A stretch of DNA of 64,000 nt from Clostridiales bacterium. Its GTDB lineage: Bacteria; Bacillota; Clostridia; Christensenellales; JAISNN01. The position numbers and the translations under genes are program-made. The notes under the pieces were generated by a model. That model made no database searches and was not told the origin of the DNA. It saw nothing but the letters and a program-made list of their open reading frames with translations. Position 1 is the first letter of the stretch; each line of letters opens with the position of its first letter. The DNA lies in NCBI GenBank assembly GCA_031276195.1, contig JAISNN010000014.1, positions 1-64,000 on the forward strand, in the 5' to 3' direction. Shown piece after piece: positions 1 to 64,000 of the stretch.

Positions 1-274
1 GGAACGAATTTTGAATAGCGGATTTTTTAGATAGAAACCGAATTGTTTTTGCAGGCAATAGCATTCGCTATTGCCAAAAACACAAGGCGGTTTATGGCAA
101 AAAAGACGCATTCTAAAATTCGTTCAAGTTTACTCGACGATTCCAAGGGTGGTGCGTAACGTCGGCTTGATATTTTACCGTTTACGTCAATGACGATAGG
201 AAACAAAAGCGACGCATTTTAACGGTATATTTTAAATTTTTTTGAAATTAAATTACCGTATTCTTTTCACTTTT

Positions 275-637
275 CTACCGTATACAGTTATATATTCCCG
301 ACGCTATCGTCAAAATATAAAAAACCGTCGCAAGTTTTTCGTTCGACAATTTTTTCAGCATCAGCGCGCCCGCGATTCCGCCCAAAACGACTCCGCCGCC
401 CGCCGAGAGCAGGACGGGCAAATCCGCCGCGCCCTTAAAAAGGTAGACCGCGCCGCTGACGACCGAGAGGGGCAGAACGACCGCCGCCGCCGTCGCGTGG
501 GCTTTTTTTTCGTCGTTCAAGACGAGCGCGGACAGCGCGGGGACGGCGAGCATTCCGCCGCCGCCGCCGAAAAAGCCGTTGATAAAGCCGATCGCCGCGC
601 CCGCCGCCGGCAATAAAAATTTCTTTCTTTTATTCAT
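275..637 (-). CDS. TauE/SafE-family membrane protein (short)
   Basis: ORF with GFINGFFGGGGGMLAVPAL motif and hydrophobic helices typical of TauE/SafE permeases. Confidence 0.8.
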   Translation of the reverse strand: MNKRKKFLLPAAGAAIGFINGFFGGGGGMLAVPALSALVLNDEKKAHATAAAVVLPLSVVSGAVYLFKGAADLPVLLSAGGGVVLGGIAGALMLKKLSNEKLATVFYILTIASGIYNCIR

Positions 638-980
638 AAAACCCCCCTTTCCGGAAACTATATATTAATATTATTTATATATATTATTTATCCTTACGGG
701 CAAAAAATGTATTTCGGTCAAAAAATGTGTTTTTTTCGGGTAAAATTGTTTGCATATTGCGCCGATTTATATTATAATAATTCGTACTATTCCGATATAC
801 CGATATCAAATACCGAATATCGGCGGTAAAACGCCGCATAAGAAAAATTTAGAATTAAAACGCGGCGAAAATTAAGATACGCTAAAAACCTAAACGCCGA
901 ACGCTAAAAAAAACAAAATACGAAAAACGAAAAATATCAAAAATATCAAAAACAATTTTTTTTTAAAAGGTGAAGAATAA

Positions 981-3900
981 ATGGGTAACTTGCAAAAAAA
1001 GAAACTTTCACGTCTTTTAATCTGTCTCGTACTGATTATGTCGCTTTTTCTTCTCGTCTCCTGCGGCGACAAAACCGACGGCGGCGAAACGCCCGACGAT
1101 TCGACTTGGACTTCTCTCCTTGAAAACGGCTCTTTCAAGGAATATTCGGGTACGGATATGCCCTATTCCCCGAACGGCTGGACGGGGAGTTTCGGCAGCA
1201 CGGACTCAAATTATTATGATTCCGTCATAAAGGAAGCCGTCAAGGCGGGCGTTATCAACACGGACCCTGCGGAATACGCGATCGCGAAAAATCGTTTTTT
1301 GACCGACGTTCCGAACCCCGGAACGAACAAAGCGGAGGGAAGTTCGCCCGACCCCTACGTCCTTATGATCTACAACGGCGGCGGCGGCGCGTACTATTTC
1401 AGCAAGTCTTTCACGACTTCGGCGAACAAATATTATTCTTTGTCGATAGACGTGAGGACGCAGGAAGCCTTCGGCGCGTCTATTCGTTTACGCGGATCGG
1501 CTTGGTACGATTCGGGGATTATCAATACGGACAAGCAATGGAAAACCTATACTTTCTATTTCGAGGCTCATCAAGCGTCCTCGAAATCTATCACTATCCA
1601 ACTTTGGAACGGCATAGAAAACGGTTCGTTTTTCAACGCGGTGTTTTTCGACAACGTAAAAATCTCCGAAATGAAAAGGAGCGAATATTTAGCCAAGCAG
1701 AGCGCGGATTCAAAAAACGCTTTTTCGCTCAGACTTCCGAATCCGGATTTCAACGCCTCCTCCTACGCGTATAGCGATTCGCCCGTCAGTCTCAACGACT
1801 ATTCGACCTCTCCGGGAACGTCCAAAGACGCGTCCAAATCTCCCGCGCAGGGCGGTTCGCAGCGTATAAGTTACGGTATGGTTTCAAAGGACTACACAAA
1901 CGCTTCGCTTAGTAAAACGGCGGCGGCAAACGTCTTGAACCCCACGTCCGAATTCCCGAACGCCGACGGTTTTCTCCTTATGCTTTGGAACAAGGACTAC
2001 ACCGCCTACGGCTACAAGAGCAATTCTTCGAGCGGAATCGTTCTCGAACGCGGTCAATACTACAAAATCTCCGTAAACGTCCTCACCGACGGGCTTACGT
2101 CGATGAAATATAACGACGTTCTCTACGGAAACTATTACAAGAACACAAACGGCGTGTATACTAAAATCGCCTCCTCCGCAGACTTTTTGGGGAGCGACGG
2201 CAAGCCCGCGGGCGAAACGAATACGGCGGTGAAAAGCAACGGCTGGCTCGGCGTACGCGCGAACCTCCCGACAAAGACGAACGCGACGATCACGAGATAT
2301 CTAAACGTCATCGACAACTACGGAAATCTTATGATCGAAGGCGGCGAAAGCGTAACGGCGCAAGAAAAAGCGGCGCGGCAAATCATCGCGACGCTCTGGT
2401 CGCTCAAAAACAACAGCCCCTCTACGGAAAACAACGAAAACATCTTTATCACCCTCGAAAGCGCGATCTGCTGGCTTGAAGCGGCTTATAATGAAACCGC
2501 CGCGAACGGCGCTCCGAACGAGACCTACAATCCTTATGACTCCGACGGCAATCCGCGCTGGCACAAATTAGAAGAAATCAAAGACGGGGACGGCAACGTC
2601 ATAGGTCATAAACCCGTATATACCGAAAAAGACGCAAACGGGAATACCGTTTCCCTTTGGAAAGATTCCGAAGAGGGCAGCGTGGGCTACGCTCTCGCCG
2701 CGCTCCTTCTCGACCCCGATATAGACGGCAAAGAGGCGTTTGACAAGGTTGCGGTAAAGGACGCGGACGGAAACGCGGTCAAAAACGAGGACGGATCGGA
2801 CAAATTTGAATTCACCGCGAACGGCGATTTTGCGACCACGTACCTGCAATTCAAGACCTATATCAGAGCGTTCGACAACTTCGAGAGCGACAGAGAGGGT
2901 ACGAACCTCAGTTTCACTACCGATCACAGATACTACACCACGACTTCCTTTAAGTACGGAATGACGAGATACGCGCAAGGCGACTCTACTCCCGTAGAAA
3001 AAGGCTCTAATGCCGACGGAACCCTTTTAGGCGGCAACTTGTCGCTGAAAACGAGTTCGATATCCATAGATATCAAAGGAATCGTTACGGACGGCGAATG
3101 GCAAACGTTCGACTTCTACGTCAGAGCGAACCAATTCCAAAACACGACTTTCGACATATATTACAATCTCGGCGAGGGCGGCGCGGAGGACGCGGACACG
3201 CACATCAAGGGCTTTATGTTCGTGGACAGTCTGTCTATCACCGCGGCGGATTCGCCCGATGAGATCGACGGTTTCGACGTTAACGGCGGCTACGACGCTA
3301 AAATCAAAGACAAAGACGGGATCAAAATCACGAACGGACTCGATGAAAGCGGACACGCCAATCCTTTCGTGACCGCGGACGTCTCCTCCGAAACGGCGGA
3401 CAATCTGATTCAAAATTGGGCTTTTTCCGATGAGATCGCGTGGAGCGACACCGCCTTAGAGACGGGAAGTTGGAAAGACGGACGCTGGGTCGTCGAGCAG
3501 CCCGACGAGATCGACAAAGAGGGCAAAGGTTCGTCTTATATCCACGTCGGCTACGGAGACACGGGCTATCTGTTCGGCGCGGTTGACGCGGGTGAAAACG
3601 GACTCCCCTACGTTATGCAAGACGACGGCGGCAAGTCTTTCGGCAAAATCCTTTCTCTCGTCGCGAATCAATACGGAATTTTTCAAATCCGCCCCCTCTA
3701 CGTCGGCGAAACGCCGGACGGTTCGGACGTTTTGAGTGAAAAATTCGGCGCGATCCAAATCGCCCCCCTAACCTATTACAGACTGTCCGTCTGGATCAAA
3801 ACCGCGGACATTCCCGAAACTTCCGACGCGGCGGTCAACGTCTATTTGGCGGGCTATACCGAAAACAAAGAAAACGACGGATTGTACAGACATTCCGACG

Positions 3901-6350
3901 GTCTGTCATACGACAGAAACGAACTCGCGAGCGTAACGGGCGTCAAAACCCCCGAACCCGAAGAGGGCGCAGATTCGGAATACAACGGCTATACCGAAGT
4001 CGTCTTTTATATCGGTGGCAACAGAACCTATCAAGACTTCCGGTACGTCGATCTTGAAATCACTTTCGGATCGGGCGACTATATGTCTACCAAAACGTTA
4101 GCGAAAGGTTCGGTTTCCGTAGCCTATCCCTCCCTCTACAAAATCGCCTATAAAGAATACAAAGACGCGTCTTCGAGCGGCTCTTACACCAAAAAATACG
4201 ACTTCCCGACCGCGGCGATCCCCTCCGAAAACACTTTCACCAACGGCGAATTTGACAGTATCGATATCGAAAATACCGAACTCAACGACAAAGGCTTGAT
4301 CGAAACCCCCTATATCCCCTCGTCGTGGACCTTCCAAGAGGGCAAAAACGGATCTAACGCCGCGCTGACGAAATACGACGTAATTTCGGGCAATATCGAC
4401 CTTGACAACGCCTATATGATCGCGAAACTCGCGGAAAATTACGGCATATTCGGAGACGTCATATTCGGAGACGACTCCGAAAGCAATTGGCTTCTCAACG
4501 ACATCACGATCGAAGCGAATAAGAAAAAAATCATAAAAGCCGCCTACGAAGCGGTTTACGGCGAGAATAAAGCCAAAAGACCCGAACTCACCGCGTCGAA
4601 TTCCCTCCTTATGCTGTCGAACGCCGCGAAAGATTCGGGCGGAACGTTCGGAAAGACCCAAGCCTCCTACGGCTATAAATCCACGTCGTCCAAGTCGCTT
4701 TCGTCGAATAAATATTACCGCGTGTCCGTAATGGCTATGTCCTTAGAGGGATCGCCCGACGCGCATATCTATCTCACGTCGAGCAGCGCCTCCCCCTCTA
4801 TGATCTACGGCGAAAACGAAACGAAAAAGACCGAATATAAACTTTCAAACATCGGAAAAGATTGGAAAGAATATATATTCTATATAGAAGTAGGGCAGTC
4901 GAGCGTCAGCGTGAACTTGGAATTCTGGCTGGGCGATAAGGACAAAAAGACTCCGACGGAGGGTATCGTCCTGATCGACAACGTACGCGTCGCGGAAATC
5001 CCCGAAACTCAAACGATCGGCACGAAAGACTATCTCGCGTCCGGCTGTTTCGAAGCGGTTTTGGACAAGATCAACGGAGGAGCGGGCGTCTACGGCGACG
5101 GTTATTCTATGTTTGACCTTAGCAAGCCTATCACCCTTGAAGGGGCGTGGGCGGCGAACAACCTCATAAACGACAACAAACCGACCTACACGCAAGAATT
5201 TATCGCCTTGACTTATATGACGGACGGTTTCGACAGTTACGGTGAAAACAAGTCCGCATACGTTACAAGCAACGAAGGCAAAGAAGAGGACGAAAAACAA
5301 TTCCTCTATTCTCCGTCCGGCTGGTCGGGTTCGCTTTTAAAGGGCAGTTCCTCCGAAGTCGTCGCGGGCGTTATCGACTTTACGACTAATATCGAAAACG
5401 TCTTAAAGAAAAATTCCGAGGACGGCACCGTTACGAACGGTCTCGACGGCGATCCGCGTTCGCTATTCGGCGATATGGGCGACCGTATGCTGGTCATTTG
5501 GAACAACTCCGACGAGTTGGCATACACCTACACTTCGAGTTCCAAAACTCTTTCCTCAAAATCCATCTATGAAATCTCCGTGTACGTCAAAACTCTCGAT
5601 CTCGCGAATGACAAAAACGCCGTCGTTCACCTCACCTTAGGCACGACAAACCTCACTTTCAACGTCAATTCCGCGAGAATCAGCAACGCGGTTTCGGGCT
5701 ACGAGGGCTATACCGTGGACGAAAAGACCGTGTTCGACCAAAATATAATCGAGAAAGACTCCGCGAAAAGCGACAAGGGCGTCTTAAACGGATATACTAA
5801 ACTCACCTTCTACGTCAACAACCAAATGAAAAGCACGTCGATATCCTCCGTCGGTCTGATTTTCGGGCTGGGCGACGCGGAAAACGGCTTGAAAGGCTTG
5901 GTCGGAATCGACAATTTCTCGATCAAAAAGTTTGCGGGAACGGAGGAGGACTTCGACAAACTCAAAGCGGACTACGAAGCGGCGTACGCCGCCGGAAATA
6001 AGACGGTGGATACCTCCGACGACAACAAAAGACAATTCGATACCGTAGTCTTTATGTCCGTCCCGAACGACGAAGTGATCAATCCGAAGCCCGCCGAACC
6101 CGAACCGCCGAAGAATCCGCCGAATATGCAATGGCTGATCATCTCGTCCGCGGTCGTGGGCGGCGCGACGGTCGTCATCATTTTGATCTATTTCTACCAG
6201 AGAAAGAAAACCGCGGTCGCAAGGTTTATCAACGAAAAGATATTCAAAGGCAAACTCACCCTCTACAAAGCGAATAAGAGCAGACTGAGAGGCGTTTCCC
6301 CCTCCGTCAAAGAGATCAGGAACGAGTACGACAAATATAAGGAAGACTAA
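981..6350 (+). CDS. Giant surface lipoprotein with about five repeated CBM-like beta-sandwich modules and a C-terminal TM segment
   Basis: Start after AAAGGTGAAGA; N-terminal signal with lipobox (LFLLVSCGDK); recurrent 'Y.Y.S.SK.LSS.KYY.ISV.V.T ... W..YTFYI ... L.LG....G.V.IDNV.I' blocks; C-terminal TM plus basic tail. Confidence 0.75.
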   Translation: MGNLQKKKLSRLLICLVLIMSLFLLVSCGDKTDGGETPDDSTWTSLLENGSFKEYSGTDMPYSPNGWTGSFGSTDSNYYDSVIKEAVKAGVINTDPAEYAIAKNRFLTDVPNPGTNKAEGSSPDPYVLMIYNGGGGAYYFSKSFTTSANKYYSLSIDVRTQEAFGASIRLRGSAWYDSGIINTDKQWKTYTFYFEAHQASSKSITIQLWNGIENGSFFNAVFFDNVKISEMKRSEYLAKQSADSKNAFSLRLPNPDFNASSYAYSDSPVSLNDYSTSPGTSKDASKSPAQGGSQRISYGMVSKDYTNASLSKTAAANVLNPTSEFPNADGFLLMLWNKDYTAYGYKSNSSSGIVLERGQYYKISVNVLTDGLTSMKYNDVLYGNYYKNTNGVYTKIASSADFLGSDGKPAGETNTAVKSNGWLGVRANLPTKTNATITRYLNVIDNYGNLMIEGGESVTAQEKAARQIIATLWSLKNNSPSTENNENIFITLESAICWLEAAYNETAANGAPNETYNPYDSDGNPRWHKLEEIKDGDGNVIGHKPVYTEKDANGNTVSLWKDSEEGSVGYALAALLLDPDIDGKEAFDKVAVKDADGNAVKNEDGSDKFEFTANGDFATTYLQFKTYIRAFDNFESDREGTNLSFTTDHRYYTTTSFKYGMTRYAQGDSTPVEKGSNADGTLLGGNLSLKTSSISIDIKGIVTDGEWQTFDFYVRANQFQNTTFDIYYNLGEGGAEDADTHIKGFMFVDSLSITAADSPDEIDGFDVNGGYDAKIKDKDGIKITNGLDESGHANPFVTADVSSETADNLIQNWAFSDEIAWSDTALETGSWKDGRWVVEQPDEIDKEGKGSSYIHVGYGDTGYLFGAVDAGENGLPYVMQDDGGKSFGKILSLVANQYGIFQIRPLYVGETPDGSDVLSEKFGAIQIAPLTYYRLSVWIKTADIPETSDAAVNVYLAGYTENKENDGLYRHSDGLSYDRNELASVTGVKTPEPEEGADSEYNGYTEVVFYIGGNRTYQDFRYVDLEITFGSGDYMSTKTLAKGSVSVAYPSLYKIAYKEYKDASSSGSYTKKYDFPTAAIPSENTFTNGEFDSIDIENTELNDKGLIETPYIPSSWTFQEGKNGSNAALTKYDVISGNIDLDNAYMIAKLAENYGIFGDVIFGDDSESNWLLNDITIEANKKKIIKAAYEAVYGENKAKRPELTASNSLLMLSNAAKDSGGTFGKTQASYGYKSTSSKSLSSNKYYRVSVMAMSLEGSPDAHIYLTSSSASPSMIYGENETKKTEYKLSNIGKDWKEYIFYIEVGQSSVSVNLEFWLGDKDKKTPTEGIVLIDNVRVAEIPETQTIGTKDYLASGCFEAVLDKINGGAGVYGDGYSMFDLSKPITLEGAWAANNLINDNKPTYTQEFIALTYMTDGFDSYGENKSAYVTSNEGKEEDEKQFLYSPSGWSGSLLKGSSSEVVAGVIDFTTNIENVLKKNSEDGTVTNGLDGDPRSLFGDMGDRMLVIWNNSDELAYTYTSSSKTLSSKSIYEISVYVKTLDLANDKNAVVHLTLGTTNLTFNVNSARISNAVSGYEGYTVDEKTVFDQNIIEKDSAKSDKGVLNGYTKLTFYVNNQMKSTSISSVGLIFGLGDAENGLKGLVGIDNFSIKKFAGTEEDFDKLKADYEAAYAAGNKTVDTSDDNKRQFDTVVFMSVPNDEVINPKPAEPEPPKNPPNMQWLIISSAVVGGATVVIILIYFYQRKKTAVARFINEKIFKGKLTLYKANKSRLRGVSPSVKEIRNEYDKYKED

Positions 6351-6411
6351 ACTAAAAACCCCCGAAAGCGCGTAAAAAAACCTTATACGACCGTTAATGA
6401 AAAACTTTTTT

Positions 6412-6445
6412 AAAAAAACCGATACAATTTTGTTTCGGTTTTTTT
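6412..6445 (+). terminator. Rho-independent terminator after the giant surface protein gene
   Basis: AAAAAAACCGA...TCGGTTTTTTT hairpin with T-run about 60 bp after the stop codon. Confidence 0.75.
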
Positions 6446-6713
6446 ATTTTCTTGTTATAATGAATATATACGCCAAATCCCCCCACTTTTTTCCGCGCCG
6501 CGCTTTTCCATCAAAATCTCCCCCCATTTCTCGTGAAAAGCGGATATTAACCGAAAAAACAACTAACGCACTCGAAAATTCCCCTCCGTGGGAGGGGCGT
6601 AGGGGTGGGGCGGCCGCCCGGGTAATCTCTATCGCCAAATCCCCCCACTTTTTTTCCGCGCCGCGCTATCCCCAAAAAATCAAAAAAATTCTAAAAAAAG
6701 GAGTCTTTCGTTT

Positions 6714-8189
6714 ATGAAAACCGCGTCCGCTTCAAAAACCCCCTCTCCCGACAAGATCCCCCTCTATGAAAAACTCGTTTACGGCGCGGCTGATCTTTTC
6801 GGCGGCGGACACAACACGATTTTGTCCGTCATTCTGCTGTATTTTTTCACCGATATACTCGGCATAAACCCCGCGCTCGCCGGAACGATCATTTTGGTTT
6901 CGAAGTTTTGGGACGCGATAATCGACCCCGTTTTGGGAAGCGTTTCGGACAACACGCGTTCAAAGTTCGGGCGGCGCAAGCCGTACATTCTCACCGGCGC
7001 GATTTTGATAATCCCGGCGTACGCCCTTCTTTTCGCTCCCATATCGAACGTTTCGCCCGACTCTTTAAAGGCGGGTTTCGCCGCCGCGTCGTACATATTC
7101 TATTGCACCGCCGCGTCTTTGTCGCAAGTTCCGTTTATGTCGATGAGCGGCGACATTTCGCCCGACTTCAAAGAACGCAATTCCGCAAACCTCGTCAAAC
7201 TCGTATTCGATATGGCCGCGGCGGCGGTTTGCTATCTCGCGCCGACCGCGCTCGTCGATCTTTTGAACGACGGCGCGATATCCGTTCAAACCTTTTATTT
7301 TTCCATCGTTTTCGGTTTCGGTTTAGTATTTTCGATTCCGCTTGCGGTTTCCGCTTTCGTGTTGAAAGAACGCGTCCCGGCGCCCAAAGCCAGAAGCAAA
7401 TTCGACGTCAAAGAGTGGTTTGCCGCGTTTAGAGTCAAGTCGTACAGATATCACATATTTATGTATATAACGGCGTTTCTCTGTATCGATATCGTCTCCG
7501 CGCTCGCCCTCTATTACGTCAACGACGTCTTACGCGGCGTAACCGTTTTCGGGCGTCAAATCGGCTCGATCTACGTCATCGCCCCCATGATGACCGCGGC
7601 GGCGGCGGCCGTCCCCTTTTGCTACCGCCTTATGAAAAAGAAAAGCAAGCAGTTCGCATACCGCGTCGGGCTGCCCCTGTACGCGCTCGGAGCCGTTCTC
7701 CTCGCCCTATTCGACGTCTCCGCCATGAACGGCATATTCGTTCCGCTGTTCGCGCTTATCGCCGGGCTGGGCTTAGGCGGCGCGCAGATGATGCCTTGGC
7801 TGATTTTTCCCGATACCGTGGACGTCGCCGAACTAAAACTCGGCTGCCGCCCCACGGGCGCGTTCTCGGGCGCGATGACCTTCGCGAGAACGCTGGTATC
7901 GGCGGTGGCGATTCAAGCCGTCGGATTAGTCCTGTTCGCCGCCGGCTACAAAGAATCACCCGCGAAAGCCGTAGTCCAAGAACCCTCCGTCCTGCTCGCG
8001 ATTCGGCTGCTGCTCGGAATATCCGTCGTCGTATTGCTCTCGCTCGCATTCGCCGCGTCGATGAAATATAAAGTTACCGACAAAAAACTCGCCCGCGTCC
8101 GCCTCTTCAATGAAAAAAACCGCGGCGGCATAAGCCTAACCGCCGAAGAACAAGCCGAAAAAGAAGCCCTCCTAAAAGAATTAGCCTAA
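6714..8189 (+). CDS. MFS sugar transporter, GPH (glycoside-pentoside-hexuronide) family
   Basis: Translation typical of GPH symporters: KLVYGAADLFGGG, DPVLGSVSDNTRSKFGRRKPYIL, multiple TM helices; RBS AAAGGAG. Confidence 0.85.
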   Translation: MKTASASKTPSPDKIPLYEKLVYGAADLFGGGHNTILSVILLYFFTDILGINPALAGTIILVSKFWDAIIDPVLGSVSDNTRSKFGRRKPYILTGAILIIPAYALLFAPISNVSPDSLKAGFAAASYIFYCTAASLSQVPFMSMSGDISPDFKERNSANLVKLVFDMAAAAVCYLAPTALVDLLNDGAISVQTFYFSIVFGFGLVFSIPLAVSAFVLKERVPAPKARSKFDVKEWFAAFRVKSYRYHIFMYITAFLCIDIVSALALYYVNDVLRGVTVFGRQIGSIYVIAPMMTAAAAAVPFCYRLMKKKSKQFAYRVGLPLYALGAVLLALFDVSAMNGIFVPLFALIAGLGLGGAQMMPWLIFPDTVDVAELKLGCRPTGAFSGAMTFARTLVSAVAIQAVGLVLFAAGYKESPAKAVVQEPSVLLAIRLLLGISVVVLLSLAFAASMKYKVTDKKLARVRLFNEKNRGGISLTAEEQAEKEALLKELA

Positions 8190-8656
8190 AATTTATAGGA
8201 ATTTTGTATGAAAAACGCGGAGGAAAACTTTTTAAAAAAAGTTTTTCCCCCGCACCCCCTTTCAAAAACTTTTAGTAACTTTGAAACGCTATGCACGTTC
8301 ATTTCACGGCAAAAAACTTTTTAAAAGTTTGAATAAATAAAAAAACACGGCGGAAAACTTTTTAAAAAAAGTTTTTCCCCCGTACCCCCTTTCAAAAACT
8401 TTTAGTAACTTTGAAACGCTATACTTATTTATGCGGAAATCCCCATCCGAAAGCCAAGATAGGAAAAATTCCCCTCCGTGGGAGGGGTTAAGGGGTGGGG
8501 CGACCTTATTCCTTTCAAAAACTTTTAGCAACTTTGAAACGCTATACTTATTTATGCGGAAATCCCTATCCGAAAGCCAAGATAGGAAAAATTCCCCTTC
8601 CGCGCGCGGAGCGGCCGTTAAAAAATATAAAATAAATAACCGTCAAGGAATTCATT

Positions 8657-10027
8657 ATGTCCGAAAAAATCAGCGTCCTGACAAAAGGAAAAGCCCCCTT
8701 CAAAATCCTTCTCCTCTCCGACACGCATTTCGGGGCGGGTTTTTTGTCGCGAAAAACCGACAAAGCCGCCGAACACGCCGTCCGGACTATCGCCGAGCGC
8801 GCAAACGCCGATTTGATCATCGTCAACGGCGATATGATATACCCCATATTCGCCTTTTCGGGAACGACAAACAACAAAAAACAAGCCGAACGCGTCCTCG
8901 GCATTATGGAAAGCCTAAAAACTCCTTGGGCGTTCACTTTCGGGAATCACGATCAAGAAAGACACTCGAAATACGACAAAAACGCCCTCGCCGATATCTA
9001 TATGCGCGGAAAATATTGCCTCTTTCAAAAAGGACCGGACAATATCGACGGCGTGGGAAATTATATAATAAAGATAGAAAACGGGAACGAAAACGCCGTA
9101 AAAAACCCAGAATCGCAAAAAAACGGCGGCGAAAACGCCCTCCGCGCGCGCCGTTCGGAAAAAAATACCGAAACGGTAAACCTTAAAGCATACCAAAATA
9201 CCGTTTGCAATTCCGCTTTAAAAGAAAATAACGCCGCAAAAAACTCTGAAACAACCGAAAATACCCTCCCCCATTCCGTCTTAAAAGAAAATAATTCAAT
9301 AACAAATTCTAAAAAAACCGAAAACGGCGGCTCTCTAAACACCGTCCTCGTCTTTCTCGACAGCAATATGTATATGAAAAAAGGCTACTTCTCGGGCTTT
9401 GACCACGTACACGACAACCAAATCGAATGGTACAAAGACCAAATCGCCGCGCTGTCAAAAAAAGAGGGGCGCATCGTCCCCTCGCTGATGTTTTGCCACC
9501 TACCGATCAAAGAATTTTCCGACGCTTGGAGAATGCTGTATTTGGGAAAAGTAAAACCTTCGGCGAACGAAAAAAACATAAATCCGGAATATAAAAACCT
9601 TGAAAAAACCGCTATCCAAAAGCGCAATAACTCAAATCCCGAACGCGAAAACTTTCAAGAAAACCGCATCCCCGAATGCGAAAAGAATATGCCCGAAGTC
9701 GTATATCACTGCGGTTTCGTCAACGAAAAAGATAACTATTTCGGCTACCCAAAAACTATGTCAACCCACATATTCGACGACGTTCTCGCCCTCGGAAGTA
9801 CAAAAGGAATGTTTTTCGGACACGACCACCTAAACACTCTTTCCTTGACCTATAAGGGCGTCCGCTTGACCTACTCTATGAGCATCGACTACCTCGCCTA
9901 TATCGGAATCCGCAAAAAAAACACCCAACGCGGCGGAACACTCATCGAAATTTTCGACGACGCGTCTTTCGACGTACGCCATATTCCGCTGTTTGACGAC
10001 TGCCCGATGAAAAAAATCAAATTGTAA
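8657..10027 (+). CDS. Calcineurin-like metallophosphoesterase with two low-complexity insertions
   Basis: LLLSDTHFGAG, VNGDMIY, FGNHD, CHLPI, FGHDHLN metal-ligand motifs in order. Confidence 0.85.
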   Translation: MSEKISVLTKGKAPFKILLLSDTHFGAGFLSRKTDKAAEHAVRTIAERANADLIIVNGDMIYPIFAFSGTTNNKKQAERVLGIMESLKTPWAFTFGNHDQERHSKYDKNALADIYMRGKYCLFQKGPDNIDGVGNYIIKIENGNENAVKNPESQKNGGENALRARRSEKNTETVNLKAYQNTVCNSALKENNAAKNSETTENTLPHSVLKENNSITNSKKTENGGSLNTVLVFLDSNMYMKKGYFSGFDHVHDNQIEWYKDQIAALSKKEGRIVPSLMFCHLPIKEFSDAWRMLYLGKVKPSANEKNINPEYKNLEKTAIQKRNNSNPERENFQENRIPECEKNMPEVVYHCGFVNEKDNYFGYPKTMSTHIFDDVLALGSTKGMFFGHDHLNTLSLTYKGVRLTYSMSIDYLAYIGIRKKNTQRGGTLIEIFDDASFDVRHIPLFDDCPMKKIKL

Positions 10028-10341
10028 GCATACGGAATACGTTTAGCGGCAACGCGTCTTTCGACGTGCGCCATACGCCGTTCGCCGACTGTCCGATGAA
10101 AAAAATCAAATTGTAAAATTGTAATTTAACTCCGTTATTATTCCATTATTTTTTCACCGTTATTGCGCTATCATTCCGTTATTATTCCATTATTTTTTCA
10201 CCGCCATTACACTATCATTCCGCTATTATTCCGTTATTACTTCCGCTTTAATCATCCTCCAACGATTAGCCGTATTAAAGAATTCCCCTCCGTGGGAGGG
10301 GATTAAGGGGTGGGGCGGCATTATATCCCCCTTCGCATTTA

Positions 10342-10501
10342 CGCTATTCTTTCACCGTTATTACACTATTCTTTCGCCGCCGTTGCGCTATTCTTTCGCC
10401 GTTATTACGCTATCATTTCACCGTTATTGTGCTATTCTTTCGCCGCTATTGCGCTATTCTTTCACCGTTATTTCGCTATTATTTCACCGTTATTGCGCTT
10501 A
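10342..10501. repeat. 22-bp tandem repeat, about 7 copies (CGCTATTCTTTCACCGTTATTG)
   Basis: Direct reading of period. Confidence 0.85.
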
Positions 10502-10522
10502 AATAACGTCTTTCACGGGTTC

Positions 10523-10852
10523 TCAAAACAATCCCCCTAAACCGCCCGCGAGCGGTCCCATCATTTTTTCGCTCTCCTCGTCCGCAAGTTTACAAGCGTC
10601 GTTCACGGCGGCGATTATGAGGTCTTCTAACATTTCGATATCGTTCGGATCGACGACCTCGGGCTTAATTTTTATCGCCAAAAGCCGTTTTTCTCCCGTC
10701 ATAGTAACCTCGACAAGCCCTCCGCCCGACTCGGCGGTGATCTCCGTATTTTCCAATTCCTCGCGCGCGCGCTGCATATCTTCCTGCATTTTTTGCGCCT
10801 GTTTCATAAGCTGCTGCATATTTCCGCCGCCGAAACCTCCAAATTTTGCCAT
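10523..10852 (-). CDS. ybaB: YbaB/EbfC family nucleoid-associated protein
   Basis: MAKFGGFGGGNMQQLMKQAQKMQEDMQRAREELENTEITAESGGGLVEVTMTG. Confidence 0.92.
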   Translation of the reverse strand: MAKFGGFGGGNMQQLMKQAQKMQEDMQRAREELENTEITAESGGGLVEVTMTGEKRLLAIKIKPEVVDPNDIEMLEDLIIAAVNDACKLADEESEKMMGPLAGGLGGLF

Positions 10853-10960
10853 TAATAATGCCTCCTTTTCTTTTTTTCTTTAATTTATATAATGATTTAT
10901 GAATGAAAATTTCAGTTTTTTAATCTGTTTTAAAGGGCGTTCCGACCTCAATTTCAGTAT

Positions 10961-11478
10961 ATTTTTACGCCTTTTTTTGCCCGTTTTTAGCGGTTTTTTC
11001 GTGTGCTTTTATGCCTTTTTCGCCCGTTTTTACGTCATTTTCCGTATGTTTTTATGCCTTTTTTTGCCCGTTTTTACGTCATTTTCAGTCTGTTTTTACG
11101 CTTTTTTTGCCCGTTTTTACGTCATTTTCCGTGTGTTTTTATGCCTTTTTTGCCCGTTTTTGAGCGTTTTTCCGTATGTTTTTATGCCTTTTTTCGCCCG
11201 TTTTTAGCGGTTTTTCCGTGTGTTTTTACGCCTTTTTTTGCCCGTTTTTACGTCATTTTTCGTGTGTTTTTATGCCTTTTTTGCCCGTTTTTGAACGTTT
11301 TTTCGTGTGTTTTTACGCCTTTTTTGCCCGTTTTTACATCATTTTTCGTGTGTTTTTATGCCTTTTTCGCCCGTTTTTGAGCGTTTTTCCGTGTGTTTTT
11401 ACGCCTTTTTTTGCCCGTTTTTGAACGTTTTTTCGTGTGTTTTTATGCCTTTTTCGCCCGTTTTTGAGCGGTTTTTCG
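10961..11478. repeat. 43-44 bp tandem repeat, about 12 copies, between dnaX and ybaB
   Basis: Unit ~GTGTGTTTTTATGCCTTTTTTGCCCGTTTTTACGTCATTTTTC read repeatedly. Confidence 0.92.
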
Positions 11479-11534
11479 CTTATTTTCTTACCATTTTTTG
11501 GTGATTTTTATTCGGTTTCCATTTATTTTTTTGC

Positions 11535-13199
11535 CTATTTTACGATTATATTCATGCCCTCGAACATCTCCTTCAAGCGGTTTATTTCCTCGCCGGGGGT
11601 GTTGTCGTTTTGTTTTTTTAAGATAGGTTTGAATTTTAAATCCGTCGTTTCGTGCAGCAAAGCCTGCGCCGTTTTTAGGTTCGCGTCCAAGCAAAACGAA
11701 TTATAATCCGCCTCGTCCGTAAAATACACCGTCAAAAATCCGTCCTCCGCCGCTACGTCGTACACGCTCGAAAAGGAAGCGAAAAGTTGGAGATGACCGC
11801 GCTTTCTGAACGCCTTTACGACATTCCCGAGAACGGCGCGCGCTTCGGCTTCGGTATAAATTTTTTGCAATACTATGCCGCCGTTTTCTATGTTTGAATT
11901 GCCTAAATTTTGCGGTACTATACCGCCGCTTTCTATATTTGAGCCGCTTAAGTTTTGCGGTACTATGCCGCCGTTTTCCGTGTTTGAATTGCTTAAATTT
12001 TGCGGTATTATACCGCCGTTTTCTATGCCTTTTTCTATATTAAAGGAGTTTTTTTTTACCTCGTCCGCAAGTCTGTTTTCGAGATTCTTTAAGCGGATCA
12101 AAATCCCCGTTTCGTCAAGTTCCGAAAGGCTGTCCGCCGCCCTTATTACCGCGGATTCTAAAAAAATCGCGGGGTTCGACGAATATCTCATATCCGATTC
12201 CAGCCTGACGAAGATCTCCAAAGCGCGGTACAGCAGCCTCGCCTCATACTTATCCGCGACGGGTTTCATCGCCTCGTAGAGTTCTTTCGGCAGTCCGTCC
12301 GCGCCGCCGCGCCCCGCCGTCTTTATAAAAATCAAATTCTTAAAATAGTCGCAAAGTTCGCGCCGCAAAATATTGACGTTTGAATTGCTCTTTAAAAGCC
12401 TCTCCGTCTCCCTTACCGCCCCGCCGATTTCACCCGAAAGAATGTATTCGGAAAGGGGGATATACTCGTCGGGCGCGTTCACCATAAGCGCGTCCAAAAC
12501 GTCCTTGTACCTTATGAAACCGTCCGAATACGCAAGGACGATATCGGCGTATGAGAGCGCGTCGCGGACGCTCCCCTCGCCTAATTTTGCAAGCGCGTAG
12601 ACCGCTTGCTCCTCGTATTTTACCTTTAATTCATCGAAAATTTTGGCTATTCTCGCCGCTATAATATCCGCGGGGACAAGCCGGAAATCGAAACGCATAC
12701 ACCGCGACAAAACCGTCTGAGGAACCTTGTGAATCTCCGTCGTCGCAAGAATAAAAATCATATGCTTAGGTGGCTCTTCAAGGGTTTTTAGAAGGGCGTT
12801 AAACGCGTTTATGGTCAACATATGAACCTCGTCGATTATATAGACCTTGTAGCGCGAATTGACGGGGGGAAAACCGCTGTTGTCCCTGAGCGCGCGGATC
12901 TCGTCCACGCCGTTGTTGCTCGCTCCGTCTAATTCCAAAACGTCTATGCCCTCCGCGCCGCTCTTGCACGCCAAGCACTCTCCGCACGGCGAACCGTTCT
13001 CGGGAGAAAGACAATTGACCGCGCGCGCGAAAATTTTCGCCGTAGTAGTCTTGCCCGTTCCGCGCGTCCCCGTGAAAATGTAGGCGTGGCTGATACTGCC
13101 CGACTTGATCTGATTGACAAGCGTCCTGACAATATGCTCCTGCCCGACGACGTCGCCGAATTTTAAAGGACGGAAATTTCTGTATAAAGAAACGGACAT
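11535..13199 (-). CDS. dnaX: DNA polymerase III subunit gamma/tau
   Basis: Walker A GTRGTGKTTTAKIFARAVNC, CGEC..C zinc motif, DEVHML, LEEPPKH. Confidence 0.95.
   Translation of the reverse strand: MSVSLYRNFRPLKFGDVVGQEHIVRTLVNQIKSGSISHAYIFTGTRGTGKTTTAKIFARAVNCLSPENGSPCGECLACKSGAEGIDVLELDGASNNGVDEIRALRDNSGFPPVNSRYKVYIIDEVHMLTINAFNALLKTLEEPPKHMIFILATTEIHKVPQTVLSRCMRFDFRLVPADIIAARIAKIFDELKVKYEEQAVYALAKLGEGSVRDALSYADIVLAYSDGFIRYKDVLDALMVNAPDEYIPLSEYILSGEIGGAVRETERLLKSNSNVNILRRELCDYFKNLIFIKTAGRGGADGLPKELYEAMKPVADKYEARLLYRALEIFVRLESDMRYSSNPAIFLESAVIRAADSLSELDETGILIRLKNLENRLADEVKKNSFNIEKGIENGGIIPQNLSNSNTENGGIVPQNLSGSNIESGGIVPQNLGNSNIENGGIVLQKIYTEAEARAVLGNVVKAFRKRGHLQLFASFSSVYDVAAEDGFLTVYFTDEADYNSFCLDANLKTAQALLHETTDLKFKPILKKQNDNTPGEEINRLKEMFEGMNIIVK
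11867..12016 (-). repeat. 45-nt in-frame tandem repeat in dnaX, four copies, each containing a GCGGTA..TACCGC-type palindrome
   Basis: Palindromes at 11867, 11912, 11957 and 12002, period exactly 45; encodes GGIxPQNLxxSNxEx. Confidence 0.9.
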
Positions 13200-13261
13200 A
13201 TTTTTCTCCCGTGTGTGTTTTTAGGGACCTTTTTTGTGAATGAAAGGTAAAAAAGAATGCC

Positions 13262-13655
13262 TTTTTGCGGTTTTATATCTTATGAGGAATATAAGCGTTT
13301 CTTGCCTTGTTTTCGCGGTACTGTACCGCGTTTTTCGGTGGCTGATATAAGTTTTTATATCTTATGAGGAATATAAATGTTTCTCGCTTTGTTTTCGCGG
13401 TACTGTACCGCGTTTTTCGGGGGCTGATATAAGGTTTTATATATTATAAGGAATAAGTGTTTCTCGCCTTGTTTTCGCGGTACTGTACCGCGTTTTTCGG
13501 TGGCTGATATAAGTTTTATATTATAAGGAATAAAGTGTTTCTCGCTTTGTTTTCGCGGTACTGTACCGCGTTTTTCGGGGGCTGATATAAGTTTATATAC
13601 TATAATGAATATGAGTGTTTCTTGCCTTGTTTTCGCGGTACTGTACCGCGCTTTT
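13262..13655. repeat. About 80-bp tandem repeat, five copies, each with CGCGGTACTGTACCGCG, upstream of dnaX
   Basis: Palindromes at 13314, 13396, 13476, 13554 and 13634. Confidence 0.92.
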
Positions 13656-14056
13656 CGGGGGGCGGTTCTCAAAATGCGTGATAAAAAGCGGTTTAAAATA
13701 TAATTCCAAATCGGTCGCCCCACCCCTTAATCCCCTCCCACGGAGGGGAATTTATCTTATCTTCGTTTTTAGAGTGAAACTCCGACCGCTAAGCACATTT
13801 GTTGATCACCGCCTCTGACCATTACTCACTAACTACCGACCGCTATTCTTGGTCGCCCCACCCCTTAATCCCCTCACACGGAGGGGAATTCGGACGACCG
13901 CTGACAATCGATCACCGGCCGCTAATGCTATATCCGCCGCCGATCACCGATCACTAATAACCAACCACTAACCGCCGATCACTAACCGCTAATAACCAAC
14001 CACTAACCGCTAATAACCGATCACTAACTACCTGCCGCCGGCCGCTAATATGCCGC

Positions 14057-15619
14057 TCAATAAATCTTTATCGTATGCCCGTCCTTGTCGATATCCACCC
14101 ACTTGCCGCCTTCCTTGACGCGCGCCGCGCCGTTCTCGAAAGACATCGCCGCCTCAAACCGAAAATCGACGACTACCTCGCCGTTATGCCCGATAAAGCC
14201 CGTTTTGTTGTTTTTTGTCACGCACGCCAGCCCCTCCTTGAAAGACATACCGAGATCGTATTCAAAGGGAATCACGACGTTGTTTTCCGCGTCGATATAG
14301 CCGAATTTTTCATTTTTTTCCGCGCACGCCAGCCCTTCCTTAAAGGCGAAAATCTCGTCGTATACGGGCTGAATCGTGATCCGGTTCGTCGCGGAATCTA
14401 TATAGCCGAAACGTCCGTTCCGCGTATATTTCGTCCAATCCTCCGCCGAAAGAGGCCCCGTTTTCTTGACCGCGGGGACGGGCTTTTCCGCCCCGTTCGC
14501 CGCGCTCCTCACCTCCGAATAGCCGAATCTCTCCGCGTCGTTCCTCGCGCCCTTGACGACGGAATTGCCGCCGCCCTTCGCGCTTTCGCCGCGCTTGTCA
14601 GGCGCGCCGTTCTTCTTGTCGTTTGCGAATTTGTCCTTTCCGTTTCCGGCGTTTCTATCGTTTCGCCCGTTGTTTGAAAATCTGCCGCTTTCGGATTTGT
14701 TTCCGTCGGCTTTACGGCCGCCCGCGAATCCGTTTTCGGGTTTTCCGTCGTTCCTTTTGTCGCTTGAAAATTTGTTTCCGTCCTGTCTTTTGCCGTCGGG
14801 TTTGGCGTTTCCGGCGTTTCGCCCGTTGTTTGAAAATCTATCGCCGCGTTCGTTTTCCGCGTCGTTTGAGAATTTATTTCCGCCGGCTTTTCCGTCGCTT
14901 AAAAATCTGCCGTTTTCGGATTTGGTTCCGCCGGCTTTTCCGTTGTTTGAAAATCTATCGCCGCGTTCGTTTCCCGCGTCGTTTGAGAATTTATTTCCGT
15001 CTTTTCCGTTTCGGTCGTTCCTCTCGTTCCGTCCGTTGTTGGAAAATCTGTTTTCGTTTCTCTTTTCACTTAAAAATCTGCCGCCGCGTTCGTTTCCCGC
15101 GCCGCCCGCGTTTCCGTTGTTTCCGTTAATCTTGCCGTCGTCCGCGGATTTGTTTCCGTCCGCGCCGCCGTCTTTTTCGATTGCGCCGCTCTTTCCTCCG
15201 TTTGAAATGCCGCCGCCCCTTCTCCCGTCGTCGGAAAATCTATTGCTTCCGCCGTCTTTTTCGCCGTCGGAAAATCCGCCGCCCTCTCTTCCGCCCGCGT
15301 ACGCGCTTTCTCCGCGTCTTTCAAAGGCTTCGCCGCGCCGCCGTTCGCTTTCCGGTTCGTCATGCCTAAAATCGATGTTCAAAGCGTCTACCGCGCTCTT
15401 TAATTCCAAAAAATATTCGGGTTTCAACGCCCTGATCGATCGGATGTCGCTCTCGCTCCTCTTGACGACGCCGTATAAATCCTTGATAAACGAATCGGTG
15501 AGGACTTTTTTTACGTCGCCGCCGATGGCAAGTTCCGAAACGGGCGTTCTCAAAAGTTCCTTGTCGTAAGGCGGTACATAACTCGGTCTGAATTTTTTGT
15601 GAGGCTTATAATATGACAT
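14057..15619 (-). CDS. WG-repeat protein with N-terminal RpoA-CTD-like helical domain and Gly/Asn/Arg/Lys-rich linker
   Basis: C-terminal repeats (GRFGYIDSATNRITIQPVYDEIFAFKEGLACAEKNEKFGYIDAENNVVIPFEYD); N-terminal TPVSELAIGGDVKKVLTDSFIKDLYGVVKRSESDIRSIRALKPEYFLELKSAVDAL. Confidence 0.75.
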   Translation of the reverse strand: MSYYKPHKKFRPSYVPPYDKELLRTPVSELAIGGDVKKVLTDSFIKDLYGVVKRSESDIRSIRALKPEYFLELKSAVDALNIDFRHDEPESERRRGEAFERRGESAYAGGREGGGFSDGEKDGGSNRFSDDGRRGGGISNGGKSGAIEKDGGADGNKSADDGKINGNNGNAGGAGNERGGRFLSEKRNENRFSNNGRNERNDRNGKDGNKFSNDAGNERGDRFSNNGKAGGTKSENGRFLSDGKAGGNKFSNDAENERGDRFSNNGRNAGNAKPDGKRQDGNKFSSDKRNDGKPENGFAGGRKADGNKSESGRFSNNGRNDRNAGNGKDKFANDKKNGAPDKRGESAKGGGNSVVKGARNDAERFGYSEVRSAANGAEKPVPAVKKTGPLSAEDWTKYTRNGRFGYIDSATNRITIQPVYDEIFAFKEGLACAEKNEKFGYIDAENNVVIPFEYDLGMSFKEGLACVTKNNKTGFIGHNGEVVVDFRFEAAMSFENGAARVKEGGKWVDIDKDGHTIKIY

Positions 15620-15903
15620 AAAATATTACTCCAAATTTGTATTAGCGGGTTTTTATTTAGCGGCCGGCGGTCGGTAAAGATGATTATTTATTTAGCGGCC
15701 GGCGCGCCGGCATTGCCGAAAGCGATAAGTTTTTTTTCCGCTTGCGCGTTATTGTGAATACGCTCTAATTATATTACCACAAAAAAAGAAAATATTCAAG
15801 TGTTTTTATTATATAGCGGTTGTTCTTTAAATACTTGCAAACAAGAAAATATCCAAACGCTTTTATTTATAGAGATCGTTCTTTAAATACTTGTGAAAAA
15901 ATA

Positions 15904-15940
15904 AAAATGCCGTCAAAAAAATTTTTTAACGACATTTTAT
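15904..15940 (-). terminator. Probable terminator downstream of gap
   Basis: AAAATGCCGTCAAAAAAATTTTTTAACGACATTTT imperfect hairpin. Confidence 0.55.
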
Positions 15941-15971
15941 ATATTAGACTTGTTTTAAAAATCAATATCTT

Positions 15972-17201
<1,230 letters not shown>

Positions 17202-17328
17202 TTAAAAAATGCGGAGGAAAACTTTTTCGTAAAAAAGTTTTTCCTCCGCGCCTCCTTTCAAAAACTTTTAATAATAAAAATTATGCCTCCCCCGCTTTTT
17301 CACTTTTCTTTTTTTCTTTCTATTCGGC

Positions 17329-17423
17329 CGCCCCACCCCCTAACCCCCTCCCACGGAGGGGAATTAAAGGATAACAAAGCAAGTTTCGCCCCACCCCCTG
17401 ACCCCCTCCCACGGAGGGGAATT
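17329..17423. repeat. Two tandem copies of the GC-rich inverted repeat family A (CGCCCCACCCCCTaACCCCCTCCCACGGAGGGGAATT)
   Basis: Same element as at 6576, 8466, 10280, 13716, 13854, 30512, 30633, 30854, 34962, 37263 and 37474. Confidence 0.9.
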
Positions 17424-17631
17424 AAAGGATAATATAATGATTACAAGATTCAAAAAACTAACCGCTAAATACTAAACTCTAAATACTAAATACTAAATAC
17501 TAAACTCTAACACTAAATATTAACCGCATATTAACCGCTAAATACTAAACAACCGACATACACTAACTACCGCCGCTAACCGCCGACCGCTAAATAACCG
17601 CGCTCCGCTAATCTCCGTCCGCCGCCGCCGT

Positions 17632-18330
17632 TCATTGTCCGCCGTTCCTTTTATTGACTAAAATACTGTCGTAGACTATCTGCCGGCGGCATTTAAGGTA
17701 TATATCGTTCCGTTTTAAGACGTTTTCAAAGATCAAAAGGTCTTCGGATTCGATAACGTTTTTCATTCCGCGGTTCGTGTATTCCACCGTAAAATCCAAA
17801 AAAACAGCCGTAACGGAAATTCCGCAAAAAATCGCCGCCGCCTTTAACATCGCGTCCGTTTCCTTGTTGTATTGACCGTTCGAGAGATATATCAAGCGTT
17901 CCGCGCCGCAAAGCGCGAGCGTCATCGGGCATTCGGGGAAAAAAATGTCCTCGCCGATGAGAATCCCGAGAACGCCGCCGTCCGTTTCGTAGAGTTTTAA
18001 ACTGTTCCCGAGCGTCAGTTCGGAATGGGTCTTGTGCGTCTGATCGGATACTCCCAAAACCGTACCCTTGTGTATGACCGCCGCCGTGTGATAGTACCGC
18101 CCCATAAGACGCGAAACCGTCGCGCATATCAAAATGATCTTTTTTTCTTTGGACAGCCTGATATATTTTTTGAAATATTCGGTCCTGCCGTCAAATTCGG
18201 CAATGTAGTTGAAATCATCGGTCGTACCGAAACCGGCGATCAGAATATCCCCCTCGCCGAACATACCCTCGTAGTCGCCGATTTCGTCCATAATCCGCTT
18301 GTCCGTAACCGTTACAATATTCATAAACAC
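17632..18330 (-). CDS. Nitrilase/carbon-nitrogen hydrolase-fold protein, probably lacking the catalytic cysteine
   Basis: Nitrilase-like YHTAAVIHKGTVLGVSDQTHKTH and GVLGILIGEDIFFPE blocks. Confidence 0.6.
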   Translation of the reverse strand: MFMNIVTVTDKRIMDEIGDYEGMFGEGDILIAGFGTTDDFNYIAEFDGRTEYFKKYIRLSKEKKIILICATVSRLMGRYYHTAAVIHKGTVLGVSDQTHKTHSELTLGNSLKLYETDGGVLGILIGEDIFFPECPMTLALCGAERLIYLSNGQYNKETDAMLKAAAIFCGISVTAVFLDFTVEYTNRGMKNVIESEDLLIFENVLKRNDIYLKCRRQIVYDSILVNKRNGGQ

Positions 18331-18377
18331 CCGAAAAGAAAAAATATGAGTTCATATACTTTATAGTATGTTTATCC

Positions 18378-18571
18378 CGTATTTTTTGGTTCACGCGTAT
18401 CCGGATAATTGCTTTTTTGGGTTCGACGGGGCAAGAATAATTACCGTACTTTTTGGGTTCGACGGCGTAAGAACGATTGCCGTATTTTTTGGTTCACGCG
18501 TATCCGGATAATTGCTTTTTGGGTTCGACGGGGCAAGAATGATTACCGTACTTTTTGGGTTCGCGCGTATT
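18378..18571. repeat. About 102-bp tandem repeat with internal 'TTTTTGGGTTCGACGG..AAGAA' subrepeats
   Basis: CGTATTTTTTGGTTCACGCGTATCCGGATAATTGC at 18379 and again at 18481. Confidence 0.8.
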
Positions 18572-18732
18572 ACTGCGTTGCCGCTGATTTTATACGCGTT
18601 TTTACATTTTCACTTTTGTGTTTTTTTGAATTTTTATCTCTTTTTTGTTTTTTTGCAAAAAGCCTTTGTTGCGTTTATTAAAAGTTGTCTCCCGCATTCT
18701 TAAAAAAATTACTAAAAGTTTTTTGTCCGCCG

Positions 18733-18942
18733 TCAATATTCTTTGCGTCCGAGTAAATAGTCCGCCGATACGTCAAAAATATCGCACAGCCTCACCAACT
18801 GCTCGTAACTGCATTCGTATGTGCCTTTTTCAAAGCGTTGATATACGGGCTGGGCAACGCCGAGAAGCCTCGCAACATCTCTTTGCGAAAGCGACATCCC
18901 CTTACGGCATTCTTTAAGTTTTTTCCCTACTTCTTCTTTCAT
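18733..18942 (-). CDS. XRE-family HTH regulator
   Basis: LKECRKGMSLSQRDVARLLGVAQPVYQRFEKGTYECSYEQLVRLCDIFDVSADYLLGRK. Confidence 0.9.
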   Translation of the reverse strand: MKEEVGKKLKECRKGMSLSQRDVARLLGVAQPVYQRFEKGTYECSYEQLVRLCDIFDVSADYLLGRKEY

Positions 18943-19261
18943 TTTTTTTACGCTTACACTTTTCCGATTTCAAAACCTCCGAAACGTAAATTGGGCGATT
19001 TTGAACGGAAACGGTATAAAATATATTTTTGGGGAATTCTAAAAATTCGCGATAAACAAAGCAACCGGTAACGCTTTTTATCACGGAAATTTAAAACCCT
19101 CCGATTTTTTTCGCGGCGGATTCTAAATAACCTATACGGCGGTTGCGTTTTGAACCGAATTTTATTTCATTTATACTAATTAAACGTTTAATCCGTACGC
19201 CGTACATATTAAAAGTTTAGCCGTTATATTTTAAAAATAAAAATATTTTTTTAAAAAACCC

Positions 19262-19290
19262 TTGACACTATGATACATTATGTGTATAAT
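19262..19290 (+). promoter_or_regulatory. Consensus sigma-A promoter TTGACA-N17-TATAAT
   Basis: Exact -35 TTGACA (19262-19267) and -10 TATAAT (19285-19290). Confidence 0.85.
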
Positions 19291-19499
19291 ATAATTGCAA
19301 TTTATACAGTTTATGTATCTAATTCAAAAATAAAACATAAGGAGGATACTCCGATGTACGAAACTTGCCCGTAAATTGCGATGATATATTTCTCAAGCGA
19401 ATGAACGAACGCACTCAACCTATAAAACTAAAAAACTAATTATGCGCGCGGAGGGCAACCGCTAAGTGTGCAAAATAAAAATAAATAAGGAGAATAATT

Positions 19500-20303
19500 A
19501 TGTTAAATTTAAAAAATGCTCGTTCAAAATTTGTAAATTTTTTCATCGTCGCGCTTTTAGCGATAATTGCGATGACGTTTTCCGCTTGTAGTGTTTACGA
19601 TGGTTCGGGAGAAGAGGATAAAAAACCCGCGGCGGTTACGGTCAGCCTGAACCCTAACGGCGGCACATTAGACAAATTGACCTTTGTCGGCTTCCCCGGC
19701 GAACCTATGAACCTCCCCGTTCCGGAGCGCGAAAAACATACTTTTGATAAATGGTATGAGGGGTGGTCTCCCATATCCCAAACCGAGTTCCCGGCAAAAG
19801 ACACTCAATTAACGGCTCGCTATTACACACAAGAAGAATATGAACAGACGATAGAAAGCCTCCCCTCTAAACTAAATGAAGAATATTACGACGATGATTT
19901 CAGTTGGGGTAAAAGTTATGAATGGATAGGTTGGAATGAAAAGGATTTTACGGCTGAAAACTGGGATAAGTTTCTCTGGCTTCAAAAAAACCCCAACATC
20001 ACAATGAATCTTTCGGTTACGTTAGAGGCACGCATAGGCGGAGGCAATGATTATGCTGTTTTTGAAATAACGGGCGCAAACTCTAGCGACGTTATAACGT
20101 ATATAAACGTAACTCATAGAGTTTATACGAGTTATACGATAAGCGGAACATCCACCGCAAAGGTATTAGTTCTCGGCAATTCTATCGGATGTCCTATCAA
20201 ATTTTTCACCTCTAATGAAAATATTTTAGACGGAAAACTTTATTATAGAAATATAGAACCTATGACAATTACTTTTATCCAACCAATCGGCTCACTAATT
20301 TAG
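19500..20303 (+). CDS. Lipoprotein with InlB B-repeat (Listeria-Bacteroides repeat) domain
   Basis: Lipobox MTFSACSV; VTVSLNPNGGTLDKLTFVGFPGEPMNLPVPEREKHTFDKWYE; RBS AAGGAG. Confidence 0.75.
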   Translation: MLNLKNARSKFVNFFIVALLAIIAMTFSACSVYDGSGEEDKKPAAVTVSLNPNGGTLDKLTFVGFPGEPMNLPVPEREKHTFDKWYEGWSPISQTEFPAKDTQLTARYYTQEEYEQTIESLPSKLNEEYYDDDFSWGKSYEWIGWNEKDFTAENWDKFLWLQKNPNITMNLSVTLEARIGGGNDYAVFEITGANSSDVITYINVTHRVYTSYTISGTSTAKVLVLGNSIGCPIKFFTSNENILDGKLYYRNIEPMTITFIQPIGSLI

Positions 20304-20592
20304 AATTTATATACTTAATCCAAAACGCCGATCACTCCGCTTCAATCTGATATAGCGAAATTTTGTGCTTATTGCCGCATATAATCAACTTGCCGAACTC
20401 ATTTTTAAGTTGTGCGGAATACTGTTCGTGACGATGTTCCAAACAATTCTTGACCGTGTATAAAATGTACGCGGTCTTTTTTTTATTAAATTTAATGAAA
20501 GTTTTTGAAAGAGGGCGCGGAAGAGAAACTTTTTGACAAAAAGTTTTCTCCCGCATAGAATAAATAATAAAAAAATAAAAAATAAAGCCGTT

Positions 20593-21831
20593 TTACGCGT
20601 GTCTGTATTTTCTGACGTGATTTTTTGTTTCGCGGTCAAAGACAGTTTCGCACCGGTTTTTGTGCAGGAGACGGGAAAGCGCGTACACGTCGACCCAAAT
20701 TTCCGACGCGCCGTTAGCCTGACTTTCGTCGAAAATGAGTTGCAAGCCGAAATGCAAATGCGGCGGTTTGACGTTGTTCGTGTCCTCCTTGCCGCTATAC
20801 CCCGTCATTCCGATATAGCCGATCACGTCGCCCGCCGCAACCTCATCGCCCTTTTTGAATCGGGCGGCGTAGGGGTGTCCTTTGCGCATATGCGCGTAGT
20901 AGTAATACCGCTTTTTGTCGAAACTCCTAATCCCGATCCGCCAGCCGCCGAAACGGTTCCAGCCGATCTCGGCGACCGTTCCGCCCTCGACCGCGATGAC
21001 GGGCGTTCCGACCGCGCCCATAAGATCGTGTCCCAAATGCCGCCTTTTGTATCCGAAATTCCTGCCGGCGCCGAAATCGTCGTAGTGCGAATAGCCGTAG
21101 CCCGCCGCGACGGGCGAAAAAACTTTCAGCCCGTACCGTTCTTCGGAGAGAGTGCCGTCGGGGCGGACGAGTTTGTAGTACCCCAAATATTCGCCTAAGA
21201 CGGTTCGCATAACTTCGTTGTGATAGCCGTAATATTTGTTGTTTTTCAGCGCGCTCAGATCCTTGCCATCCCTTATGTCGGACGCTAATTTGTCGAGATC
21301 TTTCGGCTTGTAGGACGAAAAATTCCCGTAATACTTGACGGCGAGCAAGGTCAAAAGTTCTATCCAATCCAGATCTCCCGCGCCGTTTTTGTGCGAGTCT
21401 GCGTCGAGATTCATAGCCTTGTCGAGTGCGTCGTAAGGCACGTCGAACGCGCACCATTTTATGAATTCCTTTTTGGGGGCGGCTGGTTTTAGGGGGCGTT
21501 TTTTTTGCAAATTTTTGAGATTTCCGCCCTCTTTTTCCATAATAGAATTTAGACCGCCGCCGTTATCGCCCCCCGTCCAAACACCGTCGTAATTTTCATA
21601 GCGGACGGCATTTTCCGACCTTTCTACGCCGTCGTTTTGCTTTGCGGAATTGCGGAATTTTGTGGTTTCTATACCGTCGTTTTGTTTGTCAAAATCGTAA
21701 AAATCCGACGCTTCTATGCCGTCGTTTTTTAAGACTTTATTTGCAAAAGACAAGCCGCGCGGCGTTCCCGAAAAAATAAAAAATTCCGTAAAAAACAAAA
21801 ACGCGGATACAATAAAAAAAACCTTTTTCAT
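20593..21831 (-). CDS. M23-family metallopeptidase (LytM domain), secreted
   Basis: RRHLGHDLMGAVGTPVIAVEGGTVAEIGW, YYYYAHMRKG, GYIGMTGYSG, PPHLHFGLQL. Confidence 0.85.
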   Translation of the reverse strand: MKKVFFIVSAFLFFTEFFIFSGTPRGLSFANKVLKNDGIEASDFYDFDKQNDGIETTKFRNSAKQNDGVERSENAVRYENYDGVWTGGDNGGGLNSIMEKEGGNLKNLQKKRPLKPAAPKKEFIKWCAFDVPYDALDKAMNLDADSHKNGAGDLDWIELLTLLAVKYYGNFSSYKPKDLDKLASDIRDGKDLSALKNNKYYGYHNEVMRTVLGEYLGYYKLVRPDGTLSEERYGLKVFSPVAAGYGYSHYDDFGAGRNFGYKRRHLGHDLMGAVGTPVIAVEGGTVAEIGWNRFGGWRIGIRSFDKKRYYYYAHMRKGHPYAARFKKGDEVAAGDVIGYIGMTGYSGKEDTNNVKPPHLHFGLQLIFDESQANGASEIWVDVYALSRLLHKNRCETVFDRETKNHVRKYRHA

Positions 21832-21914
21832 ACAAATTATTTTGCATAAAAAAGGATTTATTATGTATTTGATACCGATCGTTTTTTTGTTTTTTGAGTT
21901 CTCTAAACTATATT

Positions 21915-22073
21915 TATATCAATCTTTTTTGTCTTTTAAAGCATTATAATTTCTATTGATATCGATTATTTTTTGTCTTTAAAAGCGTTATAATTTCCAT
22001 TGATATCGATCGCTTTTGTCTTTAAAAGCATTATAAATTTTATTAATATCGATTGTTTTTTGTCTTTAAAAGC
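21915..22073. repeat. Tandem repeat TTTTTGTCTTTAAAAGCATTATAATTTCYATTGATATCGAT, about 3.5 copies
   Basis: Direct reading; lies immediately downstream of comF. Confidence 0.85.
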
Positions 22074-22083
22074 CCCGTATATA

Positions 22084-23109
22084 TCATTTTCTATCATTTT
22101 TTTCGTCTTTTTCGGGTTCTTTAAGCATATCGCCCCTCGGGAGTCGATATTTTGTTCCGCAAAACGCTATCGCGCAAACGCTTTTCGCGCCCGCGCCAAG
22201 CAAAACTTTGGCGCATTCGTTGATCGTCGAACCCGTAGTGATAACGTCGTCGATCAAAAGTATGCGTTTTCCTTTGATTTTTTCGATATTTTCATTTTTA
22301 GGCGCATCGCTTCCCGTAATTTTATTGATATTTGAGGTGTTTTTATCGGTATTTGAGGCGTTTTGATAGGTGTTTTTATCGGGATTTGAGGTGTTTTTAT
22401 CGATGTTTACGGTGTTTTGGTAGGTGTTTTTATCGGGATTTGAGGTGTTTTTATCGGGATTTACGTTGGTATTTGAGGCGTTATTTGCGGGGGCGGGGGC
22501 GTATTCGGCGATCCCAAAAGCCCCTTCCAGATTTTTGCGTCTTTCATACGCGGTCAATCCGATTTGGTGTTTTGTTTCACGCGTTTTGATCAAAACGTCC
22601 GCAATCATTTCAATCCCCAAAATTTCCGCGGCGGCTTCGCCTATCAAGCGGCTTTGGTTGAACCCTCTGATTTTTTCCGCCTCCTTAAACATCGGGACGG
22701 GAATCAACGCGTCGGCGGAATAATCCCGTCTGACGTATTCGGCGGCGACGAACCCGCCCATCGGTTTCGCGTAATATTGCTTGTTATTGAATTTGAGTTG
22801 CTCGACAAGTTTTGCGGCGGCTCCCTCGTAGATAAAGGGCGAATTCGCGCGCTCGAAAGCCTTTCGGTGGTTTTGGCATTCCAAACAAAAGCGCGCTTCG
22901 TCAAAAAAGGGCTTTCCGCATTTTTCGCATATGTTGTATTCGTCGGAAATATACGGCAACGCCGAAACACACTCTCCGCAAAGCGAAAACCGCCGATCGG
23001 ATTTTAGTTCCTCTCCGCAAACTAAGCAAACCGCGTCGGTCGGGAATAGTCCAAAAAGGAATTTGCTTTTTAGTTTTTTAAACTTTTCCCTAACCGTAAC
23101 AGCCGCCAT
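22084..23109 (-). CDS. comF: ComF-family phosphoribosyltransferase with internal minisatellite-encoded insertion
   Basis: N-terminal Cys4 zinc motif (CLVCGEEL..CGEC..CEKCGKPFF..CLEC), GFNQSRLIGE, RILLIDDVITTGSTI. Confidence 0.9.
   Translation of the reverse strand: MAAVTVREKFKKLKSKFLFGLFPTDAVCLVCGEELKSDRRFSLCGECVSALPYISDEYNICEKCGKPFFDEARFCLECQNHRKAFERANSPFIYEGAAAKLVEQLKFNNKQYYAKPMGGFVAAEYVRRDYSADALIPVPMFKEAEKIRGFNQSRLIGEAAAEILGIEMIADVLIKTRETKHQIGLTAYERRKNLEGAFGIAEYAPAPANNASNTNVNPDKNTSNPDKNTYQNTVNIDKNTSNPDKNTYQNASNTDKNTSNINKITGSDAPKNENIEKIKGKRILLIDDVITTGSTINECAKVLLGAGAKSVCAIAFCGTKYRLPRGDMLKEPEKDEKNDRK
22320..22490 (-). repeat. 21-nt in-frame tandem repeat inside comF (encodes SNPDKNT-type heptapeptides)
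   Basis: GGTGTTTTTATCGGGATTTGA iterated on + strand. Confidence 0.88.
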
Positions 23110-23343
23110 ATCTTTCTCTTTAATTTTTTATGTTTTTATTATACCATATAAAAAGATTTTTTTCAATTAAAATTAAATTTTAAATCTAAATTAAAATTGA
23201 AAAATGCGGGAGGAAACTTTTTAAAAAAAGTTTTCATCCCGCACCCTCTTTCAAAAATTTTTGTAATTTTTTTGAGGTTTTTCAGATAATTTTAGTTTAT
23301 TTGCTTATTGACTTGCTTATTTACTCAATGTTATTGCTATAAA

Positions 23344-23565
23344 TTACAGTAAATCAGGCAATAAAATTACTCCTTTGTTATTTAAGCTATTGGGATCATA
23401 TCCAGAATTATCTTTTATTTCCCCAGTATCACTATTAATATCACTACTGTCACCAGTATTGCTACTAGCTACCTTTTTATTTTCGCAAGACGCAAAAACC
23501 GCTACACTAATTGTTATAAGAACCATAATAAAGATTTTTAATAATGTTTTATTTTGTTTTTTCAT
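23344..23565 (-). CDS. Small putative lipoprotein
   Basis: Signal peptide with lipobox AVFASCENKK. Confidence 0.55.
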   Translation of the reverse strand: MKKQNKTLLKIFIMVLITISVAVFASCENKKVASSNTGDSSDINSDTGEIKDNSGYDPNSLNNKGVILLPDLL

Positions 23566-23628
23566 TTTTATTTACCTCCATTTTTAATAAACTATAAATA
23601 AACTTTGATTAAGAAAGCTAAACATATT

Positions 23629-24075
23629 TTAAGCCTCACTTTTTTCAAAATACAATATAAAATTTGTTTCTTTTGTAAGCATTTTTTTAGTAATGGTCAA
23701 TTCGGCGGTATACTTTTCCCCTCCGATATGACAAGAAGCGTATATTTTTTGAGGTTTAATATTTTTAAGATAAATGTTTCCATCGCCGTCGGGCACAACT
23801 ACCGCAACGCGAGCAATTTCATAATTTGTGCCGAAAAAACCGAACGCCTCGCTATGAACCAAATACACTCCCGCCTCGCCGTTATCGAGCGGAAATTTAT
23901 CGGAATCAATATCAGTTCCTTTGACGGGGGCGTTGCCAGCGGTTACGCACTTAATTTGTACGTCGTATTCTTTACCGCGGCAATATATAAACGACCCTAC
24001 GGCGGTTAATCCCAATATAAGAACTAAAACCACGCTAATCAAGGCTATTTTTTTCTTTTTCATACCGCCCTCCAA
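23629..24075 (-). CDS. Membrane-anchored hypothetical protein
   Basis: N-terminal TM KKKIALISVVLVLILGLTAVGSFIY. Confidence 0.55.
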   Translation of the reverse strand: MEGGMKKKKIALISVVLVLILGLTAVGSFIYCRGKEYDVQIKCVTAGNAPVKGTDIDSDKFPLDNGEAGVYLVHSEAFGFFGTNYEIARVAVVVPDGDGNIYLKNIKPQKIYASCHIGGEKYTAELTITKKMLTKETNFILYFEKSEA

Positions 24076-24078
24076 AAT

Positions 24079-25125
24079 CTATGTTCTGAACGAAGCAAAA
24101 AAATCGTACAGTGAACTTGTAATACGTGTCCCGTGATTACGCTTGAAAAATATTATCAAATATGATCCACCACCAGTGGTATGTATCCCGAGACATTGGT
24201 AACCGTAAGTTGAAGAATACCGATATATGGGCGAACCACTTTGTCCTGATGTAGTATCTATTTCATAGCGCAACAAATAAGAGGAATTAGTTTTTATTTT
24301 ACCGCTCATTTCCCACATTTGACGAGTATACTCGCCAGGATATCCTGTAATCGTAACAGTTTCGCCGACCAAAGAACTACCTTGTGTATGCGTCCCAAAC
24401 CAACCCGTACTATAACCTATGTCGGAATCGAGCACAAGAACTCCGTAATCATAATCTGTGTCTTGATTGTTAATAAAAGCTTGGCTCGTCCAAAAATTAA
24501 TAGCCATTGCTGAACCAAAAGGTGCAACAATTGCGTTGGTAGTTGTTTCGTTTGCCCCAGGAATAACTTGTATACTGGTCGCCCAACCGCCGCATTCTTC
24601 GTTATAAACACAATGCCCAGCGGTAATAGCAATATTATTCCAATACATCCAAGCAGTTCCCCTAAATACAGAACCATCGGGGAAAGTCATCTTAATAAAA
24701 CAAACCGCACTATGTGGATAACTTGTCGTCGGATTAATGCGTGTTCTTTCATCTGACCCAAAAATACTTTGCAATATCATTCCCGAATCACTAATTGATA
24801 CTCCTTCTGGAATAAATCCCCCATTGTTTTTTTCTATATAAGACAAACTATTTTCTTGTGTTTCATTATCAATGGATACTAACGTTTCATTATTGTATAG
24901 GTTATAATATTCAATTTCCCCTGTAAGAACATCTTTTTTTACGAATTCGCTATCACTTTGAGTTGACTGCACAAATTCGTAATTGTCAGCTATAGACGCT
25001 GAACTGACATCTAATGCCAAAGATGTGCTGTTAAAAGGAACGAATGAAATCACAATCATAATACTTAACAGTACAATTATAATGGCATGTAGACTTTTGT
25101 TAATCATTTTACTCATAATCTGCAT
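24079..25125 (-). CDS. Secreted V8-like (glutamyl endopeptidase-type) serine protease
   Basis: Triad motifs TAGHC, DTDYDYGVLVLD, TTSGQSGSPIY; signal sequence; RBS AAGGAGG. Confidence 0.85.
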   Translation of the reverse strand: MQIMSKMINKSLHAIIIVLLSIMIVISFVPFNSTSLALDVSSASIADNYEFVQSTQSDSEFVKKDVLTGEIEYYNLYNNETLVSIDNETQENSLSYIEKNNGGFIPEGVSISDSGMILQSIFGSDERTRINPTTSYPHSAVCFIKMTFPDGSVFRGTAWMYWNNIAITAGHCVYNEECGGWATSIQVIPGANETTTNAIVAPFGSAMAINFWTSQAFINNQDTDYDYGVLVLDSDIGYSTGWFGTHTQGSSLVGETVTITGYPGEYTRQMWEMSGKIKTNSSYLLRYEIDTTSGQSGSPIYRYSSTYGYQCLGIHTTGGGSYLIIFFKRNHGTRITSSLYDFFASFRT

Positions 25126-25393
25126 AATTCCTCCTTATATAATTTTTGTATCTCTTACTTAGAACTCGTGTACATAAAATTAAAATGTACTAAAAGATTT
25201 CTTTGCTCCTTTACTCATAAAAATGCCATTTTTTTGTAATCTAATGAAATTGTTTCGCCCCATTTTAATCTATATACGCCGATTCTTAGAAAGCAAATAA
25301 ATTATTGTTTGTTTTGCCATTTAAAGCCTTTTTATTTTTAAATGAAAAGAAATAAAGTTATTTTTTCATTTTGCTTTTCAAGGTTGTGAAAAG

Positions 25394-28300
25394 TTATTTT
25401 TTCGTCTTGCCTTTTACTTTCGGGACGGCTTGGTTTTTCAGCACGGGGGAGTAGCCTTTCGGGACGGTACGCGGCACTAAGTCGGTATCGATTTTATGCG
25501 CGTAGGTCGGGTATTTCGGTTTTTTGACTACTTCTTTCGGGGCGGCGTTCGCGCCGATTCCGTTCATTTGGACGGGGGTTCTCGCTTCTTTGGTCGCGTT
25601 CACTCTCTTCACGTCCTCCTGATAGGCGGCGTATCTCTTCGCGTCGGAGGCTTGTTTTGTCATAACAAACGCTTCCTGCGCTTTTTTGGCTTTTTTGATG
25701 CCCGCTATGAGATAGTAGATTCCGTAGCCTACGGCGATTGCCGCCGCCGCTTCCGCCGCGCTCACGGCTATCGCGACCCACAGATTTTTGTGCGCGCCCG
25801 ATTCGTCCACGACGGCGGTATATCTGAACGCGTCGTCGCCCGTCATTTCGGCGGTGATTTTGTAGACGCGGTAGTCGTTGACTTCGAATTCATAGATTCC
25901 CGTATCGAAAGATCTTGTTTCGCCGTCATACAGCGTAAATTTCACGCTACAATCTTCCGCGCCCGTGATCGTCAATTTGCCGTCGCTTCTTTCGCTTCCG
26001 AATCTCAGTTCTTTGGGTATGATCACGATCGTGCCTTTATTTTCTCCGATTTGTCCCACGTCGTAATTTTTCAGGTTGTCGTTCGGGTCTATGATTTCGT
26101 ATTCGATCGTATACACGCCTACGAGTACGATTTTATCCCTATACGCTTCGGATATCAGATCGGCGTTGCTGTTCGTAACGGATTTGATCGAGATATAGTT
26201 TGAGAAGTCTATGCCGTCGTTCACGCCCGTTTCGACTCCCGATTGGATTTTGGCTAATTGGTCTTCGCCGTTATAGATTATGGGATCGGGGTTTTGGACT
26301 CCGAGCGTAACTTTTCTCTTTTTGACTTCGACGGCAGTTTCCACGCCCGCGTCGGCCGTATAGTTTTTTGTCCATTGGCTATCGAGAATGAAAGGCAAGC
26401 CCGCGAAAGTATAGGTAGTTCCCGCGCCGTAGATTCCGTTTGAAACCTTTAAGGCGACGTCTTCTCCGTAGTTTGCCCAATCGATCGTACCCGTGATCTT
26501 TCCGTCTTTATCCGCGCCATCCGCTTCCGCCGCGCCCGCGAACATATCGCCGTACTGCGCCGAAGCGATCTTTACGGTCCCGATAACTTTTTTGGTGATA
26601 TTCGCTTGCGTTTGGACGGATGCTCTCATAAGTCCGCCGGCGGCGAGTTGATAGAATCCGGCGTACTCGAACTTACTTAAAAGTTCAAAGTTTCCGCCTA
26701 CGAGGATATTTTCTCCGGCGTCCGCGCTTCTAAACTGCGGATCGATAAAGGTATAGTCCTCACCTTTCGTCAAGGTTACGGCATTGTCCAAGTGGGGAAC
26801 AAGCCCGGCGAACGAGAGGGTGTAGGACGTTACGCTTTTCTCGCCGTCGTATTCTTTATCCGGGACGGTTAAGACGGGATTTAAAGGACGTTTAGTCATA
26901 CCCGCATAGAAAGTTATGAAACTGTCGTTGCCTTCCCATTGGTAGTTTTTGGTGATGTTGTCGGAGTCTTCGAGCAGCAAACTGATATGGACGGGCATAC
27001 GGTTTGAGAGTTCGGTAAAGTCGGCGTATTCCGCGCTAACAAAGTAGTTTATTCCCGATATGAATCCATCTCCGTCCGTACCCACGAATCCGTCGAACCG
27101 AACCGCCGCGCCCACCGCCGCTTTTGTGCCGTCGTAGACTTTGGTGGTTTGTGTGAGGGAGGGGGTTACGGTCAACCAGCGTTTTGTGATTTCGACCGCC
27201 GTACCCGATTGGACGGTGAACTCGGTGAACGCAAAATTTTTCAACAGATCGGAGTCCGCGTTCGGGGTAACGGTAACATTCAGCGTAACGCCCTCTTGAA
27301 CCATATAAGAGGAATAGACCGCGCTTACGGTATACTGTCTGTCGGGTTGAGCGGCGTCGCCGCCCGGTCTGACGTAGCCCGTGAATTCTAAGGTATAACT
27401 TCCTTCGGGGACTTTGTCCGTTCCGTCGTATTGTTTTCCTTGCGCGCCCGTAACGATAAAGGATATCGGGGCTTTTGAGATCGTATAAGCCGTTTCGGTT
27501 TCTTTACTTGTCGGTACGTTATAGTTGATATCGAGATCCGAACCGCTTGCGATTGTCAAGGTCGTTATGATTGTTCTATCCCCGGCATCCGCGGACGAAT
27601 ACGCCGCGGCGACGGTATAACCGCCGGACGGCTGATCGCCGACGTAGTTTGAGAAACTCACGGTAACCGTTCCGAAGTCCGCTTTGCCGTCGTAGGTTTT
27701 GCCCGTAAAGGTTTGGTCGACGTTGAAGTCGATCGTTCTTTTTTGGATTGTCAAGCCGCTGAGGACGGTTTTTAGAGTATCGGGGATGAGGAAGTTTTGC
27801 AATAAATCGCCCGTCGTGTTTGTGATCGACACGGAGAGTTTGCTCCCCGCGTTTTTGTCCGTGTAGGCGGCGGCTACGGTATATTCGCTTGTTACGGGCT
27901 GATCGGCTTCGCCCGAACCGTTTACGTAGCCGTTAAACGTTATGGTATATTCGCCCGCGTCCGTATTGCCGTCATAGGTTTTTCCCGTTCCCGTGATCGA
28001 GAAAGAGATACCCTTTTTTTCGATCGTACCCGTACCCCAGACTTGGGACAGAGCGTTGCCCAAGCCGCCCGCTTTGTAGGTATAGTTTCTGCCCAAACTC
28101 GAATCCGCAACGGGCGAGAGGGTTACGGTAACCGCCCGGCTACCCGCGTCTTTGCTTGCGTATAAGGCGGAGGTCGCATATTGTCCGTCGGGTTGAGCCG
28201 CGCTTCCCGCCGCGCCCGAATCGGGCGTGTTTTCGGGAACGACGTAGCCGTTGAAATTCAAGGAATAGGGGGCGATATACGCGTTTGTGCCGTCATAGGT

Positions 28301-30382
28301 TTTGTTCGCGGCTTGCCCGGGGATAACCCAAGTAACTTCTTTTTTCGAGACCGTATAGGTTGACGAAGCCATGGTTTTATTTAAAATCTCGTGGTTTTTG
28401 TCCAATTGATTGCCGTTTTCGTTGACCGCGACGGTAACTTTGATTGTGTATGTCCCGACCTCGAAACCTCCGCCTTCCGCGTGAGAAGCGTCAATTCCGT
28501 AGACGACCGCCGCGGCGCGGTTATAATCCGCCGCTTCGGGCTGCCCCTCTTCTCCGCCCGGTTTGAGGTAGTTCGAGAAATTAAGGGTATAGGCCGTCAA
28601 ACTCTTTCCGTCATAGACTTTGCTTGCGGGGGTAACCGTAAAGGTAATTTGTCTTTTGGTGATCTCCGCGTCCGGAATGACAGTAGAGGTCAAATCGTTG
28701 TTTATATTGAAATTTTTGTTTATCGCCGCACCCGGGATCAGCGTCGCGGAAATATACCGCGCGCCCACGTCCGGCGCGTCATACGCCGCGCTTAAGGTGA
28801 ATTCACCCGCCGCGGGTTGAGGGTTCGCCCCTCCGCCGCCGCCGACGGGAACAAAGCCCGTAAACCTCACGCTATAACAATCGGGATCGAGTACGTCCGC
28901 TGTTCCGTCGTAGGTCTTTCCGTTTTGCCCTCCGCTGACTACAAATTCGAAAGTCATATCTTTCTTTAAAATTGTGAAATTAAAGGTTCTTTGTCCGATT
29001 ACGATATAACTCGAACTGCTAAGCCTTTCCAGCAACGCCGTATAGGTATAACTCCCCGCGTCCGTAGGCTTTGCCGCGTTTTCATAGCCCGTCGCTTTAT
29101 AGAGAGGCGAAACGCGGTCTACGTTCATACCTCCGCTTGCGGTATAAGTCGGACCTTGCGCCACGCCCGAATATGTATAATCCGTAATGGCGGGGTTTAT
29201 GTCGGGAACAGCCGCGAAATCCGCTCTCAGCGGAACGGCTTTCGTTTCACCCGAAACCTCATAAAACTTAACGCCCTTTATCGTCGGCTTGGCGGAATAC
29301 GTATTCCCCGCGATCGTAACGCCCGCGTCCGTAGAAACCCAATTTGTAAAATAGTACCCCTCGTTTCCTCTCGGGATAAGGTCAAGTTCAAGATTCGCCG
29401 TCCCCAGCAACTGAGCCGCCGTAACGGTTTTGGAAGCCGCCGCCGTAACCGTTCCGTTCGCTCCCTCGGTTGCGGTGATTTTGGGAATGTTGTATGTCAT
29501 TGTAAACGAAACGCTCCCGACCGAAGTCGAGGCTTCGGCAACTCTGTTAGCAAGATTCCAAGTTCCGCCTTTGTTTGCTTGCGCATACGAATATATTAAA
29601 ATATAGACCGCCGTCTTGTTTTTTAACTGAGCGGACGTAATGCTCACCGTCTTCGACAACCTGCTCCCGTCTACAACGCCGCTCGTGCTGTTGTCGCTGT
29701 ATATGCAGCCGTTCGACCCGACCGCCGAAGTATCATCCCAACCGACATTCGCTCCGTCGTCGTTGTAGACGTGAACATAAGATCTGCGTCCGTTGTCAGA
29801 TCCTTCCGTATAGTTGTGCATCCCATAAACAAAGGTCATACTAATCGTGGAAACTCTGTCGTTGTTGATCGCCGTCTTTTGCTCCGCGCTTAGATTGATC
29901 TTAATCCAAGTTCCTGCCGCCGCTTTTTGGTCTCCGGAGGAACTCAATTTCAACCAGCCCGAATACCACCCCGTGTTGTTGCCGTTACTTGAGGTACTGT
30001 TGTCTTTTTTTGCTTCCCCGCCTGAGTTGCCGCTGAGCGTTACCGCACCGTCGCTAAGACCCGTCATCGACGCCTCGGCGCTTGCCCATCTAGTTCTAGA
30101 GGTATCACCGCTCTCGCCCGTTACGCCGCCGCCTACGTCTTCACCGCCAACGTCAATCGCTCCGCCCGAAATTCCGCCGCCGGCGTCTTCACCCGAACCG
30201 CCGCCTTCTCCCCCAACGTCAAGCGCGGACGAATCCTCAACTCCGCCCCCATTAGGCTCAATCAACGACGCGCACCCGAAAATGCCCGCGGAAAAAATCC
30301 CGCCAAACAACATTACTATAGCAAAAAAACTTACCAAAAGTCTTAATCCAACAGTTCCGTTTCCGTTTCCCGCTCTTCTCAT
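25394..30382 (-). CDS. Giant surface protein with multiple YDG-type repeats and C-terminal TM
   Basis: Repeated K.YDGT motifs (KTYDGTADV, KVYDGKSLT, KTYDGTNAY, KTYDGNTDA, KTYDGKADF, KQYDGTDKV, KVYDGTKAA, KEYDGEKSV); N-terminal signal; C-terminal TM plus basic tail. Confidence 0.8.
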   Translation of the reverse strand: MRRAGNGNGTVGLRLLVSFFAIVMLFGGIFSAGIFGCASLIEPNGGGVEDSSALDVGGEGGGSGEDAGGGISGGAIDVGGEDVGGGVTGESGDTSRTRWASAEASMTGLSDGAVTLSGNSGGEAKKDNSTSSNGNNTGWYSGWLKLSSSGDQKAAAGTWIKINLSAEQKTAINNDRVSTISMTFVYGMHNYTEGSDNGRRSYVHVYNDDGANVGWDDTSAVGSNGCIYSDNSTSGVVDGSRLSKTVSITSAQLKNKTAVYILIYSYAQANKGGTWNLANRVAEASTSVGSVSFTMTYNIPKITATEGANGTVTAAASKTVTAAQLLGTANLELDLIPRGNEGYYFTNWVSTDAGVTIAGNTYSAKPTIKGVKFYEVSGETKAVPLRADFAAVPDINPAITDYTYSGVAQGPTYTASGGMNVDRVSPLYKATGYENAAKPTDAGSYTYTALLERLSSSSYIVIGQRTFNFTILKKDMTFEFVVSGGQNGKTYDGTADVLDPDCYSVRFTGFVPVGGGGGANPQPAAGEFTLSAAYDAPDVGARYISATLIPGAAINKNFNINNDLTSTVIPDAEITKRQITFTVTPASKVYDGKSLTAYTLNFSNYLKPGGEEGQPEAADYNRAAAVVYGIDASHAEGGGFEVGTYTIKVTVAVNENGNQLDKNHEILNKTMASSTYTVSKKEVTWVIPGQAANKTYDGTNAYIAPYSLNFNGYVVPENTPDSGAAGSAAQPDGQYATSALYASKDAGSRAVTVTLSPVADSSLGRNYTYKAGGLGNALSQVWGTGTIEKKGISFSITGTGKTYDGNTDAGEYTITFNGYVNGSGEADQPVTSEYTVAAAYTDKNAGSKLSVSITNTTGDLLQNFLIPDTLKTVLSGLTIQKRTIDFNVDQTFTGKTYDGKADFGTVTVSFSNYVGDQPSGGYTVAAAYSSADAGDRTIITTLTIASGSDLDINYNVPTSKETETAYTISKAPISFIVTGAQGKQYDGTDKVPEGSYTLEFTGYVRPGGDAAQPDRQYTVSAVYSSYMVQEGVTLNVTVTPNADSDLLKNFAFTEFTVQSGTAVEITKRWLTVTPSLTQTTKVYDGTKAAVGAAVRFDGFVGTDGDGFISGINYFVSAEYADFTELSNRMPVHISLLLEDSDNITKNYQWEGNDSFITFYAGMTKRPLNPVLTVPDKEYDGEKSVTSYTLSFAGLVPHLDNAVTLTKGEDYTFIDPQFRSADAGENILVGGNFELLSKFEYAGFYQLAAGGLMRASVQTQANITKKVIGTVKIASAQYGDMFAGAAEADGADKDGKITGTIDWANYGEDVALKVSNGIYGAGTTYTFAGLPFILDSQWTKNYTADAGVETAVEVKKRKVTLGVQNPDPIIYNGEDQLAKIQSGVETGVNDGIDFSNYISIKSVTNSNADLISEAYRDKIVLVGVYTIEYEIIDPNDNLKNYDVGQIGENKGTIVIIPKELRFGSERSDGKLTITGAEDCSVKFTLYDGETRSFDTGIYEFEVNDYRVYKITAEMTGDDAFRYTAVVDESGAHKNLWVAIAVSAAEAAAAIAVGYGIYYLIAGIKKAKKAQEAFVMTKQASDAKRYAAYQEDVKRVNATKEARTPVQMNGIGANAAPKEVVKKPKYPTYAHKIDTDLVPRTVPKGYSPVLKNQAVPKVKGKTKK

Positions 30383-31144
30383 AAAATCCTCGTCTCCTTA
30401 AAAAAAGGTCTAATTTATTCTTTTAAGCCGCGCGTCCGCTCGGTGTGAAATCAATATCAGTCTTGTTTAAAACGCCCAAATCACCGCTTGCCTTTCAATT
30501 CCTTATCCGCTATTCCCCTCCGTGGGAGGGGGCAAGGGGGTGGGGCGAAGTTCTCTTGTTTTCCTTATTTTCCTTATTTTCCGCTTGTCTGCCGTTTTCT
30601 ATTCGGTCGTACCCGCTTTCTTTCTATTCGGTCGCCCCACCCCTTAATCCCCTCCCACGGAGGGGAATTTCCTATATACACGCTTTTTGAGTGAAACGCT
30701 TGATCTATTTTTGTTAGGTTGTGCTTGCTTTCTTATGTTGTCTAACTTTTTTCTGTTGTTGTCTAACTTTTTTCCGTTCTGTCGCTTGCCACGCTTTTTA
30801 TTTCTTTCCCACCGATAAGGGCGGGCGGGCGGGGGCTTTACTTATTTTCCGCTATTCCCCTCCGTGGGAGGGGATCAAAGGGGTGGGGCGAAACGTTCCG
30901 TTTGATACGGACTATTTACGTCAATACGATAGGAAACGAAAACGACGCATTTTATATACGTAAAATAAAGATCCCTATCTCCTTTTTATACGCCCAAATA
31001 CACGGCTCGCAAAAAAATGTGAACCGTTCCCATTCTTAGTTATGTATATTATATAACCGATATCCGCTCTTGTCAATACCCTTTTTAAAAAAAATTTAAT
31101 AAATTTTCAAAAAGTTTCGGTTTTTAAGATAAAATTTTAAAATT

Positions 31145-31565
31145 TTAAAAAAAATGCAGGGAAAAAACTTTTTAGAAAAAAGTTTTCTCCCATACCCTCT
31201 TTCAAAAACTTTTAGTAATAGTAATTCAAACTTTTTGTGATTTGTTCATTATTCGGGAAAAACTTTTTAGAAAAAAGTCTTTCCCGTACCCTTTTCAAAA
31301 ACTTTCGGTAATAGTAATTCAAACTTTTTGTGATTTGTTCATTATTCGGGAAAAAACTTTTTGAAAAAAGTTTTCTCCCGTACCCTCTTTCAAAAACTTT
31401 TAGTAATAGTAATTCAAACTTTTAGTAACCGTAGTACAAACTTTTAGTAACCGTAGTACAAACTTTTAGTAACCGTAGTACAAACTTTCAGTAATAGTCC
31501 AAACTTTCAGTAACCGTAGTACAAACTTTCAGTAATAGTCCAAACTTTTTACGCGCGTTCAAAAT
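31145..31565. repeat. Left flanking array of family B hairpin repeats and 22-bp 'ACTTTTAGTAACCGTAGTACAA' units beside hicAB
   Basis: Three AAACTTTTTnGAAAAAAGTTTT hairpin units followed by 22-bp repeats, ending CCAAACTTTTTACGCGCGTTCAAAA. Confidence 0.85.
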
Positions 31566-31585
31566 TCCGTAATTAATACAAAAAA

Positions 31586-31978
31586 CTATACGTCCAAACG
31601 CCGCCTCAACGCCTCCTGCAATACCTGCGAAAAATTTAAACCGCTTTGCTCCGCTTCACGGTTCAACCACGCGGGAATCGATAAGGTCTTCTTTACCGCC
31701 TTGCCGTCGTAAAATCGCCGATAAAAATCCGTGTCGCAACGGATAAATTGCACAAATTCCCCCTCTACCGTCCGTATACCCTTTATTCCGCTCGCTTCCG
31801 GCAAACACCCCTTCTCAACCTCTATGCCGTATAAAGTCAAACAAAGCACGTCCTGCGCCATATCCATAGCGCACGTCAAATCATCACCGCACGTGTAGCA
31901 ACTCTCAAAATCGGGGAACCTTACGGAATAACCTCCGCCCTCCTCCGGCGTGAAAACCGCGGGATAAACATATTTCAT
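31586..31978 (-). CDS. hicB: HicB-family antitoxin
   Basis: MKYVYPAVFTPEEGGGYSVRFPDFESCYTCGDDLTCAMDMAQDVL plus C-terminal Arc-like IPAWLNREAEQSGLNFSQVLQEAL. Confidence 0.9.
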   Translation of the reverse strand: MKYVYPAVFTPEEGGGYSVRFPDFESCYTCGDDLTCAMDMAQDVLCLTLYGIEVEKGCLPEASGIKGIRTVEGEFVQFIRCDTDFYRRFYDGKAVKKTLSIPAWLNREAEQSGLNFSQVLQEALRRRLDV

Positions 31979-32134
31979 TATAATCCGCCTCCTGTTTTTC
32001 GTTTATTGTTTTTCGTTTTTTGTTTCTATCGTTTCTATCGTTTCTATCGTTTCCGCTTTTGACATTCCTATTATTTCCTCTTTTTTGTATTTTTTACATT
32101 CCTCAACCCATTACGAAACTTTTAATCCGCTCTC

Positions 32135-32335
32135 TTACTCTTTTTCCTTTAATCCCGCGTCTTTCAAAATCGCGTTCAGCGTACCCGTCTTTACTTCTTG
32201 CGAATCATGCCGCCCAACGGGAAAACGCTTTTCCGTTTTCGCGCTATACCATATTTCGTGATTCGCTCCGCCGCGCTCCATTCGACACCCGTTCTTTTTG
32301 AGCAGTTTTTTCAATTCGCCGTACTTCATTGGCAT
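32135..32335 (-). CDS. hicA: HicA-family toxin
   Basis: KYGELKKLLKKNGCRMERGGANHEIWYSAKTEKRFPVGRHDSQEVKTGTLNAILKDAGL. Confidence 0.92.
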   Translation of the reverse strand: MPMKYGELKKLLKKNGCRMERGGANHEIWYSAKTEKRFPVGRHDSQEVKTGTLNAILKDAGLKEKE

Positions 32336-32454
32336 AGCCTCGCATCTTAATTTGTATATATAGTGATTTATCTAATTCATCTATATTATACGTATTCAAT
32401 ACGTATTTGTCAATACTTTTTCGTTATTTTTTTATTTTTTTGTTTTTTTCAGAA

Positions 32455-32785
32455 TTATTCGGGAAAAACTTTTTAGAAAAAAGTCTTTCCCATACCCTCT
32501 TTCAAAAACTTTCGGTAATAGTAATTCAAACTTTTTGTGATTTGTTCATTATTCGGGAAAGACTTTTTAGAAAAAAGTCTTTCCCATACCCTTTTCAAAA
32601 ACTTTTAGTAATAGTAATTCAAACTTTTTGTAACTTGTTCATTATTCGGGAAAAAACTTTTTGAAAAAAGTTTTCTCCCGTACCCTCTTTCAAAAACTTT
32701 CGGTAATCGTAATTCAAACTTTTAATAACCGTAGTACAAACTTTCAGTAATAGTCCAAACTTTTTACGCGCGTTCAAAAACTTCC
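32455..32785. repeat. Right flanking array, direct repeat of the 31145-31565 array
   Basis: Same TTCATTATTCGGGAAAAACTTTTTAGAAAAAAGTCTTTCCC units and same terminal CCAAACTTTTTACGCGCGTTCAAAA. Confidence 0.85.
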
Positions 32786-32834
32786 CAAAATCCGTAAAAA
32801 AAAGTCCGCAAAAATCATTCCGCGAACCTTATCT

Positions 32835-32910
32835 TGGAGCTGCTAACGCGATTCGAACGCGTGACCTCGTCCTTACCAAGGACGTGCTCTACCGACTGAG
32901 CCATAGCAGC
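32835..32910 (-). tRNA. tRNA-Thr(GGT), CCA encoded
   Basis: Minus strand GCTGCTATGGCTCAGTCGGTAGAGCACGTCCTTGGTAAGGACGAGGTCACGCGTTCGAATCGCGTTAGCAGCTCCA; anticodon loop TTGGTAA. Confidence 0.95.
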
Positions 32911-32988
32911 AAAATAATTTAGTTTGATAATATATCCTTATTTGTCAATCTACACAGAAAAAATCCCATCCAAATAAAACACAAAACC

Positions 32989-33147
32989 TTAACCGCGCGC
33001 CTTCTCTTTGCACTTGTCCAGCAAACGCCTTTCAACTTCTTTAAGAGAATAGGTCTTCGCTCCCGATAACCTAAAAGCCTCGGATTTTAAAAGTTTTTCC
33101 CTCAGTTCCAAAAGTTTTTCCGTTTTATCGAAAGTTTCAGTTTCCAT
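32989..33147 (-). CDS. 52-aa small helical protein (antitoxin-like?)
   Basis: ATG...TAA read manually: METETFDKTEKLLELREKLLKSEAFRLSGAKTYSLKEVERRLLDKCKEKARG. Confidence 0.45.
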   Translation of the reverse strand: METETFDKTEKLLELREKLLKSEAFRLSGAKTYSLKEVERRLLDKCKEKARG

Positions 33148-33389
33148 AACGACATTCCAAAAATATTATGCGTACATTATATGCGAATATTTAAAGAATG
33201 TCAAGCGGAAAATAGGGTAAAGTTTTCACGCGAATATCAAAATTCTTAAAAAAATATCGGCAAATCATAAATTTCGGTTGATTTTTTTCGCCGAATGTGT
33301 TAAAATCTTTATAGGCGGTGAGGAAAAATGCGCCCGTCAAAACGTAAACCTAAATGGGCTTTTTAACCTTTCACCGAAAACCTCTATGT

Positions 33390-33463
33390 TGGAGCATGGT
33401 GTAGTGGTAACACATAGGCCTCTGACTCCTATGTTGTAAGTTCGATTCTTACTGCTCCTGCCA
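33390..33463 (+). tRNA. tRNA-Gln(CTG), CCA encoded
   Basis: TGGAGCATGGTGTAGTGGTAACACATAGGCCTCTGACTCCTATGTTGTAAGTTCGATTCTTACTGCTCCTGCCA; loop CTCTGAC. Confidence 0.9.
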
Positions 33464-33503
33464 AAAAAACGTCCGTTCCTTTTTTGTGAACGAACGTTTT
33501 TTT
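33464..33503 (+). terminator. Terminator after tRNA-Gln
   Basis: AAAAAAACGTCCGTTC...GTGAACGAACGTTTTTTT. Confidence 0.8.
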
Positions 33504-33549
33504 CTTGCCGACGGATTCGATACCGAACCGAAAAATATAAAAAAAGTTT

Positions 33550-33707
33550 GATATGATTGAGAAAAGCCGTAAACTTTTATGCGAAAGATAAAACAATCCG
33601 ATATGGTAAAAGACTAAATTTTTATGCGGAATGTAAAACAATACGATATGGTAAAAGACGTAAACTTTTATAGCGGAATACAAAACAATCCGATATAATA
33701 GTGAAAT
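33550..33707. repeat. About 58-bp tandem repeat, three copies (ACAATCCGATATGGTAAAAGACGTAAACTTTTATGCGGAA)
   Basis: Direct reading. Confidence 0.8.
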
Positions 33708-33788
33708 TCGGAAAAACGAAAAGCAAAACAAAAAATTCCATACGCAATTCCGTAAAGTCTATATCATAACAATACCGAAAAAAGGGAC

Positions 33789-33817
33789 TTGACATATTTT
33801 TCAATTTGAGATATAAT
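33789..33817 (+). promoter_or_regulatory. Consensus sigma-A promoter TTGACA-N17-TATAAT
   Basis: TTGACA 33789-33794, TATAAT 33812-33817. Confidence 0.85.
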
Positions 33818-33852
33818 ATATGTGAGCCGATAATTACGCGTATAAGAAAATT

Positions 33853-33985
33853 ATGCAAGCCCTAACTTACGCGTTAGAATTAAGATACGCAAGCCGTAAC
33901 TTACGCGTTAGGAATTAAATATGCAAGCCGTAACTTACGCGTTAGAAATTAAATATGCAAGCCGTAACTTACACGGCGTAACGGA
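33853..33985 (+). repeat. 34-35 nt tandem repeat, four copies, in the presumptive 5' leader
   Basis: ATGCAAGCCGTAACTTACGCGTTAGAAATTAAAT units between promoter and RBS. Confidence 0.9.
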
Positions 33986-33992
33986 GGATACC

Positions 33993-34877
33993 ATGACCTT
34001 TAAATCGAATCTGTCATACGCCGAATTTACCGAAAAATTCGGGGAAAACGCGCGCGAAAGACAATTCTATAATATAAAATTCGGCGCGAACGCCTTCTCG
34101 GTCAAAAGATACGGCGACAGAACCTTCGCAATACGCGGCAAAATCATCGAAAATACACCCTTGAAAATCACTTTCCGCGACGTGTTCGCAATCAGATTCG
34201 CCGCCCTCTTCGTCATCCTTATGGTCTTCGTCGTGATCAATAAATATATGACCGCCCCGACCGCCGCCTCCCTCTCCGCCGCCGCACTTACCGCCCTCTT
34301 TACCGCCGCAAAAGCAAGAGCAAACGAAACCGCCCGTATGCTTATCCACGACTTTAAATTGTCGCCCGTGTTAGATAAGGATAAGTATTATATACTGTAT
34401 AACTACTTCCCTTTCTATTTGATCATTATTTTCTTCCTCATAGCCCCCGCCGCCGCACTCGTCGATTCAATTTTGCATAATATGAACGTCAGCGCACCCG
34501 TCGCCCTCGGTATCGCTATCGCCGCTATCGCCTATCTCTGCGTAACGAAAAATTTCACGGAAATATTCATCGTCGACCGCGAAGGAATCGTACGGCAAAA
34601 CGTGTTCATCTCAAAAGATAAACTGTTCTACTCGGCGGAAAATATCGAAAGTATTACGGTCGAAAATAAAAACCTCAAAGGAGAGGAAAAAGAAGGAGCG
34701 TTTTCATTCGAAATCAAACTGAAAGAAAACGCCCTCTACCGCCCCGAATCAAAGTTTCCGAAAATTAAAGAAAAACGCGGGATTTATCTGCCGTTTAATA
34801 AAATGACGGCGGAAATTATTAAGGAAAAATTAGGGTTCGATACGGATACGGTCAATTATGACGAATATTATAAATGA
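33993..34877 (+). CDS. Membrane protein of unknown function (bacterial-PH-like C-terminal region?)
   Basis: ATG after GGAGG; TM helices; the ORF-track start at 33921 lies within the leader repeats. Confidence 0.7.
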   Translation: MTFKSNLSYAEFTEKFGENARERQFYNIKFGANAFSVKRYGDRTFAIRGKIIENTPLKITFRDVFAIRFAALFVILMVFVVINKYMTAPTAASLSAAALTALFTAAKARANETARMLIHDFKLSPVLDKDKYYILYNYFPFYLIIIFFLIAPAAALVDSILHNMNVSAPVALGIAIAAIAYLCVTKNFTEIFIVDREGIVRQNVFISKDKLFYSAENIESITVENKNLKGEEKEGAFSFEIKLKENALYRPESKFPKIKEKRGIYLPFNKMTAEIIKEKLGFDTDTVNYDEYYK

Positions 34878-35064
34878 TACCGTTAATCGTTTTTGGGGGA
34901 AACTTTTAGTAATTGCAAAAGTGTATTTGTAAAGTGTATTTTTTACCCCGAAAAGATCGATCGCCCCACCCCCTTGCCCCCTCCCACGGAGGGGAATTAA
35001 GGATAATTAGTAAAATACCGTTAAGCGGATAAAAAGAAAAATACCGTTAAAATACGCCGCTCCT

Positions 35065-35345
35065 TACGGAAAGTTAAACGCCGTTCCTTTGCGAATTCTA
35101 TTATACACGAAAAGTTAAACGCCGATTCGAAAATCCAATTATGCGCGAAAAGTTAAACGCCCTTCCTTTGCAAATTCTATTATATGCGAAAAGTTAAACG
35201 CCGCTCCTTTGCGAATTCAATTATGCGCGGAAAGTTAAACGCCGATTCGCAAATCCAATTATGCGCGGAAAGTTAAACGCCGATTCGCAAATCCAATTAT
35301 GCGCGAAAAATTAAACGCCGATTCGCAAATTCTATTATATGCGAA
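35065..35345. repeat. About 38-46 bp tandem repeat (AAAGTTAAACGCCGATTCGCAAATCCAATTATGCGCGG), about 7 copies
   Basis: Direct reading upstream of the dgt-like gene. Confidence 0.88.
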
Positions 35346-35382
35346 ATTGTGAATTCAAATATATACGGAATACGGAGAGAAA

Positions 35383-36414
35383 ATGAAAGACGAATACCTG
35401 AAATTCGAAAGAGAATTTCTGTCGCCTTACGCGAAAAAGTCCGAAAATGCGGGCGCGCGCGAAAAACCTATGCCGCCTTGCCCTATGCGGACGGAATTTC
35501 AACGCGACCGCGATAGAATTCTGCACAGCAAGTCCTTTCGGCGTTTGAAACATAAAACGCAGGTGTTCCTGTCCCCCGAAGGCGACCACTACCGCACGCG
35601 CCTGACTCATACGCTGGAAGTATCACAAATCGCCAGAACAATTTCACGCTGCCTAAAACTCAACGAAGACCTCACGGAAGCGATAAGACTCGGACATGAC
35701 CTCGGGCATACCCCCTTCGGGCATTCGGGCGAAAAAACTTTGAAGTCCTTGATCGGCCGCTTCCATCATAACGAACAAAGCCTGCGCGTCGTCGAAAAAT
35801 TGGAAAACGACGGGCAAGGACTAAACTTGACCCCCGAAGTCCGGGACGGAATCTTGAACCACCGCAAAGGTATGAAACCCGCGACGTTGGAGGCTATGGT
35901 CGTCAATTATTCGGACAGAATCGCTTATATAAACCACGATATAGACGACGCGGAACACGCGGGGCTGATCACCGAAAATATGCTGCCGAAAGAATGCGTC
36001 GGACTCTTGGGACGGAGCAAGGGCGAGAGAATCAATACGCTCATCGCCGACGTTGTTAAAACCTCTTATAATCAAAATTTTATCAAAATGTCCGACGAAG
36101 TGGGCGGAGTTTTTGAAACGCTCCGGTCGTATATGTTTAAAAACGTGTACGAATGCCAAAGTATAATGAAATACGTCCAAAAAGCCGACAAAATGATCCG
36201 CTTGCTCTACGAACATTATATAAATTCGCCCGATGAAATCCCCGAAGTATACCTGAAAAACGCCGAAAAAGAAAACTTTGAAAAAAATACCGCCGATAAG
36301 GAAAACGCCGTCAATAAAACGGCCGCCGCCGATTATATCGCCGCGATGACCGATCGGTACGCGGTGAGTAAATTTGAATCGATATTTATACCGGGCAGTT
36401 GGAACGGAGATTGA
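35383..36414 (+). CDS. dgt: dGTPase-like HD-domain triphosphohydrolase
   Basis: DRDRILHSKSFRRLKHKTQVF, RTRLTHTLEVSQIARTI, GHDLGHTPFGHSGE, DYIAAMTDRYA. Confidence 0.92.
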   Translation: MKDEYLKFEREFLSPYAKKSENAGAREKPMPPCPMRTEFQRDRDRILHSKSFRRLKHKTQVFLSPEGDHYRTRLTHTLEVSQIARTISRCLKLNEDLTEAIRLGHDLGHTPFGHSGEKTLKSLIGRFHHNEQSLRVVEKLENDGQGLNLTPEVRDGILNHRKGMKPATLEAMVVNYSDRIAYINHDIDDAEHAGLITENMLPKECVGLLGRSKGERINTLIADVVKTSYNQNFIKMSDEVGGVFETLRSYMFKNVYECQSIMKYVQKADKMIRLLYEHYINSPDEIPEVYLKNAEKENFEKNTADKENAVNKTAAADYIAAMTDRYAVSKFESIFIPGSWNGD

Positions 36415-36484
36415 TTTTTTTAGCGGTCAGCGGTCGGTGAAGGCGGTTAGTAGATTGTTTTAGTTCGCGGGATTTTAATCCGTC

Positions 36485-36640
36485 GGAAAAGTTGATTGCG
36501 CGTTTGCGTTTGCTTGTATTTTAAAGCGGCAAAGGGAATACGGTTAGGCGTTGCGCGTCCGCTTGTGTTTTAAAGCGGAGAGAATGCGGTTAGGCGTTGC
36601 GTCCGCTTGTATTTTAAAGCGGTAAAGGGAATGTGATTAG
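36485..36640. repeat. About 65-bp tandem repeat, three copies (GTTAGGCGTTGCGTCCGCTTGTATTTTAAAGCGG)
   Basis: Direct reading. Confidence 0.8.
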
Positions 36641-36683
36641 GTATTGCGGTTAATATTACGTAAAAAAAACGGAGGGAAAGGTT

Positions 36684-37040
36684 ATGTCGATACGTCAATC
36701 GGGGGAGGACTACCTCGAAGCCATCTATGTTTTGAGCGAAAAAGGCGGCGTTCACGCCGTCGATATCGCAAATAGGCTGAATTTTTCAAAGCCGTCGGTT
36801 ACGCGGGCAATGAAAATACTCAAAGAAAACGGGTATATTACCGTCGATTTTGAAAACCATATAAAACTGACCGAAACGGGCGAGAAAAAAGCCCGTCAAA
36901 TCTTCGAAAGACACGACGTGATTTCAAAATTCTTGATGCAAAACGGCGTTTGCCGCGAAACCGCACTCAACGACGCCTGCCTTATGGAACACGGCGTCAG
37001 CGAGGAAAGTTTCGCCGTCTTTAAACGACTCGTAAAATAG
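36684..37040 (+). CDS. DtxR/MntR-family metal-dependent regulator
   Basis: SGEDYLEAIYVLSEKGGVHAVDIANRLNFSKPSVTRAMKILKENGYI; DACLMEHGVSEE; RBS GGAGGGAAAGG. Confidence 0.88.
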   Translation: MSIRQSGEDYLEAIYVLSEKGGVHAVDIANRLNFSKPSVTRAMKILKENGYITVDFENHIKLTETGEKKARQIFERHDVISKFLMQNGVCRETALNDACLMEHGVSEESFAVFKRLVK

Positions 37041-37116
37041 GTTTTTCGGGGGGTGTTTTAAATTATGAGGACGGAAACTTTTTATAATTGTTTTGTTTTT
37101 AAAATGCGGAGGAAAA

Positions 37117-37508
37117 CTTTTAGTAATTTATTTTGTTTTTAAAATGCGGAGGAAAACTTTTTCGTAAAAAGTTTTCCTCCGCGCCTCCTTTCAAAAACTT
37201 TTAGTAATAACGAATATAGCAAAGAAGTGCTTGTAAAATGTATTTCTTGTTCCAAATAATGCCGCCCCACCCCTACCCCTCCCACGGAGGGGAATTTTTG
37301 ATGATTATTTATCGTTATTCGGGAAAAACTTTTAGTAATTTGTTTTGTTTTTAAAATGCGGAGGAAAACTTTTTCGTAAAAAGTTTTCCTCCGCGCCTCT
37401 TTTCAAAAACTTTTAGTAATAACGAATATAGCAAAGAAGTGCTTGTAAAATGTATTTCTTGTTCCAAATAATGCCGCCCCACCCCTACCCCTCCCACGGA
37501 GGGGAATT
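37117..37508. repeat. 212-bp tandem duplication containing a family B hairpin and a family A element
   Basis: CGAATATAGCAAAGAAGTGC at 37211 and 37423; near-identical units. Confidence 0.88.
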
Positions 37509-37716
37509 TACTTTAATCGAATTTTCTCTTAACTTAAACGGAAAGTTTTAAACTTACTAAAAGTTTTTGAAAAGGGGTACGGGGAAAATACTTTTTTCAA
37601 AAAATTTTTCACCGTGTCTTTTATATAAATATTTATTGAAAATTTTTGAAAAGGGGTGCGGGGGAAAACTTTTTATAAAAAGTTTTCCCCCGCATATAAA
37701 AAACATAAAAACATAA

Positions 37717-37757
37717 AAAAAGTCCCGTCCGTCATTTTGACGGACGGGACTTTTTGT
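37717..37757 (-). terminator. Strong terminator of the str operon (after tuf)
   Basis: AGTCCCGTCCGTCATTTTGACGGACGGGACT perfect stem with flanking A/T runs. Confidence 0.92.
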
Positions 37758-37766
37758 ATTAAATTA

Positions 37767-38972
37767 CTATTCCAAAATTTTCGCGACGACGCCCGAACCG
37801 ACGGTTCTGCCGCCTTCTCTGATAGCGAAGCGGAGTCCTTCCTCGATCGCGATCGGGGCGATCAATTTTATATCCATATTGATATTATCTCCCGGCATAA
37901 CCATTTCGACGCCGTCGGGGAGTTTGATGCTGCCCGTAACGTCCGTCGTTCTGAAATAGAACTGCGGGCGGTATCCGTCGAAGAAGGGGGTATGTCTGCC
38001 ACCCTCGTCCTTCGTCAAGATATAGACCTGTGAAGTGTAGTGGGTATGCGGCTTAATGCTGCCCGGTTTGGCGAGAACCTGACCTCTCTCGATGTCTTTT
38101 CTCTCGATTCCGCGCAAGAGCGCGCCGATATTGTCGCCCGCGATAGCGGTGTCGAGAAGTTTTCTGAACATTTCGATTCCCGTTATGACGGTTTCTCTCG
38201 GTTTGTCGGAGAAACCGACGATCTCAACCTTGTCGGCGAGTTTGATCTGTCCTCTCTCTACTCTTCCCGTCGCGACCGTTCCGCGCCCCGTGATGGTCAT
38301 CGTGTCTTCGACGGACATCAAGAAAGGCTTGTCAATCTCGCGCGCGGGATCGGGGATATAGGAATCTACCGCGTCAAGCAATTCTTGAAGCGATTTTGTC
38401 CATTCGCTGTTGACGTCGCCCGCGATCAATGCCTCGGACGCTTTCAACGCCGAACCCTTGATGATCGGGGTGCTGTCGCCCGGGAATTTATACTGCGAAA
38501 GCAGTTCTCTGACTTCCAACTCGACCAATTCCAAAAGTTCGGGGTCGTCGACTTGGTCGACCTTGTTTAGATAAACAAGGATATAGGGAACGCCCACCTG
38601 ACGGGCGAGCAGGATGTGCTCTCTCGTTTGGGGCATCGGTCCGTCCGCCGCGGAAACGACGAGAATCGCTCCGTCCATCTGCGCCGCGCCCGTGATCATA
38701 TTCTTTACGTAGTCGGCGTGACCCGGACAGTCGACGTGCGCGTAGTGCCTTTTGGGCGTCTGATACTCGACGTGCGCGGTATTGATCGTAATACCTCTTT
38801 CTCTTTCCTCGGGGGCTTTGTCGATTTCGTCATATTTCATAACTTTCGCCATTCCCTTGGACGCGCAGTACATCGTTATAGCGGCGGTCAGCGTCGTCTT
38901 TCCGTGATCGACGTGTCCGATAGTCCCGATATTAACGTGTACCTTATCTCTTTCAAATTTTGCTTTTGCCAT
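37767..38972 (-). CDS. tuf: Elongation factor Tu
   Basis: [33 protein letters not shown]; start trimmed to conserved Met with RBS. Confidence 0.98.
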
Positions 38973-39289
38973 TTTTATTATCCCTCCATAAATCTTGACA
39001 TAGTTTATTATAATATATTTTTTAAAATTTTTCCAGCATTTTGACGTACTATTTTCGCGGAATTTCAATTTTTTTATTTAATTTCCGCCGATTTGACCGT
39101 ATGCGCCCGTAAAATCCCCCGCTTCGCGAAAAATTTAAAGCGGAATTTTAAGAAACGGACGGTTTTATTTTTTTGCGTCTTTGAATTAAGTCTTTCGCGG
39201 CGCACCCGTAAATACGGTTTCGCGCGTCTTTCTTCCCGTCTTTAACGCGGCGGATGACCGAACCGCCGGCATATTTTATAAAACGTAAT

Positions 39290-41368
39290 TTATTCCGTCT
39301 TTCCTTTGCCCTTTATCTGCTCCGCGATGTTTCTCGGCACGGGGCTGTAATGCGAAAACAGCATCGTAAAGTTCGCTCTGCCCTGCGTCAGCGAACGCAA
39401 AGCCGTCGCATACCCGAACATCTCCGAAAGCGGAACCTCCGATTCGATTATCTGAACGCCGTTCCTCATCTCGAAACCCTTGATCGAACCGCGTCTGCCC
39501 GTTATGCTGCCCATAACGTCGCCGTAGTATTCGTCGGGAGTGGTAACCTCGACGTTCATAACCGGCTCCAAAAGAATGGGGCCCGCCGCCGCCGCCGCTT
39601 CCTTAAACGCCATCGATCCCGCGATCTTAAACGCCATTTCCGACGAGTCCACGTCGTGATAACTTCCGTCTATAAGCCTGACTTTGAAATCCACCGTTTC
39701 GTAGCCGCCCAAAACGCCCGACTTCGCCGCCTCTTGAATCCCCGCGTTTATCGGCGCGATATATTCCTTCGGAACGACGCCGCCCACGATTTCGTCGACG
39801 AATTCATAGCCCTCGCCCGGCTCCCTCGGCGAAATGACGATCACGCAATGACCGTATTGTCCGCGTCCGCCCGACTGACGGATATATTTGCCCTCTTTTT
39901 GGACTTCCTTTGTGATCGTTTCCTTATAGGCGACCTGCGGCTGCCCGACCTTGCATTCGACCTTAAACTCTCTCAAAAGTCTGTCCACGATAATCTCCAA
40001 ATGCAATTCGCCCATTCCCGCGATGATGACCTGCCCCGTCTCTTGATCGGTGTTCGTTTGGAACGTCGGGTCTTCTTCCGCGAGTTTGGCTAAGGCAAGC
40101 CCCATTTTTTCCTGACTCGCTTTGGTTTTCGGCTCGATCGCGATCCTTATGACGGGATCGGGGAATTCCATACTCTCCAAAATTACCTGCCTGCTCTCGG
40201 CGCAAAGCGTGTCGCCCGTCGTCGTGTCTTTTAAACCTATTATGGCGGCTATGTCGCCCGCGTATACGACGTCGATATCCTGCCTGTTGTTCGAGTGCAT
40301 TCTGATAAGTCTTCCGACTCTCTCTTTCTTGCCCTTCGTCGTGTTGTATACGTATGAACCGCTCTCCAAAACGCCGCTGTAAACCCTTATAAACGTCAGT
40401 TTCCCGACGAAAGGATCGGTCGCGACCTTAAAAGCAAGCGCGGCGAAAGGCTCCGTGTCCGACGAATCGACTACGACCTCATTGTCCTCTCCCACTATCT
40501 TTCCCACGATCTGCGGCACGTCTAAGGGCGACGGAAGATATTCCACAACCGCGTCCAAAAGTTTTTGAACGCCCTTATTCTTATACGCGCTTCCGCATAA
40601 TACCGGCACGACTTTCATCGAACACACCGCCAAACGCAAAGCCCTCTTTACGTCTTCTTCCGGAATCTCCGCGCCGTCCAAATATCTCTCCATAATCGAA
40701 TCGTCAAAATCCGCGACGGCTTCAAGCAATTCGGTTCTGAGGAGATCCGCCTCGCCTTTTAGATCCGCGGGGATATCCGCCGTAACTTGATCTTTTCCTA
40801 AGTCGTCGTTATAAATCGTCGCTTGCATCGTGATCAAATCCACTACGCCCTTAAAATCGTTCTCCTTGCCGATCGGAAGTTGCAGCGGAACCGCCTTGAC
40901 GTGAAAACGGCTCTTTATCATTCCTACGACGTTGAAAAAGTCCGCGCCGTTGATGTCCATCTTGTTGACGAACGCGATTCGCGGAACGCGGTATTTGTCC
41001 GCCTGCCTCCAAACCGCCTCGGACTGAGGCTCGACGCCGCCGCGCGCGCAAAAAAGAGCCACCGCGCCGTCCAAAATACGAAGGCTTCTCTCAACCTCGA
41101 CCGTGAAGTCGACGTGTCCCGGAGTGTCGATTAGGTTTATGCGGCATCCCTTCCATGCCGTCGTCGTCGCCGCGGAGGTGATGGTTATGCCCCTCTCCTG
41201 CTCCTGCGCCATCCAATCCATGGTCGCCGCGCCCTCGTGAACCTCGCCCAACTTGTGAACGCGTCCCGTATAAAACAGAATCCTCTCGCTGACCGTGGTC
41301 TTCCCGGCGTCTATATGCGCCATAATTCCTATGTTTCTCGTTTTGTCCAAAGGAAATTCTCTTGCCAT
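39290..41368 (-). CDS. fusA: Elongation factor G
   Basis: [43 protein letters not shown]. Confidence 0.98.
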
Positions 41369-41668
41369 TTTTTCTCCCGAGCCGAATTTAACGAAATTCC
41401 GGCTGTAATTAACTATAATTATTTATTATCGACTTGTTTTTGTTTTTTTATGCAACCCTCTTAGAACCGCCTTGTCTTGCCTTAGACTTGGTTTTTGATT
41501 CCAAAAGTAAAGCGGGAGTTTTCCCCCCGCCTTTTTAGAACCGTGCGAATAAATCTCGGGAACCGGTATTTTTTAAACAAACTTACCACTGTCTTTACTT
41601 TTTTTTAAAAATCGTTTCGTTTATTCAATACGGGTCCTAAATATCCTCGCTTTTGCGATTCCGCGCTT

Positions 41669-42139
41669 TTATATGCGGAAATGCGCGAACGCTTTGTTCG
41701 CCTCCGCCATACGGTGAGTTTCTTCTTTTTTCTTGAACGCGCTGCCCGAACCGTTGTAGGCGTCGAGTAATTCTCCCGCCACTCTCGCGTCCATTTCCTT
41801 TTCGCCGCGTTTTCTGGCGGCGTTGACCAACCAGCGGATGCCTAAGGTCTGACGTCTGTCGGGACGGACTTCAAGCGGAACTTGATACGTCGAACCGCCC
41901 ACTCTTCTCGCCTTGACTTCCAAAGCGGGCATAACGTTTTCCAACGCCTTGTTGAAAACGTCCAGAGGGTTTAGATTCGACTTCTTTTCGATCAACTCGA
42001 AAGCCGAATAGACGATCTTTTGCGCCGTTCCCCTCTTTCCGTCGTACATAATTTGATTTATGAATTTTGTAACTATTTTGCTCCGATATATAGGGTCCGG
42101 TAAAACGTCGCGTTTCGGCACCCCCGCTCTTCTTGGCAT
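41669..42139 (-). CDS. rpsG: 30S ribosomal protein S7
   Basis: [37 protein letters not shown]; start trimmed. Confidence 0.97.
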
Positions 42140-42399
42140 AAGTTTTATTCTCCTTAAAAAGAACTTAAATTTACGTTTATTTTTTTGGGTTGAGTTTTTT
42201 TTGAATGAAATTAAAGAATTGAGAAAGGCTCTTTCCGCCCGCCCGTTTTTAAAATTCTTAACCTCATTATAATTATGCGGCGTTTTTCGCTCCCGCTTTT
42301 GTTGCGCGGACAAAAATTAATTCTTTTTGCGCCGCGTTTATAATAAAGCGAAAACCGCTTCGCTTACCGCCGCCGCGTTTTTTTAACGCGGGAAAAAAA

Positions 42400-42798
42400 T
42401 TACTTCTTTCCTTTCGCCGCCGCCGCCGCCGACTTCTTGCCCGCGCCGTACTTTGAACGCGCTTGCTTACGCTTCGCCACGCCCGCCGTGTCCAACGTTC
42501 CGCGTATGATATGATATCTTACGCCCGGCAAGTCTCTGACCTTTCCGCCCCTTATCAAAACGACGCTGTGCTCTTGAAGATTGTGTCCGATTCCGGGAAT
42601 GTAGATCGTACCCTCCGAACCGTTGACAAGACGCACCCTCGCGATCTTTCTCAAAGCGGAATTAGGCTTTTTGGGGGAAGTCGTCGTAACCGAAAGACAC
42701 ACGCCGCGTTTTTGCGGACAAGCGTCCATAATGGGAGCCTTGGACTTTACGGCTTGTTTTTGCCTTCCCTGCCTTACAAGTTGATTGATTGTTGGCAT
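42400..42798 (-). CDS. rpsL: 30S ribosomal protein S12
   Basis: [12 protein letters not shown]...[58 protein letters not shown]. Confidence 0.98.
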
Positions 42799-42912
42799 TT
42801 GAATCCTCCTGATAAATTACCGATAAATATTTAAGAGTTTGCGGCGAGATAAAAGTTTCAACCCAAAACCTTTAACTCAAAAAATGTATATTTATCACCG
42901 ACCGGAATCCCG

Positions 42913-43170
42913 TTATTTTAAGATTCCCACCGCGCTCGCGCCTACCTCGATTCCGCAAAGACTCCCCGTTTCTTTCATCGACGGTCCGTCGATAAATTCG
43001 ATCCCGTGAGATTTGCAAAGCCCGATAAGCCGTTCGCGGATATGTCCGTCGGCGTCGAAGGACACTACGACACACCGTAACTCGTCCTTTGAGATACTCT
43101 TCTCGACCTGTCTTATTCCGACGAGTTTTGAAGAAGCACTTAACAAAACCTTTAAATCATATTCTTTCAT
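42913..43170 (-). CDS. L7Ae/L30e-family ribosomal-like protein (YbxF-type)
   Basis: Position at head of str operon; KLVGIRQVEKSISKDELRCVVVSFDADGHIRERLIGLCKSHGIEFID. Confidence 0.8.
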   Translation of the reverse strand: MKEYDLKVLLSASSKLVGIRQVEKSISKDELRCVVVSFDADGHIRERLIGLCKSHGIEFIDGPSMKETGSLCGIEVGASAVGILK

Positions 43171-43277
43171 AATAATATAATAGTTCAAAAATTAGGCGAT
43201 ACTTATCATAACACCTTTTTTAATCCGTGTCAAATAAAAATATACGGATTTTTTTTAAATTATTAAGTTTTCGCAAG

Positions 43278-43336
43278 TTTTTTTTAATTTTTAAGCCTTT
43301 CGGGATCTTTTTGCGGAATTCTTTTTAAAAAACGTA
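43278..43336. repeat. 59-bp direct repeat copy 1 (1 mismatch to 44369-44427)
   Basis: TTTTTTTTAATTTTTAAGCCTTTCGGGATCTTTTTGCGGAATTCTTTTTAAAAAACGTA. Confidence 0.95.
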
Positions 43337-43338
43337 TA

Positions 43339-43719
43339 CTAATTCCCGAAAGAAAATCTAACGGAATAACTTTCAAACTTAGTTGTTTGTCCTAATTTTG
43401 CATAAGTAACAACGTGAGCGTTTGTTATCAATTTGCCGTCTTTTGTAATAATTTCAGCCGTTCCGAACGATTCGGCAGAACCCTTAGTTTCACATTTAAG
43501 TTCTATAATGCTATCAAAAGTCTTTTGATATATCTCACTTGCCGGCGGAACTCTGATAAAAAAATTATATAACAAAATAACCGTAAGTAATCCCGCGCCT
43601 ATTACGCTTATTCCGATAAGATCTTTCTTTTTTGCTTGCCCGTATTCTAACAAATTAAACCCTCGGTCAAATATGACGCCGCTTGAATTTTTAAATTTAT
43701 TATAAATATTTTCTCTCAA
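43339..43719 (-). pseudogene. Truncated HtrA/trypsin-like membrane-anchored serine protease (N-terminal part only)
   Basis: TM segment plus IIELKCETKGSAESFGTAEIITKDGKLITNAHVV (His motif); no Asp or Ser motif before the stop. Confidence 0.6.
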
Positions 43720-43720
43720 T

Positions 43721-44110
43721 CTAAATTAAAAATATTTCGATTGAAGAAATAAATCTATTATATTCAAACATATATTTCAATTTATAATAATCATCCGTAT
43801 GTGTTTTTCCGCTAATCGTTAAATAAATAGTTTCGTTCATTTTTGAAGTATATTTCATTATTTCGTCTTCATCTTGCGTATCCGTCAAAACAATGATCGA
43901 TATACGCGCACCGTTTTCTATACTCTCGATAAGTCTTTCTAAAAAGACGGCGACTTCCGTTACGGGAATCGGAACACGCACGATAGAGATAAATTCCTTG
44001 CTTTTCAAATAAGGAAACCAATCAAAATTGAGCGTCGATTTATCGATATTATCAAGGTATTTGCAATTTTCAAATAATACGGATGAACAAACAAATACAT
44101 ACATATACAT
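43721..44110 (-). CDS. Hypothetical protein
   Basis: 129-aa ORF adjacent to the truncated protease; no recognised domain. Confidence 0.4.
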   Translation of the reverse strand: MYMYVFVCSSVLFENCKYLDNIDKSTLNFDWFPYLKSKEFISIVRVPIPVTEVAVFLERLIESIENGARISIIVLTDTQDEDEIMKYTSKMNETIYLTISGKTHTDDYYKLKYMFEYNRFISSIEIFLI

Positions 44111-44138
44111 ACCAAAACCGCCTTAATACTTAATATAA

Positions 44139-44250
44139 TAGACCTCTTGCGAAACTAATGTTTTAGTTCAAAATTGCAATATAACTTTTTAGATTTTCAT
44201 AGTTTATAACTCCATTTTACACTACTTCAATCGGTTTTGCAAGAGGTCTA
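44139..44250. mobile_element. MITE-like element with 17-bp TIRs (TAGACCTCTTGCGAAAC / GTTTTGCAAGAGGTCTA)
   Basis: Near-perfect terminal inverted repeats (1 mismatch) bounding 112 bp of AT-rich non-coding DNA; possible TA target duplication. Confidence 0.75.
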
Positions 44251-44368
44251 ATGTGCCGAATCCGTAGCGTCGCGCCGTTTCGGAATTAACCCGTTTCCCG
44301 CATTTTGCGCCGCAATGTATGCGTCGGTTTGTCCGCTATAAGTCGAAAGACCTAAACGCAATCCAAAA

Positions 44369-44427
44369 TTTTTTTTAATTTTTAAGCCTTTCGGGATCTT
44401 TTTGCGGAACTCTTTTTAAAAAACGTA
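44369..44427. repeat. 59-bp direct repeat copy 2
   Basis: TTTTTTTTAATTTTTAAGCCTTTCGGGATCTTTTTGCGGAACTCTTTTTAAAAAACGTA. Confidence 0.95.
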
Positions 44428-44451
44428 AAGCGATCCCCTTTTCGCAAACGA

Positions 44452-44480
44452 AAAGCCGGCGGATTTTTGCCGGCTTTTTT
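44452..44480. terminator. Hairpin terminator AAAGCCGGCGGATTTTTGCCGGCTTTTTT
   Basis: Stem AAAGCCGGC/GCCGGCTTT with T-run. Confidence 0.7.
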
Positions 44481-44681
44481 AAATGTCGGTGGTCGTTTAG
44501 CGACAGGCGGTCAACGGCGGCGGTTATTTAACGTTTGCCGCTATAATTTCACGTTATACCATCGTTAGTCCGGAAACTTTTCATACTTTGCTATACCGAA
44601 TATAACCGCGGAAAGACTTTTCACTTTCCGTTATACCGATATAATTTCACGTTATACCGTCGTCCGTCCGCGATAATTCCG

Positions 44682-45431
44682 CTATGCCGCTATAATTCCG
44701 AAAGATTTTCCGATTTCGTCTAAGAGCATAAGGAATATATTATTCTCGTACATAATGCGGAGAATGTCGCTGTCTTTAAGATAGTCCATAAAGGGCTTTA
44801 TCGCCGGCTCGGTCTCGAAAAGCGTCAGCACCGCCAGCAGTATATACATCACCAATATAACCAAAGCCACCCACGCGATCGCGCCGAAAACTTTGTCGAT
44901 ATATCTGAAAAATTTCTTTTTTATCAATTTCGCGATAATTTTTGTCAATATCGCGATCACGATAATCGATACGATAAACAGCGACACGCCGCTCAGCGCG
45001 TAGCAAATGATGACCGTTATGCTCGGAATGATCACCCCGGCGATCGACGTGGTTCCGTCAATCACCAAAACCTTCGACAAAATCGCCTCGACCGTTCCCG
45101 AAAAAACGCTGAATCCGCTCTCTTTCAAGATCTCCGCAAGAGGGATATTGCCCTCCGCGCCCTGCAAAAATAACTTTCCGTTCTCCGCGATCACGGGAAG
45201 GTTTATCTTGTCGCCGAGATCGCCGAAAAGACTCGCCACCCAATTCTCGATCAAACCGCCGATCTCGGGGATCTTGGCTATCTCGTCGGCAACGTATTTG
45301 CAAAGAAAACCCGTGATCAAAAGCGAACCGAAAAACGGGAGAATCTTTTTGACGAATTTGAACAGACCTTGCTGCCAACCGACAATCAATCCCAAACAAA
45401 GGAATAGGATCGCGACTAAATTAAGCAACAT
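44682..45431 (-). CDS. CvpA-family membrane protein
   Basis: LGLIVGWQQGLFKFVKKILPFFGSLLITGFL, four-helix membrane profile. Confidence 0.75.
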   Translation of the reverse strand: MLLNLVAILFLCLGLIVGWQQGLFKFVKKILPFFGSLLITGFLCKYVADEIAKIPEIGGLIENWVASLFGDLGDKINLPVIAENGKLFLQGAEGNIPLAEILKESGFSVFSGTVEAILSKVLVIDGTTSIAGVIIPSITVIICYALSGVSLFIVSIIVIAILTKIIAKLIKKKFFRYIDKVFGAIAWVALVILVMYILLAVLTLFETEPAIKPFMDYLKDSDILRIMYENNIFLMLLDEIGKSFGIIAA

Positions 45432-45777
45432 ATTTTTTTACCTCTCTTTTTTTCGGATTTTTTTAATTATTAAATCCGTTTTTTTATCGTTTCTTCCGTC
45501 GAACCGTTTTTAATTTGCAAACGGTCCGCTTCTTTTCCGGAAATAAAACTCCGTTAAACCGTACCGTTACGCGATATATTATATCACTAAATTTTTTAAA
45601 GTGCAATATTTTTTAAATATTTTTTTTGGATTTTACGCGGAATTTTTATAAATTTTCCCGTATATGGTGTTTTTGCGGCGGTTATCACGCAATTTGCAAG
45701 CCTTTTAATAAACGCCGCGCGCGGAATTTTTTGCGGATACGGCGGCAAGTAAACTTAATTTCCGTTTCCGCCGTTTA

Positions 45778-46908
45778 CTATTTTAAATTCTCGGGGTTCA
45801 GAGATTCCAACTCGGGAACGACGAAAATTCCGTTTTTTCTGATCAATCTGCCGTCGAAATATATCTCGCCGCCGCCGAATTCCTTCGTCTGGATCAAGAC
45901 CAAATCCCAATGCACCGCCGATTGATTGCCGTTCGACGCCTCGGTATAGCAACTCCCGGGCGTAAAGTGGATCGAACCGCTTATCTTTTCGTCGAAAAGT
46001 ATGTCGCCCATAGCCTTTTTTACGTAAGGATTGACCCCGATCGCGAATTCGCCGACGAAACGCGCCCCGCCGTCCGTGTCGAAAATCTTATTCGCCGCCT
46101 TTGTGAGTTCGGGAGCCGCCGCCTCCGCCTTGACTATTTTACCCTTTGAAAAGGTCAATTTCATACCCGAAAACTCGATCCCGTTATAAATCGACGGCGC
46201 GTTATACGAAATCACGCCCTCGACGCTGTCCTTTACGGGCGCGGTATAGACCTCGCCGTCCGGGATATTCCTTAGCCCCGAACACTTTATCGCCGCGATA
46301 TCCTTGATCGAAAAACTCAGATCCGTTCCCTTCGCGGTCAGGCGCACTCTGTCCGTCTTATTCATAAGTTCGACAAGCCCGTCCATAGCGTCGGACATCT
46401 TTTGATAGTCCAAATTGCATACCTTAAAATAAAAATCCTCGAAAGCCTCCGTCGTCATCTTTGACTGCTGGCTCATCGCCTCGGTCGGATAACGCAAAAT
46501 GACCCATTTCGTCTTGTCAACCCTGATGTTGTGATGAACGGGCATAGAATAGTGAACGTCGTATATCTTGCGGTTTTCCGCGGGAACGTCCGAAAGTTCA
46601 TAGACGTTGTTTGAACCGCGGATTCCGATGTACGCGTCCATCTCGCCCATGCGGTAAGCGTCGTATTTCGCCGTGAAGTCCGCGAGTTCGACGCTCATTC
46701 CGCGCAAAAGTTCGCGCTTTATGCGGTCGTTGCTCATCTGAACGAACGGGAAACCGCCGATATCGAATACCTCTCGTATGATATGATTTATAAGTTGATA
46801 GTGAATACTGTCGGAAAATTCTATCAAAATCTTTTCGCCTTTTTGTAAATCGCACGAATAACGAACGAGATTCTTCGCAAGTTTTTTTATCCTCGGATCG
46901 GAAAGCAT
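45778..46908 (-). CDS. M29-family aminopeptidase
   Basis: LAKNLVRYSCDLQKGEKILIEF, GLRNIPDGEVYTAPV, GEFAIGVNPYVKKAMGDILFDEKISGSIHFTPG, SAVHWDLVL. Confidence 0.9.
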   Translation of the reverse strand: MLSDPRIKKLAKNLVRYSCDLQKGEKILIEFSDSIHYQLINHIIREVFDIGGFPFVQMSNDRIKRELLRGMSVELADFTAKYDAYRMGEMDAYIGIRGSNNVYELSDVPAENRKIYDVHYSMPVHHNIRVDKTKWVILRYPTEAMSQQSKMTTEAFEDFYFKVCNLDYQKMSDAMDGLVELMNKTDRVRLTAKGTDLSFSIKDIAAIKCSGLRNIPDGEVYTAPVKDSVEGVISYNAPSIYNGIEFSGMKLTFSKGKIVKAEAAAPELTKAANKIFDTDGGARFVGEFAIGVNPYVKKAMGDILFDEKISGSIHFTPGSCYTEASNGNQSAVHWDLVLIQTKEFGGGEIYFDGRLIRKNGIFVVPELESLNPENLK

Positions 46909-47189
46909 AGTGAAACTCCTTATTTTAAAAACTTATTTTAGCATTAAAATCTTGCGTTATCGAAATTATACGCATAGATTCTATGCCGGAATTGTATTTT
47001 TATTATACCTTAAATTCGGAAAATTAGCGCTCTTTATTTTATATATTTTAAAAAAATTTTTTCCTCTTGTCCGACGGTATATATAGCGGTTAAACTTTTA
47101 AATCAAGTTTCTTATTAAAAGTACCCTCAAAAAGCCGAATACCGTAAATAAGTTGCGCGGCTTTATATTCGCTTTATTTTCTTTAATCC

Positions 47190-47561
47190 CTATTCCTTTT
47201 TTCTTAATACATAATGAGTTCTTTCCCATTCGAGAACCGTATCGCCGTATTCAAATTTATGAAATATTCTTCCTTGATGGGTCAGTTGCCCTACGACCCC
47301 ATCCGGCAAAGCGTAAAATAAGTCCGTTCCGACTCCGGCGGAAATACTAACTTTATGAAACGTTTCGTCATATCTCATAATAAAATGTATTATATGACTG
47401 CTCTCGCTATAATTTCTATTGGGGAATTCTTTCTCTACGCTTGCCGTATGTGTTTCTATCGGTTTTTTACGCTCTTTGTTTCCTTTTATTATTATCCTGC
47501 CGTAAAAAATCACAACTAAAATGCCGATAACCGTAAACATAATCTTATAAAAAGGATGCAT
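47190..47561 (-). CDS. Membrane-anchored hypothetical protein
   Basis: N-terminal TM IMFTVIGILVVIFYGRIIIK then soluble domain. Confidence 0.6.
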   Translation of the reverse strand: MHPFYKIMFTVIGILVVIFYGRIIIKGNKERKKPIETHTASVEKEFPNRNYSESSHIIHFIMRYDETFHKVSISAGVGTDLFYALPDGVVGQLTHQGRIFHKFEYGDTVLEWERTHYVLRKKE

Positions 47562-47721
47562 AAACTTTATCTCCTATACCAATTAAACTTTTAGTTCGTA
47601 CGATGTACGGATTAAAAGCCGCCGTCTAATAGACAGCGGAGGGCGGTAAACCGTCCGTTTAATGCCGTCATAGCGGTAAACCCGGCAAAATGTAACGGTT
47701 TGCCGCCGCATATATATGTGG

Positions 47722-47751
47722 TTTTAAATCAATCATATGATTGATTTAAAA
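47722..47751. repeat. 30-bp perfect palindrome TTTTAAATCAATCATATGATTGATTTAAAA
   Basis: Exact self-complementarity; related hairpin at 61335-61364. Confidence 0.9.
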
Positions 47752-47768
47752 GTTTAAACGCTATATAA

Positions 47769-49073
47769 TTATTTAAATATTGCCAACCGCGGATATGCTC
47801 CGCTAAAATCCCAAATCTCACTATCCCATCCGGAAAAATCTACGGTTGACCAGTCCGATACGCCGCCAATGTTTATATGCTCCAACGGAGGCGCATTATC
47901 CCCTATCAGTTCATATCCTATTTTATTATAGTTATCATTTATATTCTTATCGTAATACAAATTTTGAATTGGAACACTTGTTGCACCCACAAATAAACCG
48001 ATATAATCATAAAAAATATTTGTATTGTTATTCACAATCAATCCTAAAAATATTGAATTTGAAATTTGTCCATGATTTAGTCCACAAAAACCACCCATAC
48101 CTATTATAGATTGAGCTTCATTCTCATGCAAAAAATAATTGATACTTATTTTCACATTAGAAATATTATTAATAATAACGCCAAATCTATTTTCTCCAAC
48201 AATCCCGCCTACGGTAAATTCATTACTAAGAGGATTTTCCAAATTTTCAGTAATATTAAACAGAATTTCTCCCAAAACCTCGCAAGCAGTTATACTTCCA
48301 TTATTTATTGAAGCCAAAATACCTTGTGTGTACCATTTTGAAGATTGTTTCAATATTGCGCTTACTTTAAGTTCGTTTATAATACTTCCATGTCCTAATA
48401 CACCAAATAATCCATCCCCAACTATTCCCTTTATAGTGATTTGTTTTCCATTTCCATCCAAAATTCCATCAAACCTTTCTATATTAAACGCCCATTCATT
48501 TTCTTCAATAACTATATTATTTTCAACTATAAAATATTGCCCCATATAAGTTTTTTCACTCGCGTCTACCCATGCTAACCCTTTTGTTTTTTCTCTCAAC
48601 ACAAATAAATCACTCTTACTCTTTATCTTGAATGGCTGCTCTTCTGTTCCCGCTCCCTCTAATTTCGGATTATGGTCCTCCACCATAATTTTCATTTCGA
48701 CATCCTTGACGTTATCTTTGTTCGCTTTCGCAAAAAGTTTTGTATAGCCGGCTTTTATGCCCCGCAACTCCACCGTTTTTCCGGCAGTTCCGCTCTTAAC
48801 TATTTCGGCGATCGTTTCATCCTCTATACTAAACGCAACGTCAAAATCTATATTCTTATTCGCCGTCAAATTTAACCTTAAAGAAGGTTGCCCGACAAAT
48901 AAACGAATATATCCGTTGTATATTCCCTCTCCCGTAAAGGATAGGGTATCCTTGTCGTTTTTATTGTTCAGAATAATTCCGACGGTCGTTCCAACCGCCG
49001 CCAACAGCAAAACCGCCGCCGCTATTATCGCCGTCATTTTTTTATTTTTCATCAAAATCTCTATGATTTTCAT
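47769..49073 (-). CDS. Secreted/membrane-anchored protein with GLUG-like motifs
   Basis: N-terminal TM; IDGILDGNGKQITIKGIVGDGLFGVLGHGSIINELKVS, VGGIVGENRFGVIINN, GGFCGLNHGQISNSIF-type blocks. Confidence 0.7.
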   Translation of the reverse strand: MKIIEILMKNKKMTAIIAAAVLLLAAVGTTVGIILNNKNDKDTLSFTGEGIYNGYIRLFVGQPSLRLNLTANKNIDFDVAFSIEDETIAEIVKSGTAGKTVELRGIKAGYTKLFAKANKDNVKDVEMKIMVEDHNPKLEGAGTEEQPFKIKSKSDLFVLREKTKGLAWVDASEKTYMGQYFIVENNIVIEENEWAFNIERFDGILDGNGKQITIKGIVGDGLFGVLGHGSIINELKVSAILKQSSKWYTQGILASINNGSITACEVLGEILFNITENLENPLSNEFTVGGIVGENRFGVIINNISNVKISINYFLHENEAQSIIGMGGFCGLNHGQISNSIFLGLIVNNNTNIFYDYIGLFVGATSVPIQNLYYDKNINDNYNKIGYELIGDNAPPLEHINIGGVSDWSTVDFSGWDSEIWDFSGAYPRLAIFK

Positions 49074-49300
49074 TTCGCAGCCTCCAAACTCAATCGCGTT
49101 AATTAGAGTATAAAATAATGCGGCTTTTCATTTTATCTTATACCGTTTCCGTTTGTCCGCATTGCTTGCAATTTCTTAAAAATTTTATTTCGCCCGTTTG
49201 CCGTTACGCGAGATTCGCGTTGAATTAGCCGGCTGAGTTATACGGTATTTGTCCGCGCCGCTTGCAATTCCTTAAAAAAATTTTTTTCGTTCGTTTGCCG

Positions 49301-50458
49301 TTACGCGAGATTCGCGTTGAATTCGTTTATGATCTTTATGACCCCGTCGTTAAAATCCCCGTACATACCGTCCGTATAGTCCACTTGGAAAACGGGCATA
49401 ACGGTCAGCCATTCTTTAAAATCGGGATGAGTCAAAAGAGTACGGTTATATTTATACGCCATATCGATAAGCGACCAGCCCGCGATCGAATCGATAATCG
49501 AATCCGCCGAAAAAGTCGGCGTTCTCTGCGCTTGATTGATCCTGAAAACATCCCCGTGAAGCCCGGGGTTTTCCTTTAAAAGGGCGTATTCCCTCTCGAT
49601 TCCGTCTATCACTTCGCTCTCTTTCGCGCGGTTGTGCCACACGGCGTAAGGCTCCGCCGCGTACGCCAAGCCGCCCTCCGTCCGCCCGCCGGGCAAACCC
49701 TCCGCGGACGCCGCCTCGGGAGTCAAAATCACAACGCCCGATCCGCCGTTCACGACGGTTCTATACCGCAGATTTTCAAGGGGAATTTGCGTCGGATCAT
49801 AGCGGATATAATCGAAAAGATTTTTGCCGTTCCGCGTCGCGTTCCTTATATATTCAAACAATTCGGGATAGCCCTTTTCGTCAAAATAGCAATGCCGGAA
49901 CTCGACGACTATAAACTCGCCCTCCGTCTCCTCCAAAAATCTCAGCGCGTCGTCCAAAAAGTCCGAAAGCGGATCGGCGATCAATCCGTGGCAGCCGTAA
50001 AAACCGCCGCCGTACTCCGCGGCGCGAACGTCGAGATAGCGCGTTCCGCGCTTCAAAAGGTCGTAGACGGAGGATTTTTGCGCCTTTGAAATGCGCGCCG
50101 CAAAACCGCCCGCTACGGCTTGCAAAATCCCGCTCTCGGTCAGCGGCAAAAGACTTTGACTCGACAAAATGTTGCCGCGGTCAAGATAGTTTATCGGCGA
50201 ACCGCTCACTATCCCCGCGCTCAAAGCGTCGTGAGCCGCAAGCATCGCGATCTCCGTAACGAGCGGATCGCCCGAAACGCTTTCCTCCATAATCCGCGAA
50301 TAGTCCCCGTCCGTTACGTCGTCGGACGAAAAACTCGCGGACGGCTGCCCGATAATAAGCAGAAACGACGCTAAGAGGACTAAGGTAAAGGCGAAAATTC
50401 TTAAAAATCTTTTCATTTTTTTGCTCCCGGATTTTATTTTTTTATTATCTTTTTTCAC
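49301..50458 (-). CDS. Secreted PI-PLC X-domain-like protein
   Basis: Signal peptide; AMLAAHDA (catalytic-His-like), YLDVRAAEYGGGFYGCHGLIADPLSDFLDDALRFLEETEGEFIVVEFRH. Confidence 0.75.
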   Translation of the reverse strand: MKKDNKKIKSGSKKMKRFLRIFAFTLVLLASFLLIIGQPSASFSSDDVTDGDYSRIMEESVSGDPLVTEIAMLAAHDALSAGIVSGSPINYLDRGNILSSQSLLPLTESGILQAVAGGFAARISKAQKSSVYDLLKRGTRYLDVRAAEYGGGFYGCHGLIADPLSDFLDDALRFLEETEGEFIVVEFRHCYFDEKGYPELFEYIRNATRNGKNLFDYIRYDPTQIPLENLRYRTVVNGGSGVVILTPEAASAEGLPGGRTEGGLAYAAEPYAVWHNRAKESEVIDGIEREYALLKENPGLHGDVFRINQAQRTPTFSADSIIDSIAGWSLIDMAYKYNRTLLTHPDFKEWLTVMPVFQVDYTDGMYGDFNDGVIKIINEFNANLA

Positions 50459-50490
50459 GGTATTATACCGCGGTTTTTTATGTATATTCT

Positions 50491-51186
50491 TTAAATACTT
50501 GCTTGTCTTTTCGACAGGGTTACGGCGTTCATATCGTTTTCTTTCGTTTGATAATCGAACGACATATATCCCGATTCGCCGATAAAATAATTGTTTTTCT
50601 CTTTATTAAACACAATCGCCGCTATTCTGAAAATTATCTTTCCTTCCGTTTTATGAAAAAGTTCGGCGGGCACGGTAAACTTTTCGTGATGCCGAAATTT
50701 TAACTTAACTACAAGAAAACCCGAGTAGGTAATGCCGTATTCCTCCGTTGCAAATTCCTCATAACCGATCTCTTTGACAAATTTATAGCCCTCTATGCCG
50801 CGGTAATCCTCAAACGATACATCCGGGTCGTCCCTGCTCCCCCATAAATCCGTCACCCCTCCCATTTTGCTTTCATCGTAAATAACGTCCGCCTCGCAAA
50901 AATACAGCGCAAAACATACCGTTTCATGTCCCCGATAAAGAAACCTCGTATGCTCCTCGTGTCCGTGTCCGAAATAAAAATCCAACGTTACGTCGTCTTT
51001 TTGGTAATCGGTCGTTTCGCCTTTATATCCGCACGGAAGAGGTTTCAAGCTCAAAGAAGATTGAAATCCGTCCGATATACCCTTATCGAACCACGTGCAA
51101 GAGTTTAAAAAAACCGTCAATGTAAAAAGCAATATCGCAATACCTATTGATTTTGTCCGCATTTTAGTTGCGCGTTGACCGTTCAT
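50491..51186 (-). CDS. Putative lipoprotein
   Basis: Signal peptide with lipobox VFLNSCTW. Confidence 0.6.
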   Translation of the reverse strand: MNGQRATKMRTKSIGIAILLFTLTVFLNSCTWFDKGISDGFQSSLSLKPLPCGYKGETTDYQKDDVTLDFYFGHGHEEHTRFLYRGHETVCFALYFCEADVIYDESKMGGVTDLWGSRDDPDVSFEDYRGIEGYKFVKEIGYEEFATEEYGITYSGFLVVKLKFRHHEKFTVPAELFHKTEGKIIFRIAAIVFNKEKNNYFIGESGYMSFDYQTKENDMNAVTLSKRQASI

Positions 51187-51294
51187 CGCTTATCCGTTCC
51201 TTATTTTTTTATTATCTTTTTTCGCGGTATTATACCGCGGTTTTTACCGCTTTTTTATTGTTTATCGCTTGTCCGGCCGAACGGTATAAAAAAA

Positions 51295-51756
51295 CTATTT
51301 GTGATAACTTCTCCCGCTCTCGATCATAAAACCCCGATAGATCTGCTCCGCCAAAATCACTCTGAAAAGTTGATGCGGAAAGGTCGGCGTTCCGAACGAA
51401 ATCACTCTGTCGGCTTTTTTCAAAACTTCCGCGCTCAACCCGTATGAGCCGCCGATTATGAAATTCGCCGCGCCGCGCCGCGTCTTTGCCCCGCCGATAA
51501 GTTTTGAAAAGTCTTCGCTGTCGACGGCTTCGCCGCCGCGGTCGAGCGCGAAAGTTTCACCCTTCATCTTTGAGAGGCGTTCCAAAATCAAAAAACCCTC
51601 GGCGGACTTTATTTCCTCGGGGGTGTTCTTCGCGCACTCCGCGACCTCGGCGACACAAATCTCACAAAACGCGCTCAGCCTCTTTTTGTATTCCGAAAGC
51701 GCGTCGGCAAAATATTTTTCCTTTATTTTTCCGACCGATATTATATTGATTTTCAT
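51295..51756 (-). CDS. rlmH: 23S rRNA (pseudouridine1915-N3)-methyltransferase
   Basis: MKINIISVGKIKEKYFADALSEYKKRL, FIIGGSYGLSAEVLKKADRVISFGTPTFPHQLFRVILAEQIYRGFMIESGRSYHK. Confidence 0.95.
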   Translation of the reverse strand: MKINIISVGKIKEKYFADALSEYKKRLSAFCEICVAEVAECAKNTPEEIKSAEGFLILERLSKMKGETFALDRGGEAVDSEDFSKLIGGAKTRRGAANFIIGGSYGLSAEVLKKADRVISFGTPTFPHQLFRVILAEQIYRGFMIESGRSYHK

Positions 51757-51870
51757 AATTTTTATTTTGTCTTTTAAGGTATTTCGTTTTTTTAGACGCC
51801 GTTTATTTATTTCATACGATTTACGGTATTAAGATAAAATCCGAAAACGTTACGTATTTAAAACCGCCGG

Positions 51871-52265
51871 TTTCCGCGGTATAGTTCCGCGATTCAACGC
51901 AAGAAAATCCGCTATAAATAATGCCGTAAAAAGATTGATATGCCGTAAAACTATCCTTACACCGCGGCACACTGAAAACCGTCTGTTTGCGCGGTATAGT
52001 ACCGCGATTCAAGGCAAAAGATTGATATGCCGTAAAACTATTCTTACGCCGCGGTATACCGGAAACCGTCTGTTTCCGCGGTATAGTTCCGCGATTCAAC
52101 GCAAGAAAATCCGCTATAAACAATGCCGCAAAAGTTGATATGCCGTAAAACTATTCTTACGCCGCGGTATACCGGAAACCGTCTGTTTGCGCGGTATAGT
52201 ACCGCGATTCAACGCAAGAAAATCCGCTATAAACAATGCCGCAAAAAGTTGATACGCCGTAAAAC
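51871..52265 (-). repeat. Four tandem copies (about 87-113 bp) each containing a CGCGGTATAGTaCCGCG palindrome
   Basis: Units end ...ACCGTCTGTTTsCGCGGTATAGTWCCGCGATTCAA. Confidence 0.9.
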
Positions 52266-52271
52266 ATCTTA

Positions 52272-53276
52272 TCACAGCATACGGAAAACTACCGTCAACG
52301 CGGTCATCGCAACCCCGATCACAACCGCCGCCGCAACCGTTAAGCGCGTCTTTTTGGCTTCGGGATTCGCGCTCGTTTTGTCCCAATCGACGGGATTGTC
52401 CGCGTTTATCTTCTTTATGCCGCTTATCAGCCCGTAGATCATCAGGGCGGCAACCGCGACCGCAAAGCCGATCGCAATCACCGCGGCGATCATCTCGCCC
52501 GCCGGATCGGGCGGCACGCTTTCAACGGGCAAAGATTCCGCAGCGGGCATATCCCCGGCGGACGAAGCCAAAAACGAAAGCGCGTATGCCGTTACTAAAC
52601 TCGCCGCGTTGTTCAAAAAATGAAACGTCATAGCGGGTATTATACTGCGGCTTTTGAGCGTCAAAACAGCCAAAATTACGCCGATAAAAAAGGTATAGAA
52701 GGTCTGGTCGATATTCATGTGCATAAGCGAAAACATCGCCGCCGAAAGGATAACGCCGACTTTCGGGCTGTCTTTGTACGCGCCGAGTAAAATTCCGCGG
52801 AAGGTAAATTCCTCAAAAATCGCGGGGAAAAGACACCCCGTTACCAAACCTAACAAAAACATCTCGAAACTCATCGCCTCGGTCTCGGCGGCCGCCGCCT
52901 CCGCCGCCGCCTCGCCCATGGGCAAAAAACTCAGAGCCGCTTGCGTCAGCGCGGAGATAAATGCGCTCACCGTCATCGCGCAAATCGTAATCCATACGAT
53001 CCTACGCATCGCGCCGCCCGCCGGCGCGGAAAAACTTATGTATTCGCCGAAAGTTTCACCGCCGTCCGCGCGCTTTTTTCGGAAAACGTTGAAAAGCGTA
53101 AACGGCAAAATCCCCAAACAAAAGACCTGCGTCGTCAAAGAAAGAACTAAGTTTGCCGTCAGCGCGTCCGCATTTAGATCGATAAGAACCTTTGAAACGA
53201 TAAGAGCGGCCGCTACGTTGACTATAAAAACAAGCAGCACCGTCTTATTCGCCGCTAATTTTTTGTTGTCCGTCAT
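52272..53276 (-). CDS. CPBP-family intramembrane metalloprotease
   Basis: EEFTFRGILLGAY, FSLMHMN, FHFLNNA motifs. Confidence 0.92.
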   Translation of the reverse strand: MTDNKKLAANKTVLLVFIVNVAAALIVSKVLIDLNADALTANLVLSLTTQVFCLGILPFTLFNVFRKKRADGGETFGEYISFSAPAGGAMRRIVWITICAMTVSAFISALTQAALSFLPMGEAAAEAAAAETEAMSFEMFLLGLVTGCLFPAIFEEFTFRGILLGAYKDSPKVGVILSAAMFSLMHMNIDQTFYTFFIGVILAVLTLKSRSIIPAMTFHFLNNAASLVTAYALSFLASSAGDMPAAESLPVESVPPDPAGEMIAAVIAIGFAVAVAALMIYGLISGIKKINADNPVDWDKTSANPEAKKTRLTVAAAVVIGVAMTALTVVFRML

Positions 53277-53709
53277 TTTATTTTGTCTCCTTTTTTTATT
53301 TCCTTTTTTGTTTTGCGTCCGTTACGCGGAGTTTGTTTTTGTTGTTTGTTTTTCGCGGTATTATACCGTGATTTTTTGTATTTTACGGCTTGTTTTTTTG
53401 AGTTGCGTCCGTTTTTTCTTTCGCAATGCTAATATTGTTTTATAGGTTTGTTTTATCTTTGTTTTTGCGATACTAATTACAAGTTTACCGGTTTGAGTTA
53501 TATTCTTTATTTCCGCGGTACTAATGCCGCTTTATCCGCTTGTTTTGCCTCTTTGTTTTTAAAGCGTTATACCGTTTTATTTTTCGGTACTATACCGCAT
53601 TTTTTTGTCGGCGCGATATATAATTTTGATAGTTCTAAGTTTGTGTGATGATTTTGCTTGACCGGTATGACTTTTTATCACACAGATTTAGAACTCCCAT
53701 AATTTTTTT

Positions 53710-54720
53710 CTATCTAAGCGTTCCCCAAACGAAAGAGAATATCGTCGTAAGCGCGCCGAACACGACCGCGCCCGCGAGAAAAGCGTAATTTTTCAGAGGT
53801 ATAGTTCCGCGTTTTTTTATCGCCGCGCCGATATCCGCGGTCGTATCGGCAAGCGAAGGTTCGCCGAGATTCTTTATCGTCTTTACCATAAAATACGCCA
53901 TAACCGCCGCGGCCGCATAAAGCGCGAACGACATCGCGCCCAAAAGATCGTTTAAAAGGTTCGCGATCGAATCGGGATATTGATAGCCGTAGGCGCGGAT
54001 CGTCGAAAAAGCGTTTATGCAAAAATGTATTATCATAGACGACACTATGCTGCGCGTTTTTATGACGACGTACCCCATTACTATGCCGCCGACGAAAGCG
54101 TACAAAAACTGCTGTATGTTCATGTGCATCAGCGCGAATAAAAACGCCGACAGCAAAACTCCCGTTTTCGGGTTGTCCTTGTACGCGCCGAGCAAGATTC
54201 CGCGAAAGGTCAATTCCTCAAAAACAGCGGGCAGCGCCGCCACCAAAAAAAGATCGAGTATAAGCCGCCCGGCATTAGGATAGAGAGTTCCGCCGCCGTT
54301 CGACGGTTTGAACCCGAAAAGTTGAATCAAAATATAATTTATGCCCGCGACGGCAAGGTTTATAAAAAGCATAAACAACGCGATCAAAAAAACCTTCGAT
54401 ACCGCTTGCTTTTTCGGCTTGTTAAGGCTGATGTGTTCGGCAAAACCGCTCTCTTTAACACCCATAATAAAAGACGAGAGAAAATCGCCCGCTTCGGACT
54501 TTTTCCGCGGTATAGATCCGTCCTTTTTATAGAGAAGTCCGAACAGCGCGACGGGCAGAATTCCCATACAAACTATCTGACTTATAAGAGTGTAGGTTAT
54601 CTCTAACCGGTTGTCGGTCAAGCGGACGAAGTCCGAACCGAATATAATGCTCAACGCCGCCAGCGCGAAAAAAACAAAAAAGATAGTTATGTCGGCGGCT
54701 AACCTTTTGTTTCGGGTCAT
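53710..54720 (-). CDS. CPBP-family intramembrane metalloprotease (paralogue)
   Basis: EELTFRGILLGAYKDNPKTGVLLSAFLFALMHMN, IHFCINA. Confidence 0.92.
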   Translation of the reverse strand: MTRNKRLAADITIFFVFFALAALSIIFGSDFVRLTDNRLEITYTLISQIVCMGILPVALFGLLYKKDGSIPRKKSEAGDFLSSFIMGVKESGFAEHISLNKPKKQAVSKVFLIALFMLFINLAVAGINYILIQLFGFKPSNGGGTLYPNAGRLILDLFLVAALPAVFEELTFRGILLGAYKDNPKTGVLLSAFLFALMHMNIQQFLYAFVGGIVMGYVVIKTRSIVSSMIIHFCINAFSTIRAYGYQYPDSIANLLNDLLGAMSFALYAAAAVMAYFMVKTIKNLGEPSLADTTADIGAAIKKRGTIPLKNYAFLAGAVVFGALTTIFSFVWGTLR

Positions 54721-54969
54721 ATATTTTTCTCTCCGTTTTTTCTAGGAAGATATTTTTACGGTTTTTTAATGCTTTATTCCGCGGCGTTATGCCGCGTTTT
54801 TGATTCGTTTTTCTTTATATTCGTAAACGTTTTTATTTCACGGCACTATACCGCGGTTTTGGCCTGCTTGCGGCTCGTAAAACGCTTTATTCCGCGGTAC
54901 TACACCGCGGTTTCCACTCGTTTTTGTCTAATTCGTAAACGCTTTATTTTACGGTATGTTTGCCGCGTT

Positions 54970-56151
54970 TTATTTGCTCATTTCGACCACGAACGCTTTC
55001 CAAAACTCCTCGTCGAACGCCGCGGGATTCGACCGCATCGATCCGCCGTTTATACACTCTCCCACTATCGCCGCCGACAATTTGTTCAGTCTTTCGTCGT
55101 GAAAGGACATAGGGATTTTCAGCGCGCGCGCAAGACTCCCGACCGCGGCGATCGCCGCCTCCGCCATTATTTCGTCGTCCGAATCGGAATTGCCCGTGAT
55201 CAGCCTGCCGATCTCCGCATATTTTTTCAGCGCGTATGGCTTATTTATTTCCATTATACGCGGAAGTAATATCCCGCAGATCAAACCGTGCGCAAGCCCC
55301 GTATGCGCCCCTATCGGCGACGCCAGCGCGTGAACCGCGCCCGCTCCCGCGTTCGATATAGCCACTCCCGATTTATACGCCGCAAGCGCGGTCTCCTCGC
55401 GCGCGGAGATATTCCCGGGGTCGCTGTACGCCGCCGCAAGATAGCGGATATGCCTAAACCCTTGACGGCAAAATTCGTCCGTCCGTCCGTTCGCATAGTT
55501 CGACGTGAACGCCTCGACCAACTGCGTCAGCGCGTCCATTCCCGAAAACGCCGTTACTTCCCCGGGCGCGCCCGTATACAAAGGCGCGTCGATTATCACG
55601 CATCTCGCGGTAAGCCGCTCGTCGCGGAAACTCTTTTTGTAACGCAGCGCACCGTTTTTTATGACGGCGTTTTTCGTCGCCTCCGCGCCCGTTCCCGCCG
55701 TCGTCGGAATCGCTATAAACGGCAAAGGGGAATTGCGCATTATCTCGCGCCCCGGCAACTCCAAATACTGCTCGACGCCGCCGTCGTTCGCCAGCATTCC
55801 CGAAACCGCTTTCGCCGTGTCTATAACGCTTCCGCCGCCGATCCCGACGACGCAATCGAACCTCCCGCCTCTGTGCCGCCCGACAATCCCGTCGACCGAC
55901 GAAACTTCCGGCTCGCCGCCCGCGTATTCCTCCGTTTCAAAGTCCACGCTTTTTAAAGTCAGCGACGAAAAAAATATTTCCGAATCCTCGCTTTCCAAAA
56001 AATGCTTTCCCGCGATGACAAGACAATTCCGCCCGTGCGGCGCGATATACCGCCCCGCAGAAACGATCGCGTACCTCTTTATGATCACGTTTTGAGGCAT
56101 ATTCAGCCGAATTTGCTCTTCTTGCTCGTCTTGTAAATAAACTTGCGCCAT
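54970..56151 (-). CDS. Iron-containing alcohol dehydrogenase
   Basis: GIGGGSVIDTAKAVSGM, PTTAGTGAEATKNAV, GMDALTQLVEAF, HALASPIGAHTGLAHG. Confidence 0.93.
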   Translation of the reverse strand: MAQVYLQDEQEEQIRLNMPQNVIIKRYAIVSAGRYIAPHGRNCLVIAGKHFLESEDSEIFFSSLTLKSVDFETEEYAGGEPEVSSVDGIVGRHRGGRFDCVVGIGGGSVIDTAKAVSGMLANDGGVEQYLELPGREIMRNSPLPFIAIPTTAGTGAEATKNAVIKNGALRYKKSFRDERLTARCVIIDAPLYTGAPGEVTAFSGMDALTQLVEAFTSNYANGRTDEFCRQGFRHIRYLAAAYSDPGNISAREETALAAYKSGVAISNAGAGAVHALASPIGAHTGLAHGLICGILLPRIMEINKPYALKKYAEIGRLITGNSDSDDEIMAEAAIAAVGSLARALKIPMSFHDERLNKLSAAIVGECINGGSMRSNPAAFDEEFWKAFVVEMSK

Positions 56152-56323
56152 AGCGTCGATATCTCCCGTCGAATTTTAACGTCTTTTTTAAAAACGTCTT
56201 CTAAACGTTTTTTTAACGTTTTTTAACGTTCGGAATTTGAGTATTCCCTTTTCGACTCTATTTTAACATATAAACGCTTCAATTTCAATAGGTTTTTTTG
56301 TTTTTTATTTTTTATTTTTTTTT

Positions 56324-56700
56324 ATGCGGGAGAAAATTTTTTGAAAAAAGTTTTTCTCCCGTACCCTCTTTCAAAAACTTTCAATAATTTTAATGAAAAG
56401 GCTATGTTTTTGCCGGCTGTCATAGGTAATTTGAATGAAAACTCTTTGAATGGTATTCCCCGGACGTTATATTTCAAAAACTTTTAGTATTTTTAATGAA
56501 AAGGCTATGTTTTTGCCGACCGCAATAGGTAATTCGAACGAAAACCCTTTGAAAGGTATTCCTCCGACGCTCTCTTTCAAAAACTTTAAATAATTTTAAT
56601 GAAAAGGTTATGTTTTTTCCGGCCGCAATGGGTAATTTGAATGAAAACTCTTTGAAAGGTATTTCCCGGACGTTATATTTCAAAAACTTTTAGTATTTTA
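56324..56700. repeat. About 105-bp tandem repeat (three copies), preceded by a family B hairpin
   Basis: TTTTAATGAAAAGGCTATGTTTTTGCCGGCCGCAATAGGTAATTTGAATGAAAACTCTTTGAAAGGTATT. Confidence 0.88.
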
Positions 56701-56761
56701 GATAACGTCTTTTAAGTTTTAGATTTTTCGGACGGAAAGCGGTTTGTTTTTATTTTTTATA

Positions 56762-57232
56762 CTAATCGTGTTTTTCCCCGGCGTAAAACGGCTTTCCGAA
56801 CATTATTCCGTCCGTTCCTCCGACCTCCATAAATATCGGCGGCATCACCGCCGCGCTCCCTCCGCCTTGCCCGAACGACAGCCTGACCCCCCTTTTGCCG
56901 TCCTGCCTCTGCGACGGACGGGCGCGCAAACGCAAGGCATATGAGGTCAGCGCGAGAGAAAAAACACGCCGCTTCATAAGTATGCGATAGGCGTTTTTGA
57001 GCGTTACGCCGTTCAAAAGATATTGAACGAAATATTCGACCGCCGCGCCCGAATCCGCCCCGACCGCGTCCAACGCTTCGAGATTTTTCGCGCATTCTTC
57101 GCACAACGGCAAAAATTCCCCGTCATCCGGATCGCGCGCCGCCGCGCGCTCTCTCTCCTTTGCCTCGGCAACCCTTTTGTCAACCTCGAATCCGCCGCCG
57201 CAAAAATCGCAAAATACCATCACTTGCTTCAT
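56762..57232 (-). CDS. Hypothetical protein with two Cys-X2-Cys motifs (zinc-ribbon-like)
   Basis: MKQVMVFCDFCGGGFEV...LPLCEECAKNLEAL; start trimmed to an internal Met. Confidence 0.5.
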   Translation of the reverse strand: MKQVMVFCDFCGGGFEVDKRVAEAKERERAAARDPDDGEFLPLCEECAKNLEALDAVGADSGAAVEYFVQYLLNGVTLKNAYRILMKRRVFSLALTSYALRLRARPSQRQDGKRGVRLSFGQGGGSAAVMPPIFMEVGGTDGIMFGKPFYAGEKHD

Positions 57233-57417
57233 TTTATTTCCTCGCTTAACATTGCCGCATAATCGACCGCTCCGCCCCCCCTCTTCGCGGAGGAGAATTT
57301 TCGCTCTCACGGTGATAAGTATGACCTATCTTAACTTATTTGGAATTTAATAAACAACTCGATATTATTAAAAGTTTTTTCACGTTTGACTTACTATCAC
57401 GCTCAATCTCACGCTTC

Positions 57418-58944
57418 CTAATTCTCTATAAAAAACTTCAAGAGGCTTTCTCCGCTCTCGAAAAAACCGCCCTTTTTTACCGCCATTTCGTTATATTCGC
57501 TCACGCCGTTCGACAGGTTTTTTTGTCCGTCGAAAATCATAAACGGCACGGGATCTACGCTGTGCGTCATCGTCGAAAGCGGCGTGGGGTGGTCGGGCAG
57601 AATCATAAGCGAATATTCGAGATTTTTTTTGTCAAGCCCGTCCTTTATATATCCGATCACGCCGTCGATCTTTTCGATCGAACGAATCTTTCCCTCGCGG
57701 TCGCCGTGGTGTCCGCATTCGTCCGCCGCCTCGATATGGAGATATACAAAATCGCAGCCGTCCGAAACCGCCGAAAGCGCCGCTTCGGCTTTGCCTAAAA
57801 AGTTTGTCTCGACCGTTCCCGTCGCGCCCTCGACCTCATAGATTTTCATATTCGCCGCCATACCGATCCCTTTGATCAAATCCACGGCGGAGATAACCGC
57901 GCCCTTCTTTCCGTTTAACTTATAAAAATCGTCTATCATCGGCTTTTTTCCCTCGCCCCAAAGCCAAACGGCGTTGGCGGGATTTTGTCCGCGTTCGATC
58001 CGTTTTTTGTTGATCTCGTGCGCCGTCAAAAATTTATGCGACTCCTCGATGATCTCCCTAAAAGTTTCTCCGTATACGCCGCGCGGCAGATATCCGCCGA
58101 TTTTTTTGCCCGATATGTCGTGCGGCGGGGTGCAGACCGTCCCCGTCTTGCCGTTCTCTATGATCAGACAGTTTCTGTATGAAACGCCTCCGTAAAACGT
58201 GAAACATCCGACGGCTAAGGCGGGCTTTCCGGACGGATCTATACCGCCGCTTTCGTCGCTTTTTTCTATAATATCTGTTATGTTTTGAATCGTTTTCGGC
58301 GTTTCGGCGGTTTTTTGCGGTACTGTACCGCGTTTTTGGGAATCGCTTAACGCCTTTAAATGCTTTTCAAAATCGGCGATTAGTATATGCGCCTCCCCCG
58401 TGCCGATTTCGCCCGCGCTGTAATCGAGCATTATCTTTTCGCCGAAACAATCCGAGCCGGCTTGCGGATCTTGACTTTGAATCCGGCGGTTTTGGGCGTT
58501 TGCGTTTATGCCGCGTTGTAAAGTTGAATTTGCGTTTGCGTTTTTGTTCGCGCCGTTGCGGCGTTCGGCGTTTGCGTTTATGCCGCCGTTCTCTTGCGCG
58601 TCCGCGCTTTTCTTTTCCGCATTCCCCAAGGTTACAAGGTTGCATCTCAACGCCAAATCGTCGTCTTTCATCGCGATTCCGATACTGACGGCTTCGAGCG
58701 GCGAACGCCCCGTGTAATACCGCTTCGGATCGTAGCCCATAACGGAAAGATTCGCGACGTCGCTCCCGGGCTTCATTCCGTCGGGAACGGTCTTGACCAG
58801 CCCCGCGAAAGAACGCCCGATCAACGAATCTATGACGGGAGTTTTCGCCTCGCAAAGCGGCGTTTGAGGATCTGCCGCGCCGCCGCGCGGAATGTCCGCC
58901 ATACCGTCGCCGAGAATTATTATCTTTATCTTTGAATCGCTCAT
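57418..58944 (-). CDS. apgM: Cofactor-independent phosphoglycerate mutase, archaeal (ApgM) type, with two in-frame insertions
   Basis: IIILGDGMADIP, GSDVANLSVMGYDPKRYYTGRSPLEA, IMLDYSAGEI, HIEAADECGHHGD, ILPDHPTPLSTMTHSVDPVPFMI. Confidence 0.9.
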   Translation of the reverse strand: MSDSKIKIIILGDGMADIPRGGAADPQTPLCEAKTPVIDSLIGRSFAGLVKTVPDGMKPGSDVANLSVMGYDPKRYYTGRSPLEAVSIGIAMKDDDLALRCNLVTLGNAEKKSADAQENGGINANAERRNGANKNANANSTLQRGINANAQNRRIQSQDPQAGSDCFGEKIMLDYSAGEIGTGEAHILIADFEKHLKALSDSQKRGTVPQKTAETPKTIQNITDIIEKSDESGGIDPSGKPALAVGCFTFYGGVSYRNCLIIENGKTGTVCTPPHDISGKKIGGYLPRGVYGETFREIIEESHKFLTAHEINKKRIERGQNPANAVWLWGEGKKPMIDDFYKLNGKKGAVISAVDLIKGIGMAANMKIYEVEGATGTVETNFLGKAEAALSAVSDGCDFVYLHIEAADECGHHGDREGKIRSIEKIDGVIGYIKDGLDKKNLEYSLMILPDHPTPLSTMTHSVDPVPFMIFDGQKNLSNGVSEYNEMAVKKGGFFESGESLLKFFIEN

Positions 58945-59049
58945 AATACAAAATTTCCTTTTTGCTTTTTCTTAAAGACGCGCTCCGCTTTTTTTATGCG
59001 GAAACGTCCTTTATCCTTTCGACTTTTTTATTCTTAATGTGATTTATGG

Positions 59050-59240
59050 TTTTAAGGTACTATACCGCGCTTTTTTGCGGAATTATATAAATGCTTTTAG
59101 GTTTTTGTTTTTATTTATAACTTCGTTTTTAAGACACTATACCGCGCTTTTTTTGGCAAACGTCTTTTTATTCTTTATTATTTCTATTCTTAATCTCATT
59201 TGTTTTTTTAAGGTACTATACCGCGCTTTTTCCGTGAAAA
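59050..59240. repeat. Three spaced copies of GGTACTATACCGCGCTTTTTT in a semi-tandem array
   Basis: Direct reading near 59058, 59133 and 59212. Confidence 0.8.
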
Positions 59241-59244
59241 TCCT

Positions 59245-59826
59245 TTATCCTTTCAGTTTTTTTCTTATTCTCTGTATCGCGTTGTCAATGCTCTTTTCCG
59301 TTGCGTTTTTTTTGATTTCTCCGCCGCTTCTGATCTCCGCGGCTATCTCCGAATAACTTTTTCCTTCGAGATATTTTTCCATAATGATCCGCTCTAAACG
59401 GCTTAGCGTTTTTGATTCCGCTTTCAATTCCTCGTATGCCTCCGCCGATAAGACGCGTTCTTCGGGTCCGAAAAAATCGGGAGCCGTTCCGAGATCGTCC
59501 AGCGGAACGCAGTTATTGAGAGCATAATTTTTCGCGCTGTTGTTTTTTCGCACCGCGTCTATGATCTGCCTCTTTATGCAAAGCGACGCGAAACTCTTGA
59601 ACCGCGGATTTCTCTCGGCGTCAAATCTCAAAACCGCGCGGTAAAGCCCGATCATACCCTCTTGAATCAAATCGTCGCGCTCCCCCCCCGTCAAAAAAAA
59701 CCGCCGCGCGCATTGCAAAACCACGCTCTTATACCGCGTCAAAAGCGCGTCCATAGCGTCGGCGTCGCCGCCGCGCGCAAACTCCGCGAGATTTTCGTCC
59801 GAATATTCGTCCGACGGTTTTTTCAT
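59245..59826 (-). CDS. SigH-like sigma-70 family factor
   Basis: YKSVVLQCARRFFLTGGERDDLIQEGMIGLYRAVLRFD, FKSFASLCIKRQIIDAVRK; C-terminal LERIIMEKYLEGKSYSEIA. Confidence 0.88.
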   Translation of the reverse strand: MKKPSDEYSDENLAEFARGGDADAMDALLTRYKSVVLQCARRFFLTGGERDDLIQEGMIGLYRAVLRFDAERNPRFKSFASLCIKRQIIDAVRKNNSAKNYALNNCVPLDDLGTAPDFFGPEERVLSAEAYEELKAESKTLSRLERIIMEKYLEGKSYSEIAAEIRSGGEIKKNATEKSIDNAIQRIRKKLKG

Positions 59827-59929
59827 AACATACTCCGTTTTTTTAAGTAAGAAATTGCCGGGGAAACTTTTTGAAAAAAGTTTTGGTACGTTTGACGGCG
59901 TTTTATTTATTATCGTAAAATATATTCGC

Positions 59930-60155
59930 CGCGCGCTTTTCGCTATAATACGGTTTCGCGGCTCTGTACCGCGTTTTTTTGAGATTTTGCGGTTAGATAT
60001 ATTCGCGGCATTATCCCGCGCTTTTTACGGCATTTGGCGGTTAAATATTTTTTCCGTGTTTATCTTTTCGCCGCGCGCCGTTTCGCGGCTCTGTACCGCG
60101 TTTGTTTGAGATTTTGCGGTTAGATATATTCGCGGTTCTGTACCGCCGTTTTTTA
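59930..60155. repeat. Tandem array containing CGCGGCTCTGTACCGCG and related palindromes between rlmB and the sigma factor gene
   Basis: TTTCGCGGCTCTGTACCGCGTTTkTTTGAGATTTTGCGGTTAGATATATTCGCGG twice. Confidence 0.85.
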
Positions 60156-60174
60156 TCGCGTAACGCGGCATTCT

Positions 60175-60912
60175 TCAAACTTTTAAATCTCTCTGTCTTA
60201 TGATCTCATAGAGGGCGATTCCGCAGGCGACGGACGCGTTCAGCGAATTCACCTTTCCCAGCGTCGGCAGGCTCACAACCCTGTCGCAAAGTTTTTTTGT
60301 CAACGCGTGAACGCCCTCGCCCTCGCCGCCTATGACAAGCGCGATGTCGCCCCTCAGCGGTTTCGCCGAATAGATCGGTTCGCCGTCCATATCGGCGGCG
60401 ACGATATTTATAAATTCGTCCTTCAACGTCCTTATCGCGTCGTTTATATTAGTTACTCTCGCGATCTTGACGTGCGCCGACGCGCCCGCCGAAACTTTGA
60501 CGACCGCGTCCGTTACGCCCGCGGCTCTGTGCTTTCCGATTATGATTCCGTTCGCGCCCGCGCACTCGGCGACTCTGATTATCGCGCCTAAGTTGTGCGG
60601 ATCCTCTATACCGTCCAAAACCAATATCAAACGCGCGCCTTTCGCCTTGTCCGCCGCCAAAATGTCTTTTATATCGGCGTATTTAAAATCGGTCGTAACC
60701 GCCAGCGCGCCTTGATGCCGCCCCGAAACCGAAAGTTTGTCGAGCAGTTCCTTTTCGGCGTAGATGACCTTTATCTTTCGCTCTAACGCGCGCGCGACGA
60801 TATACGAAAGTTGGGGGTCGGGCTTCGCGGAGTTTTTTTGGACGTATAGTTTTTCTATCGTCGCAGAGCCTTTCAGTAATTCTTTTACGGGATTTTTTCC
60901 TTCCACTATCAT
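60175..60912 (-). CDS. rlmB: 23S rRNA 2'-O-methyltransferase RlmB/TrmH family
   Basis: VEGKNPVKELLKG, LDGIEDPHNLGAIIRVAECAGANGIII, VNSLNASVACGIALYEIIRQR. Confidence 0.92.
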   Translation of the reverse strand: MIVEGKNPVKELLKGSATIEKLYVQKNSAKPDPQLSYIVARALERKIKVIYAEKELLDKLSVSGRHQGALAVTTDFKYADIKDILAADKAKGARLILVLDGIEDPHNLGAIIRVAECAGANGIIIGKHRAAGVTDAVVKVSAGASAHVKIARVTNINDAIRTLKDEFINIVAADMDGEPIYSAKPLRGDIALVIGGEGEGVHALTKKLCDRVVSLPTLGKVNSLNASVACGIALYEIIRQRDLKV

Positions 60913-61079
60913 TTTTGTTTCCTTAATCCTTCTTTATTTTCCTATTGATTTTTTTTAGAATTTCTTCGTTTTTTTTTTAGAATTTCAATATGTAATTTTG
61001 CCGCTTATTATTGCCTTCTTTTTCGGCTTTCCGCGTCCGTTGCTTTTTAATTTTATTATACATTTGTTTTTATTTTTTC

Positions 61080-61275
61080 TATTCCGTTTGTTTTTCGCGG
61101 TTCTATACCGCCGTTTTAGGCTTGTTTTGCCGTTCCTTTGGTTTCTTTCCGTTCCGTTTGTTTTTCGCAATACTATACCGCACTATACCGCCGTTTTAGG
61201 GCTTGTTCTATCTTTCTTTGATTTCTTTCCGTTCCGTTTGACTTTTGCGGTTCTATACCGCCGTTTTGAGGCTTG
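61080..61275. repeat. About 80-bp tandem repeat (three copies) with GCGGTTCTATACCGCCGTTTTAGGCTTG
   Basis: Direct reading. Confidence 0.85.
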
Positions 61276-61392
61276 CTATTACATTTTTTATCGTTTGATT
61301 TTTACCCGCGTTTTTTATGTCGAATAATATGCGGTTTTAGATCAAACGCGCGTTTGATTTAAAAGTTTAGCCGCTATATACGCCGTATAAAT

Positions 61393-62322
61393 TTAACCGC
61401 CCTCGTTTCGGCTCGTCTTATGTCCGCTGTTCCAAATGTAAAACGCGTCGTTTAATTCCGATTTGTATTTATCGGACATACTGTTCCTAATCTTCAAAAA
61501 TTGTTCGTTCTCGCGGAAACTGTAATAGTCGTCGTTGTTCCCGACGATTATGTGGTCAAGCAGGTTGATCTCCAAAACGGGAAAAACCGAAAGCATCTCG
61601 ATCGACGCGTCTATGTCGTTCTTTGACGGACGGATATCGCCCGACGGGTGATTGTGGATTATGACGATATTCGTCGCGCCGCATTGCAAGGCGATCTCGG
61701 CGATTTGCCTAAGGTATATCGCGGTTTGGTTGACGATTCCTTTTTGCAAAAGTACGCGGCGAATGAGTTTGAACCCGCCGTTTAGACAGAGGAGATACGC
61801 TTGTTCGGTTTTTAGGTTGGTCATAAAACTCTTGACATACTGAAAAACCGCGTAGGACGTGTTTAGGCAGTCGTTCTTTTTCGCTTTGTCATAATTTATT
61901 CTCGACGCGATTTTGTGGTGCAGCGCGATATTCGCCGCCGCTATGTCCGTCATTCCCTTGACCGTCCGCAATTCCTCGAAATCCGCGTCGAAAACCGCCG
62001 ACAGCGAACCGAATTTGTTTATCAATTCGTGCGCTATGACGTTGGTATCTCTGCGCGGAATAAACGGAAACAAAAAATATTCCAAAACCTGATGATCGGG
62101 ACAGATGTCTATGCCGCCGTCCAAAAGTTGCCGCCTAAGACGGCTGCGGTGATCCTTGTGAACGCCCGCGGAACCGGAACTCCTTTGGACGGGCTTGCGC
62201 TTTGTCCTTTTGCGCGGGACTGCCGCGCCGGTTTCAAACGCGCCGACCGGAAGATTTTCAAATAATTTTTCCGATTCGTCCTCACCTTCTAAATTGTTTT
62301 TGAAATTATTTTTTTTATCCAT
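61393..62322 (-). CDS. radC: RadC family JAB/MPN-domain protein
   Basis: RRQLLDGGIDICPDHQVLEYFLF, TNIVIIHNHPSGDIRPSKNDIDAS, LLDHIIVGNNDDYYSFRE. Confidence 0.92.
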   Translation of the reverse strand: MDKKNNFKNNLEGEDESEKLFENLPVGAFETGAAVPRKRTKRKPVQRSSGSAGVHKDHRSRLRRQLLDGGIDICPDHQVLEYFLFPFIPRRDTNVIAHELINKFGSLSAVFDADFEELRTVKGMTDIAAANIALHHKIASRINYDKAKKNDCLNTSYAVFQYVKSFMTNLKTEQAYLLCLNGGFKLIRRVLLQKGIVNQTAIYLRQIAEIALQCGATNIVIIHNHPSGDIRPSKNDIDASIEMLSVFPVLEINLLDHIIVGNNDDYYSFRENEQFLKIRNSMSDKYKSELNDAFYIWNSGHKTSRNEGG

Positions 62323-62439
62323 GCAAATATTTTAACATAAAACGGGAAAATAGTGTATAATAAAAACGCAGAAATATATTTTTTTATACTAAAAAAACGG
62401 TAAATAGGTAAAAAAATTGAAAATTCGGCGTATCGGGGC

Positions 62440-62630
62440 TTCGGGAACGGTCTAAAATTTTAAATGTTTTGAGATTTTAAATTCTGCAAAGCGGTTTGAT
62501 ATTTTAAAATATTCAATATTCGGGTTATCGCGGAACGGTCTAAAATTTTAAATATTTTGAGATTTTAAATTCCGCAAAGCGGTTTGATGTTTTAAAATAT
62601 TCAATATTCGGGTTATCGCGGAACGGCTTG
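62440..62630. repeat. 88-bp tandem repeat, about 2.3 copies, upstream of the M20 peptidase
   Basis: GGTCTAAAATTTTAAATATTTTGAGATTTTAAATTCCGCAAAGCGG at 62449 and 62537; a third GCGGAACGG at 62625. Confidence 0.85.
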
Positions 62631-62758
62631 TTATGTTTAATATTAAAAGTTTTCAGCCGCCGCAAAAAATGTCCGCCGCTTTAAATATCCGCCGCCTGCA
62701 ACGGCTTTAAACGGCGTAAAATGTTCCATACTAAATTCGCGTAATAAAAGGAGATTCT

Positions 62759-64000
62759 ATGAAAAAATATCTCGGCGAAATGATCTCGTCCTTGCAAAAA
62801 CTAATCTCGTTCAACAGCGTAGCGGGCAAAAAAACCGCGGGCGCGCCCTTCGGAAAAGCCGTCGGACAAGCGCTCGGCTTTACCCTCGCGCTCTCAAAAA
62901 GTCTGGGCTTCTCCGTCAAAAATCTCGACGGGTTTTCGGGATACGCCGAAACGGGGCTAAAAGACGGGAAAGTCTTCGCCGTTTTGTGCCATCTCGACGT
63001 CGTGCCGTTCAACCGCGCCGATTGGAAACACGATCCGCTCGGCGGCGAAATCGACGGCGGAAAACTCTATGGACGCGGAGCGTTGGACGACAAAGGCCCC
63101 ACGGTCGCCGCCCTCTACGCCGTCAAAAAACTTCTCGACGAAGGCTTTGAATTTCATAAAAAAGTGCGCTTTATTTTCGGGCTGGACGAAGAAGGCGGCA
63201 AGTGGAAAAGTATGGACTACTATCTCGAAAAAGAGGGTATGCCCGAAATCGGAATCGCGCCCGACGCGGATTTTCCCGTCATCAACTCCGAGATGGGAAA
63301 GGTGAACTTTGTCCTGAAAATGAAAATTCCTAAGGATTGCAAAGTCGTCGAATTCGGCGCGGGAACGCGCCCGAATATCGTCCCCGACTCCGCTTACTTT
63401 ATCGCAAGAAACGAAAATGGATTGGAAGATGCGGCAAAAAAATGCGGGCTGACCGTCGAAAAAATTTATAAGGCTGATAAAGACGCGGGGAGAAACTTTT
63501 TAACAAAAAGTTTTCTCCACGCCCCCTCTTCAAAAACTTTTAACGAAAATCCGCGGATCTATACCGCGGATTCAAGTCAAAATATTAACGCCGAATCTTG
63601 CGGAAATACACAAGTTGAAAATGCAGAAAACGGCGAAAAAACGCAGGTCTATACCGCGAATTTATGCGAAAAGACTAATATTGAATATTGCAAAAACGCG
63701 CAAGGCGAAACCGTCGGAAATATCGAAAAAACGCAGGTCTATACCGCGAATTTAGGCGAAAAGACTAATATTGAATATTGCGGAAATACACAAGGTAAAA
63801 ATGCAAAAAACGGCGAGAAAACGCAGTACTATACCGCGGAAAATATAGAGTTTTTAAAGATTTCCGCAGTCGGAAAGGCGGCTCACGGAGCGCACCCCGA
63901 ACAAGGCGAAAACGCCGCGGTAACCCTTTTGAAATTCTTAAATTCACGCGGTATAGAACCGTTTTTTTCTCTCTATACTCTCCTTTCCGACTATAACGGA
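62759..64000 (+). CDS. M20-family (PepV-like) dipeptidase, 3' end outside window, with long in-frame repeat-derived insertion
   Basis: Manual translation, 414 codons open to the window end: MKKYLGEMISSLQKLISFNSV...CHLDVVPFNRADWKHDPLGGEIDGGKLYGRGALDDKGPTVAALYAVK...FIFGLDEEGGKWKSMDYY...ISAVGKAAHGAHPEQGENA. Confidence 0.9.
   Translation, partial: MKKYLGEMISSLQKLISFNSVAGKKTAGAPFGKAVGQALGFTLALSKSLGFSVKNLDGFSGYAETGLKDGKVFAVLCHLDVVPFNRADWKHDPLGGEIDGGKLYGRGALDDKGPTVAALYAVKKLLDEGFEFHKKVRFIFGLDEEGGKWKSMDYYLEKEGMPEIGIAPDADFPVINSEMGKVNFVLKMKIPKDCKVVEFGAGTRPNIVPDSAYFIARNENGLEDAAKKCGLTVEKIYKADKDAGRNFLTKSFLHAPSSKTFNENPRIYTADSSQNINAESCGNTQVENAENGEKTQVYTANLCEKTNIEYCKNAQGETVGNIEKTQVYTANLGEKTNIEYCGNTQGKNAKNGEKTQYYTAENIEFLKISAVGKAAHGAHPEQGENAAVTLLKFLNSRGIEPFFSLYTLLSDYNG

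Follow-up and report, generated by a model that had tools for sequence, protein, structure and literature searches.

Most known cases of non-coding repeats inserted into enzymes come from the Rickettsiales. Proteins of the eukaryote Plasmodium falciparum carry asparagine-rich, disordered low-complexity loop inserts in many housekeeping proteins, which are absent from relatives. In bacteria, REPs are mainly extragenic and depend on RAYT, a Y1 transposase. Rickettsia palindromic elements (RPEs) measure about 100–150 bp, carry long terminal inverted repeats and encode a conserved peptide (PMC2229807, PMC10969869), while ERIC/RU-1, YPAL and the 107-bp Correia elements of Neisseria have been found fused in frame to ORFs (PMC2229807). 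The byp elements in the mitochondria of Magnusiomyces capitatus are hairpins occurring in many genes of one genome that are skipped by the ribosome (PMC6649704). Broad literature searches for the case described below returned nothing closer than the RPEs.

Here we analyze a peptidase gene of a Clostridiales bacterium, located at the end of the window, i.e., the whole stretch of 64,000 nucleotides that was analyzed. We consider it probable that composite repeats were inserted in frame into a loop of this PepV-type enzyme as part of a species-specific, genome-wide repeat proliferation, and that they are translated as neutral filler. The ORF encodes a Sapep/PepV-type M20 dipeptidase. Despite being truncated by the window, it matches TIGR01887 (E 1.8e-75; 254.9 bits, cut-off 207.95), PRK07318 (E 1.2e-75) and Peptidase_M20 (E 2.3e-18), and, at the sequence level, 3khz and 1lfw. 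On the 89-kb parent contig, the frame starting at ATG 62759 is open past the window end and comprises 573 codons up to the stop. An apgM-like gene lies close to pepV, as it does in four congeners. Residues H78, D80, D110, D111, E144, E145, D169 and H376 are invariant across 37 aligned homologues, and the metal-site and lid motifs are kept. With both anchors and the conserved metal-site motifs intact, the enzyme appears to be enlarged rather than broken, and its activity has presumably been retained.

The insertion sits between GLTVEKIY and FLKISAVGKAAHG. A search of 61 genomes yielded PepV orthologues in five congeners. None of the five carries the insertion, and the flanking conserved blocks adjoin or lie a few codons apart in all except G003. 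Compared with these orthologues, the gene has about 117 extra codons, in agreement with the preliminary description, which had reported a peptidase interrupted by about 120 codons of repeats and a frame that stays open throughout. It had also named the same insertion in unrelated taxa as evidence that would speak against a capture of repeats, and the compared homologues of other taxa are without it. Among 76 homologues, the loop between the NIVP and GKAAHG motifs has a median length of 43 aa, with 15–47 aa in 74 of them, 90 in G003 and 162 here. The pepV gene of G003 (L025) contains its own, unrelated insert of about 45 aa, shorter and located in the same loop. Within the insertion, the other five frames hold 3, 8, 4, 5 and 5 stops and the frame of the gene none; only 0.085% (0.00085) of Markov shuffles of the same length and composition gave an open frame.

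The features of the insert are listed in Table 1, together with other genes of the window. As DNA, the copy of hairpin B in pepV folds with a predicted energy of −13.5 kcal/mol (z = −3.9). It is accompanied by four CGCGGTnnTATACCGCG palindromes (palindrome A) that are spaced exactly 90 nt apart, each with one or two mismatches to the consensus. Both had been described as read through by the ORF, together with two 90-nt repeats. Hairpin and palindromes were recovered, in frame, so that two dispersed repeat types are indeed captured in one enzyme gene; the number of repeats had to be revised, as the 2.7 copies given by Tandem Repeats Finder bring the array, with its four palindromes, nearer to three units than to two. 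The 90-nt unit was not found elsewhere as a dispersed family; it is a tandem unit of local extent, formed around the dispersed palindrome A.

Table 1. Positions of the pepV insertion, its component repeats and further genes with insertions in the window
Feature	Position	Strand	Remarks
Sapep/PepV-type M20 dipeptidase gene	62759..64000	+	TIGR01887, PRK07318, Peptidase_M20, 3khz/1lfw; 3' part beyond window
Species-specific in-frame insertion, ~117 codons net	63477..63851	+	Missing from five congeners and other compared homologues
Family B hairpin (GCGGGGAGAAACTTTTT..AAAAAGTTTTCTCC) with CAAAAACTTTT tail	~63485..63545	+	~60 nt; read as AGRNFLTKSFLHAPSSKTF
Palindrome A, copy 1 (CGCGGATCTATACCGCG)	63552..63568	+	Read as PRIYTA
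Palindrome A, copy 2	63642..63658	+	Two mismatches; read as TQVYTA
Palindrome A, copy 3	63732..63748	+	Two mismatches; read as TQVYTA
Palindrome A, copy 4	63822..63838	+	One mismatch; read as TQYYTA
Tandem array with a 30-codon (90-nt) period, 2.7 copies	63593..63838	+	Tandem Repeats Finder, 76% matches
apgM-type phosphoglycerate mutase	57421..58971	-	Own-only insertions of 50 and 18 aa; palindrome A at 58316-58332 in one
dnaX (DNA polymerase III gamma/tau)	11538..13220	-	45-nt tandem array of palindrome A (ENGGIVPQNLxxSN) in linker
ORF with four own-only insertions	14060..15625	-	68, 36, 27 and 34 aa

PepV is not an isolated case in this genome: 32 of 124 comparable genes are affected. This number was obtained by comparing the ORFs of 755 kb of this genome with those of 741 kb of two congeners (G003 and G005), retaining reciprocal best pairs with at least 45% identity and scoring internal segments of at least 15 aa present on one side only. 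The sample covers about one third of the genome, ORFs were called by length only and each species is represented by one genome. The 32 genes carry 51 species-specific internal insertions, amounting to 2,852 codons. In the reverse direction, no congener-only segment was detected in the same 124 pairs, and a second script agreed. With a looser filter on a smaller sample (54 pairs), 15 genes were affected here versus 2 in the congeners, and the window and the unselected stretches alone gave insertions in 19 of 79 pairs. Affected genes include metG, pheT, ispG, mnmG, rlmD, whiA, apgM and those for cysteine desulfurase and an aconitase-type hydratase; the insertion sites in the cysteine desulfurase gene and in apgM were each compared with five congeners. 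The dnaX case is weaker because its linker varies in the congeners too. Insert composition is enriched in N, G, E and Q and depleted in hydrophobic residues.

The 51 segments were derived from orthologue gaps and not from palindrome matches. Seventeen of them contain palindrome A (≤3 mismatches), against 0.05 in shuffles, making it a frequent but not universal partner of the insertions. Several two-mismatch matches, for example in amidase-like and ABC transporter ORFs, look like ordinary conserved coding sequence and were not counted. Two further ORFs were noted. A GH2 beta-galactosidase of 1,512 codons (L093, 8637-13172, minus strand) has several repeat insertions between and within domains, and a GcvT-like ORF (L094, 1432-3321, plus strand) with TRYRSA (palindrome A) and LPFPEKKNIKIDLPFPKK repeats looks like a further insertion.

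Across the genome, palindrome A has 343 copies with at most one mismatch, compared with 4–22 in congeners, while a reversed control pattern gave no match in this genome at the same threshold. Hairpin B occurs 70 times in the 755-kb sample, with a conserved CAAAAACTTTT tail and variable stems. The copy in pepV is the only one of the 70 that lies in a recognizable gene, which makes the PepV insert unusual in holding both repeats. Three other candidates (L094, L106 and window position 59863) were rejected on account of their position close to the upstream end of an open frame, and a fourth (L247) because its low-complexity frame is no recognizable gene. The stem halves of hairpin B co-vary in the sample (CGGAGG/CCTCCG, CGGGAG/CTCCCG and CGGGGA/TCCCCG), and such paired changes suggest maintenance of the hairpin as such. 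The tail of hairpin B is similar to the complement of its stem. Family B hairpins are also found in period-93 tandem arrays at window positions 31159-31423 and 32454-32723, which are 92% alike over 287 nt. The window also contains eight copies of a third dispersed family (CGCCCCACCCC...CCCTCCCACGGAGGGGAATT), including 13700-13752, 13838-13890, 17313-17365, 30617-30669, 34946-34998 and 37244-37296.

Tandem repeats account for 8.9% of the window, 11.5% of a sample chosen by palindromes and 13.7% of an unselected sample, versus 1.3–1.4% in two congeners; the palindrome-chosen sample is biased as a measure of repeat density, and the unselected one gave the higher value. Intergenic DNA takes a larger share here (156 of 755 kb) than in the congeners (89 of 741 kb). 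Its A/T content shows an 11-nt periodicity that extends to 56 nt or more and exceeds that of the congeners in both strength and range (window, L092-L111, L231-L250). Outside genes, tandem periods peak near 11, 14, 22, 35, 44 and 87 nt, and inside genes at values divisible by three that lie close to multiples of 11 (21, 33, 45, 66 and 90). The simplest reading of these peaks would be one local amplification process operating everywhere and filtered in genes. As for its nature, we tentatively favor hairpin-promoted slippage or template switching, acting on units whose lengths lie close to multiples of 11 nt, over a RAYT/IS200-type transposase, a preference that falls somewhat short of an even chance of being right. 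Seeding by palindromes does not suffice as an explanation, since two thirds of the inserts have no recognizable one. The idea that a loss of mismatch repair or a missing hairpin nuclease was the cause was rejected, MutS and SbcD being present as in the congeners.

Alternatively, a MITE-like element could have been transposed by a transposase acting in trans, as is assumed for RPEs. Palindrome A and hairpin B are both dispersed in both orientations and copy number has risen sharply in one lineage, as expected of such an element; we nevertheless regard it as unlikely, since conservation of palindrome A stops at a 17-bp core beyond which only A/T flanks are found, and the local tandem units of which many segments consist are not the same in different genes. 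Moreover, a transposase search, which covered the Y1/RAYT type, gave no match to PF01797 in this 93-contig draft, whereas controls were positive. An origin by RAYT was rejected on these grounds, with the reservation that in a draft of 94% completeness a missing transposase is not proof of absence. Exact empty sites, at which a target-site duplication would show, are not preserved in the congeners owing to the divergence of their DNA. The genome resembles REP/REPIN-RAYT systems in its very short dispersed palindromes present in large numbers, but not in the possession of a detectable RAYT.

The insert could also be a functional module, an adaptive loop selected for its peptide. It adjoins the lid-domain segment with the conserved GKAAHG histidine, and the congener G003 independently acquired an insert in the same loop, which for its part indicates that the loop is insertion-tolerant. 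Selection for the peptide is improbable, however. Mismatches among the 90-nt copies are distributed over the three codon positions as 23/23/22, so no amino-acid constraint is visible in these units. Five of the six frames of palindrome A are stop-free; depending on the gene, it reads RGxxPR, SRYxTA or AVLYR, with all three frames in use, and the composition of the insert is that of filler common to unrelated enzymes. Even mismatches and N/G/E/Q-rich composition together suggest a peptide that is tolerated rather than selected. As the preliminary description had proposed, the location was checked by homologue alignment and structure prediction, and both place the insertion in a loop of the lid region. 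In an AlphaFold2 model of the part encoded in the window (414 of ~563 residues), pLDDT exceeds 80 for most of the body and drops to 27–56 at residues ~243–360, the insert falling between two strands; it is accordingly predicted to form a disordered surface loop. Sapep and PepV structures rank best in a fold search with this model, with overall TM-scores that are modest, as truncation and a disordered loop would lead one to expect.

A still less probable explanation is that the segment is never translated, either because ribosomes bypass its hairpins or because it is removed from the RNA. The byp elements offer a precedent for hairpin-forming palindromes spread over many coding genes of one genome (PMC6649704), and hairpin B is stable. 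Bypass, however, requires neither an open frame nor a length divisible by three, frame and stops being irrelevant in a skipped segment. Here, the 2,852 inserted codons of the 51 segments contain no in-frame stop, compared with 123 and 162 in the other two forward frames, and 115 of the 124 tandem arrays inside ORFs have a period divisible by three, versus 132 of 353 outside. Such a pattern is what selection for translation leaves and would be unexpected if segments were skipped or removed, providing an indirect test against a byp-like mode. Additionally, positions 60000-64000 have no match to an Rfam family at the gathering threshold. An assembly or binning artefact is hardly credible, for although this is a draft metagenome-style assembly and repeats in tandem pose difficulties for assemblers, an artefact would not preserve the frame in 51 segments or produce multiples of three only inside ORFs, and the PepV gene is internal to its contig next to the same neighbour as in congeners.

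We therefore return to insertion of translated filler, which could have proceeded as follows. A lineage-specific burst of short palindromic and tandem repeats would have filled intergenic DNA and also entered coding genes. In pepV, one family B hairpin and a locally amplified 90-nt unit carrying palindrome A would have come to lie in a surface loop. Selection would remove insertions that break the frame or the fold, while stop-free insertions of a multiple of three nucleotides sited in loops would persist, and translation of the PepV segment would add about 117 residues of filler that is disordered and free of constraint.

In-frame enlargement of this kind is unusual for a bacterium and shows how selfish or slippery DNA may enlarge proteins. 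One bacterial species here holds dozens of in-frame captures, with five congeners free of the PepV case and two serving for the broad comparison. It offers a natural experiment on the tolerance of housekeeping enzymes to loop insertions, on the passage of neutral DNA into protein and on a process that amplifies repeats in steps of about 11 nt. It also carries a warning for annotation, as gene length and domain gaps in such genomes may reflect repeats and not new domains.

Compared with known systems, the insertions resemble ERIC/RU-1, YPAL and Correia elements in being short repeats with open frames fused to coding genes. Those, however, are defined MITEs of 100–170 bp, mostly with target-site duplications, that hit few conserved genes, and in-gene tandem amplification such as seen here is not reported for them in PMC2229807. 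The resemblance to RPEs and to the protein-coding palindromic repeats of Wolbachia is closer: palindromes are dispersed between genes and also lie in frame inside conserved protein genes, where they add a segment that is translated (here presumably so) and viewed as selfish or neutral. Unlike RPEs, the insertions described here occur in a lineage of Clostridia, are often locally amplified tandem units and affect about a quarter of the compared genes. Palindrome A measures 17 bp and hairpin B about 60 nt, in contrast to a unit of about 100–150 bp forming one long stem-loop, and no conserved element-encoded peptide results, since the frame of palindrome A varies by gene. For these reasons we do not file them as RPEs. 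N-rich loop filler, predicted to be disordered, likens them to the low-complexity inserts of Plasmodium falciparum, which differ in consisting of simple-sequence repeats in a eukaryote, as opposed to palindrome-bearing units in a bacterium. With the balance standing about even, we propose that roughly one gene in four, housekeeping genes such as metG, pheT, ispG, mnmG and cysteine desulfurase included, has grown within one species by the insertion of translated palindrome-bearing and tandem repeats, arising through hairpin-promoted local amplification and not transposition. This would be the equivalent in bacteria of low-complexity expansion as in Plasmodium, and different in kind from RPEs.
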